This document shows, piece by piece, positions 1 through 64,000 of a stretch of DNA of 64,000 nt (position 1 is its first letter; the number at the start of each line of letters is the position of its first letter). The notes below the pieces were generated by a model. It ran no database searches, had not been told where the DNA came from, and saw only the letters and a list, made by a program, of their open reading frames with translations. Position numbers and translations under genes: made by a program. Where the stretch lies: the NCBI RefSeq assembly GCF_000763055.1, contig NZ_KN214135.1, positions 492,154 through 556,153 of the forward strand. The letters are read 5' to 3'. The stretch is from Collinsella sp. 4_8_47FAA. GTDB taxonomy: Bacteria > Actinomycetota > Coriobacteriia > Coriobacteriales > Coriobacteriaceae.

Positions 1-342
1 CGCCTCGGCGCCGCCCTCGCGGTAGAGCCTGCACCAGCGCTCCAGCGGGGACTTCGACCTGATCCCGAACTCGGCCATAGCGTCGGCCTTCGCCATCCCG
101 CCGTCGACCACGGCCGACGCCGCGGCGACCCTCTGCTCGAATGTGTACCTGGATTGTTTCCCGCCCATGGACAGCAGCGCCTCGCTTCCGAACGCCCGGT
201 ATACCCACTGCCATTCTCTCACGGTCTCGCGGGGGACGGACAGGGCCTCGGCCGCCGGCTTGCAGCCGACGCCGGCGTCGAAGAGCTCGACGGCCCGCCT
301 CCTGGACTCCAGGTCGTGCTTCACCCTGAGGTCTATACTCAT
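1..342 (-). CDS. IS3-type transposase OrfA-like protein (partial)
   Basis: This frame runs off the left edge of the window, so only the first 114 codons are visible. The product is a small, basic, helix-turn-helix protein with two HTH-like segments, one around residues 10-50 (containing the stretch PAAEALSVPRETVREW) and one around residues 66-100. That arrangement is typical of the DNA-binding first ORF of IS3-family elements. The ATG at 342 follows a GGGAGG ribosome site. OrfB, with the DDE catalytic domain, would lie to the left of the window. An alternative is a stand-alone transposase-like HTH protein. The family is fairly sure; the exact IS name is not known. Confidence 0.7.
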   Translation of the reverse strand, partial: MSIDLRVKHDLESRRRAVELFDAGVGCKPAAEALSVPRETVREWQWVYRAFGSEALLSMGGKQSRYTFEQRVAAASAVVDGGMAKADAMAEFGIRSKSPLERWCRLYREGGAEA

Positions 343-348
343 GGAAAA

Positions 349-381
349 CCTCCCATTTCCCGATGTCCAAGAAATGGGAGG
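349..381 (-). promoter_or_regulatory. Hairpin that buries the transposase ribosome site
   Basis: Two perfect 11-base arms (CCTCCCATTTC and GAAATGGGAGG) are separated by 11 bases. On the minus strand the second arm contains the GGGAGG Shine-Dalgarno sequence, six bases before the ATG. Folding would pair it with CCTCCC. Hairpins of this kind are known in other insertion sequences, where they block translation from transcripts entering from outside. Such a role here is inferred. Confidence 0.55.
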
Positions 382-415
382 CAGTTCACTGTCCCCTTTG
401 TGGTGGTTTTGCTCG

Positions 416-434
416 TTAAAAGCGAAATATCGCT
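416..434 (-). terminator. Weak terminator after the flavodiiron gene
   Basis: A short palindrome (AGCGAAATATCGCT, 421-434) overlaps the stop codon region of the flavodiiron gene and is followed on the minus strand by TTTTAA. The stem is only five pairs, so this is a weak call. Confidence 0.35.
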
Positions 435-1593
435 ACTTGGAAAGCTCGTCGGCGAGGACCTCGATCTGAGCGCGCGAGGCGTCGTTGAGCGAGCCCAGCA
501 CGGTCACCTTGTTCTGCGCCAAGGTGATGTCCTTCATGCCCTCGAGCTCCTTGGCCATAACCTTGGCAGCGGTGGGCGCCCAGGAGCCGGCCTCGACGAG
601 TGCCACCGTACGGTTCTGATAGGCGTGCTCGGCAAGCGTATGGATAAAGGTGCTCATGAACGGGAAGATCTCACCCTGATAGGTGATGGAAGCGAGCACC
701 AGACGGTCGTAGCGGAACGCATCCTCAACGGCCTCGGCCATGTCGTCGCGAGCCAGGTCAAAGACGGAGACCTTCTGGCCGCGAGCCTCAAGCGCTGCGG
801 CGAGCTCCTCGACGGCAGCCTTCAGATGGCCATACACACTCGCATAGGCGATCGTGATGCCCTCGTCCTCGGGCTGATAGCTCGACCAGGTGTTATAGGT
901 GTCGAGGTAATAGCCCAGGTTCTCGGTCAGTACGGGGCCGTGGAGCGGACAGATGATCTGAATGTCCAGGTCGGCGGCCTTCTTGAGCACGGTCTGCACG
1001 AACTTGCCGAACTTACCGACGATGCCAAAGTAGTAGCGGCGAGCCTCGCAAGCCCAGCCCTCGGGATCCTCGATGTCGTTGGCGCCAAACTTGCCAAAGC
1101 CGTCGGCACTAAAGAGCACCTTGTCGGTGGACTCGTAGGAGAAGATCACCTCAGGCCAGTGAACGTTGGGGGCGCCGACAAAGGTTAGGCTGTGGCCGCC
1201 CAGGTCGAGCACATCGCCCTCTTTGACGACCATCTTGCGCTCGGGGAAGTCGGTGCCAAAGTAGTTGACCATCATGCGGAAGGCACCCATGCTGGCCACG
1301 ATCTGCGCCTGGGGATAGCGCTCCATAAAGGCAGCGATGCCGGCGGAGTGATCGGGCTCCATGTGATGAACGACCAGGTAGTCGGGCGTACGACCATCGA
1401 GCACGGCCTCGAGGTTGCCGAGCCACTCGTCGACAAAGTCAGCGTCAACCGAATCGGCGACGGCGATCTTGTCGCCCAAGATAACGTAGCTGTTGTATGC
1501 CATGCCGTTCTCGGACACATCGTACTGGCCCTCGAACAGGTCAATGTCGTGATCGTTAACGCCAATGTAGCGGATATCCTTGGTGATCTCCAT
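433..1593 (-). CDS. Flavodiiron protein (FprA-type flavoprotein)
   Basis: This 386-residue protein has the two-domain layout of class A flavodiiron proteins, which reduce oxygen to water or nitric oxide to nitrous oxide in anaerobes. The N-terminal metallo-beta-lactamase-like half carries the diiron ligands: H77, E79 and D81 in HHMEPDHSAG, then a His in NVHWPEV, an Asp in FSADGFG and a His in CPLHGP. The C-terminal flavodoxin domain from about residue 250 would bind FMN. It has no fused rubredoxin, so electrons must come from a separate partner. It is monocistronic. Cytoplasmic oxygen protection is the most likely role in a gut anaerobe. Confidence 0.93.
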   Translation of the reverse strand: MEITKDIRYIGVNDHDIDLFEGQYDVSENGMAYNSYVILGDKIAVADSVDADFVDEWLGNLEAVLDGRTPDYLVVHHMEPDHSAGIAAFMERYPQAQIVASMGAFRMMVNYFGTDFPERKMVVKEGDVLDLGGHSLTFVGAPNVHWPEVIFSYESTDKVLFSADGFGKFGANDIEDPEGWACEARRYYFGIVGKFGKFVQTVLKKAADLDIQIICPLHGPVLTENLGYYLDTYNTWSSYQPEDEGITIAYASVYGHLKAAVEELAAALEARGQKVSVFDLARDDMAEAVEDAFRYDRLVLASITYQGEIFPFMSTFIHTLAEHAYQNRTVALVEAGSWAPTAAKVMAKELEGMKDITLAQNKVTVLGSLNDASRAQIEVLADELSK

Positions 1594-1721
1594 CAGGCAA
1601 GCCTCCTAGATAGACAAAAGAGCCCGTCTATCATAGCACTCGCCTTTAGAGCCACGGCTATCTGCCAGCATCCTTATCGATTGTTATTGAGGCGGAATAT
1701 ATCGCCATTGACCTGCAAAAA

Positions 1722-2753
1722 CTATGTGCGCGGAGCTGCCGTGGTATGTCGAACGATAAGCTGGCCGGGAATACGAATGGCAACGGTTTTGTCCGTTGCC
1801 CCCGCCTTGGGAACCGCGTGCTCGAACACCTCGCGTCCACGCTGATGCAAATCGAATCGAACGGTCGTGAGCTCGTTGTGTGCCACAAAATCATCGAGCG
1901 AATCGTCGACGCCCACCACGCTCACGTCCTCGGGCACGCGCAGACCGCTATCGCGCAGCGCTGCAATCGCGCCATTTGCCATCTGGTCGTTTGCCGCGTA
2001 AATCGCCGTCATGGTGCGATCGTGCTCGGCCAGGTACCTGCCGGCCTCGTAGCCGCTGTTGGCAGACCAGTCGCCCTCGAGCGGCTCTGCCGGCTCGATG
2101 TGTTTACGCTCGAGTGCATCCTGCCAACCGGCGCGACGAAATTGCTCGTCGACCGAGAATGACGGGCCGCCAATATAGCGAATCTGCTCGTGCCCTAGCT
2201 CAAACAGGTGATCCATAAGCAATAGCGAGCAGCCGTAATGGTCGGAATCGACCGTGGTCACCCGCGGGTGCGCGTACATGGTAACGATGACCGTGCCAAT
2301 GCCCGGCAGTGGATCAAACGTCTCAAAATCGGGCGCCATGCGACTCATGCCGATAATGATGCCGTCCACCGGCAATGCGGCCATACGACGCGTGGCCTCG
2401 GCAAGCGAAAACTCCTCGGTCTTGGACATCTCGACCAGCGTGATGGCGCAATTATGCTCGCGAGCAGCGCTGGCGATGCCGTCGATCATTGAGAGGTTGC
2501 CGAACTTGGTGACATCGTTGACGCACAGGCCGACCGAATGATAACGGCCGTCGCGCAGCGAGCGACCGGCATAACTCGGACGAAAGCCGAGCTTTTGCAT
2601 AGCGGCCTGTACGCGCTGGCGCGTCTGCTCGTTAACGTTAGGCAAGCCGTTGGCGACGCGCGAAACCGTCTGCTGCGAAACGCCGGCAGCGCGGGCGACG
2701 TCGGCCATGGAGACCGGACGCGAACTGGTATCGTTGGACGGGCGCCTTGCCAC
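1722..2753 (-). CDS. LacI-family regulator R1, next to galKT
   Basis: This 343-residue protein has an N-terminal LacI helix-turn-helix (VADVARAAGVSQQTVSRV region, residues about 16-40), a hinge helix and a periplasmic-binding-protein-like sugar-sensing domain. The start is a GTG at 2753 preceded by GAAGGTG. It is divergent from galK, and three copies of an ATG-TTA-AC-GT-ACT-CAT type operator lie in the shared gap. It therefore most likely represses galKT and itself in response to a galactose derivative. The two LacI specificity residues are Gln-Gln. It closely resembles R3 at 16246-17271 in its DNA-reading helix, and the two share near-identical operators. Confidence 0.9.
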   Translation of the reverse strand: MARRPSNDTSSRPVSMADVARAAGVSQQTVSRVANGLPNVNEQTRQRVQAAMQKLGFRPSYAGRSLRDGRYHSVGLCVNDVTKFGNLSMIDGIASAAREHNCAITLVEMSKTEEFSLAEATRRMAALPVDGIIIGMSRMAPDFETFDPLPGIGTVIVTMYAHPRVTTVDSDHYGCSLLLMDHLFELGHEQIRYIGGPSFSVDEQFRRAGWQDALERKHIEPAEPLEGDWSANSGYEAGRYLAEHDRTMTAIYAANDQMANGAIAALRDSGLRVPEDVSVVGVDDSLDDFVAHNELTTVRFDLHQRGREVFEHAVPKAGATDKTVAIRIPGQLIVRHTTAAPRT

Positions 2754-2845
2754 AGGATCACCTTCACCCTTGCGAGATCTGAATAGCGTGAATGCCGGCC
2801 CGGGCAGAAATACATCCCGCGCCGAGGCCCGCTATCGTCGGACGC

Positions 2846-3052
2846 ATGTTAACGTACTCTACTTTTTCTATCTGCATCTCTTCTGCTTTATAAGTCCATA
2901 CGGCAGTACCGTTCACGGCTGAATTTCTACCGATTACCAGATTCTCAAAAAGTGACAAGCGATGTGTTATGAGTACGTTAACATAGCCCGTAACGTGCGG
3001 TATTGTGAACACTTGGTTCATGCCGCTTCAAGTTGTTAACGTACTCATAACG
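2846..3052. promoter_or_regulatory. galK/R1 divergent control region with three LacI operators
   Basis: Three copies of one operator are visible. ATGTTAACGTACTC lies at 2846-2859, the full inverted form TTATGAGTACGTTAACATA at 2967-2985, and TTGTTAACGTACTCATAACG at 3033-3052. Between the first two is the recurrent box ACCGTTCACGG at 2908-2918. The sites sit between R1 (minus) and galK (plus), with the last one 40 bases before the galK ATG. Three sites about 66 and 123 bases apart would allow looping by a LacI tetramer or cooperative dimers, but this is inference. Confidence 0.7.
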
Positions 3053-3091
3053 ACGCAAAACCCACCCGTGCGCGCCAAGGAAAGGACTCCC

Positions 3092-4297
3092 ATGACCACC
3101 CCCGACGAAAAGACATTCGCCACGCTCACCAAACTGTTTGAGGAGGAGTTTGGCCCCATCGGCGACCGCCAGGTGCTCTATGTGCACGCGCCCGGCCGTT
3201 CCGAGATCAGTGGCAACCACACCGACCACGAGGGCGGCCACGTTATCGCCGGCTCGCTCGATGTCGCCGTCGACGGCATCGCCGTGGCAACCGATTCCAA
3301 CAAGGTTCGCGTAGCCGACGAGGGCTATCCCACGTTTGAAATCGCGCTCGACACGCTAGACGTTCAGGAGTCCGAGAAGGGCACGTCCGCGAGCCTCGTC
3401 CGCGGCATGGCCCACGAAATCGCTGCTCTGGGCGTTGAGCCCCAGGGCTTCGACTTTGCCTTCACCTGCTCCGTCCCCTCGGGCGGCGGTCTTTCGAGCT
3501 CCGCTGCTGTCGAGGCGGCATACGGTCGCGCCATGGAGACGCTCTGGGACGCACCCGCCATCGAGCCCGTCGCGCTCGCCCAGATGAGCCAGCGCACCGA
3601 GAACAACTATTACGGCAAGCCCTGCGGTCTGATGGACCAGGCCGCCGTTTGCTTGGGCGGCCTCGCCTACATGGACTTTGAGGATCAGGCTCAGCCTAAA
3701 ACCCAGAAGCTCGAGCTCAACTTTGAGGATCACGGTTATGCGCTCGTGCTCGTTAAGGTCGGTGCCGACCACGTGGCCGCCACCGACGACTACGCCGCCG
3801 TTCCGCGCGAGATGCAGGACGTCGCTGCCGAGTTTGGCAAGGCACGCCTGTGCGAGGTAAACGTGGCGGACTTTGACGCCAAGCTCCCCGAGCTGCGCGC
3901 CAAGCTGGGCGACCGTGCCTGCCTGCGCGCCGTTCACTACTGGTACGAGAACGGCCTGGTCGATAAGCGCTGGGCGGCCCTAAACGCCGGCGACATTGAC
4001 CAGTTCCTGGTTCTGACGCGCGAGTCCGGCGCCAGCTCCGCCATGTACCTGCAGAATGTTGTTGCCAAACTGGGTGCCGAGCAGCCTTCCATGTACGCAC
4101 TTGCTCTTGCCGAGCATGTGCTCGACGGCCGTGGCGCCGTTCGTATTCACGGCGGCGGCTTTGGCGGTACCATCCAGGCCTTCGTGCCGCTCGATCTGGT
4201 CGACACCTTCATTGCCAAGATGAACGGCTGGCTGGGCGAGGGCTCTGCCCGTCACTACGCCATCTCTGACAAGGGGGCTTACGCGGCATGGCTGTAA
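3092..4297 (+). CDS. galK: Galactokinase
   Basis: This 401-residue GHMP kinase phosphorylates galactose to galactose-1-phosphate in the Leloir pathway. It shows the galactokinase signature SEISGNHTDHEGG (residues about 37-49), the ATP-binding glycine-serine loop PSGGGLSSSAA (129-139), and the C-terminal motif IHGGGFGGT. The start at 3092 is chosen because GAAAGG lies just upstream. The frame stays open 29 codons further, to 3005, but that extension would cover an operator. The stop codon overlaps the galT start region, so the two genes are translationally coupled. Confidence 0.95.
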   Translation: MTTPDEKTFATLTKLFEEEFGPIGDRQVLYVHAPGRSEISGNHTDHEGGHVIAGSLDVAVDGIAVATDSNKVRVADEGYPTFEIALDTLDVQESEKGTSASLVRGMAHEIAALGVEPQGFDFAFTCSVPSGGGLSSSAAVEAAYGRAMETLWDAPAIEPVALAQMSQRTENNYYGKPCGLMDQAAVCLGGLAYMDFEDQAQPKTQKLELNFEDHGYALVLVKVGADHVAATDDYAAVPREMQDVAAEFGKARLCEVNVADFDAKLPELRAKLGDRACLRAVHYWYENGLVDKRWAALNAGDIDQFLVLTRESGASSAMYLQNVVAKLGAEQPSMYALALAEHVLDGRGAVRIHGGGFGGTIQAFVPLDLVDTFIAKMNGWLGEGSARHYAISDKGAYAAWL

Positions 4298-5916
4298 TGA
4301 CTGATGTGCGCGAGGCCGCGCAGGGCCTCATCGAATATGCCATCCACCGATCGATGATCGGACAGGACGATCGCATCTGGGCATACAACACCATTCTGGA
4401 GTGCATCGGCTCCACGGGCCCCGCACTCGACATGACCTGGGCGCTCAAGACCGAGAAGATTTCGCTCGTGCACCCCGATACACTCCCCGACTTTGACCTG
4501 GAGGGCACGCTTGCCGCGCTTGCCGAGGCCGCCGTTGCCAACGGTGCTGCCGAGGACACGGTGTCGGGCCGCGACCGCATCGCAATGCGCATCATGGGCG
4601 CGCTCATGCCAAGGCCTTCGGTTGTAAACGAAGAGTTCAACGGCCGCATGGGCGTCAACGAGCCCCGCGCCGCGACCGACTGGTTCTACGGCCTGTGCTG
4701 CGATGCCGGTTACGTGCGCCGCGCCGCCATCGCGCGCAACATCAAATGGAGCACCCCCACCAACTGGGGCGATCTTGAGATCACCATCAACCTGTCCAAG
4801 CCCGAGAAGGACCCGCGCGATATCGCCGCGGCAGGTGCAGCCAAGAACACGGGCGAGAAGTATCCCGCCTGTCAGCTGTGCATCGAAAACGAGGGCTATC
4901 CCGGACGCTCCGCTGCAGCCGACGGCGGCGCCCATCCCGCCCGCCAGAATCTGCGCGTTATCCCCATTAAGCTCGACGGCGAGCGCTGGGGCTTCCAGTA
5001 CAGCCCGTACGCGTACTTTAACGAGCACTGCATTGCCATGAGCTCCGAACATCGTCCGATGCACGTCGACCGCAAGGGGCTGACCTGCCTGCTCGATTTT
5101 GTGGACCTGTTCCCGCACTACTTTATTGGCTCCAACGCCGACCTGCCCATCGTGGGCGGCTCGATTCTGTCACACGACCACTTCCAGGGTGGCGCACACG
5201 AGTTCCCCATGATGCATGCCACCGAAGTCTCGCAGTTTAACGTGCCCGGCTTTGACCAGGTCAGCGGTACCGTGTTGCAGTGGCCGCTTTCGGTGCTGCG
5301 GCTGCGCTCGCACGACCGCGCCCAGCTGCTCGACGCCGCCGAGAAGATTATCCTCGCCTGGCGCGAGTGGACCGATGAGTCGGTGGGCGTCATCGCGCAC
5401 ACAGCCGACGGCGTGGCGCACAACACCGTGACGCCCGTCATCCGCCGCGTCGACTCCCGCGGCAATGCCGGCGGCGAAATCTACGAGGCCTACCTGGCGC
5501 TTCGCTGCAACATCACGACCGACGAGCATCCGCTGGGCGTATTCCACCCGCATGCTGAGTACCACCATATTAAGAAGGAGAACATCGGCCTGATCGAGGT
5601 CATGGGCCTGGCCATTTTGCCGCCGCGCTTGGTTCCCGAGCTCGGCGCTGTCCGCGAGCACTTGCTGGCGGCCAAGGCCGATGCCAGCTACGACCTTGCT
5701 GGCGCGCTCGAGGGCGACGACCTTTGCCGCAGCCACGCCGCATGGGCCAAGGACGTCTTTGCCCGCCGCGCCGACGAGCTTACGGCCGACAACGCCATCG
5801 ACATCCTGCACGAAGAGGTCGGCGTGGTGTTTGGCCACGTGCTCGACAACGCCGGCGTCTTTAAGTGGGACGAAGCCGGCCGCGCCGCCCAGCAGCGCTT
5901 TATCGACTCGCTATAG
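4288..5916 (+). CDS. galT: Galactose-1-phosphate uridylyltransferase, class II
   Basis: This 542-residue protein belongs to the long GalT family of Gram-positive bacteria, not the short HPHPQ-type enzymes. It exchanges UMP between UDP-glucose and galactose-1-phosphate. A family hallmark is SHDHFQGGAHEF at about residue 295. The start overlaps galK: either ATG 4288 or ATG 4297, which forms a TAATG overlap with the galK stop. No UDP-glucose 4-epimerase gene is in the window, so the Leloir cycle must be completed elsewhere. A strong terminator follows. Confidence 0.94.
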   Translation: MAVMTDVREAAQGLIEYAIHRSMIGQDDRIWAYNTILECIGSTGPALDMTWALKTEKISLVHPDTLPDFDLEGTLAALAEAAVANGAAEDTVSGRDRIAMRIMGALMPRPSVVNEEFNGRMGVNEPRAATDWFYGLCCDAGYVRRAAIARNIKWSTPTNWGDLEITINLSKPEKDPRDIAAAGAAKNTGEKYPACQLCIENEGYPGRSAAADGGAHPARQNLRVIPIKLDGERWGFQYSPYAYFNEHCIAMSSEHRPMHVDRKGLTCLLDFVDLFPHYFIGSNADLPIVGGSILSHDHFQGGAHEFPMMHATEVSQFNVPGFDQVSGTVLQWPLSVLRLRSHDRAQLLDAAEKIILAWREWTDESVGVIAHTADGVAHNTVTPVIRRVDSRGNAGGEIYEAYLALRCNITTDEHPLGVFHPHAEYHHIKKENIGLIEVMGLAILPPRLVPELGAVREHLLAAKADASYDLAGALEGDDLCRSHAAWAKDVFARRADELTADNAIDILHEEVGVVFGHVLDNAGVFKWDEAGRAAQQRFIDSL

Positions 5917-5970
5917 AGCACGGGCCCGAACGTTCAACAGCAGCCCGCACGACATAGCCACCTACACGAC

Positions 5971-6012
5971 AACGGCGCCCGCCGGCAACATCGCCGACGG
6001 GCGCCGTTTTTG
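5971..6012 (+). terminator. Terminator of galKT
   Basis: A GC-rich inverted repeat (CGGCGCCCGCCGGC paired with GCCGACGGGCGCCG) is followed by TTTTT. It sits 55 bases after the galT stop codon. Confidence 0.85.
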
Positions 6013-6015
6013 AGT

Positions 6016-6086
6016 GTAGTCATTGGGATCATTCTTAAGGGGCGTTCTTAAACGACTAGTCATTAAAGAGCGTCCCCAATGACTAC
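6016..6086. repeat. Intergenic palindrome, X type
   Basis: Outer arms GTAGTCATTGGG and CCCAATGACTAC enclose a core with GGGGCGTTCTTAAA and CTAGTCATT. The same words (TAGTCATTGGGGACGTTCTT and AATGACTAG) recur at 54400-54430. It lies in the convergent gap between galT and lacC1 and looks like a dispersed REP-type element. Confidence 0.6.
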
Positions 6087-6126
6087 TTGCGACCAAGGCA
6101 ACGCCGGTGTCTTGGCAACGACAGCG

Positions 6127-6225
6127 AAAACGCCCCTAAGCGAGCAAGGTGACGTGAAAGAGGAGGGCATTGACCTTTTGGTCATGCCCGACGATTGAAC
6201 GTCAGATTGCCGCTTAGGGACGTTT
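6127..6225. repeat. Second intergenic palindrome in the galT-lacC1 gap
   Basis: Outer arms AACGCCCCTAAGCG and CGCTTAGGGACGTT enclose an inner hairpin GGGCATTGACC-TTTT-GGTCATGCCC. The arm word CCTAAG / CTTAGGGACGTT resembles the Y-type elements at 54433 and 56884. No coding frame is supported in this gap. Confidence 0.5.
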
Positions 6226-6238
6226 GCAGCGTCGCGCC

Positions 6239-6266
6239 GTTACGCGGTTTGATAAAACCGCGTAAC
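6239..6266 (-). terminator. Hairpin at the end of the lacABXC operon
   Basis: A perfect 12-base stem (GTTACGCGGTTT and its complement) with a four-base loop begins two bases after the lacC1 stop codon. It lacks a long T-run, so it may stabilise the 3' end as much as end transcription. Confidence 0.5.
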
Positions 6267-6267
6267 C

Positions 6268-7203
6268 CTACAGTTCAGTCACGACAACACTGTTGTAGAC
6301 CTCGTCCCAGCGGTCCATGACCAGGTGGCCGGTCTTGGGATCCATGGCGTTGAGCTTGCCGCAGGTATTGGCGGTCTTGAGCACCGTGACGTCGTCGGCG
6401 CCGGCAGCAATGGCATGCGCAAAGCCGGCGATGGTCGAGTCACCGGAACCCGTCGCGTTCACAGCCGCAATCGCGGGCGTCTTGGCGCGGAACGCGCGAC
6501 CCTCATGGAAGCCCACCGAACCGGCAGCGCCCATCGAAACGACAACCCAGGGAATACCGGCAAAGCGGCCATCGGCGGCGAGCGCCTCGCGCAGGGCATC
6601 GACATCATCAGTCGTAAAGGACGTACCCAGCAGGCCGTTAATCTCGGTCAGGTTGGGCTTTACGAGCTCAGGCTTAGCGTCGGACTCCAGCGCGGCCTCC
6701 AGCGATGCACCCGAGGTGTCGAGCAGCACCTTGGCGCCCGCCTCCTCGGCGATCTTGACGAGCTCGGCATAGTAGCCGGCATCGACGCCGCGCGGCAGCG
6801 AGCCCGAAAGCGTCACAACGTCCGCCTTCGCTGCAAGCTCGGCGAACTTGACCGTAAAGGCCTCGAGCTCGGCCGGGGCGATCTGCGGGCCGCTCTCCAA
6901 AAGCTCGGTCTGATTGCCCTCGTGCAGGATATTCAGGCAAATGCGCGTCTCACCGGCGATGGGCACAAAGTCGTTCTTAACGCCGTCGGCATCCATAAGC
7001 TCAGCCATATAGGCACCCATGTGGCCGCCGAGCAGGCCAGTCGCGAGCACGTCGTCGCCCAGCTGCAGCAGCACGCGGCTCACGTTGAGGCCCTTGCCGC
7101 CAGCGGTCTTTTCGGGCGTCACACGGTTAACATCGTCGATGATCAGCTTGTCGAGCTGATAGCGCGTATCGATCGACGGGTTCATGGTAACGGTCAGAAT
7201 CAT
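6268..7203 (-). CDS. lacC: Tagatose-6-phosphate kinase (copy 1)
   Basis: This 311-residue PfkB-family sugar kinase converts tagatose-6-phosphate to tagatose-1,6-bisphosphate. It has the N-terminal TVTMNPSIDTRY motif, the GGKGLNVSRVL signature near residue 37, and the C-terminal NATGSGDSTIAGFAHA motif with the catalytic Asp. The start at 7203 follows AGGAGTTCAAC; an upstream ATG at 7245 has no better site. It is the last gene of the lacA-lacB-lacX-lacC operon. A close relative could be 1-phosphofructokinase, but the lac neighbours favour LacC. A second copy is at 30444-31379. Confidence 0.88.
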   Translation of the reverse strand: MILTVTMNPSIDTRYQLDKLIIDDVNRVTPEKTAGGKGLNVSRVLLQLGDDVLATGLLGGHMGAYMAELMDADGVKNDFVPIAGETRICLNILHEGNQTELLESGPQIAPAELEAFTVKFAELAAKADVVTLSGSLPRGVDAGYYAELVKIAEEAGAKVLLDTSGASLEAALESDAKPELVKPNLTEINGLLGTSFTTDDVDALREALAADGRFAGIPWVVVSMGAAGSVGFHEGRAFRAKTPAIAAVNATGSGDSTIAGFAHAIAAGADDVTVLKTANTCGKLNAMDPKTGHLVMDRWDEVYNSVVVTEL

Positions 7204-7256
7204 GTTGAACTCCTGTTCCGGGGCGGCATGGCCCACCCCAAACATACGATAGCTCG

Positions 7257-8138
7257 TTAAAGGGTCTCGATCTCAAAGCCGCGGGTGACGGTCTCCCCCG
7301 GCTTGGCAACCAGGCAGCCACGCTTGTGCTCCAGAATATCGTCCTCGTCGGAGCAGGTGGACAGACCACCCCACGGTTCCACGGCCACAAAGTCGCCCTC
7401 GGGCTTGCTCCACACAATCAGGTATGGCATATCGGGGAACGTCAGGCGCACGCCCTTGTCCTCGGTTTTCTTGGTCAGCGTAACCACGCGGCTCTCGAGC
7501 ACGTCGAAGATGGTCTCCGCGAAGTCGAAGAGTTCGTGGGTCAGCGGCAGGTTCTGGCCGATCATGGGGTTCTTGCTGCGATGCTCAACATCAATCAGGC
7601 CCGTCGAGGGAACGGCAGTACAGAGCTCGGCGGCCTCACGCTGCTCAAAACGGAGCTCGTAGTCGTCATAGGACTCGCCCTCGTCAAGCGGGCACTTAAA
7701 GCCGGGGTGACCGCCCACAAAGAACGGCATGTCCTCGGTGCCCTCATTGGTCACCTCGTACGACACGGCCACCTTTTCCGAATCGATCGTGTAACGAGCA
7801 ACAATCTTAAACGGATACGGGTACTGCTCGAGCAACTCGGCATGGTCGGCAGAGCTTAGGCTCAGCGCAACCATGTTGTCGCTCTGCTCCTCGAGCTTCC
7901 ACTCCTGTTTGCGCGCAAAGCCGTGGCGGGCGAGCTTGACCTCGCGGCCGCCCATGGTCATTGCGTGACCGTCGCGAAGGCCGCCGCAAATCGGAAAGCA
8001 AATAGGTGCCTGGCCCGACCAGACCGAGGGATCGCCCTGCCACAGGTACTCGCGACCGTTGGCTTTAATCGAAGTGAACGATCCGCCAGCCGTGCTCAGT
8101 GCCACGCGAATCAAACCGTTATCAAGAACAAACTCCAT
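7257..8138 (-). CDS. lacX: LacX-like aldose 1-epimerase family protein (copy 1)
   Basis: This 293-residue protein belongs to the galactose mutarotase-like superfamily and resembles LacX, found in lactococcal and streptococcal lac operons. Visible family features include the N-terminal ALSTAGGSFTSI strand, the SGQAPICFPICGGLRDG segment and GGHPGF in the middle. It lies between lacB and lacC in one operon. Its substrate is not proven; a hexose-6-phosphate anomer such as galactose-6-phosphate is a reasonable guess. A paralogue at 31439-32320 sits beside the second lacC, so the lacX-lacC pair appears to have been duplicated as a unit. Confidence 0.85.
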   Translation of the reverse strand: MEFVLDNGLIRVALSTAGGSFTSIKANGREYLWQGDPSVWSGQAPICFPICGGLRDGHAMTMGGREVKLARHGFARKQEWKLEEQSDNMVALSLSSADHAELLEQYPYPFKIVARYTIDSEKVAVSYEVTNEGTEDMPFFVGGHPGFKCPLDEGESYDDYELRFEQREAAELCTAVPSTGLIDVEHRSKNPMIGQNLPLTHELFDFAETIFDVLESRVVTLTKKTEDKGVRLTFPDMPYLIVWSKPEGDFVAVEPWGGLSTCSDEDDILEHKRGCLVAKPGETVTRGFEIETL

Positions 8139-8257
8139 AGGAGCCTTCCCTTTCTTACGACAGCCCGCTGGGCCAATTGGGCTGATAGAAAACCGGCCCG
8201 CGCCCCATCACAGAAACGCGAGCCGTCAACGGACTAGTTAATTACGCCGGATACCCG

Positions 8258-8782
8258 CTAATCGTGGTATTCGCCGCGGTCCCACTTCTCGAGGAACTCG
8301 TCAAAGAAGTGCGGGTCAGCCTGAGCCTCGGCGTCAGCCTTGTTGCAGGCATCGATCTTGGCAATCAGGGCATCGTGCTCGGGAGTCTTCTCGTAGGGCT
8401 CCTCCAGGAAAGCAAGCATGATGTCGGCCATCAGGAACTCGCCGGTGATCTTGCCGCCAAAGCCCACGATGTTGGCGTTGAGCTCGCGACGGGCATACAG
8501 GGCAGAGGTCATGTCGCGGACCAGAGCGCAGCGAGCGCCGGGAACCTTGTTGACGGCGTTGGTGATGCCGATGCCGGTGCCGCACAGGGCCACGCCAAAG
8601 TCGGCCTTGCCGCTGGCAACAGCCTCGCCCACGGCCTTACCGTAGATGGGATAGTGCGTACGGGTGTGGCTGTAGGTGCCGCAGTCGAGCACCTTGTAGC
8701 CAGCCTGCTCCAGGCGGTCGGCCAGATAGATCTTCTCGTCCGTAACGATATGGTCGCAACCGATTGCGATGGTCTTCTTCAT
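8258..8782 (-). CDS. lacB: Galactose-6-phosphate isomerase subunit LacB
   Basis: This 174-residue RpiB/LacAB-family protein has the N-terminal IAIGCDH strand with the family Asp, the [20 protein letters not shown] loop (a Cys-Gly-Thr-Gly catalytic loop), and the conserved RREL/N region. The LacA-LacB heteromer converts galactose-6-phosphate to tagatose-6-phosphate. LacB keeps the catalytic Cys, which LacA lacks, as known for this family. It starts at an ATG with AAAGGACG upstream and follows lacA by 63 bases. Confidence 0.93.
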
Positions 8783-8845
8783 CAGAACGTCCTTTCGTCT
8801 GAATTCACAAGTTGAGGTAGAAGTTCGAGTTCTCGGTGGCTCTCG

Positions 8846-9274
8846 TTAGGCCATCTTGTTGAGCATGTCGACACGGATCTGGTGACGGCCGCCGGCGTAC
8901 TGGGCGCGCAGGAACTCGCGGGCGATCTTCTTGGCGACCTCGGTGCCCACAACGCCCGGGCCCATGGTGACCATGCGCGAGCCGTTGTGCTCGCGGGTCA
9001 TGTAGGCGGAACGCTCGTCGGAAATGTTAGCGACGACCATGCCCTTGATCTTGACGGCGGCCATATAGGAGCCGACGCCGTACTTATCGAATGCGAAGCC
9101 CTGGGAATCCTTGTGCTCCAGCAGGTCCTTGGCAACGGCGGTCGCGGAATCGACAAAGTCCGCGGCAGGGGTCTCGGAATAGTCGACGACCTCGTGACCG
9201 TCGGCGATGAGCATCTCCTTGATGGACTCCTTCATCGACATACCGTCGGCATCGGAAGCGATTACAACCCTCAT
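8846..9274 (-). CDS. lacA: Galactose-6-phosphate isomerase subunit LacA
   Basis: This 142-residue partner of LacB has the same RpiB-like fold (VVIASDADGMSMKESI at the N-terminus) but carries FDKYGVGSYMAAVKI where LacB has its CGTG loop, the expected difference for LacA. It is the first gene of the lacA-lacB-lacX-lacC operon, with a strong GGAGG site before ATG 9274. Its upstream region carries LacR-like tandem GAACA sites and a copy of the ACCGTTTACGG box. The operon supplies most of the tagatose-6-phosphate pathway, but no lacD aldolase is nearby. Confidence 0.93.
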   Translation of the reverse strand: MRVVIASDADGMSMKESIKEMLIADGHEVVDYSETPAADFVDSATAVAKDLLEHKDSQGFAFDKYGVGSYMAAVKIKGMVVANISDERSAYMTREHNGSRMVTMGPGVVGTEVAKKIAREFLRAQYAGGRHQIRVDMLNKMA

Positions 9275-9368
9275 GACATCCTCCTTGAGAGATACGCAGG
9301 TGCGTAGTTTCTGTTTGGAAGTGTTGAATCGCGTTCAGGTCCGGGCATCTGAATGTGCGGTTCTTCAC

Positions 9369-9456
9369 TGTTCATGTTTATTTGAACACATTCGAACAGT
9401 AACTGCAAGAATTATTTGTTTATCTTTGTTCTTTTTTGAACAAATACCGTTTACGG
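9369..9456 (-). promoter_or_regulatory. lacABXC control region with LacR-like sites and ACCGTT box
   Basis: Two tandem-repeat sites fit the pattern RAACA-N5-RAACA at 10-base spacing. TGAACACATTCGAACA lies at 9383-9398, and the inverted TGTTTATCTTTGTTCT at 9417-9432. A perfect palindrome with arms TTTGTTC and GAACAAA spans 9425-9444, and TGTTCA/TGAACA arms span 9369-9388. The recurrent box ACCGTTTACGG follows at 9446-9456. The assignment to the DeoR/LacR regulator at 26452 rests on the same pattern upstream of that gene. Confidence 0.6.
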
Positions 9457-9512
9457 ATGATTGCTGGCCGTTTGGGCCCGGCGCGGACGTAGTGACCACG
9501 TGTTCAACAAAC

Positions 9513-9544
9513 AAAAAGGCGGCCGAGAACGTGTCTCGGCCGCC
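9513..9544 (-). terminator. Terminator of the membrane protein gene
   Basis: An 11-base perfect stem (GGCGGCCGAGA) followed on the minus strand by TTTTTGTTTGTT lies 38 bases beyond the stop codon of the gene at 9582. Confidence 0.85.
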
Positions 9545-9581
9545 CTTCGGCGGTATTCCCCGGTATATACAGCTGTTTTAG

Positions 9582-10613
9582 CTACTCAGACTGCCCGCTC
9601 TTCTTGGCATGTTTAGACGGAGCGCTCAAGAAACGGCCCGTCAGATAGTTCGCGGGACCGGAGATATCGATCCCCAGCAGCACGTGCCCCAGCCACAAAA
9701 ACGCCGCGAGCACCAGCAGTGGAATCACGCACGAGGTCACGATCATCACGATGACACCTTCGATCAGATCGGTCACCTGCTGCACGATCTCGTCGGTCAT
9801 CTGTTTGGCGCCGCTGGTCACCGACGTAACTAGGCTCGATGCCCCATCAGTCAACTGCTCGAGCACGTTTTTGGACTCCGTGGTCTCGGATTTTTTCTTG
9901 TTCGATTTTGAGCTGGTCTCGGCTGACTTGTCCGTGGTGTCGGCCGCGTCCGCAGCGTCCGCAGCCTTTTGCTCAGCTTGCTCAATACTTACGCGATACG
10001 TTTCATCGACCTTTTGCGACACCCATACGCTCGCGGGCACGAGCGCCATGCCGATCACGGCAACCACCAGTACGCGCGTCGCCACACGGCGCAGGACAGT
10101 GCTCGTGCTCCAGCGCCCGTGAATGCCGAGCGACACCGCAAAGAGCACCAACGCAAACGGGATTAAGATGCCCAAGCCAACCGACCACAAAATGGTTAGC
10201 AGGTATTTCTCGAGGTAGAGCACGGCAAGCACGATACCAAGGTTGCCTGAAAGCTGCGCGAGCTGCTCGGCAACCGGCGTTCCCGTATCACCCGGCAGCG
10301 CCGTAATACCCGCAGACAGCGCCACGCACGAGGTCGTGAGCGCCAAAACGTTGCCTTTCTTTTGGTCGATAACCTCGATGGTGGAGTCCCAAGTTTTGGT
10401 ATCGGCGAAATGCGGACGAGCTACAAAGCCCGACAGCAGCGCCAGTACCACGAGCGCAACGATAAAGCCAATCTGCAGCTTTTTGTTTGCGCACACGACA
10501 TCGGACAGACTGGGCTGCAGCTCGGTTACCGCCGTGTGCTCGGTTATCTGGACAGGACGCCCATGAGCCATCTCGTGCGCATCTTTCTTTTGCATCAATC
10601 CGTTGTCCGGCAT
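9582..10613 (-). CDS. Multi-pass membrane protein of unknown function
   Basis: I do not recognise this 343-residue protein. It has hydrophobic segments near residues 45-65, 88-106, 121-163 (probably two helices), 180-198 and 284-312. A charged, low-complexity stretch (about 200-255, rich in Ala, Asp, Ser, Lys) separates the fourth and last groups. The C-terminus is basic and probably cytoplasmic. The start at 10613 has a strong GAGGAGG site; a second ATG lies six codons in. It is transcribed alone. Its place between lac genes may be chance, since nothing in it resembles a transporter family I know. Confidence 0.75.
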   Translation of the reverse strand: MPDNGLMQKKDAHEMAHGRPVQITEHTAVTELQPSLSDVVCANKKLQIGFIVALVVLALLSGFVARPHFADTKTWDSTIEVIDQKKGNVLALTTSCVALSAGITALPGDTGTPVAEQLAQLSGNLGIVLAVLYLEKYLLTILWSVGLGILIPFALVLFAVSLGIHGRWSTSTVLRRVATRVLVVAVIGMALVPASVWVSQKVDETYRVSIEQAEQKAADAADAADTTDKSAETSSKSNKKKSETTESKNVLEQLTDGASSLVTSVTSGAKQMTDEIVQQVTDLIEGVIVMIVTSCVIPLLVLAAFLWLGHVLLGIDISGPANYLTGRFLSAPSKHAKKSGQSE

Positions 10614-10727
10614 TTGGATACCTCCTCATTCCGGCCTGTATTGCGGATGGAAGTATACCCACCGAGCAAAAATCGAACGGGAGGACAACGGTGCTCCAAG
10701 ACTGTCCCCAATGACTGTCTCGGGATG

Positions 10728-10794
10728 AGTTGCGGTGGAATAGGGGTTGTTTTGCGCCCGCCGGCCCCTATTCAGTCCCCATTTCACCGCAACT
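10728..10794. repeat. Intergenic palindrome, Z type
   Basis: Arms AGTTGCGGTGGAATAGGG and CCATTTCACCGCAACT face each other around a GC-rich centre that itself contains GGCCCCTATT. The same arm words (TTGCGGTGAAATAGGG) form the palindrome at 54493-54565. Just before it, at 10699-10720, is an X-like word (CTGTCCCCAATGACTG). This places at least two members of the dispersed palindrome set together. Confidence 0.6.
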
Positions 10795-10807
10795 TGGAGG
10801 AGGACAG

Positions 10808-10842
10808 AAAAAGCCCTGCCGCGGGTAGCGGCAGAGCTTTTG
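10808..10842 (-). terminator. Terminator of lacF
   Basis: A stem of CTCTGCCGC and GCGGCAGGG followed on the minus strand by TTTTT lies 27 bases past the lacF stop codon. Confidence 0.85.
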
Positions 10843-10868
10843 GAAGGGGGCTTGGTTGTGAGGGCTCG

Positions 10869-11207
10869 TTAGGCGAGCTTGGCCTCGAGCTCGGCGATGC
10901 GCTTGTAGGCATCGATGGTAAAGCGGGTCTGCTTCTCCAGGATCATAGTGGTCATGAGGGTGTCCTGAGCGTGAGCCATGATGAAGGTCATCTCCATCTC
11001 GCCACCGCCGGCCTCCTGCGAAAGCAGTTTGGTCTGCGTGTCGTGGGCACCGATGAGCGCATCGCTGGCATCCTTGTGCAGCTGTTCGGCCTTCTCAAAG
11101 TCACCCTCGCGAGCAGCATCGAGCGCTGCAAGCAGATCGGTCTGGGCGTCACCTGCGTATGCGACGATCTCGAATCCAACCATCGAGATTTCTTCTTTGG
11201 TTGCCAT
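10869..11207 (-). CDS. lacF: PTS lactose/cellobiose-type IIA protein
   Basis: This 112-residue cytoplasmic three-helix protein receives a phosphate from HPr and passes it to the IIB domain of LacE. The phospho-acceptor is H79 and the metal-site Asp is D82, in the segment FIMAHAQD. It is the only lactose-type IIA in the window, while there are three LacE-type IICB proteins, so one IIA probably serves all three. It is transcribed alone from a promoter that carries two LacR-like tandem sites and two ACCGTT boxes. Confidence 0.93.
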   Translation of the reverse strand: MATKEEISMVGFEIVAYAGDAQTDLLAALDAAREGDFEKAEQLHKDASDALIGAHDTQTKLLSQEAGGGEMEMTFIMAHAQDTLMTTMILEKQTRFTIDAYKRIAELEAKLA

Positions 11208-11293
11208 ATTGCGTTCCTTTCACATATGAACCAATGGAGAGCATCGCGTCCGGGCATACGCGCTGCGTTGTGTATGACAGAAACAATAACATT

Positions 11294-11390
11294 CAAACAA
11301 AAAAGAACAGCTCAAAACGTAATTTCGAACTATGAACGGTCACTTTTCGCCCGTGAACGGTTTTTAAACCAATCTGAACAATATCGAACA
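11294..11390 (-). promoter_or_regulatory. lacF control region
   Basis: Two tandem-repeat sites with exact 10-base spacing are visible: CAAACAAAAAAGAACA at 11294-11309 and TGAACAATATCGAACA at 11375-11390. Between them lie two copies of the ACCGTT box in reverse (ATGAACGGTC at 11332-11341 and CCGTGAACGGTT at 11351-11362). The region separates lacF from the 3' end of regulator R2. Confidence 0.6.
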
Positions 11391-11421
11391 CAATTATCGG
11401 CAACCCAAACAGAGCCGCACC

Positions 11422-12426
11422 CTAACGCAAATCGCGCACCGTATCGCCCTCTACGAGCACACCGGGGATCAGCATGCGCTCCACGCCAGACGCACCCCCA
11501 TCGGCGCCGGCAATCTTGTCGACCGCCCACATGCCGACGCGCTTGTTGTCAAAGCGCACCGTGGTCAGGCGACGGTCGGGCACGATATCGCCCAGGCTGT
11601 CATCAACACCCACCACGCTCACGTCCTCGGGCACACGCCTTCCGCACGACTCGAGCCCGCGAATGCAGCCGTAGGCCATGGCATCGTTGGAAGCATAAAT
11701 GGCCGTACAGGTCGGATCTTCCGCCAGAGCCTGACCAGCAGCATATCCGCTCTGTGCCGTCCAATCCCCACGGACGAGTCGCGGCGGTTCAATACCATGC
11801 GCGCGCAATGTCTCGCGCCAGCCTTCCTCGCGCCGCATGCCCGAAAGCGAGCGCTCGGGACACGAAATAAAGTGCACGGTTTTGTGCCCCCGCCCCAGCA
11901 AGTACTCGACCACCTGGCGCGAGCAATCGAACTGGTCGTTATCGACCGTTGAACAGAGCGGGTGCTCCAGCATCGTAACGAGCACCGTCTGCATGCCGGG
12001 CAGCGGCTCGAAGGTGCCAAAGTCCGCCGGCATGCGATTCATGATCACGACCATACCGTCTACCGGCAGCGCGCTCATGCGTGACGATGCGCTCTCGAGG
12101 GTATAGGGGTGTCCATCTACTTTAGTGAGGGTGATGGCATAGCCATGTTTGTCGGCCGCGGCGGCAAAGCCCTCCATACGGTCGAGGTTGCCGGTACCGG
12201 TAATGTTGAACATGGCGACGCCGACGGTCTTAAACCTGCCACGGCGCAGCGATCGACCGGCAAAATTGGGGCGATACCCCAGCTCGCGCATGGCGGCACG
12301 CACGCGTTCCTTGGTCTCGGGGCGCACGCTGGGCGAATCGTGCACGGTGCGCGAGACCGTCTGCTCCGAGACGCCCGCGAGGCGCGCTACGTCTTTGACG
12401 GATACCGATTTTTTAACAGCGGCCAT
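11422..12426 (-). CDS. LacI-family regulator R2, next to lacE1-lacG1
   Basis: This 334-residue LacI-type repressor has its HTH at residues about 8-32 (VARLAGVSEQTVSRT), then the hinge, then a sugar-binding domain. The two specificity residues are Glu-Gln. It is divergent from lacE1. Two operator-like sites, AATGTTAACGTTGCCATTG at 12585 and its inverted relative at 12703, lie in the gap. The right half of the operator (GTTGCCAT) differs from that of R1 and R3, in step with the different recognition helix. Start ATG 12426 has only a weak ribosome site. Confidence 0.9.
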   Translation of the reverse strand: MAAVKKSVSVKDVARLAGVSEQTVSRTVHDSPSVRPETKERVRAAMRELGYRPNFAGRSLRRGRFKTVGVAMFNITGTGNLDRMEGFAAAADKHGYAITLTKVDGHPYTLESASSRMSALPVDGMVVIMNRMPADFGTFEPLPGMQTVLVTMLEHPLCSTVDNDQFDCSRQVVEYLLGRGHKTVHFISCPERSLSGMRREEGWRETLRAHGIEPPRLVRGDWTAQSGYAAGQALAEDPTCTAIYASNDAMAYGCIRGLESCGRRVPEDVSVVGVDDSLGDIVPDRRLTTVRFDNKRVGMWAVDKIAGADGGASGVERMLIPGVLVEGDTVRDLR

Positions 12427-12538
12427 AGGTCGATCTTTCTATGTCAACGATGCCATTGGTGGCACCCTGCGCAGTCAAATGAAACGTCTTCAAGTATATC
12501 TAACGCCTCCCCCACCATACGCTCACCACCCAAAACCT

Positions 12539-12724
12539 ACCGTTCACCGACATTTTTGCTTCCCCGAACGGCTTTTGTCGACCAAATGTTAACGTTGCCA
12601 TTGCGCAAACACAGAGCCACCGGGCGGCTCAAACGTTTACGTATAAGGAATCGACGGTTCGCAGGCACAGGAACCACCGGTTCGCGTCTTTTTTTGTGTC
12701 GCAAAATGGCAACGTCAACATTTT
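12539..12724. promoter_or_regulatory. lacE1/R2 divergent control region
   Basis: The box ACCGTTCACCG lies at 12539-12549. LacI-type operators follow at 12585-12603 (AATGTTAACGTTGCCATTG) and, inverted, at 12703-12724 (core AATGGCAACGTCAACATTTT). Both fit ATG-N3-ACGT-N3-CAT. They flank the likely lacE1 promoter. Confidence 0.65.
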
Positions 12725-12783
12725 GGCAACCGAACGCCAAAAGCTACCATCGTTGTTAACCCACCGACTCTTAGGAGCATTGC

Positions 12784-14550
12784 ATGGAGCAACTTATCGC
12801 CACCATCGAAAAAGGCCAGCCCTTTTTCAACGCGATCGCCCGCAACAAGTACCTCAAGGCGATCCGCGACGGCTTTATCTCCGTCATCCCCATCATCATC
12901 TTCTCGTCCATCTTCTGCCTGGTAGCCTCGGTCCCCAACATCTGGGGTTTCTACTGGCCCGATGACATCAACAACGCCCTGTGGAAGTGCTACAACTACT
13001 CCATGGGCATCCTGGCCATCGCCTGCGCCGCCACCACGGCCAAGCACTTCGCCGACGCGCAGAACCGCGACCTGCCCAAGAACAACCAGATCAACTTCAT
13101 CTCGTGCATGTGCGCGGCCATCATCGGCTTCTTGCTCCTTTCGAGCGACACAATCGCCACGGACGCCGCCAGCGGCTTCAACACCACCTACCTTGGTTCC
13201 AAAGGCCTGCTGACCGCCTTCATCGCTGCGTTTGTGACCGGCATCATCTACAAGTTCTTCATTAAGCGCAACATCACCGTCAAGATGCCCGAGCAGGTTC
13301 CGCCCAACATCTCACAGACCTTTAAGGACATCATCCCCTTCTCCGTCTGCATCACCGTCTTTTGGGTCTTTGACATCGCCTTCCGCGCTGCCTTTGGCTT
13401 CTGCTTTGCCCAGGGCGTAATCCAGGTGTTCCAGCCCCTGTTCACCGCTGCCGACGGCTACATCGGCCTCGCTGTGATCTACGGCGCCATGAGCCTGTTC
13501 TGGTTCGTCGGCGTCCACGGCCCCTCGATCGTCGAGCCTGCCATCGCCGCCGCCCTCGTTGCCAACATGACCGACAACCTGGCTGCGTTCCAGGCCGGTC
13601 AGCACGCTTCCGCTGTTCTGACCCAGGGTGCCCAGTACTTCGTCGTCTGCATGGGCGGCACCGGCGCCACGCTCGTCCTGGTCTTTATGTTCTGCTTCCT
13701 GGCCAAGTCTCAGGAGATGCGCGCTGTCGGTAAGGCCGCCATCGTCCCGGTCTGCTTCGCTGTCAACGAACCGCTGCTGTTCGCCGCACCCATCGTGCTC
13801 AACCCCGTCTTCTTTGTCCCGTTTGTCTTTGCCCCGATCGCCAATATCTGGATCCTCAAGATCTTTATCGACTTCTTGGGCATGAACGGCTTTATGTACA
13901 CCCTGCCCTGGACCGTCCCCGGCCCCATCGGCACCATCATGGGCCTGGGCTTCCAGCCGCTCGCCTTTGTGATGCTCGCCCTTATCCTGGTCGTCGACTT
14001 CGTTCTGTACTATCCGTTCTTCCGTGCCTATGACGCCCAGAAGTGCGCCGAGGAGGCCGAGATTTCCGAGGAGGAGCTCGCCGCCAAGAACGCCGAGAAG
14101 GCTGCCAAGCTCAACGATGCCTTCCAGGGCAAGGCTGACGCCAAGAGCGTTGCCGCCGGCGCTGCTGCCGAGGCCGTGAAGTCCGACGCCCCCGCCGCTG
14201 CCACCACAGAAGCTACAGCCGCCAGCGACCTCAACGGCAAGCGCGTGCTCGTACTCTGTCAGGGCGGCGGAACCTCGGGCCTGCTCGCCAACGCACTGGC
14301 CAAGGCCGCCAAAGAGCGCGGCATCAATCTTGAGACCGCTGCCGAGGCCTATGGCAACCACGTTGACATGCTCCCCGACTTTGACCTGGTCGTCCTGGCC
14401 CCGCAGGCCGCCAGCTACCTGGCCGACCTGCAGAAGGACTGCGAGCGCGTGGGCAACAAATGCGTCGCCTGCCGCGGTAAGCAGTACATCGAGCTCTCCC
14501 AGAACGGCGACAAGTCTCTCGCCTTCGTAAGCGAGCAACTCTCGAAGTAA
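12784..14550 (+). CDS. lacE: PTS lactose-type IICB permease (copy 1)
   Basis: This 588-residue membrane protein imports and phosphorylates a beta-galactoside. The IIC part (about residues 1-430) has the usual set of hydrophobic helices, including GVHGPSIVEP and the conserved AVNEPLLFAAPIVLNP loop. An Ala-rich linker (about 430-485) leads to the IIB domain with phospho-Cys C492 in LCQGGGTSG. It starts with AGGAG six bases upstream. It is followed by lacG1 across a short hairpin. The loop CQGGGTSG differs from CAGAGTSA in copies 2 and 3, so copy 1 is the most divergent of the three. Confidence 0.93.
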   Translation: MEQLIATIEKGQPFFNAIARNKYLKAIRDGFISVIPIIIFSSIFCLVASVPNIWGFYWPDDINNALWKCYNYSMGILAIACAATTAKHFADAQNRDLPKNNQINFISCMCAAIIGFLLLSSDTIATDAASGFNTTYLGSKGLLTAFIAAFVTGIIYKFFIKRNITVKMPEQVPPNISQTFKDIIPFSVCITVFWVFDIAFRAAFGFCFAQGVIQVFQPLFTAADGYIGLAVIYGAMSLFWFVGVHGPSIVEPAIAAALVANMTDNLAAFQAGQHASAVLTQGAQYFVVCMGGTGATLVLVFMFCFLAKSQEMRAVGKAAIVPVCFAVNEPLLFAAPIVLNPVFFVPFVFAPIANIWILKIFIDFLGMNGFMYTLPWTVPGPIGTIMGLGFQPLAFVMLALILVVDFVLYYPFFRAYDAQKCAEEAEISEEELAAKNAEKAAKLNDAFQGKADAKSVAAGAAAEAVKSDAPAAATTEATAASDLNGKRVLVLCQGGGTSGLLANALAKAAKERGINLETAAEAYGNHVDMLPDFDLVVLAPQAASYLADLQKDCERVGNKCVACRGKQYIELSQNGDKSLAFVSEQLSK

Positions 14551-14560
14551 GTAACGCTCA

Positions 14561-14592
14561 GGGCCAGCCGACCATCCAAGACCGGCTGGCCC
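14561..14592 (+). other. Hairpin between lacE1 and lacG1
   Basis: A ten-base perfect stem (GGGCCAGCCG and CGGCTGGCCC) sits just after the lacE1 stop and 25 bases before the lacG1 start. There is no T-run, so it more likely tunes mRNA stability or partial termination than ends the operon. Confidence 0.6.
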
Positions 14593-14616
14593 TTCGATTT
14601 AGACGATTGGATCATC

Positions 14617-16056
14617 ATGTCCGTTAACCCCGCTAGCGTCACCAACCCGCCTGCGCAGTTTCCCGAGGACTTTGTCTTTGGCGGCGCCACCGCTGCCTAC
14701 CAGGTAGAGGGCGAGACCCGCACCCACGGTAAGGGCAAGGTTGCCTGGGACGACTTCCTGGAGGCCCAGGGGCGCTTCTCCCCCGATCCCGCTTCGGACT
14801 TCTACAACCAGTACCCCGTCGATTTGGAGCTGTGCGAGGAGTTCGGCATCAACGGCATTCGCCTCTCCATCGCCTGGAGCCGCATCTTTCCCAACGGTAC
14901 CGGCGAAATCAACCCCGAGGGTGTCCAGTTCTATCACGATCTCTTCGCCGAGTGCCATAAGCACCACGTTGAGCCGTTCGTCACGCTGCATCACTTTGAC
15001 ACGCCGCTGCCCCTCTTTGAGAAGGGCGATTTCCTCAACCGCGAGACCATCGACGCCTTTGTGGACTTTGCCACCTTCTGCTTTAAGGAGTACGCCGACC
15101 AGGTGACCTACTGGTTCACCTTTAACGAGATCTGGGCCGACGCCTCCAACACCTACATCGAGGGCACCTTCCCCGGTGGCGTCAAGGCGCATCTGGCCGA
15201 GGCCTTCCAGTGCGAGCACAACATGATGCTCGCCCACGCCAAGGCCGTGCTGGCCTTCCACAACGGCGGCTTTAAGGGCAAGATCGGCGTCATTCAGTCG
15301 CTGGAGTTTAAGTATCCGCTCAACGAGAACGACCCCGCCGACATCAAAGCCGCCAACAACGAGCACGTGCTGCAGAACCAGTTTCTGCTCGACGCCACCT
15401 TCCGCGGCGACTATGCCCCCGACACCCTCGAGTGCGCCAACCGCCTGGCTGCCGTCTCGGGCGGCACCATCGAGATCCTGGACGAGGACCTCGAGATTAT
15501 GCGCGAGGCCGCGCTCTACAACGACTACCTGGGCGTTAACAACTACCAGTGCCGCTTCTTGAAGGCTTACGATGGCGAGAACGACCTGCACCACAACGGT
15601 ACGGGCGAGAAGGGCACTGGCCGCTGGCGCGTTAAGGGTATTGGCGAGCATGTGAACAAGCCTGGCATCCCCACCACCGACTGGGACTGGATCATCTATC
15701 CCGAGGGCCTGTTCGATCTGCTCGTCTACATTAAGCAACGCTACCCCAACTACAAGCAGATCTTCATCACCGAGAACGGCATGGGCTACAAGGACCCCTA
15801 CAAGGACGGTTTTGTGGACGACCAGCCGCGCATCGACTATATCGAGCAGCACCTGCGCTGGTTGCTCAAGGCCATGGAGGTGGGCGTCAACGTGGGCGGC
15901 TACTTCCTGTGGAGCCTGCAGGATCAGTTCTCCTGGACCAATGGCTACAACAAGCGTTACGGCTTCTTCTACGTTGACTTTGAAACCCAGAAGCGCACGC
16001 CCAAGGCAAGCGCATACTGGTATAAGCACGTGGCGCAGACCCGTCGTCTGGACTAG
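14617..16056 (+). CDS. lacG: 6-phospho-beta-galactosidase (copy 1)
   Basis: This 479-residue GH1 enzyme hydrolyses phosphorylated beta-galactosides from the PTS to galactose-6-phosphate plus an aglycone. The acid/base is E171 in TFNEI and the nucleophile is E386 in ITENG. The 6-phosphate site is visible as SWTNGYNKRYG, fitting Ser-N6-Lys-X-Tyr. In studied LacG enzymes the Trp after that Ser goes with galactoside rather than glucoside specificity. It is cytoplasmic and paired with lacE1. Confidence 0.92.
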   Translation: MSVNPASVTNPPAQFPEDFVFGGATAAYQVEGETRTHGKGKVAWDDFLEAQGRFSPDPASDFYNQYPVDLELCEEFGINGIRLSIAWSRIFPNGTGEINPEGVQFYHDLFAECHKHHVEPFVTLHHFDTPLPLFEKGDFLNRETIDAFVDFATFCFKEYADQVTYWFTFNEIWADASNTYIEGTFPGGVKAHLAEAFQCEHNMMLAHAKAVLAFHNGGFKGKIGVIQSLEFKYPLNENDPADIKAANNEHVLQNQFLLDATFRGDYAPDTLECANRLAAVSGGTIEILDEDLEIMREAALYNDYLGVNNYQCRFLKAYDGENDLHHNGTGEKGTGRWRVKGIGEHVNKPGIPTTDWDWIIYPEGLFDLLVYIKQRYPNYKQIFITENGMGYKDPYKDGFVDDQPRIDYIEQHLRWLLKAMEVGVNVGGYFLWSLQDQFSWTNGYNKRYGFFYVDFETQKRTPKASAYWYKHVAQTRRLD

Positions 16057-16103
16057 CGACTGGCGGGGTTGCCCGCTCACACAACCTGTCCCCATTTCTC
16101 AGC

Positions 16104-16146
16104 CGGGGGCGGCACGTCACACGGCGCGCCGCCCCCGACCTTTTTG
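16104..16146 (+). terminator. Terminator of lacE1-lacG1
   Basis: A stem of GGGGGCGGC and GCCGCCCCC is followed by GACCTTTTTG, 48 bases after the lacG1 stop. Confidence 0.85.
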
Positions 16147-16162
16147 TTCAGGTCGGAAGCCG

Positions 16163-16226
16163 TTTGTCTCAATCTGTAACATCTAGCCGAGTTTTTTGGG
16201 TCCTAGCTGTTACAGATTGAGACAAA
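16163..16226. repeat. Convergent-end palindrome, copy 1 (subtype A)
   Basis: Arms TTTGTCTCAATCTGTAACA and TGTTACAGATTGAGACAAA are perfectly complementary over 19 bases and enclose CTAG...CTAG and a loop with GAGTTTTTT. It lies between the 3' ends of lacG1 (plus) and R3 (minus). Five more copies are at 21101, 21181, 21261, 25993 and 26077. Confidence 0.8.
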
Positions 16227-16245
16227 TAGGCAGAACGAGCTGAAC

Positions 16246-17271
16246 CTACGCCCGTATATCTTTGACAGTCGAGCGTTCGACCAACGTACTCGGCACATGA
16301 ATCGCCTCGATAGACGAGCTCTCTCCAATCGCCGCCTCAAACGCAAGCTTACCGACACCGCGCAAATCAAATCGCAACGTCGTCAGCCGATTGTGAGGAA
16401 CAAGTCCCTCGAGTGCGTCGTCGATACCAACCACGCTCACGTCGTCGGGCACGGACAGGCCCGCGTTCTCGAGCGCGGCGATAACGCCCAGCGCCATCTG
16501 GTCATTTGCCGCAAGCACGGCAGTCGGCGCCTGCGACCCGCCGGCAAGCACCTCGGCCGCAATCCGCTCGCCCATGGCGTACCCACTGTCCGCACTCCAA
16601 TCGCCACGCAGCATCGGAGCGGCATCGACATGAGCACGACCCAGCGTATCGCGCCAACCGGCCTCACGAAAACGCGAGGAAATCGAGTTTTCCGGACCCG
16701 CCACAAACCGCATATTCGAGTGACCATGTTCCAGCAGATAATTGGTCAACAGCTCGCACGAACCATACTGGTCGGAGTCGATCGTCGTGCAGCGCGGATG
16801 CGCATACATGGACAGGATGACCGTTCGCACTCCCGGCTGGGGAACAAACTCCTCAAAATCGGGAGCCATGCGGTTCATGTTGAGAATCATGCCGTCGACG
16901 GGTCGCTCGACCATGCGGCGCGAGGCATCGGCAAGTGTATAGGGCTTGTCGCCGCCCATCTCGATCATAGTGACGGCAAAATCATGCTCGCGCGCCGCTT
17001 GCATGATACCCTCGAGCGTCGCCAGGTTACCGACACGTGTGATGTTGTACATGCACAGGCCAATAGAACGATACGACCCGCCGCGCAACGCCGTTCCAGC
17101 AAAATTGGGACGAAAGCCCAGCTCTTCCATGGCGGCCAGCACACGCTTGCGCGTCTTTTCCGTCACGTTGGGCATACCGTTGACCACGCGAGACACAGTC
17201 TGGCGGCTCACGCCAGCGAGCGCCGCAACCTCTGCCGCGCTCGCCGAACGACCATTCCTTGTCCGCTGAGC
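16246..17271 (-). CDS. LacI-family regulator R3, next to lacG2-lacE2
   Basis: This is a 341-residue LacI-type repressor if it starts at ATG 17271 (MAQRTRNG...), the start matching the lengths of its paralogues. An ATG at 17331 would add 20 residues but would put the RBS inside an operator. The HTH reads VAALAGVSRQTVSRVV, with specificity pair Arg-Gln. It is most like R1, and their operators differ mainly by one base (GTGCTCAT here, GTACTCAT for R1). It is divergent from lacG2 and probably represses lacG2-lacE2. Confidence 0.88.
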   Translation of the reverse strand, partial: AQRTRNGRSASAAEVAALAGVSRQTVSRVVNGMPNVTEKTRKRVLAAMEELGFRPNFAGTALRGGSYRSIGLCMYNITRVGNLATLEGIMQAAREHDFAVTMIEMGGDKPYTLADASRRMVERPVDGMILNMNRMAPDFEEFVPQPGVRTVILSMYAHPRCTTIDSDQYGSCELLTNYLLEHGHSNMRFVAGPENSISSRFREAGWRDTLGRAHVDAAPMLRGDWSADSGYAMGERIAAEVLAGGSQAPTAVLAANDQMALGVIAALENAGLSVPDDVSVVGIDDALEGLVPHNRLTTLRFDLRGVGKLAFEAAIGESSSIEAIHVPSTLVERSTVKDIRA

Positions 17272-17334
17272 CATGCCTTCCACGCTAACCTGCTTCCCAA
17301 CTATTCCCCGCGCCCATGGCGCATCGTACATACA

Positions 17335-17506
17335 TTGATAACGTGCTCATGATACCCGAGCCATATACCACAACATGAAAACTTCTGTCAATCAAAACCG
17401 CTTACCGAACAAATACAACCGTTCGCGGCTGTTTGAAGTTGTTTTGTTTCTATACATCCCAGCCGGATGTTAACGTGCTCATTGTCAAATGTTCACGTGC
17501 TTATTT
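17335..17506. promoter_or_regulatory. lacG2/R3 divergent control region with three operators
   Basis: Three LacI-type sites are visible: TTGATAACGTGCTCATGATA at 17335-17354, ATGTTAACGTGCTCATT at 17467-17483, and ATGTTCACGTGCTTATT at 17489-17505. The last two are 22 bases apart, about two helical turns. A variant box ACCGTTCGCGG lies at 17418-17428. The region from the R3 start to lacG2 has no coding frame. Confidence 0.7.
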
Positions 17507-17624
17507 TGGTTCTAATCATTTTAAGATAGTGTTTATCGGGCTTTTTCACCGCTGAACGCTAACCAGGGAGCCTCCTGAGCACAAACGCACAATATCGAAC
17601 AGCGAGACGAGAGGGTGTATGCAT

Positions 17625-19067
17625 ATGTCTTTGCTAAACCGCGTACAGCAGCTGCCGAAGGGCTTTGTTTGGGGCGCCGCAACCGCCGCGTACCAAACGG
17701 AAGGTTCCACGAAGGTGGCAGGCAAGGGTAAGACCATGTGGGACGATTACCTTGTCGCCCAGGGTCGCTTTTTGCCCGACCCGGCCAGTGATTTCTACAA
17801 CCGCTACGAGGAGGATATCCGCCTTTCTGCCGAGCATGGGCTCAACGCCATCCGTGTGTCCATCGCCTGGACCCGCATCTTCCCCAACGGCGACGATGCC
17901 GAGCCCCTCGCCGAGGGCGTTAAGCACTACCACGAGCTGTTCGCCTGCTGCAAAAAGTATGGCGTCGAGCCCTATGTGTCCCTGCATCACTTTGACTCCC
18001 CCGCCGCCCTGTTCAACCAGGGCGACTGGCTCAACCGCAAGACCGTCGACGCCTATGTGCGCTATGCCGAGTTCTGCTTCCGCGAGTTCCGCGAGGTCAA
18101 GAATTGGTTCACCATCAACGAGCTCATCAGCCTCTCGCACTCCCAATACATCCAAGGCAACTTCCCGCCCAACCATCACTTTGATGTGACGAGCGGCATC
18201 CAGAGCCAGCACAACGAGCTCGTTGCCCACGCCCGCGCCGTCAACCTGTATAAGGATCTTGACGAGACCGAGCACCTGGGCGGCCGCATTGGCATGGTCA
18301 ACGTCCTGACGCCGGCATATCCTGCCACCGACTCGCCCGCCGACCAGCACGCCGCCGACCTGTACAACGCCTTCTACACCGACTTCATCATGGACGGCGC
18401 CTTCCTGGGCCACTACTCCGCGCGCACCCTCTCACTCATCAACGAGATTCTGCGTGCCAACAACGCCACGCTTACGGTTGAGGACAGCGACATGGAGGAG
18501 CTCGCCAAGGCGGCGCCCCGCAACGATATGTTCGGCCTCAACTACTATCAGTCGGCGTTTATCGCCGCCTACGATGGCGAGTCCACCAACAGCTTTAACG
18601 GCACCGGAGACAAGGGCACCTCGTGCTTTAAGTTTAAGGGCGTCGGGCAGCAGGTCGATATGCCGGGTATCCCCACCACCGACTGGGATTGGCTCATCTA
18701 CCCGCAAGGCCTCTACGACACGCTCAAGCACATCAGCGCCACCTATCCCAACCTCCCCGTCATCTATATCACCGAAAACGGCCTGGGCCACAAGGACCCC
18801 GAGCCCGACGCAAACGGCATCGTCGCCGATCCCGAGCGCATCGACTTTGTCGACCAGCACATGGAGAAGGTGCTCCAGGCGCGCGCCGAGGGCGTCGACG
18901 TCCAGGGCTACTTTATCTGGAGCCTGCAGGACCAGTTCTCGTGGGCCAACGGCTATAACAAGCGCTACGGCCTGTTCTACATCGACTTCGACACGCAAAA
19001 ACGCTACATCAAGCAGTCGGCACTCTGGTACAAGGAGCTCGCCGACACTATGGCGGACGCGCAGTAG
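17625..19067 (+). CDS. lacG: 6-phospho-beta-galactosidase (copy 2)
   Basis: This GH1 enzyme of about 480 residues shows acid/base Glu in WFTINEL, nucleophile Glu in YITENGLG, and the 6-phosphate site SWANGYNKRYG. The ATG at 17625 has GAGAGGG at better spacing than the ATG at 17619. It differs from copies 1 and 3 in having TINEL instead of TFNEI and several insertions near residues 215-260, so it probably acts on a different galactoside. In this unit lacG precedes lacE, the reverse of units 1 and 3. Confidence 0.9.
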   Translation: MSLLNRVQQLPKGFVWGAATAAYQTEGSTKVAGKGKTMWDDYLVAQGRFLPDPASDFYNRYEEDIRLSAEHGLNAIRVSIAWTRIFPNGDDAEPLAEGVKHYHELFACCKKYGVEPYVSLHHFDSPAALFNQGDWLNRKTVDAYVRYAEFCFREFREVKNWFTINELISLSHSQYIQGNFPPNHHFDVTSGIQSQHNELVAHARAVNLYKDLDETEHLGGRIGMVNVLTPAYPATDSPADQHAADLYNAFYTDFIMDGAFLGHYSARTLSLINEILRANNATLTVEDSDMEELAKAAPRNDMFGLNYYQSAFIAAYDGESTNSFNGTGDKGTSCFKFKGVGQQVDMPGIPTTDWDWLIYPQGLYDTLKHISATYPNLPVIYITENGLGHKDPEPDANGIVADPERIDFVDQHMEKVLQARAEGVDVQGYFIWSLQDQFSWANGYNKRYGLFYIDFDTQKRYIKQSALWYKELADTMADAQ

Positions 19068-19093
19068 CGCATCGCCTCGCTTTCCCCCGAGAA

Positions 19094-19130
19094 GGGAGCG
19101 GCCCTATGCGATACAAACCCAGCCGCTCCC
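19094..19130 (+). other. Hairpin between lacG2 and lacE2
   Basis: A nine-base perfect stem (GGGAGCGGC and GCCGCTCCC) encloses 19 bases. It has no T-run. It is the third example in the window of a hairpin at a lacE/lacG junction. Confidence 0.55.
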
Positions 19131-19243
19131 CTCTCTCCCCCTGGGACCGACCCCGCCTGCACCCGGGCTTTTAGCAAGCGGGAGACCATATAGGTTTTCA
19201 ACGTCCATGCCATTAAGATTTCATGCAAAGAGGAGCGTGAACT

Positions 19244-21004
19244 ATGGAATCGATCGTTAAGTTCTTGGAGAAAGGTCAGCCGTACTTCGACAAGGTCTCT
19301 AAGAACATCTACCTTCAGGCCATTAAAGACGGCTTTTTGGCAGCAATGCCCATCATCCTGTCTTCTTCTGTCTTCCTGCTTATTTCGACCCTGCCGGGCG
19401 TTGTCGCCACGGTCGGCGGCTTTACGCTGCCCGACTGGTGGAACGTCGACGTCGTGAACTTCTGCAACAAGGTTTACAACTTCACGATGGGCGTCGTGGG
19501 CATCATGGTCGCCGGCACCACCGCAAGCGCGCTGACCGGCTCCAAGAACCGCCGCATGCCTGCCGGCAAGGCCATCAACGCCACGAGCACCATGGTCGCC
19601 GCCATGTGCGCTATGCTCATCTTGGCCGTTACCCAGACGAGTGCCAAGATCGACGGCGCCGATGTCTCGGTGTTCTTTACCGACAACATGGGCACCAAGG
19701 GCCTGCTGAGCTCCTTTGTCGCCGCATTTGCCACGGTCAACATCTATGCCTTCTGCATTAAGCGAGACATCACCATCAAGCTGCCCAAAGAAGTCCCCGG
19801 CGCCATCGCCCAGAACTTCCGCGACATCTTCGCCTTCAGCTTCTCCATCCTGTTTGTCGCCGTCATCGACGTTATCTGCCGCACCTGCTTGGCCGTCCCG
19901 TTTGCCAACGTCATCTCCACGCTGGTGAGCCCGCTGTTCGCCGCTGCCGATTCCTACGCCGGCCTCGCCCTCATCTGGTTCATGATCCCGCTGTTCTGGT
20001 TCATGGGCATCCACGGCCCCTCGGTCGTTAAGCCTGCCCTCAACGCCGCGCTGTTTGGCAACATCACCACCAACCTCGCCACGCTGCAGGCCGGCGGTCA
20101 CCCCGCCCTCGCCCTGACCGAGAACTTCGGTAACTACATCGGCGAACTCGGCGGCACCGGCGCCACGTTCATTGTCCCGATCATCTTCCTGCTCTTTATG
20201 CGCTCCAAGCAGCTCAAGGCCGTCGGCAAAGCCTCTGTCGTACCCGTGATGTTCGCCGTCAACGAGCCGCTGCTGTTCGCCGCGCCCATCATCCTCAACC
20301 CGTACTTCCTGATCCCGTTCCTGTTTGCCCCCGTGGCCAACGTCCTCATTGGTAAGTTCTTCATCGACTTTTTGGGCATGAACGGCTTTATCTATGCCAT
20401 GCCGTGGGCACTCCCCGGACCGATCGGCACCTTCATCGACACCAACTTCCAGCCGATCTCTCTGGTCCTGGTTGTCGTCCTGCTGGTCGTTGACTTCTTG
20501 ATCTACTACCCGTTCTGCAAGGCCTACGACAACGTCCTGTGCAAGCAGGAGGCCGAGACCCTGGCCGAAGAAGAGGCCGAGGAGACCAAGGCCGTCAAGA
20601 CCGCTGCCGCCCCCGCCGTTGAGGCTCCTGTTGTCGAGACCGCTTCTGCCACTGAGGCCTCCGCAGCTCCGTCCGCCCTTAAGGGCAAGGATCTGAGGGT
20701 TCTGGTTCTGTGCGCTGGCGCCGGCACCTCTGCACTGCTCGCCAACGCGCTTAAGGAAGGCGCCGACGAGCTGGGCATCGACATTACCGCCAACGCCGGT
20801 GCCTACGGCAGCCACTACGCCATCATGGACCAGTACAACGTCATCGTCCTGGCTCCGCAGGTTCGCACCTATTACAACGAGATGAAGGCCGACACCGACC
20901 GCCTGGGCATCACGCTGCTGTCGCCCAAGGGCAAACAGTACATCGACCTCACTAAGGATCCCAAGGGTGCCGTCGCCTGGATCGAGGAAAACCTCGAGGC
21001 ATAA
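19244..21004 (+). CDS. lacE: PTS lactose-type IICB permease (copy 2)
   Basis: This 586-residue IICB protein has the transmembrane IIC part (about 1-430) with GIHGPSVVKP and AVNEPLLFAAPIILNP, an Ala/Glu-rich linker and a IIB domain with phospho-Cys C490 in LCAGAGTSA. It starts behind AGAGGAG. It depends on an unlinked IIA, presumably LacF at 10869. It is followed by a clear terminator and then three palindromic repeats. It is closer in its IIB loop to copy 3 than to copy 1. Confidence 0.93.
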   Translation: MESIVKFLEKGQPYFDKVSKNIYLQAIKDGFLAAMPIILSSSVFLLISTLPGVVATVGGFTLPDWWNVDVVNFCNKVYNFTMGVVGIMVAGTTASALTGSKNRRMPAGKAINATSTMVAAMCAMLILAVTQTSAKIDGADVSVFFTDNMGTKGLLSSFVAAFATVNIYAFCIKRDITIKLPKEVPGAIAQNFRDIFAFSFSILFVAVIDVICRTCLAVPFANVISTLVSPLFAAADSYAGLALIWFMIPLFWFMGIHGPSVVKPALNAALFGNITTNLATLQAGGHPALALTENFGNYIGELGGTGATFIVPIIFLLFMRSKQLKAVGKASVVPVMFAVNEPLLFAAPIILNPYFLIPFLFAPVANVLIGKFFIDFLGMNGFIYAMPWALPGPIGTFIDTNFQPISLVLVVVLLVVDFLIYYPFCKAYDNVLCKQEAETLAEEEAEETKAVKTAAAPAVEAPVVETASATEASAAPSALKGKDLRVLVLCAGAGTSALLANALKEGADELGIDITANAGAYGSHYAIMDQYNVIVLAPQVRTYYNEMKADTDRLGITLLSPKGKQYIDLTKDPKGAVAWIEENLEA

Positions 21005-21038
21005 GACGCTGACACCACCTGCCGCTTGCAGACAATAA

Positions 21039-21080
21039 ATGGCCCGTGCATCGATGTGTGATGCGCGGGCCATTTTGTTT
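21039..21080 (+). terminator. Terminator of lacG2-lacE2
   Basis: A stem of AATGGCCCGTGCATC and GATGCGCGGGCCATT, with one mismatch, is followed by TTGTTT. Confidence 0.8.
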
Positions 21081-21100
21081 AGACCGCACCCGTCCTCCTG

Positions 21101-21163
21101 TTCATCTCAATCTGTAACATCTAGCCGAGTTTTTCGGTCCTAGCTGTTACAGATCGAGATGAA
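21101..21163. repeat. Convergent-end palindrome, copy 2 (subtype A)
   Basis: The arms are TTCATCTCAATCTGTAACA and TGTTACAGATCGAGATGAA. Compared with copy 1, TTTGTCTC has become TTCATCTC, and the opposite arm has changed from GAGACAAA to GAGATGAA. These paired changes keep the stem. The loop again reads GCCGAGTTTTT. Confidence 0.8.
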
Positions 21164-21180
21164 CGCACAGGCCAAGCCGA

Positions 21181-21242
21181 AAATCTCAATCTGTAACATG
21201 TAGACCACTTTTGACCGTCTAGTTGTTACAGATCGAGACAAA
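21181..21242. repeat. Convergent-end palindrome, copy 3 (subtype B)
   Basis: Outer arms TCTCAATCTGTAACA and TGTTACAGATCGAGA are the same as in subtype A, but the centre is TAGACCACTTTTGACCGTCTA. The inner stem TAGAC/GTCTA replaces CTAG/CTAG of subtype A. Confidence 0.8.
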
Positions 21243-21260
21243 CGGAATAAGCCGGGCCAA

Positions 21261-21322
21261 AAATCTCGATCCGTAACATCTAGCCGAGTTTTTGGGTCCT
21301 AGCTGTTACAGATTGAGACAAA
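21261..21322. repeat. Convergent-end palindrome, copy 4 (subtype A)
   Basis: Arms TCTCGATCCGTAACA and TGTTACAGATTGAGA enclose the subtype A centre CTAGCCGAGTTTTT. It ends 20 bases before the R4 stop codon, so copies 2 to 4 fill the whole gap between the lacE2 terminator and R4. Confidence 0.8.
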
Positions 21323-21341
21323 CGGAATAGGCCGAGCACGT

Positions 21342-22343
21342 CTACGCCCGCAAGTCCTTCACGCTGAAACGCTCGACCAGCACGCCCGAGACAAGCGTAC
21401 GGCTTCTGGAGCTCGGGGCTTCCAGACCCGCGACCACCTCGTTGAGCGCGCGGACACCAAGTTCGCGATGACGAAACTTCACCGATGTCAAAATCGAGTT
21501 GGGAATCGTCTTGTAGAGCTCATCGTCGAAGCCGATCACGGACACATCGTCGGGTACGCTCAGCCCCTTATCGCGCAGAGCCGTCATAACGCCGTTGGCC
21601 ATGCAATCGTTGGCGGCTAGGACCGCCGTACAGTCGGGCTTATCGGCAAGCACGAGACCTGCAGCATACCCGCTATCCGCACCCCAATCGCCCTGCAGCG
21701 GCTCGGGCGGCTCAAGGCCGCGCGCCTTGAGCGCCGCACGCCAACCCTTCATACGACATTGACTCGACAGCGACTCTTGCTTACCCGAAATGAAATACAC
21801 GTTCTTGTGACCGTGATCCAAGAAGTACTCGCACGCCATGCGCGCGCCGCCCTCTTGATCGTCACTGACGGTAGAGCAGGTAGGATGCTCCATCGGCGTG
21901 ATAATCACCGTCTTGAGGTCTTTCGGCGCCTCGAAGGTATCAAAGTCGTCGACCATCTGACGCAGGTTGAAGATCATGCCGTCGACGGGAAGCTGTGACA
22001 TTCTGCGCGCTGCATCTGCAAGGGTCATCTTATCCCCCGCACGCTTCTTGATCATCGTGATCGCAAACCCGCGCTCCTCGGCAGCGTCGGCAATACCGTC
22101 AATCATGTCTACGGCGCCGCCCGACAAATGGAACATCACTACACCGATGCACCCGTAACGACCCAACTTGAGTGAACGCGCGGCAAAGTTGGTCCGGAAC
22201 CCAAGCGCCTCCATGGCAGCATGGACCTTATCGCGTGTCGACTCGCGTACGCTATCAGGCTCATTGATCACACGAGACACCGTCTTGAGGGAAACGCCCG
22301 CGGCAAGTGCCACATCGTTCATTGAGACGCTTTTCTTGTCCAT
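21342..22343 (-). CDS. LacI-family regulator R4, next to lacE3-lacG3
   Basis: This LacI-type repressor is 333 residues if started at ATG 22343 (MDKKSVSMNDVA...). A longer frame reaches 22421 but adds a stretch with no family resemblance. The HTH reads VALAAGVSLKTVSRVIN, with specificity pair Leu-Lys, the most different of the four. Its presumed operator is also the most different: a perfect palindrome with ACA/TGT triplets. It is divergent from lacE3-lacG3, which it probably represses. Confidence 0.88.
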   Translation of the reverse strand: MDKKSVSMNDVALAAGVSLKTVSRVINEPDSVRESTRDKVHAAMEALGFRTNFAARSLKLGRYGCIGVVMFHLSGGAVDMIDGIADAAEERGFAITMIKKRAGDKMTLADAARRMSQLPVDGMIFNLRQMVDDFDTFEAPKDLKTVIITPMEHPTCSTVSDDQEGGARMACEYFLDHGHKNVYFISGKQESLSSQCRMKGWRAALKARGLEPPEPLQGDWGADSGYAAGLVLADKPDCTAVLAANDCMANGVMTALRDKGLSVPDDVSVIGFDDELYKTIPNSILTSVKFRHRELGVRALNEVVAGLEAPSSRSRTLVSGVLVERFSVKDLRA

Positions 22344-22425
22344 CGTTGCCAATGCTTCTCCAGTCAGTTCCCTGTTGATTGTTCTTTGCGTCCTAGCATA
22401 CACTACCTGCTCAACTTTCAAATTT

Positions 22426-22524
22426 ACCGTTTACCGGACAATCCCGACCGTTCACCCGCAAATCCTTGTTGCCTTTCTAGAAATGTCTTACGTTGTCATT
22501 AACGAAATGACAACGTTGTCATTT
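22426..22524. promoter_or_regulatory. lacE3/R4 divergent control region
   Basis: Two ACCGTT boxes (ACCGTTTACCGG at 22426-22437 and ACCGTTCACCCG at 22447-22458) are followed by two LacI-type sites. AAATGTCTTACGTTGTCATT lies at 22481-22500, and the perfect 20-base palindrome AAATGACAACGTTGTCATTT at 22505-22524. The lacE3 start is 100 bases further on. Confidence 0.7.
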
Positions 22525-22626
22525 CACAATGCCTTCCTTACCTGGAAGGTTTCCGGGCAGTCCTGACCATCCATCGACGACCAGTTCCATCCACATGCAT
22601 CGCGCATCAAGTAGCAAAGGAGCTCT

Positions 22627-24405
22627 ATGGACGCCATCGTAAAGATGCTCGAAAAGCATCAACCGTTCTTTGAGAAGATCTCGAGGAACATCTACCTCCA
22701 GGCCATCAAGGACGGATTCCTTGGGTGCATGCCCATCGTCCTCACCTCTTCGATCTTCCTGTTGATCGCCACCCTTCCCGGCGTCGTTGGCATCACGCTG
22801 CCCCAGCCGCTCATCGACTGGTGCAACAAGCTGTACAACTTCACCATGGGCGTCATGGGCATCATGGTTGCCGGCACCACCGCCAAGAACTTCACGGCTT
22901 CCATGAACCGTCGCATGCCCGCCGGCAAGGTGCTCAACGACGGCTCCACCATGGTGGCCGCCCAGTGCAGCATGCTGCTTCTCGCTGTTACGCAGTTCAC
23001 CACCAAGTTCGACGGCTCCGAGCTTTCGGTCTTCGATTGCACCAGCATGGGTACGCGCGGTCTGTTCTCGGCCTATATCGCCGCATTCATTACCGTGTGG
23101 GTTTATAAGTTCTGTGTCTCGCGCGATCTGACCATTAAGCTGCCCAAGGAGGTCCCGGGCGCCATCGCTCAGAACTTCCGCGACATCATCCCCTTCGGCG
23201 GCGCCGTCATCATCTGCGGCATCATCGATGTCGTCGTGCGCAACCTCATGGGCGTTCCGTTCTCCGAGCTGCTTATCAAACTGCTCTCCCCGCTCTTCAC
23301 TGCGGCAGAGACCTATCCCGGACTTATCCTTATCCAGGCAGCCACCGCGTTCTTCTGGTTCATCGGCGTCCACGGCCCCTCGATCGTCCAGCCGGGCATC
23401 GACCCCATCCGTCTTGCCAACCAGGCCGAGAACCTGCAGGTTCTGCTGGCCGGTGGCCACCCCGCCCACTCCCTCACCTTTAACATGTCGCTCGTGGGTG
23501 AGTTCGGCGGCACCGGCGCCACCTTCATCGTGCCGCTTCTGCTGATTCTCTTTATGAAGTCCAAGCAGCTCAAAGCCGTCGGTAAGGCCTCGATTGTTCC
23601 TGTTGCCTTCGCCGTCAACGAACCGCTGCTCTTTGGCGCGCCGATGATCCTTAACCCCTACATGCTCATCCCCTTTGTTGCCGCCGGCTGCGTCAACGTG
23701 AGTGTTGCCAAGTTCTTTATCGATAACGTGGGCATGAACGGCTTCTCCTTCGTGGTGCCTTGGGCCACCCCTGCCCCCATCGGCATCTTCATCACCACGA
23801 ACTTCCAGCTTATCGCCTTGGTGTTTGTCGCGATCATCATCTTGCTGGACGCCATCATCTACCTGCCGTTCTTGAAGGCATACGATAAGCTGCTCTGCGA
23901 CCAGGAGGCCGAGCGCGCCGCCGAGCTGGGTCTTGAGTCCGATGGTGCTGCCACCATCGCCGCCAGCACCTCTGCGCCCGCTGTCGAGCAGACGACCGCT
24001 TCCGTCGAGACGACCGCTGCCGCCGCCGACAGCGAGCCTGTCGCCGATCAGCCCGAGCCCGCTGCCGATGCATCCGCTAAGAAGGATGTCGACGGCCTGA
24101 AAGTCCTCGTCCTGTGCGCCGGCGCCGGCACCTCTGCCATGCTTGCCAACGCCATCAAGGAAGGTGCCGCGCAGACCGGAGAGAACATCGCTTCCTCCGC
24201 AGGCGCCTATGGCCAGCACACCGCCATCATGGATCAGTACGACGTCATCGTGCTCGCCCCGCAGGTTCGTAGCTACTACAACGACATGAAGGCCGACACC
24301 GATCGTCTGGGCATTAAGCTGCTCGCTCCCCGCGGTAAGGAATATATCGACCTTACCCGCGACCCCGCTGGCGCCATCAAGTGGCTCCGCGAGAACCTCG
24401 ACTAG
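22627..24405 (+). CDS. lacE: PTS lactose-type IICB permease (copy 3)
   Basis: This 592-residue IICB protein has IIC helices with GVHGPSIVQP and AVNEPLLFGAPMILNP, an Ala/Glu/Pro linker (about 435-490), and IIB with phospho-Cys C497 in LCAGAGTSA. An AAAGGAG site precedes the ATG. It forms a unit with lacG3 in the same order as unit 1. There is no IIA gene beside it. Confidence 0.93.
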   Translation: MDAIVKMLEKHQPFFEKISRNIYLQAIKDGFLGCMPIVLTSSIFLLIATLPGVVGITLPQPLIDWCNKLYNFTMGVMGIMVAGTTAKNFTASMNRRMPAGKVLNDGSTMVAAQCSMLLLAVTQFTTKFDGSELSVFDCTSMGTRGLFSAYIAAFITVWVYKFCVSRDLTIKLPKEVPGAIAQNFRDIIPFGGAVIICGIIDVVVRNLMGVPFSELLIKLLSPLFTAAETYPGLILIQAATAFFWFIGVHGPSIVQPGIDPIRLANQAENLQVLLAGGHPAHSLTFNMSLVGEFGGTGATFIVPLLLILFMKSKQLKAVGKASIVPVAFAVNEPLLFGAPMILNPYMLIPFVAAGCVNVSVAKFFIDNVGMNGFSFVVPWATPAPIGIFITTNFQLIALVFVAIIILLDAIIYLPFLKAYDKLLCDQEAERAAELGLESDGAATIAASTSAPAVEQTTASVETTAAAADSEPVADQPEPAADASAKKDVDGLKVLVLCAGAGTSAMLANAIKEGAAQTGENIASSAGAYGQHTAIMDQYDVIVLAPQVRSYYNDMKADTDRLGIKLLAPRGKEYIDLTRDPAGAIKWLRENLD

Positions 24406-24419
24406 TTCCTCCCTCTGTT

Positions 24420-24446
24420 GGTGCCCGGATTCCCGGTTCGGGCACC
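24420..24446 (+). other. Hairpin between lacE3 and lacG3
   Basis: An eight-base perfect stem (GGTGCCCG and CGGGCACC) lies between the stop codon of lacE3 and the lacG3 ribosome site, with no T-run. Confidence 0.55.
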
Positions 24447-24480
24447 TCTCCCTATTCGTATCCCACAGAAAGGATGACTC

Positions 24481-25902
24481 ATGACCAACCCCATGCAGTT
24501 CCCCGACGGCTTTGTGTTTGGCGGCGCCACCGCTGCTTACCAGGTTGAGGGCGAGACCCGTACGCACGGCAAGGGCAAAGTGCCCTGGGACGATTTCCTG
24601 GCAGCCCAGGGTCGCTTCTCCCCCGATCCTGCAAGCGATTTCTACAACAAGTACCCGGTCGATATTGACCTGTGCCAGCGCTTCGGCATCAACGGTATTC
24701 GCGTCTCCATCGCTTGGAGCCGTATCTTCCCCAACGGCACTGGCGAGATTAACCCCGAGGGCGTCGCCTTCTATCACGAGCTTTTCGCCACCTGCAACAA
24801 AGCCGGCGTTATCCCCTATGTCACGCTCGATCACTTTGATACGCCCGAGGCCTTTTACCAGAACGGCGGCGAGGGCTTCCTGACGCGCACGACGATCGAC
24901 GCCTTTGTCGAGTACGCCAAGTTCTGCTTTGCCGAGTTCACCGAGGTCAAGCACTGGTTTACCTTTAACGAGATTCCCGCAACCGCCGAGGGCAGCTTTA
25001 TCGTCGGCAACTGGCCGCACGGCGAGAAGTATCGCCTGGACAAGGCCTTCCAGCTCATGCACAACATGATGGTGGCCCATGCCAAGGCCGTCGTCGCCTT
25101 CCACGAGGGCGGCTTTGAGGGCGAGATCGGCATTGTCCAGAACCTGGAGCCCAAGTATCCCCTCGATCCCAGCAGCGCTGCCGACTGCGAGGCAGCTCGC
25201 ATGGCCGACGTCATCAACAACCGCTGGGTACTCGACGCCACCTTCCGCGGCCACTATGCAGCCGACACCATGGAAGCCGCGACCAAGCTGGCCCATATCG
25301 CCGGCGGCGAGCTCGACGTCCGTGACGAGGACATCGCCGCGCTGACCGCCGCGCTCCCCTACAACGATTGCCTGGGCGTCAACACCTACAAGTGCCAGTT
25401 CCTGCGTGCCGCCGAGGGCGAAAACGACATCAACCACAATGGCACCGGCGACAAGGGCTCTTCGCGCTGGTTCCTCAAGGGCGTGGGCGAGTCATGCGTG
25501 CGCGAAGGCGTTCCCACCACCGATTGGGACTGGATCATCTATCCCGAGGGCCTCTACGACCTGCTGCTTCGCATTAAGAACGATTACCCCAACTACAAGA
25601 AGATCTACATCACCGAGAACGGCATGGGCTATAAGGACGACTTCGAGGATGGCTTTATCGACGACGCCCCTCGTATCGACTACATGCGCCAGCATCTCGC
25701 GTGGATCCTCAAGGCGATCGACGGCGGCGTGAACGTCGACGGCTACTTTGTGTGGTCGCTACAGGACCAGTTCTCCTGGACCAACGGCTACAACAAGCGC
25801 TACGGCCTGTTCTACATCGACTTTGAGACCCAGAAGCGCTATCCCAAGGCGAGCGCGTACTGGTACAAGAACGTCGCGGAGACCGGCCTGCTCATGGCCT
25901 AG
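24481..25902 (+). CDS. lacG: 6-phospho-beta-galactosidase (copy 3)
   Basis: This 473-residue GH1 enzyme is very close to copy 1, sharing the N-terminal segment FVFGGATAAYQVEGETRTHG. The acid/base Glu is in WFTFNEI, the nucleophile in YITENGMG, and the 6-phosphate site in SWTNGYNKRYG. It starts at an ATG behind AGAAAGG. The similarity in both lacE order and lacG sequence suggests units 1 and 3 arose by duplication, while their regulators and operators diverged. Confidence 0.92.
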   Translation: MTNPMQFPDGFVFGGATAAYQVEGETRTHGKGKVPWDDFLAAQGRFSPDPASDFYNKYPVDIDLCQRFGINGIRVSIAWSRIFPNGTGEINPEGVAFYHELFATCNKAGVIPYVTLDHFDTPEAFYQNGGEGFLTRTTIDAFVEYAKFCFAEFTEVKHWFTFNEIPATAEGSFIVGNWPHGEKYRLDKAFQLMHNMMVAHAKAVVAFHEGGFEGEIGIVQNLEPKYPLDPSSAADCEAARMADVINNRWVLDATFRGHYAADTMEAATKLAHIAGGELDVRDEDIAALTAALPYNDCLGVNTYKCQFLRAAEGENDINHNGTGDKGSSRWFLKGVGESCVREGVPTTDWDWIIYPEGLYDLLLRIKNDYPNYKKIYITENGMGYKDDFEDGFIDDAPRIDYMRQHLAWILKAIDGGVNVDGYFVWSLQDQFSWTNGYNKRYGLFYIDFETQKRYPKASAYWYKNVAETGLLMA

Positions 25903-25924
25903 TTTCCGCCGCATACCCCCTGTC

Positions 25925-25973
25925 GGCCGCATGCGAATCCCTCCACGGGTTCGTATGCGGCCTTTTTGTTTTT
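25925..25973 (+). terminator. Terminator of lacE3-lacG3
   Basis: A stem of GGCCGCATGCGAATCC and GGGTTCGTATGCGGCC is followed by TTTTTGTTTTT. Confidence 0.88.
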
Positions 25974-25992
25974 AACCGAGCCGCGCCGCACG

Positions 25993-26055
25993 TTTGTCTC
26001 GATCTGTAACATCTAGTCGAGTATTTCGGCCCTAGCTGTTACAGATCAAGACAAA
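25993..26055. repeat. Convergent-end palindrome, copy 5 (subtype A)
   Basis: Arms TTTGTCTCGATCTGTAACA and TGTTACAGATCAAGACAAA enclose CTAGTCGAGTATTTCGG. It follows the lacG3 terminator. Confidence 0.8.
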
Positions 26056-26076
26056 CAGAACGCCCGAGCAGAAATA

Positions 26077-26134
26077 TCTCAATCTGTAACACGTAGCCCA
26101 CTTTTAACCGTCTAACTGTTACAGATCGAGACAA
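26077..26134. repeat. Convergent-end palindrome, copy 6 (subtype B)
   Basis: Arms TCTCAATCTGTAACA and TGTTACAGATCGAGA enclose a subtype B centre (GTAGCCCACTTTTAACCGTCTA). As in the cluster at 21101-21322, an A copy is followed by a B copy. Confidence 0.8.
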
Positions 26135-26186
26135 TAAGATAGTCAAATCCGAACTTTCCAAGCAGTTATAAAGCATGGTTTCTAGT

Positions 26187-26242
26187 TTTCGGTATCACGA
26201 ACATACTTTCGGTATCATTTGATACCGATATGATACCGAAAA
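26187..26242. promoter_or_regulatory. Cluster of TTTCGGTATCA half-sites
   Basis: Four copies of TTTCGGTATCA or its core CGGTATCA lie in 56 bases: direct at 26187 and 26207, inverted at 26219 and 26230. Two form the palindrome CGGTATCATTTGATACCG (26210-26227). It looks like the operator of a dimeric regulator, but the flanking genes converge on it, so no obvious promoter uses it. The rest of the gap to 26451 has no gene; it holds a stem (GACACGTAAAA and TTTTACGCGTC, 26361-26394). Confidence 0.5.
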
Positions 26243-26451
26243 CATATTCGGTCCCGCTGGAGGACTTCGTACGCTACCCAACCAAGTTGCAGGTTCACGA
26301 ACTCCGTCGATCTTCCGAGCGCCCATGAATTCCTATTTGCGCGTCAAATCGCGTCACGTTGACACGTAAAATGGCGCGCAAATTTTTACGCGTCATTGTA
26401 AAGCGGTACCCCCGCGCCGGCAGGGGGCAGAAGTATCGTCTGTAGCATTAG

Positions 26452-27243
26452 CTAGCAGATGACCCGCGTATGTTCCTCGATGGCGACACGATCCTCGGCG
26501 GCGATGCCCGGTTCGCACACCACGGCGTCCAAATTGTCCAGTCGACAGAAGGTGTAGAAGTCGCGCTTGCCGATCTTGCTGGAGTCGGCGATGAGGTAGC
26601 GCGAGTCGGCCTTGCTAAAGGCGAGCTGCTGGATACGACCCTCATCCATATTAGACGTAGACACGTCGCCATCCAGAATGCCGTTGGCGCCGATAAACGC
26701 CGCATCGATACCCAACGCACGCAGAGTATCCTCGGCCGTTGGCCCCACAAAAGCGGCGGTGCGGCGACGGTACATACCGCCCACGAGACACAGGTCGCAG
26801 TCTTCGCGTGCCTCGAGCAGGTTAAACACCGAAAGCGAATTAGTCACGATGCGCAGGCGAAACGCCGGCAGCATCGAGGCCATCTGCTCCACCGTAGTGC
26901 CCGTGCCCAAAAAGATGGTCGAGCCTTCCTCGATAAGCTCCACAGCACGGCGCGCAATCTGCAGCTTTTCCTCGGCATGCTTGGTGCGCTTTTCGCTGTG
27001 CGAATACTCATGGCGCAGCATAGCGTGTGGACGGCCCTGCGCACTGCGGGCTCCGCCGTGCACGCGCTCGATCTCGCCCAGGCTCGCAAGCTCCTCAAGG
27101 TCACGGCGGATCGTCATATCCGAGACACCTAACGCATCCGAAATCTCCTTGACCGAGACCGTGCCCTGCTCTTCGAGCAGCTGCCGAACCTTATCCTGTC
27201 GCTCCGCTTTAATCACGATGAGTCCTCGCTGTTCCACGCTCAC
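26452..27243 (-). CDS. lacR: DeoR-family regulator, LacR-like
   Basis: This 263-residue protein has an N-terminal DeoR winged helix (residues about 14-70, with VSVKEISDALGVSDMTIRRD) and a C-terminal sugar-phosphate-sensing domain (IFLGTGTTVEQMA, TNSLSVFNLL, GANGI). In lactic acid bacteria, related LacR proteins repress the tagatose-6-phosphate lac genes. The upstream region has CAAACAGTAACGAACA, the same tandem pattern seen before lacA and lacF, so it probably controls those genes and itself. It is divergent from galM. The inducer is unknown; tagatose-6-phosphate is an analogy. Confidence 0.85.
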   Translation of the reverse strand: MSVEQRGLIVIKAERQDKVRQLLEEQGTVSVKEISDALGVSDMTIRRDLEELASLGEIERVHGGARSAQGRPHAMLRHEYSHSEKRTKHAEEKLQIARRAVELIEEGSTIFLGTGTTVEQMASMLPAFRLRIVTNSLSVFNLLEAREDCDLCLVGGMYRRRTAAFVGPTAEDTLRALGIDAAFIGANGILDGDVSTSNMDEGRIQQLAFSKADSRYLIADSSKIGKRDFYTFCRLDNLDAVVCEPGIAAEDRVAIEEHTRVIC

Positions 27244-27250
27244 GTCAATT

Positions 27251-27266
27251 CAAACAGTAACGAACA
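27251..27266. promoter_or_regulatory. LacR-like tandem site before lacR
   Basis: The sequence CAAACAGTAACGAACA has two RAACA repeats exactly 10 bases apart, starting eight bases from the lacR start codon. It would block lacR translation or transcription start when bound, consistent with autoregulation. Confidence 0.55.
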
Positions 27267-27420
27267 AATTGTATCAGACCCGTGCGTGTCAAAAATGAAC
27301 GCCCGTACAGCTCAATCATCACTTTTTTGAGAAAAATACCCCCTGCTTTAGTGGGGTGTAGTGATAATCTCGCCTGTTCGCGCTACAGTTTGTCGGAAAT
27401 ACCTCGATGTTAGGAACCAA

Positions 27421-28473
27421 ATGATCACTTCCGAGCTTTTCGGCACCGCGCCGTGCGGTACCCCCGTTCATCGTTACACCCTCAACGGGCCCGAGATCTG
27501 CGTTCGCATTATGGACTTTGGCGCCACCGTGCTGGGCATCGACGTGCCCGACATCCCCGGCAACGCGCGCGATGTGGTGCTGGGCTTCGATAAGCTCGAG
27601 GATTACTTTGACAACCCCGCCTGCTTTGGCGCGACCATCGGACCTGTGGCCAACCGCACTGCAGGTGCCACGATCACCATCGCCGGCACGGACTGGCATA
27701 TGCCCGCCAACGAGGGCACCAACAACCTGCACAGCGATCTTGAGCATGGTCTGCACAAGCGCGTATGGGACGTTGAGCTCGACGAGGTTCACAATGCCGT
27801 GCGCATGACCACCTCGCTTGAGGACGGTGAACTGGGCCTCCCCGGCAACCGCACCTTTACGGCCGTGTTTACCGTGACGCGCACCGGCGTCTTTCGTGTC
27901 GAGTATGGCTGCGAGAGCGACCGCGCCACGTACGTGTCCATGACCAACCACACGTACTTTAACCTTGCCGGTCACAACGCCGGCATGGACTGTGAGCACT
28001 TCTTTGTTGCTAACGCTGCCCACTACCTGCCCATCAACGAGCAGAATATCCCCACCGGAGAGATCGCTCCGGTCGAGGGCACGCCGTTTGACTTCCGTGA
28101 GCTGCGCCCCGTCGCGCCCGGCATGGAAGCCGACGACCCGCAGATTAAGCAGGCCCGTGGCTACGACCACTGCCTGTGCATCGATGGCTATCAGTACGGC
28201 CGTAATCTGCGCCGCGCGATGCACGTCGAGGAGATGTGGACCGGCCGTGAGCTGGACTATTACACCACTGCCCCGGGCGTGCAGCTCTACACCGGCAACT
28301 GGCTGGGCGACGAACACGCCAAAGACGATGCCAACTATGGTTGGGGCGCCGGCTTTGCCCTCGAGGCCGAAATGTATCCTGACACGCCGCACCATGCGCT
28401 GTTCCCCCAGGGCATCGTGGGCCCCGGTCATCCCTACAGCAATGTGATCGAATACCACTTTATGAGGCACTAG
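27421..28473 (+). CDS. galM: Aldose 1-epimerase (galactose mutarotase)
   Basis: This 350-residue mutarotase interconverts alpha and beta sugar anomers, supplying alpha-galactose to galactokinase. The first catalytic His lies in TNHTYFNLAGH and the catalytic Glu in FALEAEMYPD. The start at 27421 follows TAGGAAC; a longer frame begins at 27361 but has no ribosome site. It is transcribed alone, divergent from lacR, and ends at a strong terminator. It is a true GalM, distinct from the two LacX-type relatives in the window. Confidence 0.93.
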   Translation: MITSELFGTAPCGTPVHRYTLNGPEICVRIMDFGATVLGIDVPDIPGNARDVVLGFDKLEDYFDNPACFGATIGPVANRTAGATITIAGTDWHMPANEGTNNLHSDLEHGLHKRVWDVELDEVHNAVRMTTSLEDGELGLPGNRTFTAVFTVTRTGVFRVEYGCESDRATYVSMTNHTYFNLAGHNAGMDCEHFFVANAAHYLPINEQNIPTGEIAPVEGTPFDFRELRPVAPGMEADDPQIKQARGYDHCLCIDGYQYGRNLRRAMHVEEMWTGRELDYYTTAPGVQLYTGNWLGDEHAKDDANYGWGAGFALEAEMYPDTPHHALFPQGIVGPGHPYSNVIEYHFMRH

Positions 28474-28500
28474 GCCCACAACGCGACATATCGCACAGCA

Positions 28501-28535
28501 ACGCCCGCCGGCACACCGCCGACGGGCGTTTTTCA
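28501..28535 (+). terminator. Terminator of galM
   Basis: A stem of ACGCCCGCCGGC and GCCGACGGGCGT is followed by TTTT. Confidence 0.85.
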
Positions 28536-28578
28536 TCTTTTGGGCTCTTTTTCGCTGTGACTGTATGAGTGACATATC

Positions 28579-28730
28579 AAAACTATGCCCATTTACTACG
28601 TTTAGCCCGGGATGCTCGACCATGCACCGGTTTTTGTTAAATGCGTGAGCCGTCTACCTGCGGTTTTGTTTTTCTCAAATTCGACATGCTCGGCGATAAC
28701 CGATCAAACGTAGTAAATGGGCATAGTTTT
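28579..28730. repeat. Element with perfect 25-base inverted ends
   Basis: Two perfectly complementary 25-base arms (28579-28603 and 28706-28730; the left begins AAAACTATGCCCATTTACTA) are separated by 102 bases of non-coding sequence. No frame or transposase lies inside. The structure looks like a miniature inverted-repeat element or a long-stem regulatory RNA. Confidence 0.7.
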
Positions 28731-28797
28731 TGACAGGCGGCATCGCGCGCGTCCCTCGCAAGGGCAAAATGATCCGTTTTCCTCCGTCCCCAAGGGA

Positions 28798-29280
28798 TCA
28801 GTTGAACAGATTGCCGATGGAGTCGGGGGCGAAACTGGGAAGATAGCGAATTTCTAGCTCTATGCCGAGCTTTTGCAACTCTTTGAAGGCGGCGATGTCC
28901 GTATCGTCTACGGCAACAGCAGGCGTTGCAGAGCGCTTGCCCTCCCCTGCCTGCATATGGCCGATGCTGATCTTGGCTATTGGCACACCGCCCTTAACCA
29001 GCGCGAGCGCATCGGAGGGTGAGGCCACCATGATCAGAATCAATTGGCGAGGCGTTGCGGTATGAATGATGTCGATGGCCTTTTGTACCGAGAAAAACCG
29101 CGTCCAAACGCCTTCTGGCGCCGCCACCCTCATGGGTGCCCATTGGCGCGAATCTGCCGCGATCTCATCGTTGACGATTAGGACAAGGTTGGAACCCACG
29201 GCTTCGTTCCACAGCTCAACGTCTTGTCCGTAAATGAAACGGTCGTCGATACGTGTGAGAAGGATCTTGGGTTGAGCCAT
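28798..29280 (-). CDS. Orphan PTS mannose-family IIB-like protein, phospho-His lost
   Basis: This 160-residue protein is a full-length homologue of the AgaB/ManX-type IIB domain. The normal family motif LTRIDDRLVHGQ, seen as LTRIDNRLVHGQ in the gene at 38585, reads LTRIDDRFIYGQ here. The phospho-acceptor His17 is therefore Tyr17 (codon TAC). No IIA, IIC or IID gene lies next to it. It cannot pass phosphate by the usual route, so it is either decaying or has become a regulator or decoy. ATG 29280 is chosen by alignment with the active paralogue; the frame is open to 29307. Confidence 0.85.
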   Translation of the reverse strand: MAQPKILLTRIDDRFIYGQDVELWNEAVGSNLVLIVNDEIAADSRQWAPMRVAAPEGVWTRFFSVQKAIDIIHTATPRQLILIMVASPSDALALVKGGVPIAKISIGHMQAGEGKRSATPAVAVDDTDIAAFKELQKLGIELEIRYLPSFAPDSIGNLFN

Positions 29281-29487
29281 GGCTGCCCCATTCTGTTTGA
29301 GACCCATACGAGCGGGACGTCGACCACCAACTCAACAGCTGGTCAAGCGCCAGATGGACGCCGCAGACATCACGCCTCTAATATTAGTGCATTTAACGTG
29401 AGAAAAGCCGTCAGAACCCTTGCGCGGATGTGCGATGTCCCGTATCATAGACAGCCGTTGACGCCTCAGTTGCGCCATCACATGGCC

Positions 29488-29563
29488 GCCAGCGTAGCTC
29501 AGTTGGTAGAGCACCGCTCTCGTAAAGCGGGGGTCACCGGTTCGAGCCCGGTCGCTGGCTCCA
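29488..29563 (+). tRNA. tRNA-Thr (anticodon CGT), with encoded CCA
   Basis: The acceptor stem GCCAGCG pairs with CGCTGGC. The D arm has AGCTCAGTTGGTAGAGC. The anticodon stem CCGCT/AGCGG holds loop CTCGTAA with anticodon CGT, and the T arm has GGTTCGAGCCC. CCA is encoded at 29561-29563. The tRNA reads Thr codon ACG. Confidence 0.95.
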
Positions 29564-29575
29564 TTGCACAAGATA

Positions 29576-29597
29576 GCCGCCTTCGGGCGGCTTTTTT
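29576..29597 (+). terminator. Terminator of tRNA-Thr
   Basis: GCCGCC-TTCG-GGCGGC followed by TTTTTT, 13 bases after the CCA end. Confidence 0.9.
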
Positions 29598-29663
29598 GTT
29601 GCCGATTTCGGGCGCGCATCCGCCAATCCAAGCACAACGCCGCCGGCAACTCCCCTACTCAAC

Positions 29664-29712
29664 AAAAAGCCCCGCCAGCCGCAATCCCCAAAGGAACCGC
29701 GATCAGCGGGGC
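29664..29712 (-). terminator. Terminator of yhcH
   Basis: On the minus strand GCCCCGC and GCGGGGC arms, with an inner GCGG/CCGC pairing, are followed by TTTTTGTTG. It lies 60 bases after the yhcH stop codon. Confidence 0.7.
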
Positions 29713-29772
29713 CTAAGCGCGCTCCCCCAAAGGAAAACGCTCACAACACGAACAGCTCAGCCGAGCAGCGCG

Positions 29773-30246
29773 TTACTCCTCCCAGTAAGCATCTGCAAGC
29801 AGCTTAAAGCAGATCTTCTTGACCGGCTGCGCACCATCGCCCGAGAACTCGAGCGTGGGCATGTGAGGCTCGCCGGCAACGAACAGCGCGAACTTGTCGT
29901 CGGCAAGATCGCCGGCGATCGAGGCGTCTGAATCGACCAGATCGTAGTCGTCCTTCTCGTCAAACTCCTGGACCGGAGTCAGGCTGCCCGTGGCGACCTT
30001 AAAGGCCTCGCGACCCTCGACGTCGATCTGCAGGTCGTGATAGCGCTGATGCGTCTCGTAGTGGGCCTCGGCCTCCGAACGCGTCGTGGGAGCCATGACG
30101 TTCGCATAGACCTTGTCGCCCAGAATCGGATGGCTGCCGACCTCGAGCTCCGCCGGGTCGTTCTCCTCGAGCCAGTCAATCAGCACGTCGAGGCCCTTGA
30201 GCATTCCGCGGTACTCCTCGATATCGCCCAATGCACCGTAAATCAT
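29773..30246 (-). CDS. YhcH/YjgK/YiaL-family protein
   Basis: This 157-residue single-domain cupin-like protein belongs to the DUF386 family found beside amino-sugar, sialic-acid and beta-galactoside genes. Family features include the GDKVYANVM strand, YETHQRYHDLQI, and GEPHMPTLEFSG, with conserved His and Glu residues that may bind metal. Its exact reaction is not settled; sugar anomer handling is suggested for the family. It lies downstream of lacC2 and a nagA remnant, so it was once the last gene of a lacX-lacC-nagA-yhcH run. Confidence 0.85.
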   Translation of the reverse strand: MIYGALGDIEEYRGMLKGLDVLIDWLEENDPAELEVGSHPILGDKVYANVMAPTTRSEAEAHYETHQRYHDLQIDVEGREAFKVATGSLTPVQEFDEKDDYDLVDSDASIAGDLADDKFALFVAGEPHMPTLEFSGDGAQPVKKICFKLLADAYWEE

Positions 30247-30278
30247 CTAAATCCCCTCTCGGATCGTTCCTTTGGCGG

Positions 30279-30413
30279 CTACTCGGTAAACGCATTACCG
30301 ACGCTGTTGCCACCCACATACGTCTCGACCAGGGTAAGGTCGGGATTGAACACGACAAAGTCGGCGTCGCGCCCCGGCATAATGCTACCGCACTTGTCGT
30401 CAACATGAGCTAG
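30279..30413 (-). pseudogene. nagA 3' remnant
   Basis: The minus strand reads KCGSIMPGRDADFVVFNPDL followed by TLVETYVGGNSVGNAFTE and a stop codon. This is nearly identical to the last 43 residues of the intact nagA at 33137 (KCGSIMPGRDADFVVFDHDL then TLVETYVGGQSVGNAFTE). The rest of the gene is gone: no start codon or upstream homology is present before lacC2. It is a truncated second copy left by deletion or by duplication with a break. Confidence 0.88.
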
Positions 30414-30443
30414 CAAGCGATGCCGAGGCCGATGCCCAAGCTC

Positions 30444-31379
30444 TTACAGCTCGGTCACGACAACGCCGTTGTAGACCTCGTCCCAACGATCCATAACCAA
30501 GTGGCCAGTCATGGGATCCATGGCGTTGAGCTTGCCGCAAGTGTTGGCGGTACGCAGCACCGTCTCGTCGTCTGCGCCAGCAGCGATGGCATGCGCGAAG
30601 CCCGCGATAGTGGAGTCACCAGAGCCCGTGGCGTTAACGGCAGGGATATCGGGCGTCTTTGCGCGGAACGCACGGCCATTGTGGAAGCCAACAGAGCCGG
30701 CAGCGCCCATGGACACGACGACCCAGGGGATATCGGAGAAGCGGGCGTCAGAAGCGAGCGCGGCGCGGAGCTCGTCCACATCGTCGGTGGTAAAGCTCGT
30801 ACCCAGAAGGCCGTTGATCTCGGTCAGGTTAGGCTTGACCAGCTCGGGCTTAATTTCGGACTTAAGGGCGGCCTCGAGCGAAGCACCCGAGGTATCGAGC
30901 AGCACCTTGGCTCCGGCGTTCTCGGCAATGCCCGTGATCTTGGCATAGTAGTCCGCCTCGACACCGCGGGGCAGAGAACCCGAAATGGTGACGACGTCGG
31001 CCTTGCCCGCAAGCTCAGTAAACTTGGCAGTAAAGGCATCGAGTTCCTCGGGGGCAATTGTCGGGCCACTCTCGAGCAGCTCGGTCTGGTTGCCGGCGTG
31101 GAGGATGTTGAGGCAAATGCGAGTCTCGCCCTTGATGGGCACAAAATCATTCTTAATGCCGTTAGCGTCCATGAGCTCGGCCATATAGGCGCCCATATGG
31201 CCACCAAGCAGGCCGGTTGCCACAACATCGTCGCCCAACTGACCAAGGACGCGGGCTACGTTAAGGCCCTTGCCGCCGGCGGTCTTTTCGGGCGTCACAC
31301 GGTTGACGTCGTCGATGACGAGCTCATCGAGCTGATAGCGCGTATCGACAGACGGGTTCATCGTAACGGTGAGGATCAT
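30444..31379 (-). CDS. lacC: Tagatose-6-phosphate kinase (copy 2)
   Basis: This 311-residue PfkB kinase is nearly the same as copy 1 at 6268, sharing TVTMNPSVDTRYQLDELVID, GGKGLNVARVL and NATGSGDSTIAGFAHA. It starts behind AAGGAG. Here the neighbours are lacX2, yhcH, nagA and agaS, so this copy may serve the GalNAc branch, where AgaS delivers tagatose-6-phosphate. Two kinases with different upstream genes would let each pathway control its own supply. Confidence 0.88.
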   Translation of the reverse strand: MILTVTMNPSVDTRYQLDELVIDDVNRVTPEKTAGGKGLNVARVLGQLGDDVVATGLLGGHMGAYMAELMDANGIKNDFVPIKGETRICLNILHAGNQTELLESGPTIAPEELDAFTAKFTELAGKADVVTISGSLPRGVEADYYAKITGIAENAGAKVLLDTSGASLEAALKSEIKPELVKPNLTEINGLLGTSFTTDDVDELRAALASDARFSDIPWVVVSMGAAGSVGFHNGRAFRAKTPDIPAVNATGSGDSTIAGFAHAIAAGADDETVLRTANTCGKLNAMDPMTGHLVMDRWDEVYNGVVVTEL

Positions 31380-31438
31380 TTTTAGCTCCTTATCTCGCAG
31401 GCTCCTTGTGCCTCGCGATACGAGTCGACAAAACGGAA

Positions 31439-32320
31439 TTACAGAATCTCAATCGTGAACGAGCGAACGACGGTCTCCTTGGGCTTGGCGATAAGGCAGC
31501 CGCGCTTGTGCTCAAGCACGTCGTCCTCATCGGAGCAGGTCGAAAGGCCGCCCCAGGGTTCAACTGCCACAAAATCGCCCTCGGGCTTGCTCCACACAAT
31601 GAGATATGGGAAGCCCTCAAAGCTCAGGCGGACGCCCTTGTCCTCGCCCTTCTTGGAAAGCGTGACCTGACGGCTCTCGAGCACATCAAAGATGGTCTCC
31701 GCAAAATCGAAGAGCTCATGCGACAGAGGCAGCGTCTTTCCCACCATGGGGTTCTTGGAGCGGTTGGTAACGTCAATCAAGCCAGTCGAAGGGACAGCGG
31801 TGCAGAGCTCCGCAGCCTCGTCCTTCTCAAAGCGCAACTCGTAGTCCGTATAGGCCTCGCCCTCATCGAGCGGACACCTAAAGCCGGGATGACCGCCAAT
31901 AAAGAACGGCATGTCCTCGGTGCCCTCGTTGGTGACCTCGTAGGAAACGCGCACGGCAGCGTCCTCGAGCGTATAACGAGCGACAAGCTTAAACGGGTAC
32001 GGATAATCGCTCAGCAGCGCGGCGTTATCCTCCGAAGCCAGGCACATCGCCAGCTCGTTCTCGCTCTGGCTCAGCAGCTTCCACTCCTGTTTGCGCGCAA
32101 ACCCATGGCGGGCGAGCTTTACATGATGCCCGGCAAACGTCATGGCGTTGTTATCGCGCAAGCCTCCGCAAATCGGGAAGCAAATCGGTGCCTGGCCGGA
32201 CCACACGGCGGGATCGCCCTGCCACAGATACTCGCGACCTCCGGCCTCGATCGAGGTAAACGAACCACCGGCCGTGGACACCTTAATAGAAATCGAATCG
32301 TTGGAGAGAGCGTATTCCAT
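31439..32320 (-). CDS. lacX: LacX-like aldose 1-epimerase family protein (copy 2)
   Basis: This 293-residue paralogue of the LacX at 7257 shares VSTAGGSFTSI, SGQAPICFPICGGLRDN and GGHPGFRCPLDEGE. ATG 32320 follows AAAGGATG; the frame remains open to 32356. It precedes lacC2 by 60 bases in one transcript. The substrate is unproven. Confidence 0.85.
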   Translation of the reverse strand: MEYALSNDSISIKVSTAGGSFTSIEAGGREYLWQGDPAVWSGQAPICFPICGGLRDNNAMTFAGHHVKLARHGFARKQEWKLLSQSENELAMCLASEDNAALLSDYPYPFKLVARYTLEDAAVRVSYEVTNEGTEDMPFFIGGHPGFRCPLDEGEAYTDYELRFEKDEAAELCTAVPSTGLIDVTNRSKNPMVGKTLPLSHELFDFAETIFDVLESRQVTLSKKGEDKGVRLSFEGFPYLIVWSKPEGDFVAVEPWGGLSTCSDEDDVLEHKRGCLIAKPKETVVRSFTIEIL

Positions 32321-32476
32321 TGCCCATCCTTTCGAACAACTGCTTTTTGCTCGCAAGTACCCGTCTCGGCCCTAACCAAAGGACAAACCCGCACGTTCAT
32401 CGATGCGTCCGGTATCCCAGCCATGTAACGGGGTACCATACAGACATTGATGCAATTACAGCTGAAAGGCCTTCTT

Positions 32477-33061
32477 ATGCGAACCATCATCCTCTACGCC
32501 TCGCGCCATCACGGCAATACGAAAAAGCTCGTGGACGCCATCGTTGAGGCACACCCCGAGATCGATACCCTCGACGTCAAGGCGCTCGGCAAAAACGAGT
32601 ATCCCAACCTGCACGAATATCATCTGATCGGTGTCGCCACGGGCATCTATTACTCCGAGATCGACAAAGATATGGCACGCGTGCTCACTAACGTGCTGCA
32701 ACCGCAGGACAAGGTGTTTGGTCTTATGACCTATGGCGGCAAAAACAAGTGGTACGGCAAGGATATCGATGGCATCTGCCGCATGAGGCAGGCCATCTTT
32801 ATGGGTGTCTACGGCTGCCCCGGCTTTGATACGTGGGGGCCGTTCAAACTCACCGGCGGTGTCCAAAAGGGACACCCAACCGCTGAGGAAATTAAGGGCG
32901 CCGTCGACTTCTTCGACAAGATCGAAGACGAGTATGGCGACATCATCGTCGAAGAGTACGCCAAGCGTGAGAAGCGCCTAGCATACGAGAAGGAGCATCC
33001 TGCAGGAGGTCTGGTGGCCGGCGTTAAGCGCACGGCAAAGAAGATCGCCAACAAACTGTAA
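32477..33061 (+). CDS. Flavodoxin family protein
   Basis: This 194-residue protein has the flavodoxin FMN phosphate loop near the start (YASRHHGNTKKLV), then the GVATGIYYSEID segment, and MTYGGKN. It carries electrons or acts as an FMN-dependent reductase; the flavodiiron protein at 433 is one possible partner. The tail after residue 150 is Lys-rich. ATG 32477 follows AAAGG. It stands alone, divergent from lacX2 and convergent with nagA. Confidence 0.85.
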   Translation: MRTIILYASRHHGNTKKLVDAIVEAHPEIDTLDVKALGKNEYPNLHEYHLIGVATGIYYSEIDKDMARVLTNVLQPQDKVFGLMTYGGKNKWYGKDIDGICRMRQAIFMGVYGCPGFDTWGPFKLTGGVQKGHPTAEEIKGAVDFFDKIEDEYGDIIVEEYAKREKRLAYEKEHPAGGLVAGVKRTAKKIANKL

Positions 33062-33092
33062 CTGTGAAGGTGCTTTTGAGCGTTTAACCCAT

Positions 33093-33131
33093 ACGGCGGG
33101 TCCGAGCAGATTCGGGCCCGCCGTCTTTTTC
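33093..33131 (+). terminator. Terminator of the flavodoxin gene
   Basis: ACGGCGGGTCCGA and TTCGGGCCCGCCGT form a near-perfect stem followed by CTTTTTCT. It ends six bases before the nagA stop codon. Confidence 0.82.
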
Positions 33132-33136
33132 TATCG

Positions 33137-34306
33137 TTACTCGGTAAAGGCGTTGCCGACGCTCTGGCCGCCAACATACGTCTCGACGAGGGTGAGATCA
33201 TGGTCGAACACGACAAAGTCGGCGTCGCGACCCGGCATGATGCTGCCGCACTTACCCTCGATGTGCGCGGAGCGTGCCGGCACCTCGGTTGCCATGCGAA
33301 TGGCGATATCGGCGCTGGCGATGCCCCAGTCGACGATGTTCTTGACGCCCTGGGCAAGCGTGAGCACCGAGCCGGCAATGCTCTTGCCGTCGGCGAGCCA
33401 GCACAGGTTGTCCTTCATGATGACGTCCATGCCACCACTGGTGTAGCTGCCCTCAGGCATGCCGCCGCAACCCAGGCAGTCGGTGATGAGCACCGTGTGC
33501 TGCCAGCCCTTTGCCTGCAGCAGCGCCTTGATGGCGGCAGGGTTTACGTGCTTGCCGTCACAGATGATCTCGGCGTAGGTCTCGGGCGTGGACATGGCAG
33601 CACCCACGACACCGGGCTCGCGGTGATGCAGACCGCGCTGGCCGTTATAGGTGTGCGTAAAGCAGCTGGCGCCGGCATTGATGGCGGCAATGCACTCATC
33701 GTAGGTAGCGTCGGAGTGACCGATGCTGGTCACGACGCCCTTCGCGTTGAGGGCGGCAGCATAGGCGGCAGCGCCATCACGCTCAGCGGCCATGGCACTC
33801 TTGACGATACGTCCGCCGGCAGCCTCCTGCCACTGGTCGAAGACCTCCTCGGAGGGGTCGATCAGGTAAGCGGGGTTCTGTGCGCCCACGTGCTTCATGG
33901 TAAAGAAGGGGCCCTCCAGGTAGATGCCCTGAATGCGAGCACCGCAGAAGTCGGGGCCGCGACCCTCGTCCGCCTGAGCGATGGCGGCGCAGGCGTCCTT
34001 GATCTGCTCGACGCCATCGGTGAACGTCGTGGGCAGCCAGCTGGTGGTGCCGCGACGGGCGAGCTCGGTCGAGCTGATATCGATGCCCTCGGGATCGTTA
34101 TCGGTAGTTGAGTGGTTATAGAAGCCATGGATGTGAGTATCGACCATACCCGGTGCGATCCACGATCCCGTGTAGTCCTTAATCTCGCAAGAGGGCTCGT
34201 CGGCCTGCCAGGCGCCAAAGACGCCATCCTCGACCATAAGATAGCCGCCCAGTTGCGGGCCTGCCGGCAAGAAGAACTTGTCAGCCTTAATTGCGTACGT
34301 GCTCAT
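33137..34306 (-). CDS. nagA: N-acetylhexosamine-6-phosphate deacetylase
   Basis: This 389-residue amidohydrolase removes the acetyl group from GlcNAc-6-phosphate or GalNAc-6-phosphate. Metal and substrate motifs are visible: DTHIHGFYN near residue 57, LEGPFF, GHSDATYDE, THTYNGQRGLHHREPG, and ITDCLGCGGMPEG with the catalytic Asp. Next to agaS and a GalNAc-type PTS it may work as AgaA, on GalNAc-6-phosphate. ATG 34306 has AGGAG at good spacing; an ATG two codons upstream is also possible. A truncated copy of its 3' end is at 30279. Confidence 0.9.
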   Translation of the reverse strand: MSTYAIKADKFFLPAGPQLGGYLMVEDGVFGAWQADEPSCEIKDYTGSWIAPGMVDTHIHGFYNHSTTDNDPEGIDISSTELARRGTTSWLPTTFTDGVEQIKDACAAIAQADEGRGPDFCGARIQGIYLEGPFFTMKHVGAQNPAYLIDPSEEVFDQWQEAAGGRIVKSAMAAERDGAAAYAAALNAKGVVTSIGHSDATYDECIAAINAGASCFTHTYNGQRGLHHREPGVVGAAMSTPETYAEIICDGKHVNPAAIKALLQAKGWQHTVLITDCLGCGGMPEGSYTSGGMDVIMKDNLCWLADGKSIAGSVLTLAQGVKNIVDWGIASADIAIRMATEVPARSAHIEGKCGSIMPGRDADFVVFDHDLTLVETYVGGQSVGNAFTE

Positions 34307-34368
34307 ATGCACTCCTTGCTTCTAAAGCAGTTGACTGTAGTGATGCTTGTACCCAGCTCACGTAAAAC

Positions 34369-34405
34369 AAAAAGCGCCCGCCCGCCGTTATGAGCGGACG
34401 GGCGC
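34369..34405 (-). terminator. Terminator of agaS
   Basis: On the minus strand GGCGCCCGTCCGC pairs with GGCGGGCGGGCGC, followed by TTTTTGTTTT. Confidence 0.82.
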
Positions 34406-34423
34406 CCTTACAGGGGGACGCGA

Positions 34424-35590
34424 TTAAGCGGTGAAGGGGTGAATCGTCACGCCCTTAACCACGCGGTTGACCGTGCCGGTGGGGCTCGGCGTATCGGGCG
34501 TGTTGCCCACGCGCACGGAGTTGAGCAGGCTGATAGCCTGGGCAAACATCACGAACGGCAGAGCAAGGTAGCCCTCGGGAAGTGCCTCGTAGCCCTTAAA
34601 GGTGAAGGACTCACCCTCATAGACGGTGGCACCTTCCTGCTGAACGGCGATGGTGTGCTGAGCGATCTCGTCGCCACCGATCTCGTTGAGGATGTCGATG
34701 TCGTACTGACGGGTGTAGGCGTCGTTATTGACGAACACGAAGACGAGCGTCTTATCGTCGACGAAGGACTTAGGTCCGTGACGATAGCCCATGGAGGTGT
34801 CGTAGGAAGTAGCGACCAGACCGTGAGCGAGCTCAAGGATCTTGAGCTGGCTCTCCTGGGCAAGGCCACCGAAGGAGCCAGAACCCAAGTAGGTCACGCG
34901 GTTGAAGTCGCCAGCCAAGTAATCGGCGATCTCGGGCTCACGGGAGATGACCTCCTCGCCCATCTTGGCAATCGTCTCGACCCACTCGGCCTTCTGCTCG
35001 TCAGAGGCAGTGTCGAAAATAAGGGTGGAGAGCAGGGTCATGCAGGAATAAGAACCGGTCATGGCGAAGCCCTTGTCGTTGGCGCGCGGAATGAGCAACG
35101 TCAGCGCGTTGGGATCATCGGCAGACTCGACGGCAAGCTTGCCCTCGGGAGCGCAGGTGATGTTGAGGAACTTGACGTTGTGGACGAGCTCCTTGGCAAC
35201 GGCAACGGCGGCAAGGCTCTCGGGGCTGTTGCCAGAGCGAGCAAAGGAAACCACGAGCGTGGGATCCTCGGCACGCAGGAAGTCGCGCGGGGCGCTCACG
35301 ATGTCGGTCGTGGCGATGGGCTTAAAGTCGTAGAGATCAGTGTTGCCAGCGTGACGCAGGTACGGGGCGCAGGTATCGCCAACATAGTCGGACGTACCGG
35401 CACCGGTGAAGACAACGGACAGACGACCCTCGCCCATAGCGCGAGCCTCGGCCAGGAAGGCCTCGATGGCCTCCTTGTTCTCGCGATAGATGTTGAGCGT
35501 ATCACGCCAAAGCTCGGGCTGCTGAGCAATCTCGGCCGTGGTGATCTGGGCGCCGAGCTCGGTGAGCTCCTCGACACTCTTCTCGAACAT
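34424..35590 (-). CDS. agaS: AgaS-type galactosamine-6-phosphate deaminase/isomerase
   Basis: This 388-residue protein has two SIS (sugar isomerase) domains, at about residues 45-190 and 210-370. Motifs include FTGAGTSDYVGD, SFARSGNSPESL and GYRHGPKSF. AgaS converts galactosamine-6-phosphate to tagatose-6-phosphate plus ammonia. It joins the PTS and nagA to the tagatose-6-phosphate kinase encoded nearby. A GntR-type site lies 60 bases before its start. It has its own terminator, so it is probably transcribed alone. Confidence 0.92.
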   Translation of the reverse strand: MFEKSVEELTELGAQITTAEIAQQPELWRDTLNIYRENKEAIEAFLAEARAMGEGRLSVVFTGAGTSDYVGDTCAPYLRHAGNTDLYDFKPIATTDIVSAPRDFLRAEDPTLVVSFARSGNSPESLAAVAVAKELVHNVKFLNITCAPEGKLAVESADDPNALTLLIPRANDKGFAMTGSYSCMTLLSTLIFDTASDEQKAEWVETIAKMGEEVISREPEIADYLAGDFNRVTYLGSGSFGGLAQESQLKILELAHGLVATSYDTSMGYRHGPKSFVDDKTLVFVFVNNDAYTRQYDIDILNEIGGDEIAQHTIAVQQEGATVYEGESFTFKGYEALPEGYLALPFVMFAQAISLLNSVRVGNTPDTPSPTGTVNRVVKGVTIHPFTA

Positions 35591-35651
35591 TTCTAATACC
35601 TCTCTCTAGAAGTAATCCTCTGACGTGCAATTATACACTTCGGTTGGTTAT

Positions 35652-35665
35652 CTGGTAGTAACCAG
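35652..35665. promoter_or_regulatory. GntR-type operator before agaS
   Basis: CTGGTAGTAACCAG is an almost perfect palindrome. Close relatives lie at 39945-39958 and 40226-40239, before the PTS operon. Confidence 0.65.
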
Positions 35666-35704
35666 TTAAATGCAAAGAATCACCATATGGAAACGATGCG
35701 AGCA

Positions 35705-36436
35705 CTAGTTACTGCGCTGGTGGTAAACCTTGTATTTAAACTGATCGGCACGAGCAACCGAGAGTGTGTACTCCACTACCTCGTTTGACTCGTTATACGT
35801 AGTCCTGACCAAATCGAGCACAGGCGAGCCCTCGACAATTCCCAAAAGGTGGGCATCGGTGGGACGGGCTATGCTCGCATAGAACTCCTCTTCGGCCACG
35901 CGAATCTTTTGCTGAAAGTCCTGCTCAATCACATCGTAAAGCGGCTTACGCTCCAGCAGCGGTCGCTTTAGGGACAGAAATTGACGAACCGGTAGATAGC
36001 TGCGTTCGACCATCATGGGCATGTTGTCGGCAGAACGAAGGCGCTTGAGCTTAAAAATGCGATCACCGATGCGCAATCCCATATGCTCGGCCAGATTCTT
36101 ATCGGCCTCCATCTCGCAAAACTCGAGAATCGTGGTCTCGGGTTCTCGACCCATCGCGCGCATCTGCTCGGTAAAGCTGTAGGACTGCATAAGATTGGTT
36201 GCTTTTGCCGAACGGTCGGTCACAAAGGTACCGCGACCGTGCTGCCGAACCACCAGTCCTAAACGCTCCAGTTCCTGCAGAGCCAGGCGTACCGTAGTGC
36301 GCGAGAGACCATAGCGCTCCGAAAGTTCGCGCTCGGAAGGAATCATGTCACCGGCGCGATATTCATGGTCAATCTTTTCGGTCAGAATATCGACCAGCTG
36401 ATCGTACAGCGGTTGCTTACGCGCTCCGATCGCCAT
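35705..36436 (-). CDS. GntR/HutC-family regulator of amino-sugar genes
   Basis: This 243-residue protein has an N-terminal GntR winged helix (residues about 8-75, with MIPSERELSERYGLSRTTVR) and a C-terminal UTRA sensor domain (about 95-235). The HutC subgroup usually senses a sugar phosphate; a GalNAc or galactosamine-6-phosphate signal is likely here. It lies between agaS and the PTS operon, and CTGGTNNTAACCAG-like sites occur before both. NagR-type control is also possible. Confidence 0.88.
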   Translation of the reverse strand: MAIGARKQPLYDQLVDILTEKIDHEYRAGDMIPSERELSERYGLSRTTVRLALQELERLGLVVRQHGRGTFVTDRSAKATNLMQSYSFTEQMRAMGREPETTILEFCEMEADKNLAEHMGLRIGDRIFKLKRLRSADNMPMMVERSYLPVRQFLSLKRPLLERKPLYDVIEQDFQQKIRVAEEEFYASIARPTDAHLLGIVEGSPVLDLVRTTYNESNEVVEYTLSVARADQFKYKVYHQRSN

Positions 36437-36519
36437 CCTATCCTCCCTTTTGCTCGAATTCGGCTAGCTACCTAGGGTGTTTAGCATTATCAGTCTGCCA
36501 CACCCGAATCATCAAGAAA

Positions 36520-36557
36520 ACAAAAGCCGCGCGCTCTTTCGAGCACGCGGCTTTTAA
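36520..36557 (-). terminator. Terminator of the GalNAc-type PTS operon
   Basis: Stem AAAGCCGCGTGCTCGAAAG with its partner CGCGCGGCTTTT followed by GTTTTC on the minus strand. Confidence 0.8.
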
Positions 36558-36621
36558 CATACACATGGCTTAAGGGGTCGGGGTGTGAGCCGCGTAGGGA
36601 CACACCCCTCAAGCTAGAGCC

Positions 36622-37704
36622 TTACCAGATGCTCGGCCAGAGACCAAGCGGGCCAGCGCCCAGGATGCCAAGGACGAAGAGCAGGAGAATGCCCTTGGTC
36701 GGGGTCCAGCTGTGCTTAGCGAACATGTAGTAAAGCAGCAGCGTAAGCATAAGCGGGACAAGCTTCGGGACGATGGTGTTGAGGGTGTCGGCAACAGAGA
36801 AGTTGACCGGATCCTCGGTAACGGTGCCGTAGGTAACGGACTCCATGCCGTTGCCCAGATCGGTGACGCCGCACTCGACAGGGTTGCCGTCGGCATCGGT
36901 GGCGGTGAGGGCGTCGCCGTCCTCATTAGTCATGGCGATGGTACCGGCCTCAGCGGTCTCGGTATCGATGCCCTCCATACCGGTGAAGTTCTCGGCCTCC
37001 TTCTCGGAGACGATCACGGTAGTGGCGGAGAGGCCACGGGTGGTGCCGTTGGGGATCTGGAGGTTGATCTGGGTGCCACCCATGGTGACGACCAGGCAAC
37101 CGACGACGAAGACGCCCATGATGGAAGCGGCACGCGTGAAGGCCTGCATGTTGGCGGTCAGAGCGTCAATAGCGCTGGTGCCAAGCTTGTAGGACCAGTT
37201 CATGAGCCAGAAGCGCAGAGCGAACTGGACAACGTTGAAGATCACCAGGAAGATAATCGGCGCAGCGGCGTTGCCGTTGATGGCCATGTTGGAGGTGATG
37301 CCGGCCGTGATAGGCACGAGCGTCAGCCAGAACAGAGCGTCACCGATACCACCGAGCGGGCCCATTGCGGCGACGCGGACGGCGCGGATCGTGGGGATGT
37401 CAACCTTGTTCTGCTCGAGCGAAAGCACGATACCCATAACAAAGGTGACGAGGAACGGGTGGGTATTGAAGAACTCCAGGTTGTGGCTCATAGAAGCCGC
37501 GAGGTCGTTCTTGTTGGTGTGGATCTTCTCCAGACCGGGGATGATGGAGTAGAGCCAGCCAGCGGCCTGCATACGCTCGTAGTTGAACGAGGCCTGCAGG
37601 AAGCAGGAGCGCCAAGCCATCTTGTTGAGGGTCTTCTGGTCGAGCTGCGGAGCAGGAGTGAGATCCTCGTAGTGCTCCGGGATCACATACTCATTAGATG
37701 CCAT
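36622..37704 (-). CDS. agaD: PTS mannose-family IID protein with an extra loop
   Basis: This 360-residue membrane protein is the IID part of a GalNAc-type PTS. N-terminal family motifs include WRSCFLQASFNYERMQ and AAMGPLGGIGDALFW; C-terminal helices include VPLMLTLLLYYMF. Family members are usually about 270-300 residues. Here some 75 acidic residues, between INLQIPNGTT and VADTLNTIV, sit where the family has a short linker, probably outside the membrane. ATG 37704 overlaps the IIC stop by 11 bases and follows GGAGG. Confidence 0.9.
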   Translation of the reverse strand: MASNEYVIPEHYEDLTPAPQLDQKTLNKMAWRSCFLQASFNYERMQAAGWLYSIIPGLEKIHTNKNDLAASMSHNLEFFNTHPFLVTFVMGIVLSLEQNKVDIPTIRAVRVAAMGPLGGIGDALFWLTLVPITAGITSNMAINGNAAAPIIFLVIFNVVQFALRFWLMNWSYKLGTSAIDALTANMQAFTRAASIMGVFVVGCLVVTMGGTQINLQIPNGTTRGLSATTVIVSEKEAENFTGMEGIDTETAEAGTIAMTNEDGDALTATDADGNPVECGVTDLGNGMESVTYGTVTEDPVNFSVADTLNTIVPKLVPLMLTLLLYYMFAKHSWTPTKGILLLFVLGILGAGPLGLWPSIW

Positions 37705-38494
37705 CTTCGAAGTCACCTCCGTCAGAAACAGCTGCACCCTTCAGCTCGGTCTGCTGCTGGAAGTCCCAGAAAGCGATGCCGAAGCCGATGAGAGCGAGGA
37801 TGAGCAGGGCAGGGGTTGCCAGAGAATCGTTGGCAACGGTGATGAGCGCGAGGCCAAAGCCCATGAGGAAGAAGCCCCACATATCGCGGTTCATCATAAC
37901 CTTGAGCAGGACGGCGAAGCCGACGAAGCGCATCATGCCGCCTGCAGCGGAGAGACCGGTCTGCAGCCAAGTCGGGATGGCGGAAGCGATGGTCTGACCG
38001 ATGGTAGCGCCAGCGATGAAGAACAGGGTGACGACGACAGCGAAGATCAGGCCGAGCAGAGCCATGGCGAAGTAGTTCAGACGCTCGATACCCTTGGTGT
38101 CAGCGTTGTGAGCCATGTTGTCCGCGGAGGACATGAGCGGCGACATAAGCGTGAAGACCAGGGTAACGCCGAGCTGACCAAGCAGAGCGAACGGAATGGC
38201 AAGGCCGACTGCCGCGTTGGGCTCGAGGCCCGTAGCGATAGCGAGAATGGCTGCCATGATGCCGCCGATGACGGCGTTAGGCGGCTGAGCACCTCCGATC
38301 GGCATGTTGCCGATCGTCATGAGCTGATAAGTACCACCCACGAGAAGACCGGTGTTGAGGTCGCCAAGGATAAGACCAATGACGGCGCCGGTGACGATGG
38401 GCTGATAGAGAGACTCGAGGAAGTTAAACTGGTCGATTGCCGCGACGAACGTGACGATGAAGACCAGAGCGACCTGGAAGATCGTGTATTCCAT
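37694..38494 (-). CDS. agaC: PTS mannose-family IIC protein
   Basis: This 266-residue membrane channel has seven or so hydrophobic segments. Family features include the FNFLESLYQPIVTG segment near residue 24, LIGGTYQLM-like sequence, and GGAQPPNAVIGG. Together with IID it forms the membrane channel for the sugar. It starts behind AGGAGG and runs directly into IID. Confidence 0.93.
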   Translation of the reverse strand: MEYTIFQVALVFIVTFVAAIDQFNFLESLYQPIVTGAVIGLILGDLNTGLLVGGTYQLMTIGNMPIGGAQPPNAVIGGIMAAILAIATGLEPNAAVGLAIPFALLGQLGVTLVFTLMSPLMSSADNMAHNADTKGIERLNYFAMALLGLIFAVVVTLFFIAGATIGQTIASAIPTWLQTGLSAAGGMMRFVGFAVLLKVMMNRDMWGFFLMGFGLALITVANDSLATPALLILALIGFGIAFWDFQQQTELKGAAVSDGGDFEDGI

Positions 38495-38584
38495 CTTGCT
38501 CCTCCTTTCAAAATGTATGTACGCACTTTGGATATCACGTACAGAACGTCAGGGTTTCAATCCTGACAACGTGGATCACGAGGA

Positions 38585-39067
38585 TTACGAGAAGAGCTTG
38601 CTCGTGTCCTCAACAGGCGTGCTCGGAACGCGCCTGATCTCCAACTCCACCCCCAATTCCTGCAGCTCTTTAAACGCAGCGACATCCTCGTCGTTAACTG
38701 CGACGGAGGTGGCGACTTGGCGCTTTCCTTCCGACATGTGCATGTTGCCGATGTTTACCTTCTTTATAGGCACACCGCCCTTGACGAGCGTAAGCACGTC
38801 TTCCGGTGTTTCGGCCACGATGAAGATCTTCTGGCGCGGGCTCGCCTTGCCAATGACGTCGATGGTCTTCTGCAGAGAGAAGAAACGCGTAGCGACGCCG
38901 GTGGGAGCGGCCATCTTCATGAGGTTCTGGCGCATGGTGTTGGACGCCACGTCGTCGTTGGCGACGAGGATGAGGTTGGAGCCCAGGGTGGAGTTCCACT
39001 GGGTGGCAACCTGACCATGAACCAGTCGGTTATCGATGCGGGTAAGAAGAATGTTGGGTTCTGCCAT
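38585..39067 (-). CDS. agaB: PTS mannose-family IIB protein
   Basis: This 160-residue cytoplasmic protein takes phosphate from IIA onto H17 of LTRIDNRLVHGQVATQW and hands it to the sugar in the membrane complex. It is the active counterpart of the orphan at 28798, which has Tyr at this place. GalNAc is the most likely sugar, judged by agaS and nagA nearby; galactosamine or another hexosamine is possible. Confidence 0.94.
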   Translation of the reverse strand: MAEPNILLTRIDNRLVHGQVATQWNSTLGSNLILVANDDVASNTMRQNLMKMAAPTGVATRFFSLQKTIDVIGKASPRQKIFIVAETPEDVLTLVKGGVPIKKVNIGNMHMSEGKRQVATSVAVNDEDVAAFKELQELGVELEIRRVPSTPVEDTSKLFS

Positions 39068-39103
39068 GTTGATCAGCTTCCTTTCGTTATTTGCTGACGA
39101 CAG

Positions 39104-39385
39104 TTACTTGATCTCCTGAATCGCGTAACGCGAAACATCTACGACGGCTCCGGATCGGACTTTGATCTGGACCTTCTCGCCTTCGATGCCTTTGACGGTT
39201 CCGTAGATACCGCCGGCGAAAAGAACCTCTTGACCCGGCTTGAGCTCGGTGTGCAGCTCCTTGAAGTACTTCTGCTTCTTCTTCATGTTGATTTGCGACC
39301 AGACGGTGTAAATCAAGCCCATGATGACAAGCAGGCCTAAAAGGGCGACCGAGGAGCTCAGGACGTTGGCTCCGAAATCGGCCAT
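39104..39385 (-). CDS. YajC-like protein in the PTS operon
   Basis: This 93-residue protein has one N-terminal membrane helix (about 12-32), the basic KKKQKYFKELH segment and the LKPGQEVLFAGGIYGTVKGI domain typical of YajC, a SecDF partner. YajC-like genes occur in some streptococcal mannose-family PTS clusters for glycosaminoglycan sugars, so this is probably a PTS-linked paralogue and not the sec copy. Its start overlaps the IIA stop as TAATG. Confidence 0.88.
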   Translation of the reverse strand: MADFGANVLSSSVALLGLLVIMGLIYTVWSQINMKKKQKYFKELHTELKPGQEVLFAGGIYGTVKGIEGEKVQIKVRSGAVVDVSRYAIQEIK

Positions 39386-39828
39386 TAGATGCCGTCCTCG
39401 TCGCCGAAGATATCCTCTTCCTCGGAGCCGGCAACGGATGCGACCGTCTGGGCGGTGACGCCCGTCTGGCCAACGGTCACGGCCTGCTCGCCAAGCTCGG
39501 CGAGCGTGGCATTGCCGCGGAGGAACAGAAGCTCAATAACCATGGGAAGGTTGGTGCCAGTCAGAACCTCGACGTTGTCGACATCCTGGGCAATCATCAT
39601 CGACTGGTTGAACGGGGTGCCGCCAAGCAGGTCGGTAAAGACGAGCACGCCATCGCACTCCTCGCGCATGGCGGTAATAGCGGCGCGGAGATCCTCACCG
39701 TAGGAAGCAGCCTGGTCGCCCTCAAAAGGAACGACGGTAAAAGCGGGCTGGTCGCCGGCAACCATAGCGATAGCGCTAGCTAGGCCGGGTGCGAACTGTC
39801 CATGACCGGTAAGAATAAAGCCAACCAT
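39385..39828 (-). CDS. agaF: PTS mannose-family IIA protein
   Basis: This 147-residue protein has phospho-acceptor H9 in LTGHGQFAPG and the FTDLLGGTPFNQSM loop. It receives phosphate from HPr and passes it to H17 of IIB. It is the first gene of the operon, downstream of a 550-base control region. The final 13 residues are acidic (EEEDIFGDEDGI), unusual for the family. Confidence 0.93.
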   Translation of the reverse strand: MVGFILTGHGQFAPGLASAIAMVAGDQPAFTVVPFEGDQAASYGEDLRAAITAMREECDGVLVFTDLLGGTPFNQSMMIAQDVDNVEVLTGTNLPMVIELLFLRGNATLAELGEQAVTVGQTGVTAQTVASVAGSEEEDIFGDEDGI

Positions 39829-39944
39829 TCAAATTTCCCTTCCGAAGGTGTGTACAATCTGAGTCCGATGATTTTCGGAAGCCAGCGGGCGCTCGCCCTT
39901 AAAGCTTCTTAGAAAGCCTTCTTTGAAGACCAGTGGTTTCTAAA

Positions 39945-40283
39945 CTGGTAGTAACCACGTGACGTGTTGTTGTCACTATATCACCCCAAAAGAGGTCGCT
40001 TTCGTTGATTCATACGGTAAAACGTTTTTGCACCGCTCACGGTGATAAATCGACCGTTTACCGGTCGTTAACACTTCTACCTGCGGTTTTGAAACCGTTT
40101 CGAAATGTTTTGGCAAAAGATCGGATCTTTTCCTGTGTCTAAACAACGCAGGGCGGCTAAAAATAGCGTGTAGAAAAATTGCAGGTCATTGTGAAGATAT
40201 GTGAATTGGTCTTTTTGACTTAATACCAGTTAGAACCAGTTTTGAGATTATCGGTGAACGGTAGTTTTCGACCGTTCACCGGT
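39945..40283 (-). promoter_or_regulatory. Control region of the GalNAc-type PTS operon
   Basis: The gap between the IIA start and the terminator at 40381 is over 500 bases and has no coding frame. It holds two GntR-like sites (CTGGTAGTAACCAC at 39945-39958 and CCAGTTAGAACCAG at 40226-40239). It also holds four ACCGTT boxes: ACCGCTCACGG 40032-40042, ACCGTTTACCGGT 40053-40065, CGGTGAACGGT 40252-40262, and ACCGTTCACCGGT 40271-40283. The boxes form two pairs, one on each side of about 190 bases, which suggests two promoters or a loop. Confidence 0.6.
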
Positions 40284-40380
40284 TACTTGCAATCGTTTAC
40301 AGTTATTTTCCCATATGAATCGGGGATACGCGATGGAGCGCTTGCGCGGGCGCGAGGCCTACCCTAGTGGTTTCGGTAAC

Positions 40381-40417
40381 AAAAAACCCGCTAGAACGTT
40401 GTCCGTTCTAGCGGGCT
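40381..40417 (-). terminator. Terminator of the SurA-like gene
   Basis: A perfect stem CCCGCTAGAACG and CGTTCTAGCGGG followed on the minus strand by TTTTTTGTTAC. Confidence 0.88.
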
Positions 40418-40459
40418 CAATCAGGTAGATCGGTTAGCGCGCAGTAGTGCAGGCAAACC

Positions 40460-41554
40460 TTACGCAAACAGGCCGTAGATGCTGATGTTGGCCTTGGCGT
40501 AGAGGCCGTTAGCATACTCGGTCCACTTGGAGCTGGCGCTCGAAGCCTGCGAGGAATACTGCTGATAAGCAGTGTAGTAGGCGGTCATGGCCTGCTTGTA
40601 GGTGGCGCTATCGGCCGTAAAGGCATCGTCGGCAAAGGCCTTGGCATAGGTGCTGTCGGCATCCTTCCAGGTGCCCTTTTCGCTATCCCACTCGTCGCCG
40701 GCAAGTTTGATGATGTAATCGGCGTAGTCCTTGCTCGCGGTCTCCTCGTTGCCGTCAGCAGGCTCGGTCGGGGCGGTCGGCATGCTTGCGGAGCTATCGC
40801 CCACCTTCTTCTTGTAGAGCTTCTGCAGCGTCGCGGACTGACGGACGATCTGCTTGGCCTGGTCCTTGGACACGCCATACTGCGTGGCCATGGTCTTGTA
40901 GTCCGAAGTGCCGATGGAATCCTCGGCGTACTTCTTCATCTCCTTAGAAGAGACGGTGATGCCCTCGTCCTCGGCAGCGTCGAGCAGGATCTTGTTGCGC
41001 ACGTAGGACAGGATGACGTCGGCAGAGGGAGCGGTGTAGTTGCCATCGCCATCCTTGACGGTGTCGAGGCTGTACTGGCTCTCAATGGCCTCGCGCGCGG
41101 TGATGTCGCTCTTCTTGCCGTTGTAGCTGTAGCTTGCCACGGTCGAATCGAGCTGGTCCTCGGTGAGGGTCGCCGAGCCGACACCCTTGCCGCCAAAACC
41201 ACCATTGCCAATAAAGAAGCCAATCACGGCAGCAATCACGACTGCAACCACAAAGGCGGCAATCATCGTCTTCTTGTGCTTGGATGCGCGGTCGTCTTCG
41301 TCGGAACCCAGGATATCGTCGTCCTCGTCCTGCTCCTCGGGCATGAGGTTCTCGTCGGCGGCGTCCGCGGCGATCTTTGCCTCCAGGCGAGCGTCCTCCT
41401 CCTCGGCCGTCGTACCGGCGGCAATATGTTCGGCAGACGTACCGGCGACCAGATCGATCTTCTCCTCCTCATCACCATCGGGGCCTTCGCCGCGCTCGAT
41501 GATCTGGATGCCGTCGATCTCGTCCTTCTCGTCCTTCTTTTGAATCAGACCCAT
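40460..41554 (-). CDS. SurA-N-like membrane-anchored protein
   Basis: This 364-residue protein has a very acidic cytoplasmic N-terminus (1-92), one membrane helix (about 95-117, TMIAAFVVAVVIAAVIGFFI), and an outside domain. Residues about 130-255 resemble the N-terminal helical domain of SurA/PrsA chaperones, with DILSYVRNKILLDAAEDEGI-like spacing. No parvulin isomerase domain is visible after it. It may help fold exported proteins. Strong AAGGAG start; single gene. Confidence 0.7.
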   Translation of the reverse strand: MGLIQKKDEKDEIDGIQIIERGEGPDGDEEEKIDLVAGTSAEHIAAGTTAEEEDARLEAKIAADAADENLMPEEQDEDDDILGSDEDDRASKHKKTMIAAFVVAVVIAAVIGFFIGNGGFGGKGVGSATLTEDQLDSTVASYSYNGKKSDITAREAIESQYSLDTVKDGDGNYTAPSADVILSYVRNKILLDAAEDEGITVSSKEMKKYAEDSIGTSDYKTMATQYGVSKDQAKQIVRQSATLQKLYKKKVGDSSASMPTAPTEPADGNEETASKDYADYIIKLAGDEWDSEKGTWKDADSTYAKAFADDAFTADSATYKQAMTAYYTAYQQYSSQASSASSKWTEYANGLYAKANISIYGLFA

Positions 41555-41592
41555 ATCAGTTACTCCTTGTTAGGAAACATAGTCCGCAATAG

Positions 41593-41621
41593 AATACGCC
41601 CGACAAAGCGCCGGGCGTATT
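41593..41621 (-). terminator. Hairpin after the isocitrate dehydrogenase gene
   Basis: AATACGCCCG pairs with CGGGCGTATT around nine bases, followed on the minus strand by CTATTG. A second weaker stem (GCAAAC/GTTTGC) lies at 41638-41668. No T-run, so termination strength is uncertain. Confidence 0.5.
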
Positions 41622-41680
41622 GATTCTCAGGTTATACGCAAACACTTAAGTACTATTTAGGCGTTTGCAGTCTGCATGCC

Positions 41681-42766
41681 TTAGGCCAGGTGCGCGATAA
41701 CGGCATCGGCAAAGGCCTGCGTGCCCACAGCGCCCTCAACGGAGCCGGTCTGGGCACGACGAACGTCGCCGGTAACCTGCTCACCCTCGTCGAGCGTGGC
41801 AGAAACGGCGGCGCGAATGCGATTGGCCGCGCCGTTCTCGCCCAGGTGATCGAGCATCATAGCCGCGGACAGAATCTCGGCTGTGGGGTTAGCGATATCC
41901 TGGCCAGCGATATCGGGCGCGGAGCCGTGCGTAGCCTCGAAGATGGCGCAGTCGGCACCGATGTTGGAACCCGGAGCCATACCCAGTCCACCTACCAGAC
42001 CGGCGCACAGGTCGCTCACAATGTCACCGTACAGGTTGGGCAGCACCAGGACATCGAAGTCGTTGGGGTTCTGGACCAGGCCCATGCAGGTGGCGTCGAC
42101 GATCTTGTCGTTGAACTCGATATCGGGATAGTTGGCGGCCACCTCGCGCGCAACGCGCAGGAACAGGCCATCGGTCGCCTTCATGATGTTGGCCTTATGC
42201 ACGGCCGTCACCTTTTTGCGGCCGCAGCGGCGGGCGTACTCAAAGGCGTACTCCACAATGCGGCGGCTCTTGGCGATGGAGATGGGCTTGATCGAGATAG
42301 CGGAATCGGCGGCGAAGGCCTTCTGACCCGAGCGCTCGACAAGCTGCGAGAGCTCCTCGACCTCGGCAGCCCCCTCATCGAACTCGATGCCGGCATAGAG
42401 GTCCTCGGTGTTCTCGCGCACGATGACCAGGTCGACGTCGCGGAAGCGCGAGCCGTCGCCCGGCTGCGACAGGCAAGGGCGCACACAGGCGTACAGGTCA
42501 AAGTGCTTGCGCAGGGCGACGTTAACGCTGCGGAAACCCGTGCCAACCGGCGTAGTAATGGGACCCTTGATGGCAACCTTGGTCTCGGCGACCGCATCGA
42601 GCACGTGCTGGGGCAGCGGCGTGCCAAACTCGTCCATGACACCGGCACCGGCCTCCTGGACGTTCCAATTGATCTGGACACCGGCGGCCTCGACCACGCG
42701 GCGCATGGCCTGCGTAATCTCGGGACCGATACCGTCACCGGGAATCAGGACTACATCGTGCGCCAT
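41681..42766 (-). CDS. Isocitrate/isopropylmalate dehydrogenase family protein, NAD-type
   Basis: This 361-residue decarboxylating dehydrogenase has [10 protein letters not shown] near the start, the substrate-binding segment [20 protein letters not shown], the [13 protein letters not shown] loop, and the [19 protein letters not shown] signature. The S-X-N motif and NTEDLY suggest NAD-dependent isocitrate dehydrogenase, though homoisocitrate or tartrate enzymes are close. It supplies 2-oxoglutarate in the anabolic arm of the TCA cycle. It follows the HEAT gene by six bases. Confidence 0.88.
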
Positions 42767-42772
42767 AATCTG

Positions 42773-43471
42773 TTACTCCTCGTCTTCGGCGTCGTCAGAT
42801 TTTTTAACGCTAGCACGCTTCTTCTTTTTGGAGAGATCCAGGCCAAAACGTTTAACAAGCATTTCGCAAATCTCGCTCGAACGGGCCTTGAGATAGCTGC
42901 CTTTGCCGTTCTCGGCGTCGAACTTAAGGCGCAGCGCGAGCTTCTCGGCGACCTCGGCGTCAATCTCGCCCCGGCCAAACTCGTACAGGCAACCGAGCAT
43001 GTCGCGATACTCAAGGTCGCCGTGGTAGCACTGGATGGCCTCGTCCAGGATGGGCCAAGCCTCGCGCGAACGCTCGACGCTCGTGGCGCCCCACACGCAC
43101 AGCAGGCGGAAGGCGGCATAGCGCAGCGTGGACGAAATCTCATCGAACAGCGCGGTCTCGGCGCCCTCAAAGGCATCGCCCAGCTGCTCGGGGCAGGTGG
43201 TGGCGAGCGCCGCCAGGGCATCGAGAGCCTCCCAGCGGGTCTGAGCCTCGGGGCGGTCGAGCGCCTCGATCAGCGCGGGCACGCAGGGCACGACACGCTG
43301 CGGATCGCGCTCGGCAAGCAGGTGCAGCACGCGGGCGGCAAACTGACGGATGCGGCGCGTGGGGCAGCCGAGCTCCTGGACCAGGCGGTCGACGGCGTTC
43401 TCGTTCTCCTCTGCCAGCTGGAGCTGTGCCAGCTCCTCGTCGGTGAGCTGTTCGTCTTTGTTTTCTGCCAT
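42773..43471 (-). CDS. HEAT-repeat-like protein
   Basis: This 232-residue, helix-rich, acidic protein contains several repeats with spacing of about 35-40 residues (for example CPTRRIRQFAARVLHLLA, PEAQTRWEALDALAALA). The pattern fits HEAT or ARM scaffolds. No catalytic motif is seen. It ends in a Lys-rich then acidic tail (SKKKKRASVKKSDDAEDEE). It lies between a small membrane protein and the dehydrogenase in a probable operon. Role unknown. Confidence 0.75.
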   Translation of the reverse strand: MAENKDEQLTDEELAQLQLAEENENAVDRLVQELGCPTRRIRQFAARVLHLLAERDPQRVVPCVPALIEALDRPEAQTRWEALDALAALATTCPEQLGDAFEGAETALFDEISSTLRYAAFRLLCVWGATSVERSREAWPILDEAIQCYHGDLEYRDMLGCLYEFGRGEIDAEVAEKLALRLKFDAENGKGSYLKARSSEICEMLVKRFGLDLSKKKKRASVKKSDDAEDEE

Positions 43472-43486
43472 AGTTACCTCTTTTTA

Positions 43487-43915
43487 CTATTTCTTAGCGT
43501 GCTTGTCAGCACCCTTGCTGTCATCGGTGACCGAGATGAGCTGTCGGTCGGCCGCGCCATTGCGACGCGCACGGCGGCGCTCCTCGGCATCGCCCGCGTC
43601 GGCGGCGGCGCGGTGAGCCTTGTTAACGTTAAAGACCTCGTCGTGTTTGCGCCACGGACCGACGGACTCGCCAAAGCTCATCTTAAGGCCGGCGATAAAG
43701 CCGCCGAGCCAGCCGATCGGCGCAAACTGCACCAGCGGGAACAGCGAGAACACCCAGGTCAGCAGGATGACTGCCGCCGCTCCCGCAAAGTTGGCAATCC
43801 AGTAGTCGCGCTTGGTGATGACGCGCTTTTCGCACGCCCACTGGCCGCACAAAAAGCCAATGTAGATCGCGAAGAGAAAGAGCACCAGCGCAAGCACCAC
43901 GAACGTCCAGCTCAT
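43487..43915 (-). CDS. Small two-helix membrane protein
   Basis: This 142-residue protein has two hydrophobic segments (about residues 3-21 and 37-60) and a charged, basic C-terminus. I do not recognise a family. ATG 43915 follows GGGGAG, overlapping the end of the dehydrogenase upstream. It is probably co-transcribed with the genes on both sides. Confidence 0.7.
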   Translation of the reverse strand: MSWTFVVLALVLFLFAIYIGFLCGQWACEKRVITKRDYWIANFAGAAAVILLTWVFSLFPLVQFAPIGWLGGFIAGLKMSFGESVGPWRKHDEVFNVNKAHRAAADAGDAEERRRARRNGAADRQLISVTDDSKGADKHAKK

Positions 43916-43920
43916 GGGCG

Positions 43921-45000
43921 CTACTCCCCGTGATGGTGGCCGCAGCAGCACTCGTGGCCATCATCATGGCCGTGGCCGCCGCAGCACTCGTGGTCCTCGC
44001 CATGGTGGTGGCCGCAACCGCACTCATGGTCGTCGCCGTGCTCGCCGCAACCGCAGCCGTCCTCGTGAGCACCGTGCTCTTCGGGACGATACTGCGACCA
44101 GTCCAGACCGGCGGCGATGGCGTCGGCCTCCTCCTTATAGAGGACCGTGATGGCCTGGGTGCCCAGCTTGGCACCACCGATGGCATCGAGCATGTCGTAG
44201 AGCGTAAAGGCCACGTCGGCGCCGGGCAGCGCAAGCTCGCGATCGTCGGCATAGGCGAGCGCCAAGCGCAGGTCCTTGATGAAGTGCTCGACCATAAAGC
44301 CGGGCTTGTAGTCGCCGTCGAGCGCCTTGGTAGCCAGGCTCTCCATGGCGCCGGACTTGCCGGTACCGCCCAGGATCATCTGGCGGGTCTTCTCCAGATC
44401 AAGGCCGCTCAGCTCGGCAAATGCCATGGCGTCTGCCATGCCGACCATGCAGGCGCCCAGCGACACCTGGTTGGCGAGCTTGGCAGCCTGGCCCTTGCCG
44501 GCGCCGTCGAAGCAGCAGATGTTGGCCGCAAAGGTGGCAAGGATGTCGCGGACCGGCGCGATGTCGTTCTCGGTAGCGCCCACGATAGCCGTGAGCGTAC
44601 CGGCGATAGCGCCCGACTCGCCGCCGGTGACGGGGCAGTCAAACGCCATGCGACCAGAAACCTGGGCGGCCTCGGCAATGTCGCGCGCCAACTCGGGCGA
44701 GCTCGTGGTGAGGTCGATCAGGACCGCGCCGGGTTTAGTGCACGCGAGTAGGCCGTCGCCCGCCAGGTAGAGCTCCTCGACCTCGGAGGGATAGCCCACC
44801 ATGGTAAAGACAACATCGGCGTTAGCCACGGCATCGGCCGGCGTATCGGCCCAAGCGGCACCGCGCTCGATAAGCGCGGCAGCCTTGGACTTGGTGCGGT
44901 TGTTGACCGTGACGGGATAGCCGGCATCCAGGATGTGACCGGCGATGGGGGCACCCATGATTCCGGTGCCGATAAATGCGACGGAGAGCTTGTTTGCCAT
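43921..45000 (-). CDS. Beta-hydroxyacid dehydrogenase with a Cys/His-rich tail
   Basis: Residues 1-305 form a normal 3-hydroxyisobutyrate / tartronate semialdehyde reductase-type enzyme. GTGIMG (11-16) binds NAD(P), DCPVTGG (121-127) is the substrate loop, and K174 in GQAAKLANQ is the catalytic Lys. The last 52 residues (308-359) contain 14 His and 9 Cys in repeats such as HECGCGHHHGEDHECC. Such a tail is not part of the family and should bind Ni, Zn or Cu. HypA and HypB, nickel proteins, are encoded at 59.7-60.8 kb. The tail could be a metal store or a redox-sensing tag. Confidence 0.9.
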   Translation of the reverse strand: MANKLSVAFIGTGIMGAPIAGHILDAGYPVTVNNRTKSKAAALIERGAAWADTPADAVANADVVFTMVGYPSEVEELYLAGDGLLACTKPGAVLIDLTTSSPELARDIAEAAQVSGRMAFDCPVTGGESGAIAGTLTAIVGATENDIAPVRDILATFAANICCFDGAGKGQAAKLANQVSLGACMVGMADAMAFAELSGLDLEKTRQMILGGTGKSGAMESLATKALDGDYKPGFMVEHFIKDLRLALAYADDRELALPGADVAFTLYDMLDAIGGAKLGTQAITVLYKEEADAIAAGLDWSQYRPEEHGAHEDGCGCGEHGDDHECGCGHHHGEDHECCGGHGHDDGHECCCGHHHGE

Positions 45001-45098
45001 GAAACCTTTCCTTTTGGGTTGGGTGTTGTTACCAGGTTGAATACTCGATGCCAGCGTTTGGGCAGTGAGCTGGGATCGATTACGGCCGCGTTACTTGC

Positions 45099-46052
45099 CT
45101 ACTGACCGCGCACGCGACGGGCGATGCGGTCGGAAAGCGACGCCTTGTCGGCGCGGTTCTTACCCCAAAACGCGCAGGCCACCATGCCGGGGCCCACGTG
45201 CGAGCCAATGGTGGGGCCCACGGAGCTGCGAATGATTGTGACGTCGGCGCAGCCCTCCTCCTTGCGGATGGCGGCTTCGAGCCAGTCACCGTCCTTTTCG
45301 GCATCGGCCGTCATGATGGCGATGGGCATGGTGCGGTCGGGCACGTAGTTCTCGCGGAACGACTTGAGGATGGACTTGAGCGCCTTCTTGCGGCCGCGGT
45401 TGACGCCGATCAGCGACAGCGAGCCGGCCAGGTCGTAGGAGAGCTCGGGCTTGACATCGAGCTTTGCCGTGAGCTGCGCCGCCGCGGGCGGAATGCGGCC
45501 GCCAGCAGCCAGTGCGTCGAAGCTCTCGAGCGTAAAGTAGCCGTGGACGTAGGTCTTTGCCTCGTTTGCCCAATCGACCAGCTGCTTGGCGGTCAGTCCC
45601 GCCGAACGCTGGCGCACGGCCTCGAGCGCCAGGAGCGCGCCAGTCGCGCAGGGCAGAGCGTTGTCGACCACGTACAGCTCAAAGTTGGGATACTCGGCGC
45701 GCACGGCATCTGCCGCCTGGCACGCGGAGTTGTAGCTCGACGACAGCGCCGAGGTAAAGCACAGGTAGACCGTGGGCGTGCCCTCTTTGGCGCACTCGGT
45801 AAAGAACTCGATATAGCGACCGAGCGACACAGCCGAGGTGGACACGCGGGCGCCGGCGCGCATGCGGTCGTAGAACTCCTTGGGTGTGATGCTCGACCAG
45901 ATGTCGTCCGTGCGCTCTTCGCCATCGATAATGAAGGGGAAACCCAGGATATCGACATCGAGGTTCGCAGCGACCTCGGGGCTAAAGTCGCAGCAGGTAT
46001 CGACGACGATGCGGCAACGGTTCGAATGACCGGCGGATGCGGCCTTGTCCAT
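45099..46052 (-). CDS. DegV-family fatty-acid-binding protein
   Basis: This 317-residue protein has the DegV N-terminal strand VVDTCCDFSPEVA, the STSAVSLGRYIEFF segment, and the C-terminal SSVGPTIGSHVGPG motif. DegV/FakB proteins bind a fatty acid, often for phosphorylation by FakA. ATG 46052 is better spaced from AAGGAG than the TTG at 46055. It is monocistronic. Confidence 0.9.
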   Translation of the reverse strand: MDKAASAGHSNRCRIVVDTCCDFSPEVAANLDVDILGFPFIIDGEERTDDIWSSITPKEFYDRMRAGARVSTSAVSLGRYIEFFTECAKEGTPTVYLCFTSALSSSYNSACQAADAVRAEYPNFELYVVDNALPCATGALLALEAVRQRSAGLTAKQLVDWANEAKTYVHGYFTLESFDALAAGGRIPPAAAQLTAKLDVKPELSYDLAGSLSLIGVNRGRKKALKSILKSFRENYVPDRTMPIAIMTADAEKDGDWLEAAIRKEEGCADVTIIRSSVGPTIGSHVGPGMVACAFWGKNRADKASLSDRIARRVRGQ

Positions 46053-46070
46053 CAAAGCGACTCCTTACGT

Positions 46071-46102
46071 AAAAAGGCGGCCACCCGCATGGGATGGCCG
46101 CC
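46071..46102 (-). terminator. Terminator of hpf
   Basis: GGCGGCCATCCC and GGGTGGCCGCC arms followed on the minus strand by TTTTTACG. Confidence 0.88.
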
Positions 46103-46131
46103 AACCGTTAACTCATGCAAGTTAACGTATT

Positions 46132-46716
46132 TTACTCGTCAAGTGTTTCGATGCGGGGCTTGATGATGCCATATCCACCATTCTTACGGTGATACACCAC
46201 ATTGATGAGACCAGTCGTCGCGTTCTCGAACACGTAGAAGTCGTGGCCCAGCAGATCGGTCTGCACCAGCGCCTGCTCCTCAGTCATCGGGGTGACATCG
46301 ATGACCTTCTCGCGGACGAGCAGGTCGTCCTCCTCCTCGGGCAGCAGCAGGTCGGCCAGATCCTCGACGCGCTCGACCGGCGCAACATCCGCTGCACTGG
46401 CACCGCCCTGGCGGTTGTCCACGACCTTGGTCTTGAACTTGCGCAGCTGGCGGGTGACCTTATCGGCGGAGAGATCGATGGCGGCATACATATCTGCGCC
46501 GTGCTCGGCAACGCGAATCACAGAGCCGCGGGCACGAACCGTAACCTCGACGATTGCCGGGTTGGGGTTCGAGGGGTTCTTCTCATAGCGAAGTACAACG
46601 TCGACCGTCATGGGCTCGATATCGAAAACCTTGAGCGCCTCGCCGATCTTCTCATCCACATGCGCACGCAGAGCATCGGTTACCGTCGTCTTGCGTCCAG
46701 AAACCTTGATATCCAT
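46132..46716 (-). CDS. hpf: Long-form ribosome hibernation promoting factor
   Basis: This 194-residue protein has the HPF/RaiA N-terminal domain (about 1-105) with VSGRKTTVTDALRAHVDEKI and the ADMYAAIDLSADKVTRQLRK segment. A linker leads to a C-terminal dimerisation domain (about 135-190) with KPMTEEQA-like sequence and HDFYVFENATTG. Long HPF dimerises 70S ribosomes into 100S particles in starved cells. ATG 46716 follows GGAG; the longer frame to 46776 has no ribosome site. Confidence 0.93.
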   Translation of the reverse strand: MDIKVSGRKTTVTDALRAHVDEKIGEALKVFDIEPMTVDVVLRYEKNPSNPNPAIVEVTVRARGSVIRVAEHGADMYAAIDLSADKVTRQLRKFKTKVVDNRQGGASAADVAPVERVEDLADLLLPEEEDDLLVREKVIDVTPMTEEQALVQTDLLGHDFYVFENATTGLINVVYHRKNGGYGIIKPRIETLDE

Positions 46717-46933
46717 ACGTGGCTCCAATCTGCCTCGGGGACTTACTGTACTGGCTATGTACCCATTGCCGTGCATTTAATCACGCGGATTCCTAAAGAC
46801 CCGAATAACGATTGCTTGATACCGCATACCGAAGTCTCGTACTTTTCCATGGCAAAGTGCGCTATAGGAGGGCGTCGGCGGCTTTGTATTTGGTCCCGAA
46901 AATTGGCTTTGACCTGCTAGTTTTATTTGGATG
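46717..46933. other. Leader and promoter region of hpf; no gene seen
   Basis: Together with the terminator at 46934 this fills the gap between hpf and the solute-binding gene. I see no coding frame and no repeat that matches others in the window. Confidence 0.4.
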
Positions 46934-46966
46934 AAAAAGCCGGGCTCCCCTATTGGAGAAGCCCGG
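46934..46966 (-). terminator. Terminator of the solute-binding lipoprotein gene
   Basis: CCGGGCTTCTCC and GGAGCCCGG arms followed on the minus strand by CTTTTTCATCC. Confidence 0.85.
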
Positions 46967-47033
46967 TAGTGCGTGTTGAAACCGTGAAGAGGCATCTCTC
47001 CTAGCGCATAGGAGACGCCACCCCTAGCAATAA

Positions 47034-48044
47034 CTAGCTATTGAGCTTGTTAATGTCGTCGTCGGTGATAGTGCCCTCCTGGCTGGACGATTTATCCTCG
47101 GAGGTTGTACCCTCGCTGCTCGAATCGGAGGATGCAGACTCGCTGGATCCGGTGTCGGTCGGCTGCACGTCGGCGCCCGAGACCGTCTTGGTGGTGAGGT
47201 CATAGGGCATCGTGCCGTACCAGATGGAGTGGACCGCCTCGAGCGTGCCATCGACCGTGATACCGTCGAGGGCATCGCTCACGGCACGGCATAGCTCATC
47301 GTTGGCCGCGAGGCCCGCGACGCCGAGCGTCGAGGGTGTCTCGAGCGCGCCGACGTAAGAGATCTGGCTCATCAGGCGCGCAAGGTAGCCGCCGGCCGTG
47401 GAATCGCAAATCACGTAGTCTATCTCGCCGGACTCGAGCGCCTCAAAGCACTCGTTGATGTTGGAGAAGGTCTTTTGGTTGGCCGTGATGCTCTGCTTGG
47501 CGAGCGCTTCCTGCGAGGCCGAAGAGGTCTGAACGCCCAGGGTAGCGGTGTTAAGCGTTTCGGTGGAAACGCTCAGCGACTCGCCATCGCTCGTCTTTCC
47601 GAACACTGCCGCAGCGTCGTACAGGCAAGTACCAAGCGTGCTGATGTCACCATCCGTGGAATTGATGTCACCAATGAAGATGTCGGCCTTTTTGTCACCA
47701 AGCGCGGAATCGGCAGAAGACGCATCGACGAAGGCAACCTTAAGGCCCATGCGGCTTGCAAGGGCGCGGGCAGCGTCGACCGCGTAGCCCGTGAGGTTGC
47801 CATCGGCGCCCTGCATGGCCTGCGGGGCATCGGAGGTATCGAGGGCAACCGTCAGGGTGCCGGGAGTGACCAGGGCATCGTCCGACACCGCAGGGGTGAC
47901 GGTCTCGCGCTCGATCTGGTCAATCGTGGGTGTCGTGAACGTGGACAGCGGATTGAACGCGCATCCGCTCAAGCCCAATACGGCAATGACCGCCGCGGTC
48001 CCAGCACCTAACCGAGCCGCGTGCATCAAGCTGCCCCTCACCAT
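47034..48044 (-). CDS. Family 3 solute-binding lipoprotein
   Basis: This 336-residue exported lipoprotein has a signal peptide ending in the lipobox LGLSGC (Cys at about residue 28). A family 3 (amino-acid type) binding domain spans about residues 60-280, with GTLTVALDTSDAPQ and GYAVDAARALASRMGLKV. A Ser/Glu/Asp-rich tail follows. No ABC permease or ATPase lies next to it, so it is an orphan binding protein. ATG 48044 fits the signal peptide; the frame stays open to 48434, an open stretch treated here as leader. Confidence 0.85.
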   Translation of the reverse strand: MVRGSLMHAARLGAGTAAVIAVLGLSGCAFNPLSTFTTPTIDQIERETVTPAVSDDALVTPGTLTVALDTSDAPQAMQGADGNLTGYAVDAARALASRMGLKVAFVDASSADSALGDKKADIFIGDINSTDGDISTLGTCLYDAAAVFGKTSDGESLSVSTETLNTATLGVQTSSASQEALAKQSITANQKTFSNINECFEALESGEIDYVICDSTAGGYLARLMSQISYVGALETPSTLGVAGLAANDELCRAVSDALDGITVDGTLEAVHSIWYGTMPYDLTTKTVSGADVQPTDTGSSESASSDSSSEGTTSEDKSSSQEGTITDDDINKLNS

Positions 48045-48368
48045 GTCCACTACCCTGCCTTCTGTGTCGTATACAATCCGTGCGTTGCGCGGAATAACGG
48101 GTTGTTCCCACCAGCTGACCTGGTATTTGACCCCACACTTGCGCACCGGGGTGTTTGCTCGGGAGGCCGTAGCCACCTTCACGACTGGCCCGCTCGCCCG
48201 CGAGGCGGTATTGCCCCAAAGAAAGTAGAACGGACGGTGCGGCTTACATCTAGGACGCGCCATGATCGCGCCGCGCGCACGCGGTCGCTTACGTGGATCC
48301 CTTTGACCGCGTCTGTCTTGGACTAGGATGGACATTTTGTCCGTCCGCAACCACAGCCTGGCAGGAAC

Positions 48369-48404
48369 GTAGCGCATTATAGCTAAGTTCAAGCTAAAGT
48401 TTAA
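48369..48404 (-). promoter_or_regulatory. Strong sigma-70-like promoter for the lipoprotein gene
   Basis: On the minus strand TTAAAC (48404-48399), a 17-base spacer, and a perfect TATAAT (48381-48376) are visible. Transcription would start near 48369, giving a leader of about 325 bases before the ATG at 48044. Confidence 0.65.
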
Positions 48405-48476
48405 GGTTAGGGGCGTCATTCGCACCGTGAGCACAGATTTTGCAGGTCGGAGCGGACTATTCGTGCCCCCATGAAG

Positions 48477-48524
48477 CCCGGAGCTCCTCTACGGGGAGCT
48501 CCGGGGCACCCGTCTCAGGGTGCC
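48477..48524. other. Two strong hairpins in tandem
   Basis: An 11-base perfect stem CCCGGAGCTCC/GGAGCTCCGGG (48477-48505) is directly followed by GGCACCC/GGGTGCC (48505-48524). Neither has a T-run. They may end transcription from the gene at 48777, or mark the edge of the next inverted-repeat element. Confidence 0.55.
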
Positions 48525-48525
48525 G

Positions 48526-48742
48526 TGGCCAAAAAATAGCAAATATGAGTACTGTTACCAATTTAGTAGCAGACAATTTTGGCCTCTCGGACAGATTTTG
48601 CGCTCAGTGTCGCCAACCTGATGCTTAGTTATTCTACATTTGTTTATTATCTTCTTACTTTACGACGCCTCCGAGTCCTAAATTCCTTGATTTTGCTGTT
48701 ACTGATTTAGTGACAGTACTCATATTTGCCATATTTTGGCCA
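48526..48742. repeat. 217-base element with long imperfect inverted ends
   Basis: Arms of 47 bases, 48526-48572 and 48696-48742, match over about four fifths of their length. The left arm begins TGGCCAAAAAATAGCAAATA and the right arm ends ATATTTGCCATATTTTGGCCA. The AT-rich centre has no coding frame. Base composition differs sharply from the flanks. It looks like a miniature mobile element without a transposase. Confidence 0.7.
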
Positions 48743-48776
48743 GGGCATATGATTAACCCCCTATTTTCGACGCGAA

Positions 48777-49886
48777 TTAGACCGGCTTAAGCCCAAAACA
48801 CGCCCGCAGCGTGTTAAGCAACGCCTCTTGCTTCTTCCTGCGGGCATCGACACGATTCCGGTACCGCTTTCGCATACGCTGGTGGATGCGCCATGCGAGC
48901 GCTTCCATCGCTTGCATGTCGCAGAGCATTTCGTTGTTGACCGTCGCGACCTCGATTCCCATAGTAATCAAGCCCGTGTTGCGTTTTTCATCATGGATAC
49001 GTCCCCTCCGGGAGGAATGGCCCAGCTCACCGTTGTATTCCAGGTCAAACCGGGCTGTTTCCTGATACGCATCGCAAACTGCATGCGGCATCCCCGAGAT
49101 TGACTGCGCGCGGTCATCGAACTCGATCTTGTAGTCGGTCTTAAAGGGACCGCAGGCAAATCCGCCATATGAAAACGGAAGCGAAAACAGTGCGAGCATG
49201 ATGCACTCCATGGGTGAGCGCAAGTTTTCCGACAGATAGGGACACAGGCGCAGCAGTTGTTTGGCCACATTCCCCTTGCATGCCGCAAGGTAATCTGCCA
49301 GGCGATCGGGCGTCAGCACCGGCTCGACTTCAAAGTAGCCCACGTCTGCCGGTTGATCCTTGTCCTTTGCAAGTCTATTCGCAACAGGCGAGGTGTAGGG
49401 AGGCAGATACTTCCCGCGATCGCTTAGTGAAATCTTGGAACACAGTTCCTGGGCCAGTGCAAACGCCTGGATACAGCCGACCTCGCGGGCGACGGCAACA
49501 CAAAGGGCCTCGGGAGATAGGCTGTACACCCCCGGTTCCACCTCTAGAATCGAGCCGACAGGCAACCCGGAACACACGGACCAGCCCACGCCAGGCATGC
49601 GTCGGCGCTGCGCCGCAGATCCCACCAGCAAGCACAGATCTTCTTGCACCTCGCCGCTTTTGGCTCCAATTCGCACCAGGTCGGGAAGATAGATATCCTC
49701 GGTCGAAGGCGATGACGTACACAGCACGCGGCGCTCTTCATCGGGATTGAGGTCCTTCCAGCCGATGTAGCCCATCTGCCGGCGCTCGGCTCGAATCATA
49801 CGCAACGCCGAGGTGCCCGTCAGGATCACGGAAGCCGCTAGCTGCTCTTTTGTCGGTTTGTTGCACTGCCTGATTGTTACCGCCAC
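48777..49886 (-). CDS. Possible AbiEi-like/nuclease-fold protein
   Basis: This protein of about 369 residues is not firmly recognised. The middle part (SPEALCVAVAREVG, LPVGSILEVEPGVYSLSP) resembles the AbiEi-type antitoxin-like proteins of Actinobacteria. The C-terminal part (FDLEYNGELGHSSRRGRIHD then EKRNTGL, then a VATVNNEML strand) has the Glu, Asp/Glu-X-Lys layout of DUF559/Vsr-type nucleases. GTG 49886 follows AGGGG; a TTG at 49904 would overlap comF by 7 bases. Role could be defence or DNA repair; low certainty. Confidence 0.65.
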   Translation of the reverse strand: MAVTIRQCNKPTKEQLAASVILTGTSALRMIRAERRQMGYIGWKDLNPDEERRVLCTSSPSTEDIYLPDLVRIGAKSGEVQEDLCLLVGSAAQRRRMPGVGWSVCSGLPVGSILEVEPGVYSLSPEALCVAVAREVGCIQAFALAQELCSKISLSDRGKYLPPYTSPVANRLAKDKDQPADVGYFEVEPVLTPDRLADYLAACKGNVAKQLLRLCPYLSENLRSPMECIMLALFSLPFSYGGFACGPFKTDYKIEFDDRAQSISGMPHAVCDAYQETARFDLEYNGELGHSSRRGRIHDEKRNTGLITMGIEVATVNNEMLCDMQAMEALAWRIHQRMRKRYRNRVDARRKKQEALLNTLRACFGLKPV

Positions 49887-49897
49887 ACGAATCACCC

Positions 49898-50704
49898 CTA
49901 CCAAACGCGTGCGATAGCGAGGCCATCAACAGCCGCGGCACCAGCGCGCTTGAGCTCCGCCGAAGCCGCTGCCATCGTCGCACCCGTGGTGATAACGTCG
50001 TCGATAAGCAGCAGGCGGCGGCCCCGCACGTCCTCAACGGTCTCGTACATGCCTCGGGCGCGTTCACGGCGTTCTTCACGACCGAGTTCACGCTGGTCGC
50101 CATGGCCGTACTTAACGAGGGCGTCGAGCAGCGGAACACCCGACAGCTCGCAAAATGGGCGCGCGATGGCTTCCATATGATCGAAGCCGCGTCGCCGAAA
50201 CGCCGCCGCCGTCGCGGGCACAAACACCACTGCATCGGCGCCGGACAACACACCGCCCAAGCGTTCGGGTGCCGCAACCTGGGCATGTAAGGCGGTGTCG
50301 TATAGCAGCTCTGCCAGATACGACGCCAGGCGTCGCTCGCCCGCGTCTTTGTACGCTTTAATGATCCGCGGCAGCGGATGCGTGTAAACGGCACATGCCA
50401 GGCACCGGTCGAGAGCTTCGGCCATCGCCGAGGACGTACCCTCGACCGAGCACTCGGTGCACAGCAAGTCTCCAAACGGGGCGCCGCATCGAGTGCAGCT
50501 ATGCCGCGGGTCGATGAGCGCGAGCGCGGCCAGGCAGTCTTGGCAAATAAGCGCACCGGCGCGCTCGCAGCCGGCACATCGCGTGGGCGACAACGCCTCA
50601 AGCGCCTCGTGCGCCGCCCGCTCGGCAAACGGTAGCAATTCATCCGCAAACGGTAGGATGTCGGCACCTTGCAGGCATCCCAACACATTCAAATGTCTCT
50701 TCAC
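49898..50704 (-). CDS. comF: ComF-family phosphoribosyltransferase-like protein
   Basis: This 268-residue protein has an N-terminal zinc ribbon (CAGCERAGALICQDC, then CTRCGAPFGDLLCTEC) and a C-terminal phosphoribosyltransferase fold with the PRPP motif LLLIDDVITTGAT. ComF helps take up DNA in competent bacteria. The GTG start at 50704 is behind GGGAGGG, which lies inside a hairpin. Confidence 0.9.
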   Translation of the reverse strand: MKRHLNVLGCLQGADILPFADELLPFAERAAHEALEALSPTRCAGCERAGALICQDCLAALALIDPRHSCTRCGAPFGDLLCTECSVEGTSSAMAEALDRCLACAVYTHPLPRIIKAYKDAGERRLASYLAELLYDTALHAQVAAPERLGGVLSGADAVVFVPATAAAFRRRGFDHMEAIARPFCELSGVPLLDALVKYGHGDQRELGREERRERARGMYETVEDVRGRRLLLIDDVITTGATMAAASAELKRAGAAAVDGLAIARVW

Positions 50705-50709
50705 GACAC

Positions 50710-50741
50710 AACCCTCCCTACGCTCGGTCGCAGGGAGGGTT
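50710..50741 (-). promoter_or_regulatory. Hairpin that contains the comF ribosome site
   Basis: A perfect ten-base stem (AACCCTCCCT and AGGGAGGGTT) with a 12-base loop. On the minus strand the second arm holds GGGAGGG six bases before the comF GTG. It could also end the ricT transcript, but the T-run is poor. Confidence 0.5.
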
Positions 50742-50806
50742 GTTGATTCAGCGTCATGGTACCCCGACGCGTTTGGGGTCAGGCAGGTTAAATCCGTTTG
50801 CGTGCA

Positions 50807-52507
50807 CTATTCGCCGGTGGGCGGTTGCGGTGCGGACGAGTTTTGGGTCGAGCCCTCACCGCCATCTTGACGCGACTTGCGGGAACGACGACGGCGACGG
50901 CGCTTCTGGCCCTGGTCGGCCGAACCCTCGCCACCACGATCTTCGCGCGACTCGCGTTCGTCGCGAGCAGCGCCGCGCGCGGCCTTGGCAGCCGCCCCTC
51001 CGCCATCTCCAGGGCGACGGCGCGTGACCTTGACCTCGCCATCCGAGACCTGATCGGCCACGGAGGGCACCGAGGGCTTTTGCTGCGTGCCCGAGGAATG
51101 GCGACGACGCGGACGCGGGGCGCGCTCGTCATCGTTGCGCTGCTTGCCACCCTTGTCGGCAGGCGTATCGGAACCCGAACCACCCTTGGGGGCGGCACCG
51201 GCTTCGCGAGCGGCTGCGGCGCGGAAGGCGTCCTCGCGCTCCTCGCTCGACAAATGACGGCGGCGACGGCGCGTGGGATTCATGCCACCGCCGCGGTTTT
51301 GCTGCTGAGGCTGCTGAGCCTCACGCTCGCGGGGAGAATTCTTGCCTGCGGGAGCAGCCTCGCCGGCATCGCCCGAACCCGAGCGCTTGCGGCGACGACG
51401 TCCACCGGCAGCCTCCTCAGCCTCGGGCGCCTCGGCCTTGCCGCGACCCTTACCGCGGCCGCGACCCTCGCCCTGGCTCTGACCGGCACGGGTATCGGCG
51501 TCCGCATCGCGACGGCGGCGCTTGGGCATCGACGTGCCGGCCAGACGGTCGGCGCTCGACAGGCCATCGCCCACGTCGACGCCGTTCTCGCGGTCGAGCT
51601 CCATAAGCGCCAGGCGCATCTCGGGCGACTCGATACGCTCGAGCACATCGCGCGTCACGCAGTCGGGACGGCAGTTGCAGCCCTGCTCGGCAGCCTTCTT
51701 TTTGCAGCCCTCGGAGCAGGTCATGTCGGCCAGGTTGACCTTAAAGACTTTGCCGTTCTCCAGGCGCAACACCAGCTGCTCACGCGGCGTGTCATATTCC
51801 TGGATGCGCGCCTTGCCAAGCGGCGTATCGATAAGCGTCTTCTTTTTGGGCGCGCGGCTCTTAAAGTCCTTGTACGCCTCGAACTCGTAGCGCAGGCAGC
51901 ACATCAGGCGGCCGCAGACGCCGCTAATTTTGGACGAGTTGAGCGGCAGGTCCTGCTCTTTTGCCATGCGGATCGAAACCGGCTCAAACTGTCCGCCAAA
52001 GCGCGTGCAACAGAGCTCCTGGCCGCACTGGGCATAGCCGCCCACCAGGCGGGTCTCGTCGCGCACACCGATCTGGCGCATGTCGACGCGAATGTGCAGC
52101 GTCGAGGACAGGTCCTTGACGAGCTGACGGAAATCGACGCGCTCCTCGGCCGCAAAGTAGAACACGGCCTTCTCGCCGCCAAACAGGTACTCGACGCCGA
52201 CCGGCTTCATCTCGAGGTCGAGTTCCTTGACCAGACGGCGGAAGTCGACCATGGCCTCGTCACCCTGGATAGCCAGGTCATCGGCAAGCTGCAGGTCGAT
52301 GTCGCTCGCTACGCGCAACACGGGCTTGAGCGGCTGACCGATTTCGTCGAGCGGCACCTCGAAGGGATCGGCCGTGACCAGGCCGATCTCGGTTCCGCGC
52401 TCGGTAGAACAAATGGCATAATCGGCCTCGAGGATATCCAGATCCTGTGGGTCGAACCACAGGTCGCGCGAGGCGTAGGTAAACTTAACGGGTACGACTA
52501 ACGGCAT
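50807..52507 (-). CDS. ricT: PSP1-domain protein (RicT/YaaT-like) with a long basic tail
   Basis: The first 300 residues match the YaaT/RicT family, with the core PSP1 domain and Cys clusters (CGQELCCTRFGG, GRLMCCLRYE, CSEGCKKKAAEQGCNC) that bind an iron-sulfur cluster in Bacillus. In Bacillus it works with YlbF and YmcA to promote RNase Y cleavage. The last 250 residues are Arg/Gly/Ala/Asp-rich low-complexity sequence, much longer than in Bacillus RicT and probably RNA-binding. Its start overlaps the holB stop by 10 bases. Confidence 0.88.
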   Translation of the reverse strand: MPLVVPVKFTYASRDLWFDPQDLDILEADYAICSTERGTEIGLVTADPFEVPLDEIGQPLKPVLRVASDIDLQLADDLAIQGDEAMVDFRRLVKELDLEMKPVGVEYLFGGEKAVFYFAAEERVDFRQLVKDLSSTLHIRVDMRQIGVRDETRLVGGYAQCGQELCCTRFGGQFEPVSIRMAKEQDLPLNSSKISGVCGRLMCCLRYEFEAYKDFKSRAPKKKTLIDTPLGKARIQEYDTPREQLVLRLENGKVFKVNLADMTCSEGCKKKAAEQGCNCRPDCVTRDVLERIESPEMRLALMELDRENGVDVGDGLSSADRLAGTSMPKRRRRDADADTRAGQSQGEGRGRGKGRGKAEAPEAEEAAGGRRRRKRSGSGDAGEAAPAGKNSPREREAQQPQQQNRGGGMNPTRRRRRHLSSEEREDAFRAAAAREAGAAPKGGSGSDTPADKGGKQRNDDERAPRPRRRHSSGTQQKPSVPSVADQVSDGEVKVTRRRPGDGGGAAAKAARGAARDERESREDRGGEGSADQGQKRRRRRRSRKSRQDGGEGSTQNSSAPQPPTGE

Positions 52508-53625
52508 TTCAGTGCCTTCCTGATATCGAACAGCATGACCTCGATGGCCAGCTGGGGAGTAACGTTTCTGGCGATGTTGCGCTCAGCGGTGGCAACCGCC
52601 TCGAGCGCCTGGGTGGCACCCGCAACATTCGTCGCCGCGGCAAGCCGCCCGATCGTGTCGCGCACGTCCTCGTTCACAACGTCTGCCGCCTCATCCTGAA
52701 GCGTCAGCAGCACGTCGCGCATGAGCGTCCGCGCGCTCGCCAGCGCTTCCATGATACCCGAACGCTCGCGCGCGTTGAGTTCGCGCTTGTTGCGGTCCTC
52801 AAGCTGCTTCAATGCTCCACGCGACAGGTAGTCGGCATTTTGCTCGAGCACCTTTTCCTGCGTGGACTTGACCTCGGCGAGCGGCGCCTTGACGGCGACG
52901 ATGAGCGACTTAGCGCGACTGAGCACATCGGCCTCGTCGGCGGCGATGAGCGAGTCGATGGCACGGACCATCTGGCGACGGGCGTCCTGGCGCTCGGCGC
53001 TCTTAAGGAACTCGATGCCACGCGTAGGGCTTCCCGCCACGGCGACGGCCATGCGGCAGCGCGCGGGATCCTGACCGGTGGCGCGGCTCACGGCCTGCGC
53101 GGCCACAGTGGGCGACACCAGCCGAAACGGCACGCACTGGCAGCGGCTCACGATGGTGGGCAGCATCACGTCGGCCGAGGTGCCCAACAGGATGAACATG
53201 ACACCCTCGGGCGGTTCCTCGAGCGTTTTGAGCAGCGCGTTGGCGGTGTTGGCGCGCAGCTGCTCGGCACGGTCGATGATGTAGACCTTTGCCTTGGCGC
53301 GGATGGGCGCCAAGGGCACGTCGTCGAGCAGCTCGCGGGTCTGCGCGATGAGGTAGCCCGTAGCGCTTTCGGGGGTGTAATAATGCACGTCGGGGTGCGT
53401 ATGGCGCGCGACGCGCACGCAGCTGTCGCACGAACCACAGCCGTCCCGCTCGCACAGGAATGCCTGGGCAAGCGCCCATGCGGCGTCGAGCTTACCGGCC
53501 CCGGGCGCGCCCAAGAACAGGTAGGCGTGCGATGCGCGGCCGCTTGCGATGGCGTTGGTCAGAAAGTCGCGCACGCGTTCCTGGGTGTCGAGCTTGGCCA
53601 GCAGGCTTGTCTGCGCGGGGGCCAT
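52498..53625 (-). CDS. holB: DNA polymerase III delta-prime subunit
   Basis: This 375-residue clamp-loader subunit has a degenerate P-loop LGAPGAGKLDAA, the zinc module CERDGCGSCDSCVR and the segment VYIIDRAEQLRANTANALLKTLEEPPE. ATG 53625 follows AGGAGG, two bases beyond the tmk stop. The order tmk-holB-ricT is the same as in Bacillus. Confidence 0.92.
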   Translation of the reverse strand: MAPAQTSLLAKLDTQERVRDFLTNAIASGRASHAYLFLGAPGAGKLDAAWALAQAFLCERDGCGSCDSCVRVARHTHPDVHYYTPESATGYLIAQTRELLDDVPLAPIRAKAKVYIIDRAEQLRANTANALLKTLEEPPEGVMFILLGTSADVMLPTIVSRCQCVPFRLVSPTVAAQAVSRATGQDPARCRMAVAVAGSPTRGIEFLKSAERQDARRQMVRAIDSLIAADEADVLSRAKSLIVAVKAPLAEVKSTQEKVLEQNADYLSRGALKQLEDRNKRELNARERSGIMEALASARTLMRDVLLTLQDEAADVVNEDVRDTIGRLAAATNVAGATQALEAVATAERNIARNVTPQLAIEVMLFDIRKALKCR

Positions 53626-53626
53626 G

Positions 53627-54310
53627 TTACTCAGCCTCCTGGGCAAGCGCGGCGGCGACGGCATCTTGGGGAATGTCGAGACCGTGCGCGCGAACCAGCT
53701 CGACCGTTTGCGTGAAGACGTCTGCGATCGACGCAGTGGCGTCGATGAGCTTTACGCGGGCGGGCTCCTCGGCAGCAATGGCACAAAATCCCCGATAGAC
53801 GCGCTCCTGGAAAGCCATGCCCTTGGCCTCCATGCGATCGGCCACACCACGGGCCGCCATGCGCAGCGCCGCCTGCTCGGGCGTGATGTGATAGACGAGC
53901 GTGAGCGCCGGATGCGTACCGGCGACAGCCAGGTTGTTGGCATCGCGCACCATCTGACGGTCGAGGCCATCGGCAAACGCCTGGTAGCAGGTCGTGGAAT
54001 CGTAGAAACGGTCGCATAGGACCACCTTGCCGGCAGCGAGGGCGGGAGCTATGACCTCGTGCACCAGCTGGGCACGCGCTGCCTCGTAGAGCAGCAGCTC
54101 GCAGGTGTCGCCCATCGCCGTATTGGCGGGGTCGAGCAGCAGGGCGCGAATCTTTTCGCTGATGGCGGTGCCGCCCGGCTCGCGCAGAGTTACGACCTGA
54201 TAGCCAGCGAGGTCGAGCGCGCGGGCCAGCAGGCGCGCCTGCGTGGACTTGCCGGCGCCATCGACGCCCTCGAGCGTGATAAAGCTATGTTGAGCGGGCT
54301 CAGAAGCCAT
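53627..54310 (-). CDS. tmk: Thymidylate kinase
   Basis: This 227-residue kinase makes dTDP from dTMP. It has the P-loop LEGVDGAGKSTQ near residue 15, the LREPGGT motif and the VVLCDRFYDSTTCYQ segment. ATG 54310 is chosen by the usual length and GGGGA upstream. First gene of tmk-holB-ricT. Confidence 0.93.
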   Translation of the reverse strand: MASEPAQHSFITLEGVDGAGKSTQARLLARALDLAGYQVVTLREPGGTAISEKIRALLLDPANTAMGDTCELLLYEAARAQLVHEVIAPALAAGKVVLCDRFYDSTTCYQAFADGLDRQMVRDANNLAVAGTHPALTLVYHITPEQAALRMAARGVADRMEAKGMAFQERVYRGFCAIAAEEPARVKLIDATASIADVFTQTVELVRAHGLDIPQDAVAAALAQEAE

Positions 54311-54399
54311 GGGCGCATCCCCTTCCCACAAGGCGCGAAAGTGCAAGTTATAGCAACCAAGCCATGATACCCCAGCGTCCGGCGCACCCCAAATCCCAC

Positions 54400-54430
54400 C
54401 TAGTCATTGGGGACGTTCTTAAATGACTAG
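54400..54430. repeat. Intergenic palindrome, X type
   Basis: CTAGTCATT and AATGACTAG enclose GGGGACGTTCTTA. Same words as at 6016-6086. Confidence 0.7.
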
Positions 54431-54432
54431 GC

Positions 54433-54488
54433 GACAGTTAGGAACGTTCCTAAAGTGCCGGCCGAAGAGGAATGTCCCTAACTGCCGA
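54433..54488. repeat. Intergenic palindrome, Y type
   Basis: Arms CAGTTAGGAACGTTCC and GGAATGTCCCTAACTG enclose TAAAGTGCCGGCCGAAGA. A very close copy is at 56884-56941. X, Y and Z elements stand side by side here. Confidence 0.7.
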
Positions 54489-54492
54489 CCCT

Positions 54493-54565
54493 CTAAGTTG
54501 CGGTGAAATAGGGACTAGATACGCCTTCTAACAGCAAATACAATCCCTATTTCACCGCAAGTTAG
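54493..54565. repeat. Intergenic palindrome, Z type
   Basis: Arms of 22 bases with one mismatch (left contains AAGTTGCGGTGAAATAGGGA, right TCCCTATTTCACCGCAAGTT) enclose 29 bases. Matches the element at 10728-10794. It ends in the stop codon of the gene at 54562. Confidence 0.75.
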
Positions 54566-55635
54566 GAGTGGGCGCGGGCGTTGATGGCGAAGGAAATGTC
54601 GCGCTCGAGGGCTAGGGCCTGCTCGCGTTCGAGGTCCTGGGTGAGGATTGCCAGCACGTAAGGGCGCTCGGCGTAGACGATTGCGGCATCGTGCTGAGCA
54701 TTCGCCAGACTGCCCGTTTTGTGCGCGACCAAAACGCCGCCGGGAACGCCCTCGACAATACCGCGTGCGTCTTCCTGCGCCAGCAGATATCCGCGCGCTC
54801 GCTCGCACAGCTCGGGCGTCGCGATTGTCCCCGCCGCCAGTCGCTGCAACACGACCGCAGCATCACGGGCGCTCGTATAGTTCTCGTGACCCTGTGCCTG
54901 GGCCTCGGCATCCATCATCAGGCGAGCAAGCACGGTCTGGGTCAGCCCCAATGCGGCACACGTTTCGTTGACCGTATCCATGCCCAGTCTGCCGATAACA
55001 AGGTTCGCTGCCACGTTATCGCTCTGGGCGATCATAGCGTGCAGCAGCTCGTCAATACTGTACGACACACCCGCGCCGCGCGACTGAATGTTGCCGCTGC
55101 CACCCACGATATCCTGTTGCGTTACCGTTATCTGCTCGTCGAGGGACAGCTCGCCCGCCGTCACGGCCTCGAGCGCACAAGCGAGAATGGGAAGCTTGAT
55201 GATGCTTGCCGCCACACGTCGCGCGTCCGGCGCCACAGCGACTTCACCATCGAGCGACGCGAACGTTTGTGGATCAAGCGCCACAGCATAGACCGAAGTA
55301 GACCCACTATACGGCTCGGCAAGGGCTTCGATATCTTGCTGAATGGCAGCGATCCAAGAAGCCCGGGAAACAGCTTCCGCCTTTTGAGCGGACGGATGAT
55401 TCGCTTTTCGTTTGGCAGGGGCAACGGAGCCCCCAGCCTCGTTGCGGCGCGCGGCACAGCCGCCGAAACTCATCACCGAGGCAAGCGCTCCGGTCAACAT
55501 CCCGGCACAAAACACTCGACGCGAGCAATCGCGCGCAGCGAGGGGCGCATCCCCCGGCGGGAACCGGAACGCCTCCGTGTTATCGCCGCCACCCCGACCT
55601 TGCTCGCCGCAGTACACAGACTCACTCCCCACCAT
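54562..55635 (-). CDS. Class A beta-lactamase-like lipoprotein
   Basis: This 357-residue exported protein has the serine-hydrolase motifs SIIK (Ser-X-X-Lys), SDN (AQSDNVA) and KTG (AHKTGSL) of the class A beta-lactamase fold. The classic Glu-X-X-Leu-Asn of the omega loop is not seen (the region reads RLMMDAEAQAQGHENY), so activity on antibiotics is doubtful. The N-terminus has SRRVFCAG followed by a hydrophobic stretch and the lipobox FGGC, which looks like a Tat lipoprotein signal. The tat genes lie at 60.8-62.1 kb. Confidence 0.85.
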   Translation of the reverse strand: MVGSESVYCGEQGRGGGDNTEAFRFPPGDAPLAARDCSRRVFCAGMLTGALASVMSFGGCAARRNEAGGSVAPAKRKANHPSAQKAEAVSRASWIAAIQQDIEALAEPYSGSTSVYAVALDPQTFASLDGEVAVAPDARRVAASIIKLPILACALEAVTAGELSLDEQITVTQQDIVGGSGNIQSRGAGVSYSIDELLHAMIAQSDNVAANLVIGRLGMDTVNETCAALGLTQTVLARLMMDAEAQAQGHENYTSARDAAVVLQRLAAGTIATPELCERARGYLLAQEDARGIVEGVPGGVLVAHKTGSLANAQHDAAIVYAERPYVLAILTQDLEREQALALERDISFAINARAHS

Positions 55636-55818
55636 CGCATTCTACCGAGCCGTCGATAAACAGCCGCGCCGGACACCCAGCGCGCCGCACTCATTGTGAC
55701 GCATGCGACAGGGCTTGTGCGGCGCGACTATCCTCACACAACCAGTTGGGCCGGCGCGGCCCAACCGCACCTGAACCACCTTATAATCTAGCCAACACAT
55801 CGAATGGAAGGAACCATC

Positions 55819-56865
55819 ATGTCCCGGTTTTGTACCCATTGCGGCAAGCTTCTGAATGACGACGAGCGTTTTTGCACCAGCTGCGGAACGCCGGTAACCG
55901 ATGATGGCCAGGCCTCTCAGTCGCAAGAGGATGCGCAGGCGGCCGAACATGCCGCCGCGCCCGACACCGCCTTCGACACCGCCGCGACCACGGTTCAGTC
56001 TGCGCAGCAGCCCACGGCGACTCAGCCCCAGCAGGCAGACGTGACCGTACAGTCCGCCCATCAGCCCGCGCCCGCTCCCCAGCCGGAAGCTGGCGCGACG
56101 CAGCAATGGGCGACGCCAGCCGGCTCCGCGCCGCAGCAGCCCATACCGACCGCCGCTCCGCAGGCCGGTGCTCCCGCCGCGCCCAAAAACAACAACGCTC
56201 TGCTTATCGGCATCATCGCCGTGCTGGTCGCCGTGATTATCGCGCTGGTCGCATTCTTTATGATCGGACCGTTCAACAAGAACGCCGACGATTCCAAGGG
56301 CACAACCATCGAGAAGGTCAAGATCGACCACGATAACGACGATGCGTCCGTCAAGGGCGACCCCAACAAGCTTGACGATGATGATGACGATGACGTCCAC
56401 GATGCCGCCACCATCAGCGAGCAGAACGTCTACGACCAGCTGAGCTCCTACTACAGCAGGCTCTCCGATCTTGATCAGCAGGTTCGCGACTGCGCCACCA
56501 CATTCAACACGTATTACCTTAAGGATGACCGAAGCTCGCGTCAGTCGGCCAGCGATGCCGCCGAGGCGCTCGAGGATCAGATCGACGACCTGAAGGACGA
56601 GGTCGAGGACCTGGACGTTCCCATCGACTCGCAGAATTACAGCTCGTGGAAAGATATCATCACGCTCTATGACGACCTGGAGAATCGCATCGACGTCATT
56701 TGCGACGCTTGGGAGATCAGCCTTGAGTACTCCAGCCCCGCAAACCACAAGGACGAGATCGTGGCGCCGCTGGCGCGCGACAACGTAGCGGGCACCAACG
56801 ACAACAAATACCGTCTGGACTTTGAGGACCGCTACCCCGGCGCCGCACCCGTCGAGGTGAAGTAG
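55819..56865 (+). CDS. Zinc-ribbon membrane protein
   Basis: This 348-residue protein starts with a zinc ribbon (CTHCGKLLNDDERFCTSCG), followed by a Pro/Ala/Gln-rich linker (about 30-125) and one membrane helix (about 130-153). A polar outside domain rich in Asp follows. ATG 55819 follows AAGGAA. It is the only plus-strand gene in the last 23 kb. Function unknown; such ribbons often occur in signalling or envelope proteins. Confidence 0.8.
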   Translation: MSRFCTHCGKLLNDDERFCTSCGTPVTDDGQASQSQEDAQAAEHAAAPDTAFDTAATTVQSAQQPTATQPQQADVTVQSAHQPAPAPQPEAGATQQWATPAGSAPQQPIPTAAPQAGAPAAPKNNNALLIGIIAVLVAVIIALVAFFMIGPFNKNADDSKGTTIEKVKIDHDNDDASVKGDPNKLDDDDDDDVHDAATISEQNVYDQLSSYYSRLSDLDQQVRDCATTFNTYYLKDDRSSRQSASDAAEALEDQIDDLKDEVEDLDVPIDSQNYSSWKDIITLYDDLENRIDVICDAWEISLEYSSPANHKDEIVAPLARDNVAGTNDNKYRLDFEDRYPGAAPVEVK

Positions 56866-56883
56866 CGCTTTGTCGTTCCCGAG

Positions 56884-56941
56884 CCGGCAGTTAGGGGCGT
56901 TCCTAAACTGCCGGCAGAAAAGGAACGTCCCTAACTGCCGG
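56884..56941. repeat. Intergenic palindrome, Y type
   Basis: Arms of 20 bases with one mismatch (CCGGCAGTTAGGGGCGTTCC and GGAACGTCCCTAACTGCCGG) and a nested CCTAAACTGCCGG, so three half-sites are present. It sits at the convergent end of the zinc-ribbon gene and topA. Confidence 0.75.
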
Positions 56942-56943
56942 AT

Positions 56944-56984
56944 AAAAAAACGAGCGAGGATTTTGAGGTCCTCGCTCGTTTTTG
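56944..56984. terminator. Bidirectional terminator
   Basis: AAAAAAACGAGCGAGGA and TCCTCGCTCGTTTTTG form a stem with A/T tracts on both sides, serving the zinc-ribbon gene and topA. Confidence 0.9.
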
Positions 56985-57010
56985 TTTTGAGTGACGTTTC
57001 GACCGTGCGG

Positions 57011-59602
57011 CTACTTGTCGGCAGCGGTCTTTTTGGTAGTCGACTTCTTGGCCGTCGTCTTTTTGGCGGTCGTCTTCTTGGCAGCAGTCTTCTTTGTCGC
57101 CGTGGTCTTCTTTGCCGTACTCGCCTTGGTCGTGGTCTTGCGGCCGCGGGCGGGCTTCTTCTCCTTGGTCGGGCAGTCCATGTTGACGCAGATACGCCAC
57201 GGACCGCGCGCTGTGTTGACCACCACGATGGGAGCGCCGCACTCGGGGCAAGTCTCGCCCGTCGCCTCAAGCTTGCCGCGCGCCGGCAGCGGATAGCTCA
57301 CGCCGCAATCGTCATAGTTGGTGCAGCGGATAAAGCGCTTGCCGCTCTTTTCGCTCTTGTGCGCGATCAGGTCGCCATGGCGTCCTGCCTCGGCGCACAC
57401 CTTGCACTCGCCCACCTTAAGGTCGGGCTCGTAATTTGTGGGGCACGTGGGGTTCACGCAAATCTCGAAGGCCTTCTGGCGGAACGGCTGGCACTTAATG
57501 CGCGGCGCGCCGCACTCGGGGCACACGGCCGCCTCGCCCTCGAGCGGGCTTACCTTGACGCCGCTCGGCACCGGATAGGTCACGTCGCAGTCGGGCCAGC
57601 CCATGCAGCCAATGAAGCTGCCGCGGGTCTTGGCGCTCGTCTTCATAACCAGGTCCTTGCCGCACTTGGGGCAGGCGCCCACGCGCGCATCGGCTGTGAC
57701 GGCGTCGCTGATGGCGTCGCCCAGCTCCTGCGTGTGCTTGAGCAGCTCGTCGAGCACGCCGGCCAGCAGCGCGCGCGAGTGCGTCACAACATGCTCTTCG
57801 GTGTCCTCGCCGCGCTCCACACGGGTCATATCGCCATCGAGCTCGCTGGTCATATCGGGGCTCGTGATGCGCGGGGCAAACTGCGTCAGCGCGTCGATGA
57901 TGGCGATACCCAGCTGGCTCGGCTCAACGGGATCATTTTTGAGATAGCGCACGGCGTACAAACGCTCGATGATGCTCGCACGCGTGGACTTGGTGCCCAA
58001 GCCGCGCTTCTCCATCTCCTGCACGAGCTTGCCCTGGCTGTAGCGCGCGGGCGGCTCGGTCTGTTTGGCCTCGAGCTTAATGTCGAACACGTCGACCGTA
58101 TCACCCTGCTCCAGCGGCGGCATCTGCTCGTCGCGCTTAAGGCCGTACGGGTACGCCTCGCGGAAACCCGGGGTCACGAGCACGTCGCCCGAGGCCACGA
58201 ACGGCTCGCCATTCACGTCGAGCTCGAGCTTGGTGTTCTCGATGGTCGCGGGCCCCATGAGCGTCGCCAGGAAGCGGCGGGCGATGAGGTCGTAGAGCTT
58301 GCGCTGGCCACCGTCGAGCGTGGACGGATCGCCCTCGCCCGTAGGATAGATAGGCGGGTGGTCGGTGGTCTCGACTTTGCCGCGCGTGGGCTTCATGGGG
58401 CCGGCGAGGACCTTTTTGCATACGGGCGCCAGCGCCGGATTGATCTTTGCCAGGTCGCTCACCACGGCGCCCAGGTCGAGCGTCGCAGGGTACACGGTGT
58501 TGTCGACACGCGGGTAGCTGATGAGGCCCGCCATGTAGAGAGACTCGGCGATGCGCATGGTACGCGCAGGCGAGATGCCCTCGGCTGCGGCAGCAGCCTG
58601 CAGCGAGGTGGTCGCAAACGGCGTGGGCGGCTGCTGCTTACGCGAGCGCTTGGTCACCGCGGCAACGGTCGCCGTCGCGACACCGTCGACATGGCCGTAC
58701 GCCGTCTCGGCAGCATCTTTGTCGGTAAAACGCGCCGTCTTGTGAGCGATCTTAAAGCGGTCATCCTCGGCAGCGCCCTGCGCGGCACCCATGCCGCGGA
58801 TCTGCCAATAGTCCTCGGGCACAAACGCCATGCGCTCGCGCTCGCGCTCGACCACCAGGGCGAGCGTCGGCGTCTGCACGCGGCCGGCAGAGCGCACGTT
58901 ACCAAAGCCGCCAAACTTGGCGAGCGTCAGGTAACGCGTGAGCACCGCGCCCCAAATGAGGTCGATGTGCTGGCGGCTCTCGCCGGCGTCGGCCAGATTC
59001 TGGTCGAGCGAGACGAGATTATCGAAGGCCTGCGTGATCTCGGCCTTGGTAAACGAAGAGTACTGGGCGCGGGCAACCGGCAAGTCCGGCGCAACCTCGC
59101 GCACCTTGTTGAGAGCGTCCGAGCCGATCAGCTCGCCCTCGCGGTCGAAGTCCGTGGCGATAATGACGCTGTCGGACTTTTTAGCGAGGTTCTTGAGCGA
59201 ACGAATGAGCTCCTTCTCGGCCGGCAGCTTAATAACGGGTGCCCAGGTGAGGTAAGGCAGGCTCTCGAGCTTCCAGCCCTTGATGGAAATGCCATCGGCA
59301 AGAAACGGCTTGCGCTTGGTGTCGTACGGCGGGCGGGCCAGGCCATCGGGTATATCGGCCGGCAGCATCTCGCCGTCTTCGGTCACCGAATACCAACCCA
59401 GCTTTTTATCGAACAGCACGCTGTCGCAAAAATCGGGCGCCAGGATGTGACCGGCAAGGCCGATGGTCACGCACTCCTCGCCCTTCCACTCAAAACGGTA
59501 GATGGCGGTGTTGTACACCTTGTCCTTTTTGGGTTTACCCGTGGACAGCCGCTCGGCGATCTGACGCGCGGCGTCGTTTTTCTCGGCGATGATGAGCTTC
59601 AA
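57011..59602 (-). CDS. topA: Type IA DNA topoisomerase with zinc ribbons and Lys-rich tail
   Basis: This 863-residue enzyme has a Toprim domain (about 1-165, metal motif DFDREGE 151-157), the RVQTPTL helix at 241, and the catalytic Y363 in GLISYPRVDNT. Four Cys4 zinc ribbons follow (about 610-810), then a tail of KKTTAKKT-type repeats. The layout is like archaeal-type TopA/TopB. It relaxes negative supercoils. The start is TTG 59602 behind AGGAG. Confidence 0.9.
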   Translation of the reverse strand: MKLIIAEKNDAARQIAERLSTGKPKKDKVYNTAIYRFEWKGEECVTIGLAGHILAPDFCDSVLFDKKLGWYSVTEDGEMLPADIPDGLARPPYDTKRKPFLADGISIKGWKLESLPYLTWAPVIKLPAEKELIRSLKNLAKKSDSVIIATDFDREGELIGSDALNKVREVAPDLPVARAQYSSFTKAEITQAFDNLVSLDQNLADAGESRQHIDLIWGAVLTRYLTLAKFGGFGNVRSAGRVQTPTLALVVERERERMAFVPEDYWQIRGMGAAQGAAEDDRFKIAHKTARFTDKDAAETAYGHVDGVATATVAAVTKRSRKQQPPTPFATTSLQAAAAAEGISPARTMRIAESLYMAGLISYPRVDNTVYPATLDLGAVVSDLAKINPALAPVCKKVLAGPMKPTRGKVETTDHPPIYPTGEGDPSTLDGGQRKLYDLIARRFLATLMGPATIENTKLELDVNGEPFVASGDVLVTPGFREAYPYGLKRDEQMPPLEQGDTVDVFDIKLEAKQTEPPARYSQGKLVQEMEKRGLGTKSTRASIIERLYAVRYLKNDPVEPSQLGIAIIDALTQFAPRITSPDMTSELDGDMTRVERGEDTEEHVVTHSRALLAGVLDELLKHTQELGDAISDAVTADARVGACPKCGKDLVMKTSAKTRGSFIGCMGWPDCDVTYPVPSGVKVSPLEGEAAVCPECGAPRIKCQPFRQKAFEICVNPTCPTNYEPDLKVGECKVCAEAGRHGDLIAHKSEKSGKRFIRCTNYDDCGVSYPLPARGKLEATGETCPECGAPIVVVNTARGPWRICVNMDCPTKEKKPARGRKTTTKASTAKKTTATKKTAAKKTTAKKTTAKKSTTKKTAADK

Positions 59603-59656
59603 AAGAGGCTCCTATCTCGTATCTCTGCGGCTACGCCCGCCCGTATGGCGGCCGAC

Positions 59657-60340
59657 TTACGCCCTTGCTTGCTCAATCTGCCCGATGAGCCAATCGCACC
59701 AGGCATCCATGCCCTCGCCCTTGCGCGCGCTCACGGCAAACCGCGGCGCCTGCGGATTGAGGTCATCGAGTGTCTTAGTATACCTATCCATGTCAAAATC
59801 GAAAGCCGGAGCCACGTCGACCTTGTTGAGCAGCTGCGCGCCGGCGTGCTGGAAGATGCCCGGGTACTTGATGGGCTTGTCGTCGCCCTCGGGCACCGAG
59901 AGGATCATGATGGACAGGTTCTCGCCCAGGTCAAAGTCGACCGGGCAGACCAGGTTACCCACGTTTTCGATAAAGATGACGTCGATGTTTTCCAGACCGA
60001 CGGCCTGGTCGAACGCGTCGACAGCCTCCATGATCATGTTGCCCTCGAGATGGCACAGGCCGCCCGTGTTGATCTGGATGGCGGGCATGCCGGCTTCCTT
60101 CATGGTGATAGCGTCGACATCCGAGGCGATATCGCCCTCGATGACGGCGCAACGCAGGCCCGCCTTGTCGCGCAGGCGCTCGTTGGTGCCCAGAATCGTA
60201 GTGGTCTTGCCCGAGCCAGGGCTCGACAGCACATTGATCACATAGGTGCCCGTCTCTTTAAATCGCTGACGCAGCTGATCTGCCAGGCGCTCATTGCGCG
60301 ACAGGATCGGCGACGCGATATCAATCGTCTTCTCGGCCAT
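59657..60340 (-). CDS. hypB: Hydrogenase/urease nickel insertion GTPase HypB
   Basis: This 227-residue SIMIBI GTPase has the P-loop SSPGSGKTTT, the metal-switch Cys-His pair in NTGGLCHLEG, and the G-domain end SARKGEGMD. The N-terminal His-rich nickel-storage segment of some HypB proteins is absent. It passes Ni to NiFe hydrogenase with HypA. No hydrogenase structural genes are in the window. Confidence 0.93.
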   Translation of the reverse strand: MAEKTIDIASPILSRNERLADQLRQRFKETGTYVINVLSSPGSGKTTTILGTNERLRDKAGLRCAVIEGDIASDVDAITMKEAGMPAIQINTGGLCHLEGNMIMEAVDAFDQAVGLENIDVIFIENVGNLVCPVDFDLGENLSIMILSVPEGDDKPIKYPGIFQHAGAQLLNKVDVAPAFDFDMDRYTKTLDDLNPQAPRFAVSARKGEGMDAWCDWLIGQIEQARA

Positions 60341-60395
60341 ACTTAGCGCTCCTTACTTTGGCCCCTTTATACCCCATCACCAGATGGCTAGCGGG

Positions 60396-60752
60396 CTAAT
60401 CGTCGGGGGTTTCGATTTCGATACTCGCGATATCGAGCTCGCGGCCGTGCAGTAGGCGCACGTTGGCACCACCACACTGGGGACAGCGACAGTGGAAGCG
60501 ATCGTGGTCGAAAACCTCGCCGCAGTCCAAGCATTCACTTTGCGGATGGACTTCCTCCACGGCAAGCTCGCAGCCGCGCGTGAGCGGGTCCTCGTCGCGA
60601 AACGTCTCCCATGCAAAGTCGAGCGCCTCGCGCACGACCTCGGTCATATCCCCGATACGCAGCGTAACCAAAACGGCGCGTGAGGCCCCCGCCCCACGCG
60701 CCGCGCGAATCACTGTATCGAGTATGCCGTTGACAATGCCAACCTCGTGCAT
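60396..60752 (-). CDS. hypA: Nickel chaperone HypA
   Basis: This 118-residue protein has the N-terminal MHE nickel motif and a zinc site CLDCGEVF...CRCPQCGG. It works with HypB. Its start lies seven bases from the tatC stop, so tatA-tatC-hypA-hypB is probably one operon. Confidence 0.93.
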   Translation of the reverse strand: MHEVGIVNGILDTVIRAARGAGASRAVLVTLRIGDMTEVVREALDFAWETFRDEDPLTRGCELAVEEVHPQSECLDCGEVFDHDRFHCRCPQCGGANVRLLHGRELDIASIEIETPDD

Positions 60753-60758
60753 ACCGAT

Positions 60759-61550
60759 TTACTCCTCGTCGTCCTCATCGTCCGAGAACAGGTCCAGACG
60801 GCTCACAAACAAGCCCTCCTTGCCCTCGCGCGCGATAATGACCACACGGGCGATGGCGAGCGAAATCTCGTAGAGCGAGAGCAGGGCGCCGTACATAAGG
60901 CCCAGGGTGACGGGCGATCCGTCGGGCGTGATCACAGCCGAACCCACGAGCAGGCCTACGTACACGTAGCGCCAGGCACTGCGGAAGGCCGCGTAGGAAA
61001 CGATGTGGAAGACGGACAGGTAGAAGATGATGAGCGGCAGCTCAAACGCCACACCAAAGCCGATCATAAAGAGCAGCTCCATGTTGACGTAGTTCTCCAG
61101 GTCGGGCAGCGCCGTAGCGACGGCCGAGGTTTCGCCGATGAGCCACTCAAAGCCCGCAGGGATGATGATGAAGTAGCAAAAGATTGCGCCCAGGAAGAAC
61201 AGCACCGTCGAGGCGAGCACCGTGGGCACGACCCACTTGCGTTCGTTGGGGCGAAGCGCCGGCAGGAAAAATGCCAGAATCTGCCAGATGATCATGGGCG
61301 TGCACATGACCACGGCCATCTTGATGGCCAGCGAGAAGCGCAGACCAAAGCCACCGAGCGTGGTGGTGATGTAGAACTTGCCGTCCGGCACAAAGGAGCG
61401 AATGGGGTCTTCCAGGATGTCGAGCACCACGGGCGTGGCGAAGTACAGCACGATAGCGGCGGCAAACACCGAGACGACCACGATGGTCAGGCGGCGACGG
61501 AGCTCTCCCAGGTGATCGAAGAGCGGCATACGCGCAGGTCCGATAGGCAT
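60759..61550 (-). CDS. tatC: Tat translocase subunit TatC
   Basis: This 263-residue protein has six membrane helices and the TatC motifs MPLFDHLGELRRRL at the start and FGVAFELPLIIFYL further on. It binds twin-arginine signals. Start overlaps the TatA stop as TAATG. A likely client in the window is the beta-lactamase-like lipoprotein. Confidence 0.95.
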   Translation of the reverse strand: MPIGPARMPLFDHLGELRRRLTIVVVSVFAAAIVLYFATPVVLDILEDPIRSFVPDGKFYITTTLGGFGLRFSLAIKMAVVMCTPMIIWQILAFFLPALRPNERKWVVPTVLASTVLFFLGAIFCYFIIIPAGFEWLIGETSAVATALPDLENYVNMELLFMIGFGVAFELPLIIFYLSVFHIVSYAAFRSAWRYVYVGLLVGSAVITPDGSPVTLGLMYGALLSLYEISLAIARVVIIAREGKEGLFVSRLDLFSDDEDDEE

Positions 61551-62110
61551 TACTCATCGCCCCCCTTCGGGGCGTCGGCGGCAGCGGCGTCGTCCTCGGC
61601 CTCGAGCTCGCGGGCGAGCTGGTCGACGACGGCCTTGCGCTTGCGGGGGCGACGGGCATAGAGATCAGCCGTCGTGGGCTCTGCCGGCTCCGGCTCGGGC
61701 TCTGCAGCAGGCTCGGGCTCGGGCTCGACGGCGGTATCGGCAGCAGCGGCAGGCTCGGCGCCCTCGCCCTCAGCAGCACCCTCGCTTGCAGCCTTCTCGG
61801 CGGCAAGGCGGGCGCGACGCTCGGCAAAGGTCTCCTTCTTGGCGGGCGCTGCCGTCTCGGCGGCATCCTCGTCCGCATCGGAATCGTCGTCGACGGCAGC
61901 CTTCTTGGGCTTGACCGGAGCCGACGCGGCCTCGCTCACCGGATCGATAATCTCGGACTGAACAACGGCCGTCATCTTTTCCTGCGTCTCGCGGAACTGA
62001 CGGATGGCACGGCCGATCGTGCGGCCCATCTGCGGGAGCTTATCCGGGCCAAACAGCAAAAAGCCGAAGACCACGATGATCGCGAGCTCACCCTCTCCAA
62101 TACCAAACAC
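61550..62110 (-). CDS. tatA: Tat translocase subunit TatA/B
   Basis: This 186-residue protein has an N-terminal helix VFGIGEGELAIIVVFGFLLF, the FGPDKLPQMGR hinge, an amphipathic helix, and a long Ala/Glu/Pro-rich tail. The start is GTG 62110, five bases after GGAGG; the ATG in the region is out of frame. The long tail is more TatB-like. No second TatA gene is visible here. Confidence 0.88.
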   Translation of the reverse strand: MFGIGEGELAIIVVFGFLLFGPDKLPQMGRTIGRAIRQFRETQEKMTAVVQSEIIDPVSEAASAPVKPKKAAVDDDSDADEDAAETAAPAKKETFAERRARLAAEKAASEGAAEGEGAEPAAAADTAVEPEPEPAAEPEPEPAEPTTADLYARRPRKRKAVVDQLARELEAEDDAAAADAPKGGDE

Positions 62111-62263
62111 ACATACCTCCAAGGCTCGATGTGAGTCGAGCCCGCACCGCGCCATTCGGCCGGAACTCGTCTATTCATTCGGTCAAGTATAGCGCCCGGA
62201 CGCCAAAACGTCCGAGCGCATCACAAACATATGCCAAACGGCACGCCCTTTTGGGAGCAAAGA

Positions 62264-62578
62264 CTATGCCGCGGTGATCGAAATCTCCTGGTCGACACCC
62301 AACAGCTGAACCACGCGCATCACCGGGGGCTGCACATTGGTGCAGCTAAAGCGCTTGCCGTGGTCGACCGCGTGGTGTGCGGCGCCCACGAGCACGCCAA
62401 TGCCCGTCGAATCAATGTAGCTCACCTGGGCAAAATCGAGCTCAACGGCCTCGGTGGGCTGCTCGAGCGCCAGGTCGATAGCATTACGCAGGCTATCGGC
62501 GTTAGAGATATCGATCTCGCCGGTTACCTTAATGGTGTAGAGCTCTGGCGTGGGGTTGGTGGAAATACCCAAATCCAT
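62264..62578 (-). CDS. STAS-domain anti-sigma factor antagonist
   Basis: This 104-residue SpoIIAA-like protein has the phosphorylatable Ser in VSYIDSTGIGVL. When unphosphorylated it would free a sigma factor from its anti-sigma kinase. No kinase or sigma gene lies next to it. Start behind GGAG. Confidence 0.88.
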   Translation of the reverse strand: MDLGISTNPTPELYTIKVTGEIDISNADSLRNAIDLALEQPTEAVELDFAQVSYIDSTGIGVLVGAAHHAVDHGKRFSCTNVQPPVMRVVQLLGVDQEISITAA

Positions 62579-62629
62579 GTATACGCTCCTTTACGTATCG
62601 AAAGTGCGGATAGTACGGGAAGCCGCGCG

Positions 62630-63934
62630 TTAGGCGCGCTCGGCACGCGCAAGCTCGGCAGCGACGAGCTTAACGGCCAGCACCAGCACATCGAGCGCGG
62701 CCTCCAGGTCCTCGACCGTGGGATAGCTCGGCGCGATGCGGATGTTGGTGTCGCGCGGGTCCTTGCCATAGGGCCAGGTAGCACCGGCCGGCGTGAGCTT
62801 GACGCCCAGGTCGGCGCAAAGCGCAGCAACCTTCTGGGCCGAGCCCTCGGGACCATCAAAGCTCACAAAGTAGCCGCCGCGGGGGTGCGTCCAGGTGGCG
62901 CAGCCCGTGTCGCCCAAGCCCTCGGTGAGCTTGCGCTCGACGGCCTCAAAGCGCGGGCGCAAGAACTCGGCATGCTTTTTCATGTGCTCCCTGACCGCCT
63001 CGATGGTGGGAAGGAAGCGCACGTGACGCAGCTGGTTGAGCTTGTCGGCGCTGATGAGACCGGCCTTCAGGCGCTTGGAGAACTCGGCGATGACCGCGGG
63101 GCTCGCGCCGATAAAGCCGATGCCGGCGCCCGGGAAGGTGATCTTGGACGTCGAGGCAAAGGCCACCACACGGTCCTCGGTGCCCGCCGCGCGAGCGAGG
63201 TCAAAGATGTTGGCGAGCTCGTCGGTTTCGTCGTACAGGTCGTGCACGCAGTAGGCGTTGTCCCAGAAGATGCGGAAATCGGGCGCGGCCGTGGGCATCT
63301 CGACCAGGCGGCGCACAGTGTCCTCGCTAAAGGTGATACCCGTGGGGTTGGAATACTTGGGCACGCACCAGATACCCTTGATGGAATCGTCGACGGCAAC
63401 GAGGCGCTCGATCTCGTCCATGTCGGGGCCGTTGTCAGTCATCGCGACGGGGACGTTCTCGATGCCCAAGTCGGCGGTGATGCCAAAGTGGCGATCGTAG
63501 CCGGGAACGGGGCACAGGAACTTGACCTTCTTGCCGTCGTGCGCGGCCTCGTAAGCCTCCCAAGGCTCGCTGCCGCACGAGCCGCAACGCCAGAACATGC
63601 CGGCGATGTCGTGCTCAATCAGCAGGCTCGACGAACCCAGTACGAGCGTCTGCTCGGCGGGACAGCCCAGGAACTCCCCTGCCAACTTGCGTGCCGAGGG
63701 AATACCCTCAAAACAGCCGTAGTTGGAACAATCGACGTTGCCGTCGTGCAGATCGGCGTCGGCATTGAGGATATCGAGCATGGGTCGAGAGATGTCCACC
63801 TGGGAGGGCGACGGCTTGCCGCGGGCCATGTCGAGCGCCAGGCCCTTGGCCTTGACCTCGGCGACCTCGGCTTTGAGTGCCTCGATAGCGGCATCGAGTT
63901 CGGTGGTTTCCATCTTCTGGTAGATCGTCTGCAT
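62630..63934 (-). CDS. PLP-dependent aminotransferase, class I (aspartate type 1c)
   Basis: This 434-residue enzyme has SNYGCFEGIPSARKL near residue 70, PKYSNPTGITFS, and the PLP Lys in FASTSKITFPGAG. It looks like the MocR-type aspartate aminotransferase subgroup known from Actinobacteria. Aspartate/2-oxoglutarate is the likely pair. Start ATG 63934 behind AAAGG. Confidence 0.88.
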   Translation of the reverse strand: MQTIYQKMETTELDAAIEALKAEVAEVKAKGLALDMARGKPSPSQVDISRPMLDILNADADLHDGNVDCSNYGCFEGIPSARKLAGEFLGCPAEQTLVLGSSSLLIEHDIAGMFWRCGSCGSEPWEAYEAAHDGKKVKFLCPVPGYDRHFGITADLGIENVPVAMTDNGPDMDEIERLVAVDDSIKGIWCVPKYSNPTGITFSEDTVRRLVEMPTAAPDFRIFWDNAYCVHDLYDETDELANIFDLARAAGTEDRVVAFASTSKITFPGAGIGFIGASPAVIAEFSKRLKAGLISADKLNQLRHVRFLPTIEAVREHMKKHAEFLRPRFEAVERKLTEGLGDTGCATWTHPRGGYFVSFDGPEGSAQKVAALCADLGVKLTPAGATWPYGKDPRDTNIRIAPSYPTVEDLEAALDVLVLAVKLVAAELARAERA

Positions 63935-64000
63935 GGGTGCGACCTTTCGCGAAGCGGGACGTTGCAGTTCGTCTAAGTATAGACCGCCACCGCCGCAACG

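Follow-up and report, generated by a model that had tools for sequence, protein, structure and literature searches.

A clade-specific family of intergenic repeat arrays in Collinsella with a putative duplex-DNA protein site as its unit

Six palindromes in a 64-kb window of the genome of Collinsella sp. 4_8_47FAA (the window being the whole stretch of DNA analysed, 64,000 nucleotides) are part of a previously undescribed repeat family, no description of which was found in literature searches. Based on the constraint on the arms of the repeat unit, their fixed spacing and an A/T composition preserved at the level of the strand, we propose, with a probability of roughly 0.6, that this is a clade-specific family of intergenic arrays whose unit is a putative site for a sequence-specific protein on duplex DNA.

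The repeat family and the anatomy of its unit

All six palindromes were confirmed at their coordinates in three gaps of the window, in each of which a + strand GH1 or PTS gene meets a - strand regulator gene of the LacI or DeoR type. Array 1 is a single unit (16163..16226); array 2 comprises three (21100..21164, 21181..21243 and 21261..21323), the second starting 79 bp after the first and the third 80 bp after the second; array 3 comprises two (25992..26056 and 26074..26134), with starts 80 bp apart, and no strand is assigned to any of the six. Between arrays 1 and 2 lies a gene module (16227..21099) with a LacI regulator (16246-17331, - strand), a GH1 gene (17619-19067, + strand) and a PTS gene (19244-21004, + strand), the LacI assignment resting on Pfam and the other two made by eye. 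The module between arrays 2 and 3 (21324..25991) has the same kinds of gene, namely a LacI regulator (21342-22421, - strand), a PTS gene (22627-24405, + strand) and a GH1 gene (24481-25902, + strand). At two mismatches or fewer, 13 matches to the arm motif CTCRATCTGTAACA occur in the window, against 0.29 expected by chance. One centre is common to copies 1, 2, 4 and 5 and a second to copies 3 and 6, such that the alternation of two centre types described in the first-pass annotation (A, A-B-A and A-B across the three arrays) holds locally. It does not extend to the genome, where centres are diverse: since the A-type centre is restricted to these lac arrays and the B-type has one clear relative outside the window arrays (at C2:278488), the two types are local duplicates and not two classes.

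When the whole genome (2.28 Mb in 40 contigs) was searched for the arm motif with at most one mismatch, 51 forward and 46 reverse matches were recovered, as against none for a reversed-pattern control, giving a genome-wide count of 51 units, which form 22 arrays with between one and four members each. The unit is built of two inverted arms, TCTCRATCTGTAACA, flanking a variable 25-bp centre with an A/T tract on the dyad. The arm-to-arm start spacing of 39 bp that corresponds to this centre is found in 50 of the 51 units, the exception being the unit of array 1 in the window, which has the sole 26-bp centre; neighbouring units repeat with a start-to-start period of 79-81 bp. The 50 units align without gaps, and only the degenerate positions 3 and 4 depart from near-invariance in the arms, where GTAAC is present at 49-50 of 50. 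All 50 have A or T on the dyad; the A/T fraction is 0.95 at ±1, drops to 0.13-0.25 at ±3 to ±6 (75-87% G/C) and is high again at ±9-10, ±21-22 and ±29-31, with G/C outside this last block; a weak NNTAG half-site is discernible inside the centre at ±8 to ±12. The spacing of the A/T blocks is partly set by the arms themselves, and the 10-bp spectral peak is one of several, with others at 7.5 and 15.

The median centre-to-centre identity of 0.48 equals the null derived from column compositions, although 40 related centre pairs, the A and B types among them, were seen where 6.8 were expected. Arms that are near-invariant beside centres at background identity imply that the paralogs are old, the arms having been held while the centres drifted. 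The arms are under constraint, and this is measurable between species: across 19 ortholog pairs from the genomes G000 and G001, the 8-bp arm core CTGTAACA differs at 2.0% of sites compared to 7.5% of non-arm sites (p = 2e-4).

The intergenic placement of the palindromes was borne out, with no unit lying inside a called gene in the segments of three genomes and the surroundings of the 22 arrays. Their reported confinement to convergent gene ends, in contrast, is true of the window but not of the genome: the neighbours of the 22 arrays are convergent in seven (7 of the 21 classifiable), tandem in nine, divergent in five and undetermined in one, as oriented by a simple codon-usage gene caller that is blind to RNA genes. 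One of the arrays scored as divergent adjoins a tRNA gene that the caller missed, as read from the sequence. A preference for convergent ends was likewise rejected in one 405-kb segment, where 3 of 11 arrays had such a placement, as did 21 of the 160 other gaps no shorter than 120 bp (p = 0.19). The array neighbours are ordinary genes, including those for EF-Tu, glutamate synthase, a ClpC-type ATPase, glycogen phosphorylase, DXP synthase, pantothenate kinase and transporters, and given this ordinary and varied company an autoregulating gene for the binder beside the arrays was rejected. Clustering at the replication terminus was discarded, with no clear GC-skew switch in the segments compared, and so was a derivation of the arms from insertion-sequence ends, since those of the neighbouring IS3 element are unrelated to them. 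By the criteria for MITEs and transposon ends, no clean empty site with a target-site duplication was found, and the centres are mostly unrelated.

Arm symmetry, hairpin pairing and transcript ends

The first-pass annotation had taken the two arms to change in step, so that pairing is kept. The step from TTTGTCTC/GAGACAAA to TTCATCTC/GAGATGAA is indeed seen between copies 1 and 2, but it is broken in copies 3, 4 and 6, with copies 3 and 4 having AAAATCTC opposite GAGACAAA. Across 50 copies, Watson-Crick pairs at the G/A column number 25 against an expectation of 25.4. In a test of all 30 pairs of the palindrome on 50 units with 500 shuffles, the covariation score is 0.116 compared to 0.145 in the shuffled sets, every one of which scores at least as high, and paired cells amount to 70.3% as observed and 73.3% after shuffling. 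A single measure out of five lies slightly above its shuffles, namely the count of pairs with any two-sided change (18 versus 15.5, a value equalled in 21 of 500 shuffles). A shift of the partner by one to three columns reduces the paired fraction, as is to be expected of a symmetric arm motif. The columns beside the dyad are anti-paired (z -3.6) because same-strand runs of A or T span it; the covariation term of RNAalifold is a mere -0.07. Copies elsewhere in the genome therefore do not keep complementary arms, as seen in a covariation below that of every shuffle, and selection for hairpin pairing is rejected. A dyad-symmetric protein site is characterized by symmetric columns without covariation. 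The same pattern in the present units points to readout of such a site on duplex DNA rather than to a hairpin.

These data also bear on the idea that the element acts in RNA, namely that it forms a hairpin at the 3' end of mRNAs, where it would bring about termination or transcript stability. Single units do fold well, at -36.3 kcal/mol (z -9.2) and -23.5 kcal/mol (z -4.9), and the LacI stop codons on the - strand lie only 20 bp from array 1 and 19 bp from array 2 with no terminator between, such that these two arrays may fall within, and have a role at, the 3' ends of the convergent LacI genes. On the + strand, however, each window array is preceded by an intrinsic terminator of its own with a T run: one between the GH1 gene and array 1 (16104..16145, with its hairpin at 16104-16137; -32.3 kcal/mol, z -4.95), one between the PTS gene and array 2 (21037..21080; -29.6 kcal/mol, z -7.0) and one between the GH1 gene and array 3 (25925..25968; -31.5 kcal/mol, z -7.6). 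The array between glgP and malK is flanked by terminator hairpins on both sides, as read from the alignment. What comes after the arms, on either strand, is as a rule not a T run but sequence such as ACAAAC or ATGAAC; divergent and tandem locations of arrays are common; and a search against Rfam 15 gave 12 weak matches, none of which attains the gathering score. With the covariation result and the separate terminators both telling against it, we rejected the RNA-structure reading and regard the mRNA 3'-end or terminator function suggested for the palindromes as highly improbable.

Distribution among genomes and the turnover of gene modules

Within the genus, 22 of 43 genomes carry 26-67 units, 18 carry none and three (G016, G036 and G037) carry one each. 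Across 296 genomes of the class the element was absent outside the genus, and IMG/VR returned 0 matches, on which a phage origin was rejected. A looser arm pattern recovered nothing in other genera and only single transferred units in array-negative genomes. At glgP-malK the array-positive genomes share about 90% nucleotide identity or more, whereas the negatives reach at most 76%; G034, which has no long match there, groups with the positives at clpC (93%). By these identities the arrays are a trait of one clade, the Collinsella aerofaciens group, and the element is also present in the records of C. aerofaciens MCC370 and Collinsella sp. WCA1-178-WT-3. The single unit of G037 occupies the clpC position, and the stretch around it has 91% identity with the clade, compared to mostly 81-85% in other negatives; the unit was thus probably acquired by transfer. 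In G016 the one unit is on a fragment that also bears the start of clpC and is separate from that genome's own clpC.

REPs and BIMEs likewise form regularly spaced arrays of alternating orientation (PMC2817692), and the first-pass annotation had raised a link to a REP-associated transposase. On that reading the unit would be non-autonomous and owe its spread to a REP-associated tyrosine transposase (RAYT). Two Y1-type transposase genes are present in the genome, one IS200-like and the other coding for a RAYT-like protein of 341 aa (C4:196421-197440 in G000), the genome's only one, which obtains 36 bits with the NCBIfam model REP_Tyr_transpos against a cut-off of 80. Its orthologs, with at least 72% identity, are present in 20 of the 21 array-positive genomes tested and in no negative, the relatives in negatives being about 40% identical. 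Strong as it looks, this co-occurrence is confounded by phylogeny: as the positives are one clade, any clade-specific gene would co-occur with the arrays. Furthermore, no arms were found beside the RAYT-like gene in the 19 genomes inspected, and the gene itself shows signs of decay. Judging by catalytic positions set by eye against the usual motifs, Ser replaces the catalytic Tyr in most orthologs, and HVR takes the place of HUH in six, which constitute the subgroup of the window genome; in-frame stops interrupt the gene in four genomes and it is missing in G030, whereas G003 and G034 have intact orthologs. Yet the arms are intact where the gene is broken or absent, with exact arms in 16/38 units of G030, 24/67 of G020, 28/59 of G012 and 22/43 of G002, as against 19/50 in G000 and 19/42 in G001, the genomes used for comparison. 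The share being equal with and without an intact gene, the gene does not maintain the arms. Moreover, the pairing that is a hallmark of REPs is not maintained, and the centres lack the common sequence expected of copies of a mobile element. The transposase link is hence not supported, and we consider a REP/REPIN-type origin very unlikely.

Array positions are conserved between species, while units have been gained, lost and exchanged. At glgP-malK, for instance, the conserved position houses one to four units of varying identity, some of them chimeric. Comparison of 380-405 kb segments of G000, G001 and G002 showed that whole modules differ between strains with both breakpoints in arrays. Thus, G002 lacks the whole LacI-GH1-PTS module that separates window arrays 1 and 2 (16227..21099), with both breakpoints in array units; a 1.2-kb module (C2:179324-180590 in G000) and a 3.5-kb kinase/FHA module (C2:170.2-173.8k) are missing from G001, the former leaving one chimeric unit; and window array 3 is followed in G001 by an additional module of 7.3 kb. 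In all six gene-order comparisons, which are not mutually independent, breaks are commoner at arrays than in other gaps (odds ratios 1.7-29); the enrichment is clear in only two, with p = 4e-5 and 2e-4 (p = 0.003 when the gaps compared are those of 300 bp or more), and in the remaining four it is marginal or lacking. From these comparisons, the arrays appear to double as places of gene-module exchange.

Such breakpoints and odds are what would be expected were the units site-specific recombination sites between which a dedicated recombinase moves gene modules as cassettes, and in G016, G036 and G037 the homology to the array-bearing clade begins at the very edge of the single unit. However, ordinary homologous recombination acts on direct repeats of 50-80 bp and yields chimeric units, and this explains the gain and loss of modules without a special enzyme. 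Furthermore, no fixed crossover point was seen, many breaks are situated outside arrays, and no cassette-associated recombinase was noticed, albeit without a systematic search. We therefore consider a dedicated recombinase unlikely.

A putative protein site and its relation to known repeats

Returning to the protein-site reading, we propose that a putative sequence-specific protein reads the two inverted half-sites of about 15-20 bp (TCTCRATCTGTAACA, with a weaker NNTAG inside), whose spacing is fixed at 39 bp by a presumably bendable centre that has the A/T dyad tract and G/C shoulders. The fixed spacing, together with this A/T dyad and its shoulders, suggests that a single assembly might contact both arms and bend or wrap the DNA between, and the 80-81 bp unit repeat suggests that neighbouring assemblies might touch. 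In E. coli, BIMEs bound by gyrase or IHF are held to serve chromosome organisation or insulation. By extension, the present arrays might serve chromosome organisation or insulation between genes, in which case module exchange would be a by-product of recombination between them. A bolder version, in which the predicted protein forms a wrapped complex on the 80-bp units that bounds exchangeable modules, with sugar-uptake modules swapped as blocks, we consider unlikely. The predicted binding protein, if found, is likely to turn out to be a nucleoid or boundary protein specific to the lineage. C. aerofaciens is common in the human gut, and an array family that marks module turnover would offer a handle on its genome plasticity. 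The arrays would also make it possible to study REP/BIME-like function where neither a REP transposase nor the upkeep of hairpins is involved.

The nearest model is BIME-2 of E. coli, which comprises arrays of paired palindromes bound by gyrase (PMC2817692, PMC6379681). Like BIME-2, the present family forms tandem arrays of paired palindromic units between genes with alternating A/T and G/C (PMC6379681). This raises the possibility that the units are simply strong DNA gyrase sites without a dedicated binding protein, the more so as the E. coli gyrase motif has a 10.75-bp GC periodicity and BIME-2 elements are gyrase sites independent of transcription (PMC6379681). However, gyrase readout is indirect and degenerate and does not need near-invariant 14-bp arms, and gyrase is universal whereas the arrays are restricted to one clade, making this explanation quite unlikely. 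Unlike in BIME-2, the conserved arms and rigid 39/41-42 bp spacing would imply direct readout.

Palindromic intergenic sequences of gut bacteria have also been presented as candidate structured RNAs, most of them predicted terminators according to the text of that study (PMC8040213). The one Collinsella example named there, a 51-bp candidate, lies upstream of the L7/L12 gene, and the palindromic candidates described in its text, though comparable to the present units in being palindromic, intergenic and from gut bacteria, do not include the present family. There is also a likeness to the REP/BIME repeats of enterobacteria and Pseudomonas, with their arrays of alternating orientation (PMC2817692, PMC3733652), for the present units too are short, palindromic, intergenic and multi-copy, form regularly spaced tandem arrays with alternating arm orientation, vary in copy number between strains and have insertion sequences nearby. 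They differ from REP/BIME in that the conserved part is a long, non-covarying arm while the centre is variable and of a fixed 25 bp; in having unit ends of WWYRTCTC and GAGAYRWW in place of a GTAG/CGTC tag; and in having no REP-flanked transposase gene, no maintained pairing and about 50 copies rather than hundreds. Thus, of the structured element under selection initially suggested, a repeated, intergenic and constrained element of REP/BIME-like layout, plausibly protein-binding, stands, while hairpin pairing falls. On the sequence comparisons presented here, the family is best classified as an array family that resembles REP/BIME elements yet is separate from them, and that is most likely a protein-DNA site.

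A decaying RAYT-like gene

A gene coding for a protein resembling the REP-associated tyrosine transposases (RAYTs), situated in the window's genome on the minus strand of locus L032 (1006-2031; G000:C4:196421-197440), is in a state of decay. Its product displays a helix-turn-helix-like stretch at the C-terminus, and in the subgroup of relatives to which the window's genome belongs the HUH motif is changed to HVR and the tyrosine to serine. Stop codons interrupt the gene in four relatives, and the motifs are intact in the congeneric genomes G003 and G034.

Sequences flanking the arrays

A multicopy IS3-family element (about 16 copies; ends AACCACCACAAAGG...CCTTTGTGGTGGTT), a fragment of which occupies positions 1-411 at the start of the window, terminates outside the arm and just 10-35 bp from it at three array loci (L045 ~9640, L035 ~8575 and L041 ~9290), as if array flanks were favoured targets of this element. 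IS3-type transposase matches across contigs C1-C5 of the window's genome are fragmented into pieces of unequal identity, with high values (up to 97-99%) in the N- and C-terminal thirds and 43-81% in the middle piece; this could reflect mosaic copies or frameshifted reading frames. Directly past array 3, a series of short inverted and direct repeats (CGGTATCA...TGATACCG; window 26190-26250), common at least in part to G001, looks like a separate operator-like site.

A tRNA gene beside a four-unit array

The four-unit array of L034 adjoins a tRNA gene (~9480-9550), at which gene order breaks in G001 (L069 4772), and the single unit of G036 (L160), a genome otherwise devoid of arrays, is located at the same tRNA gene. 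With this breakpoint and this unit, the tRNA gene is similar to the integration sites found in tRNA genes.
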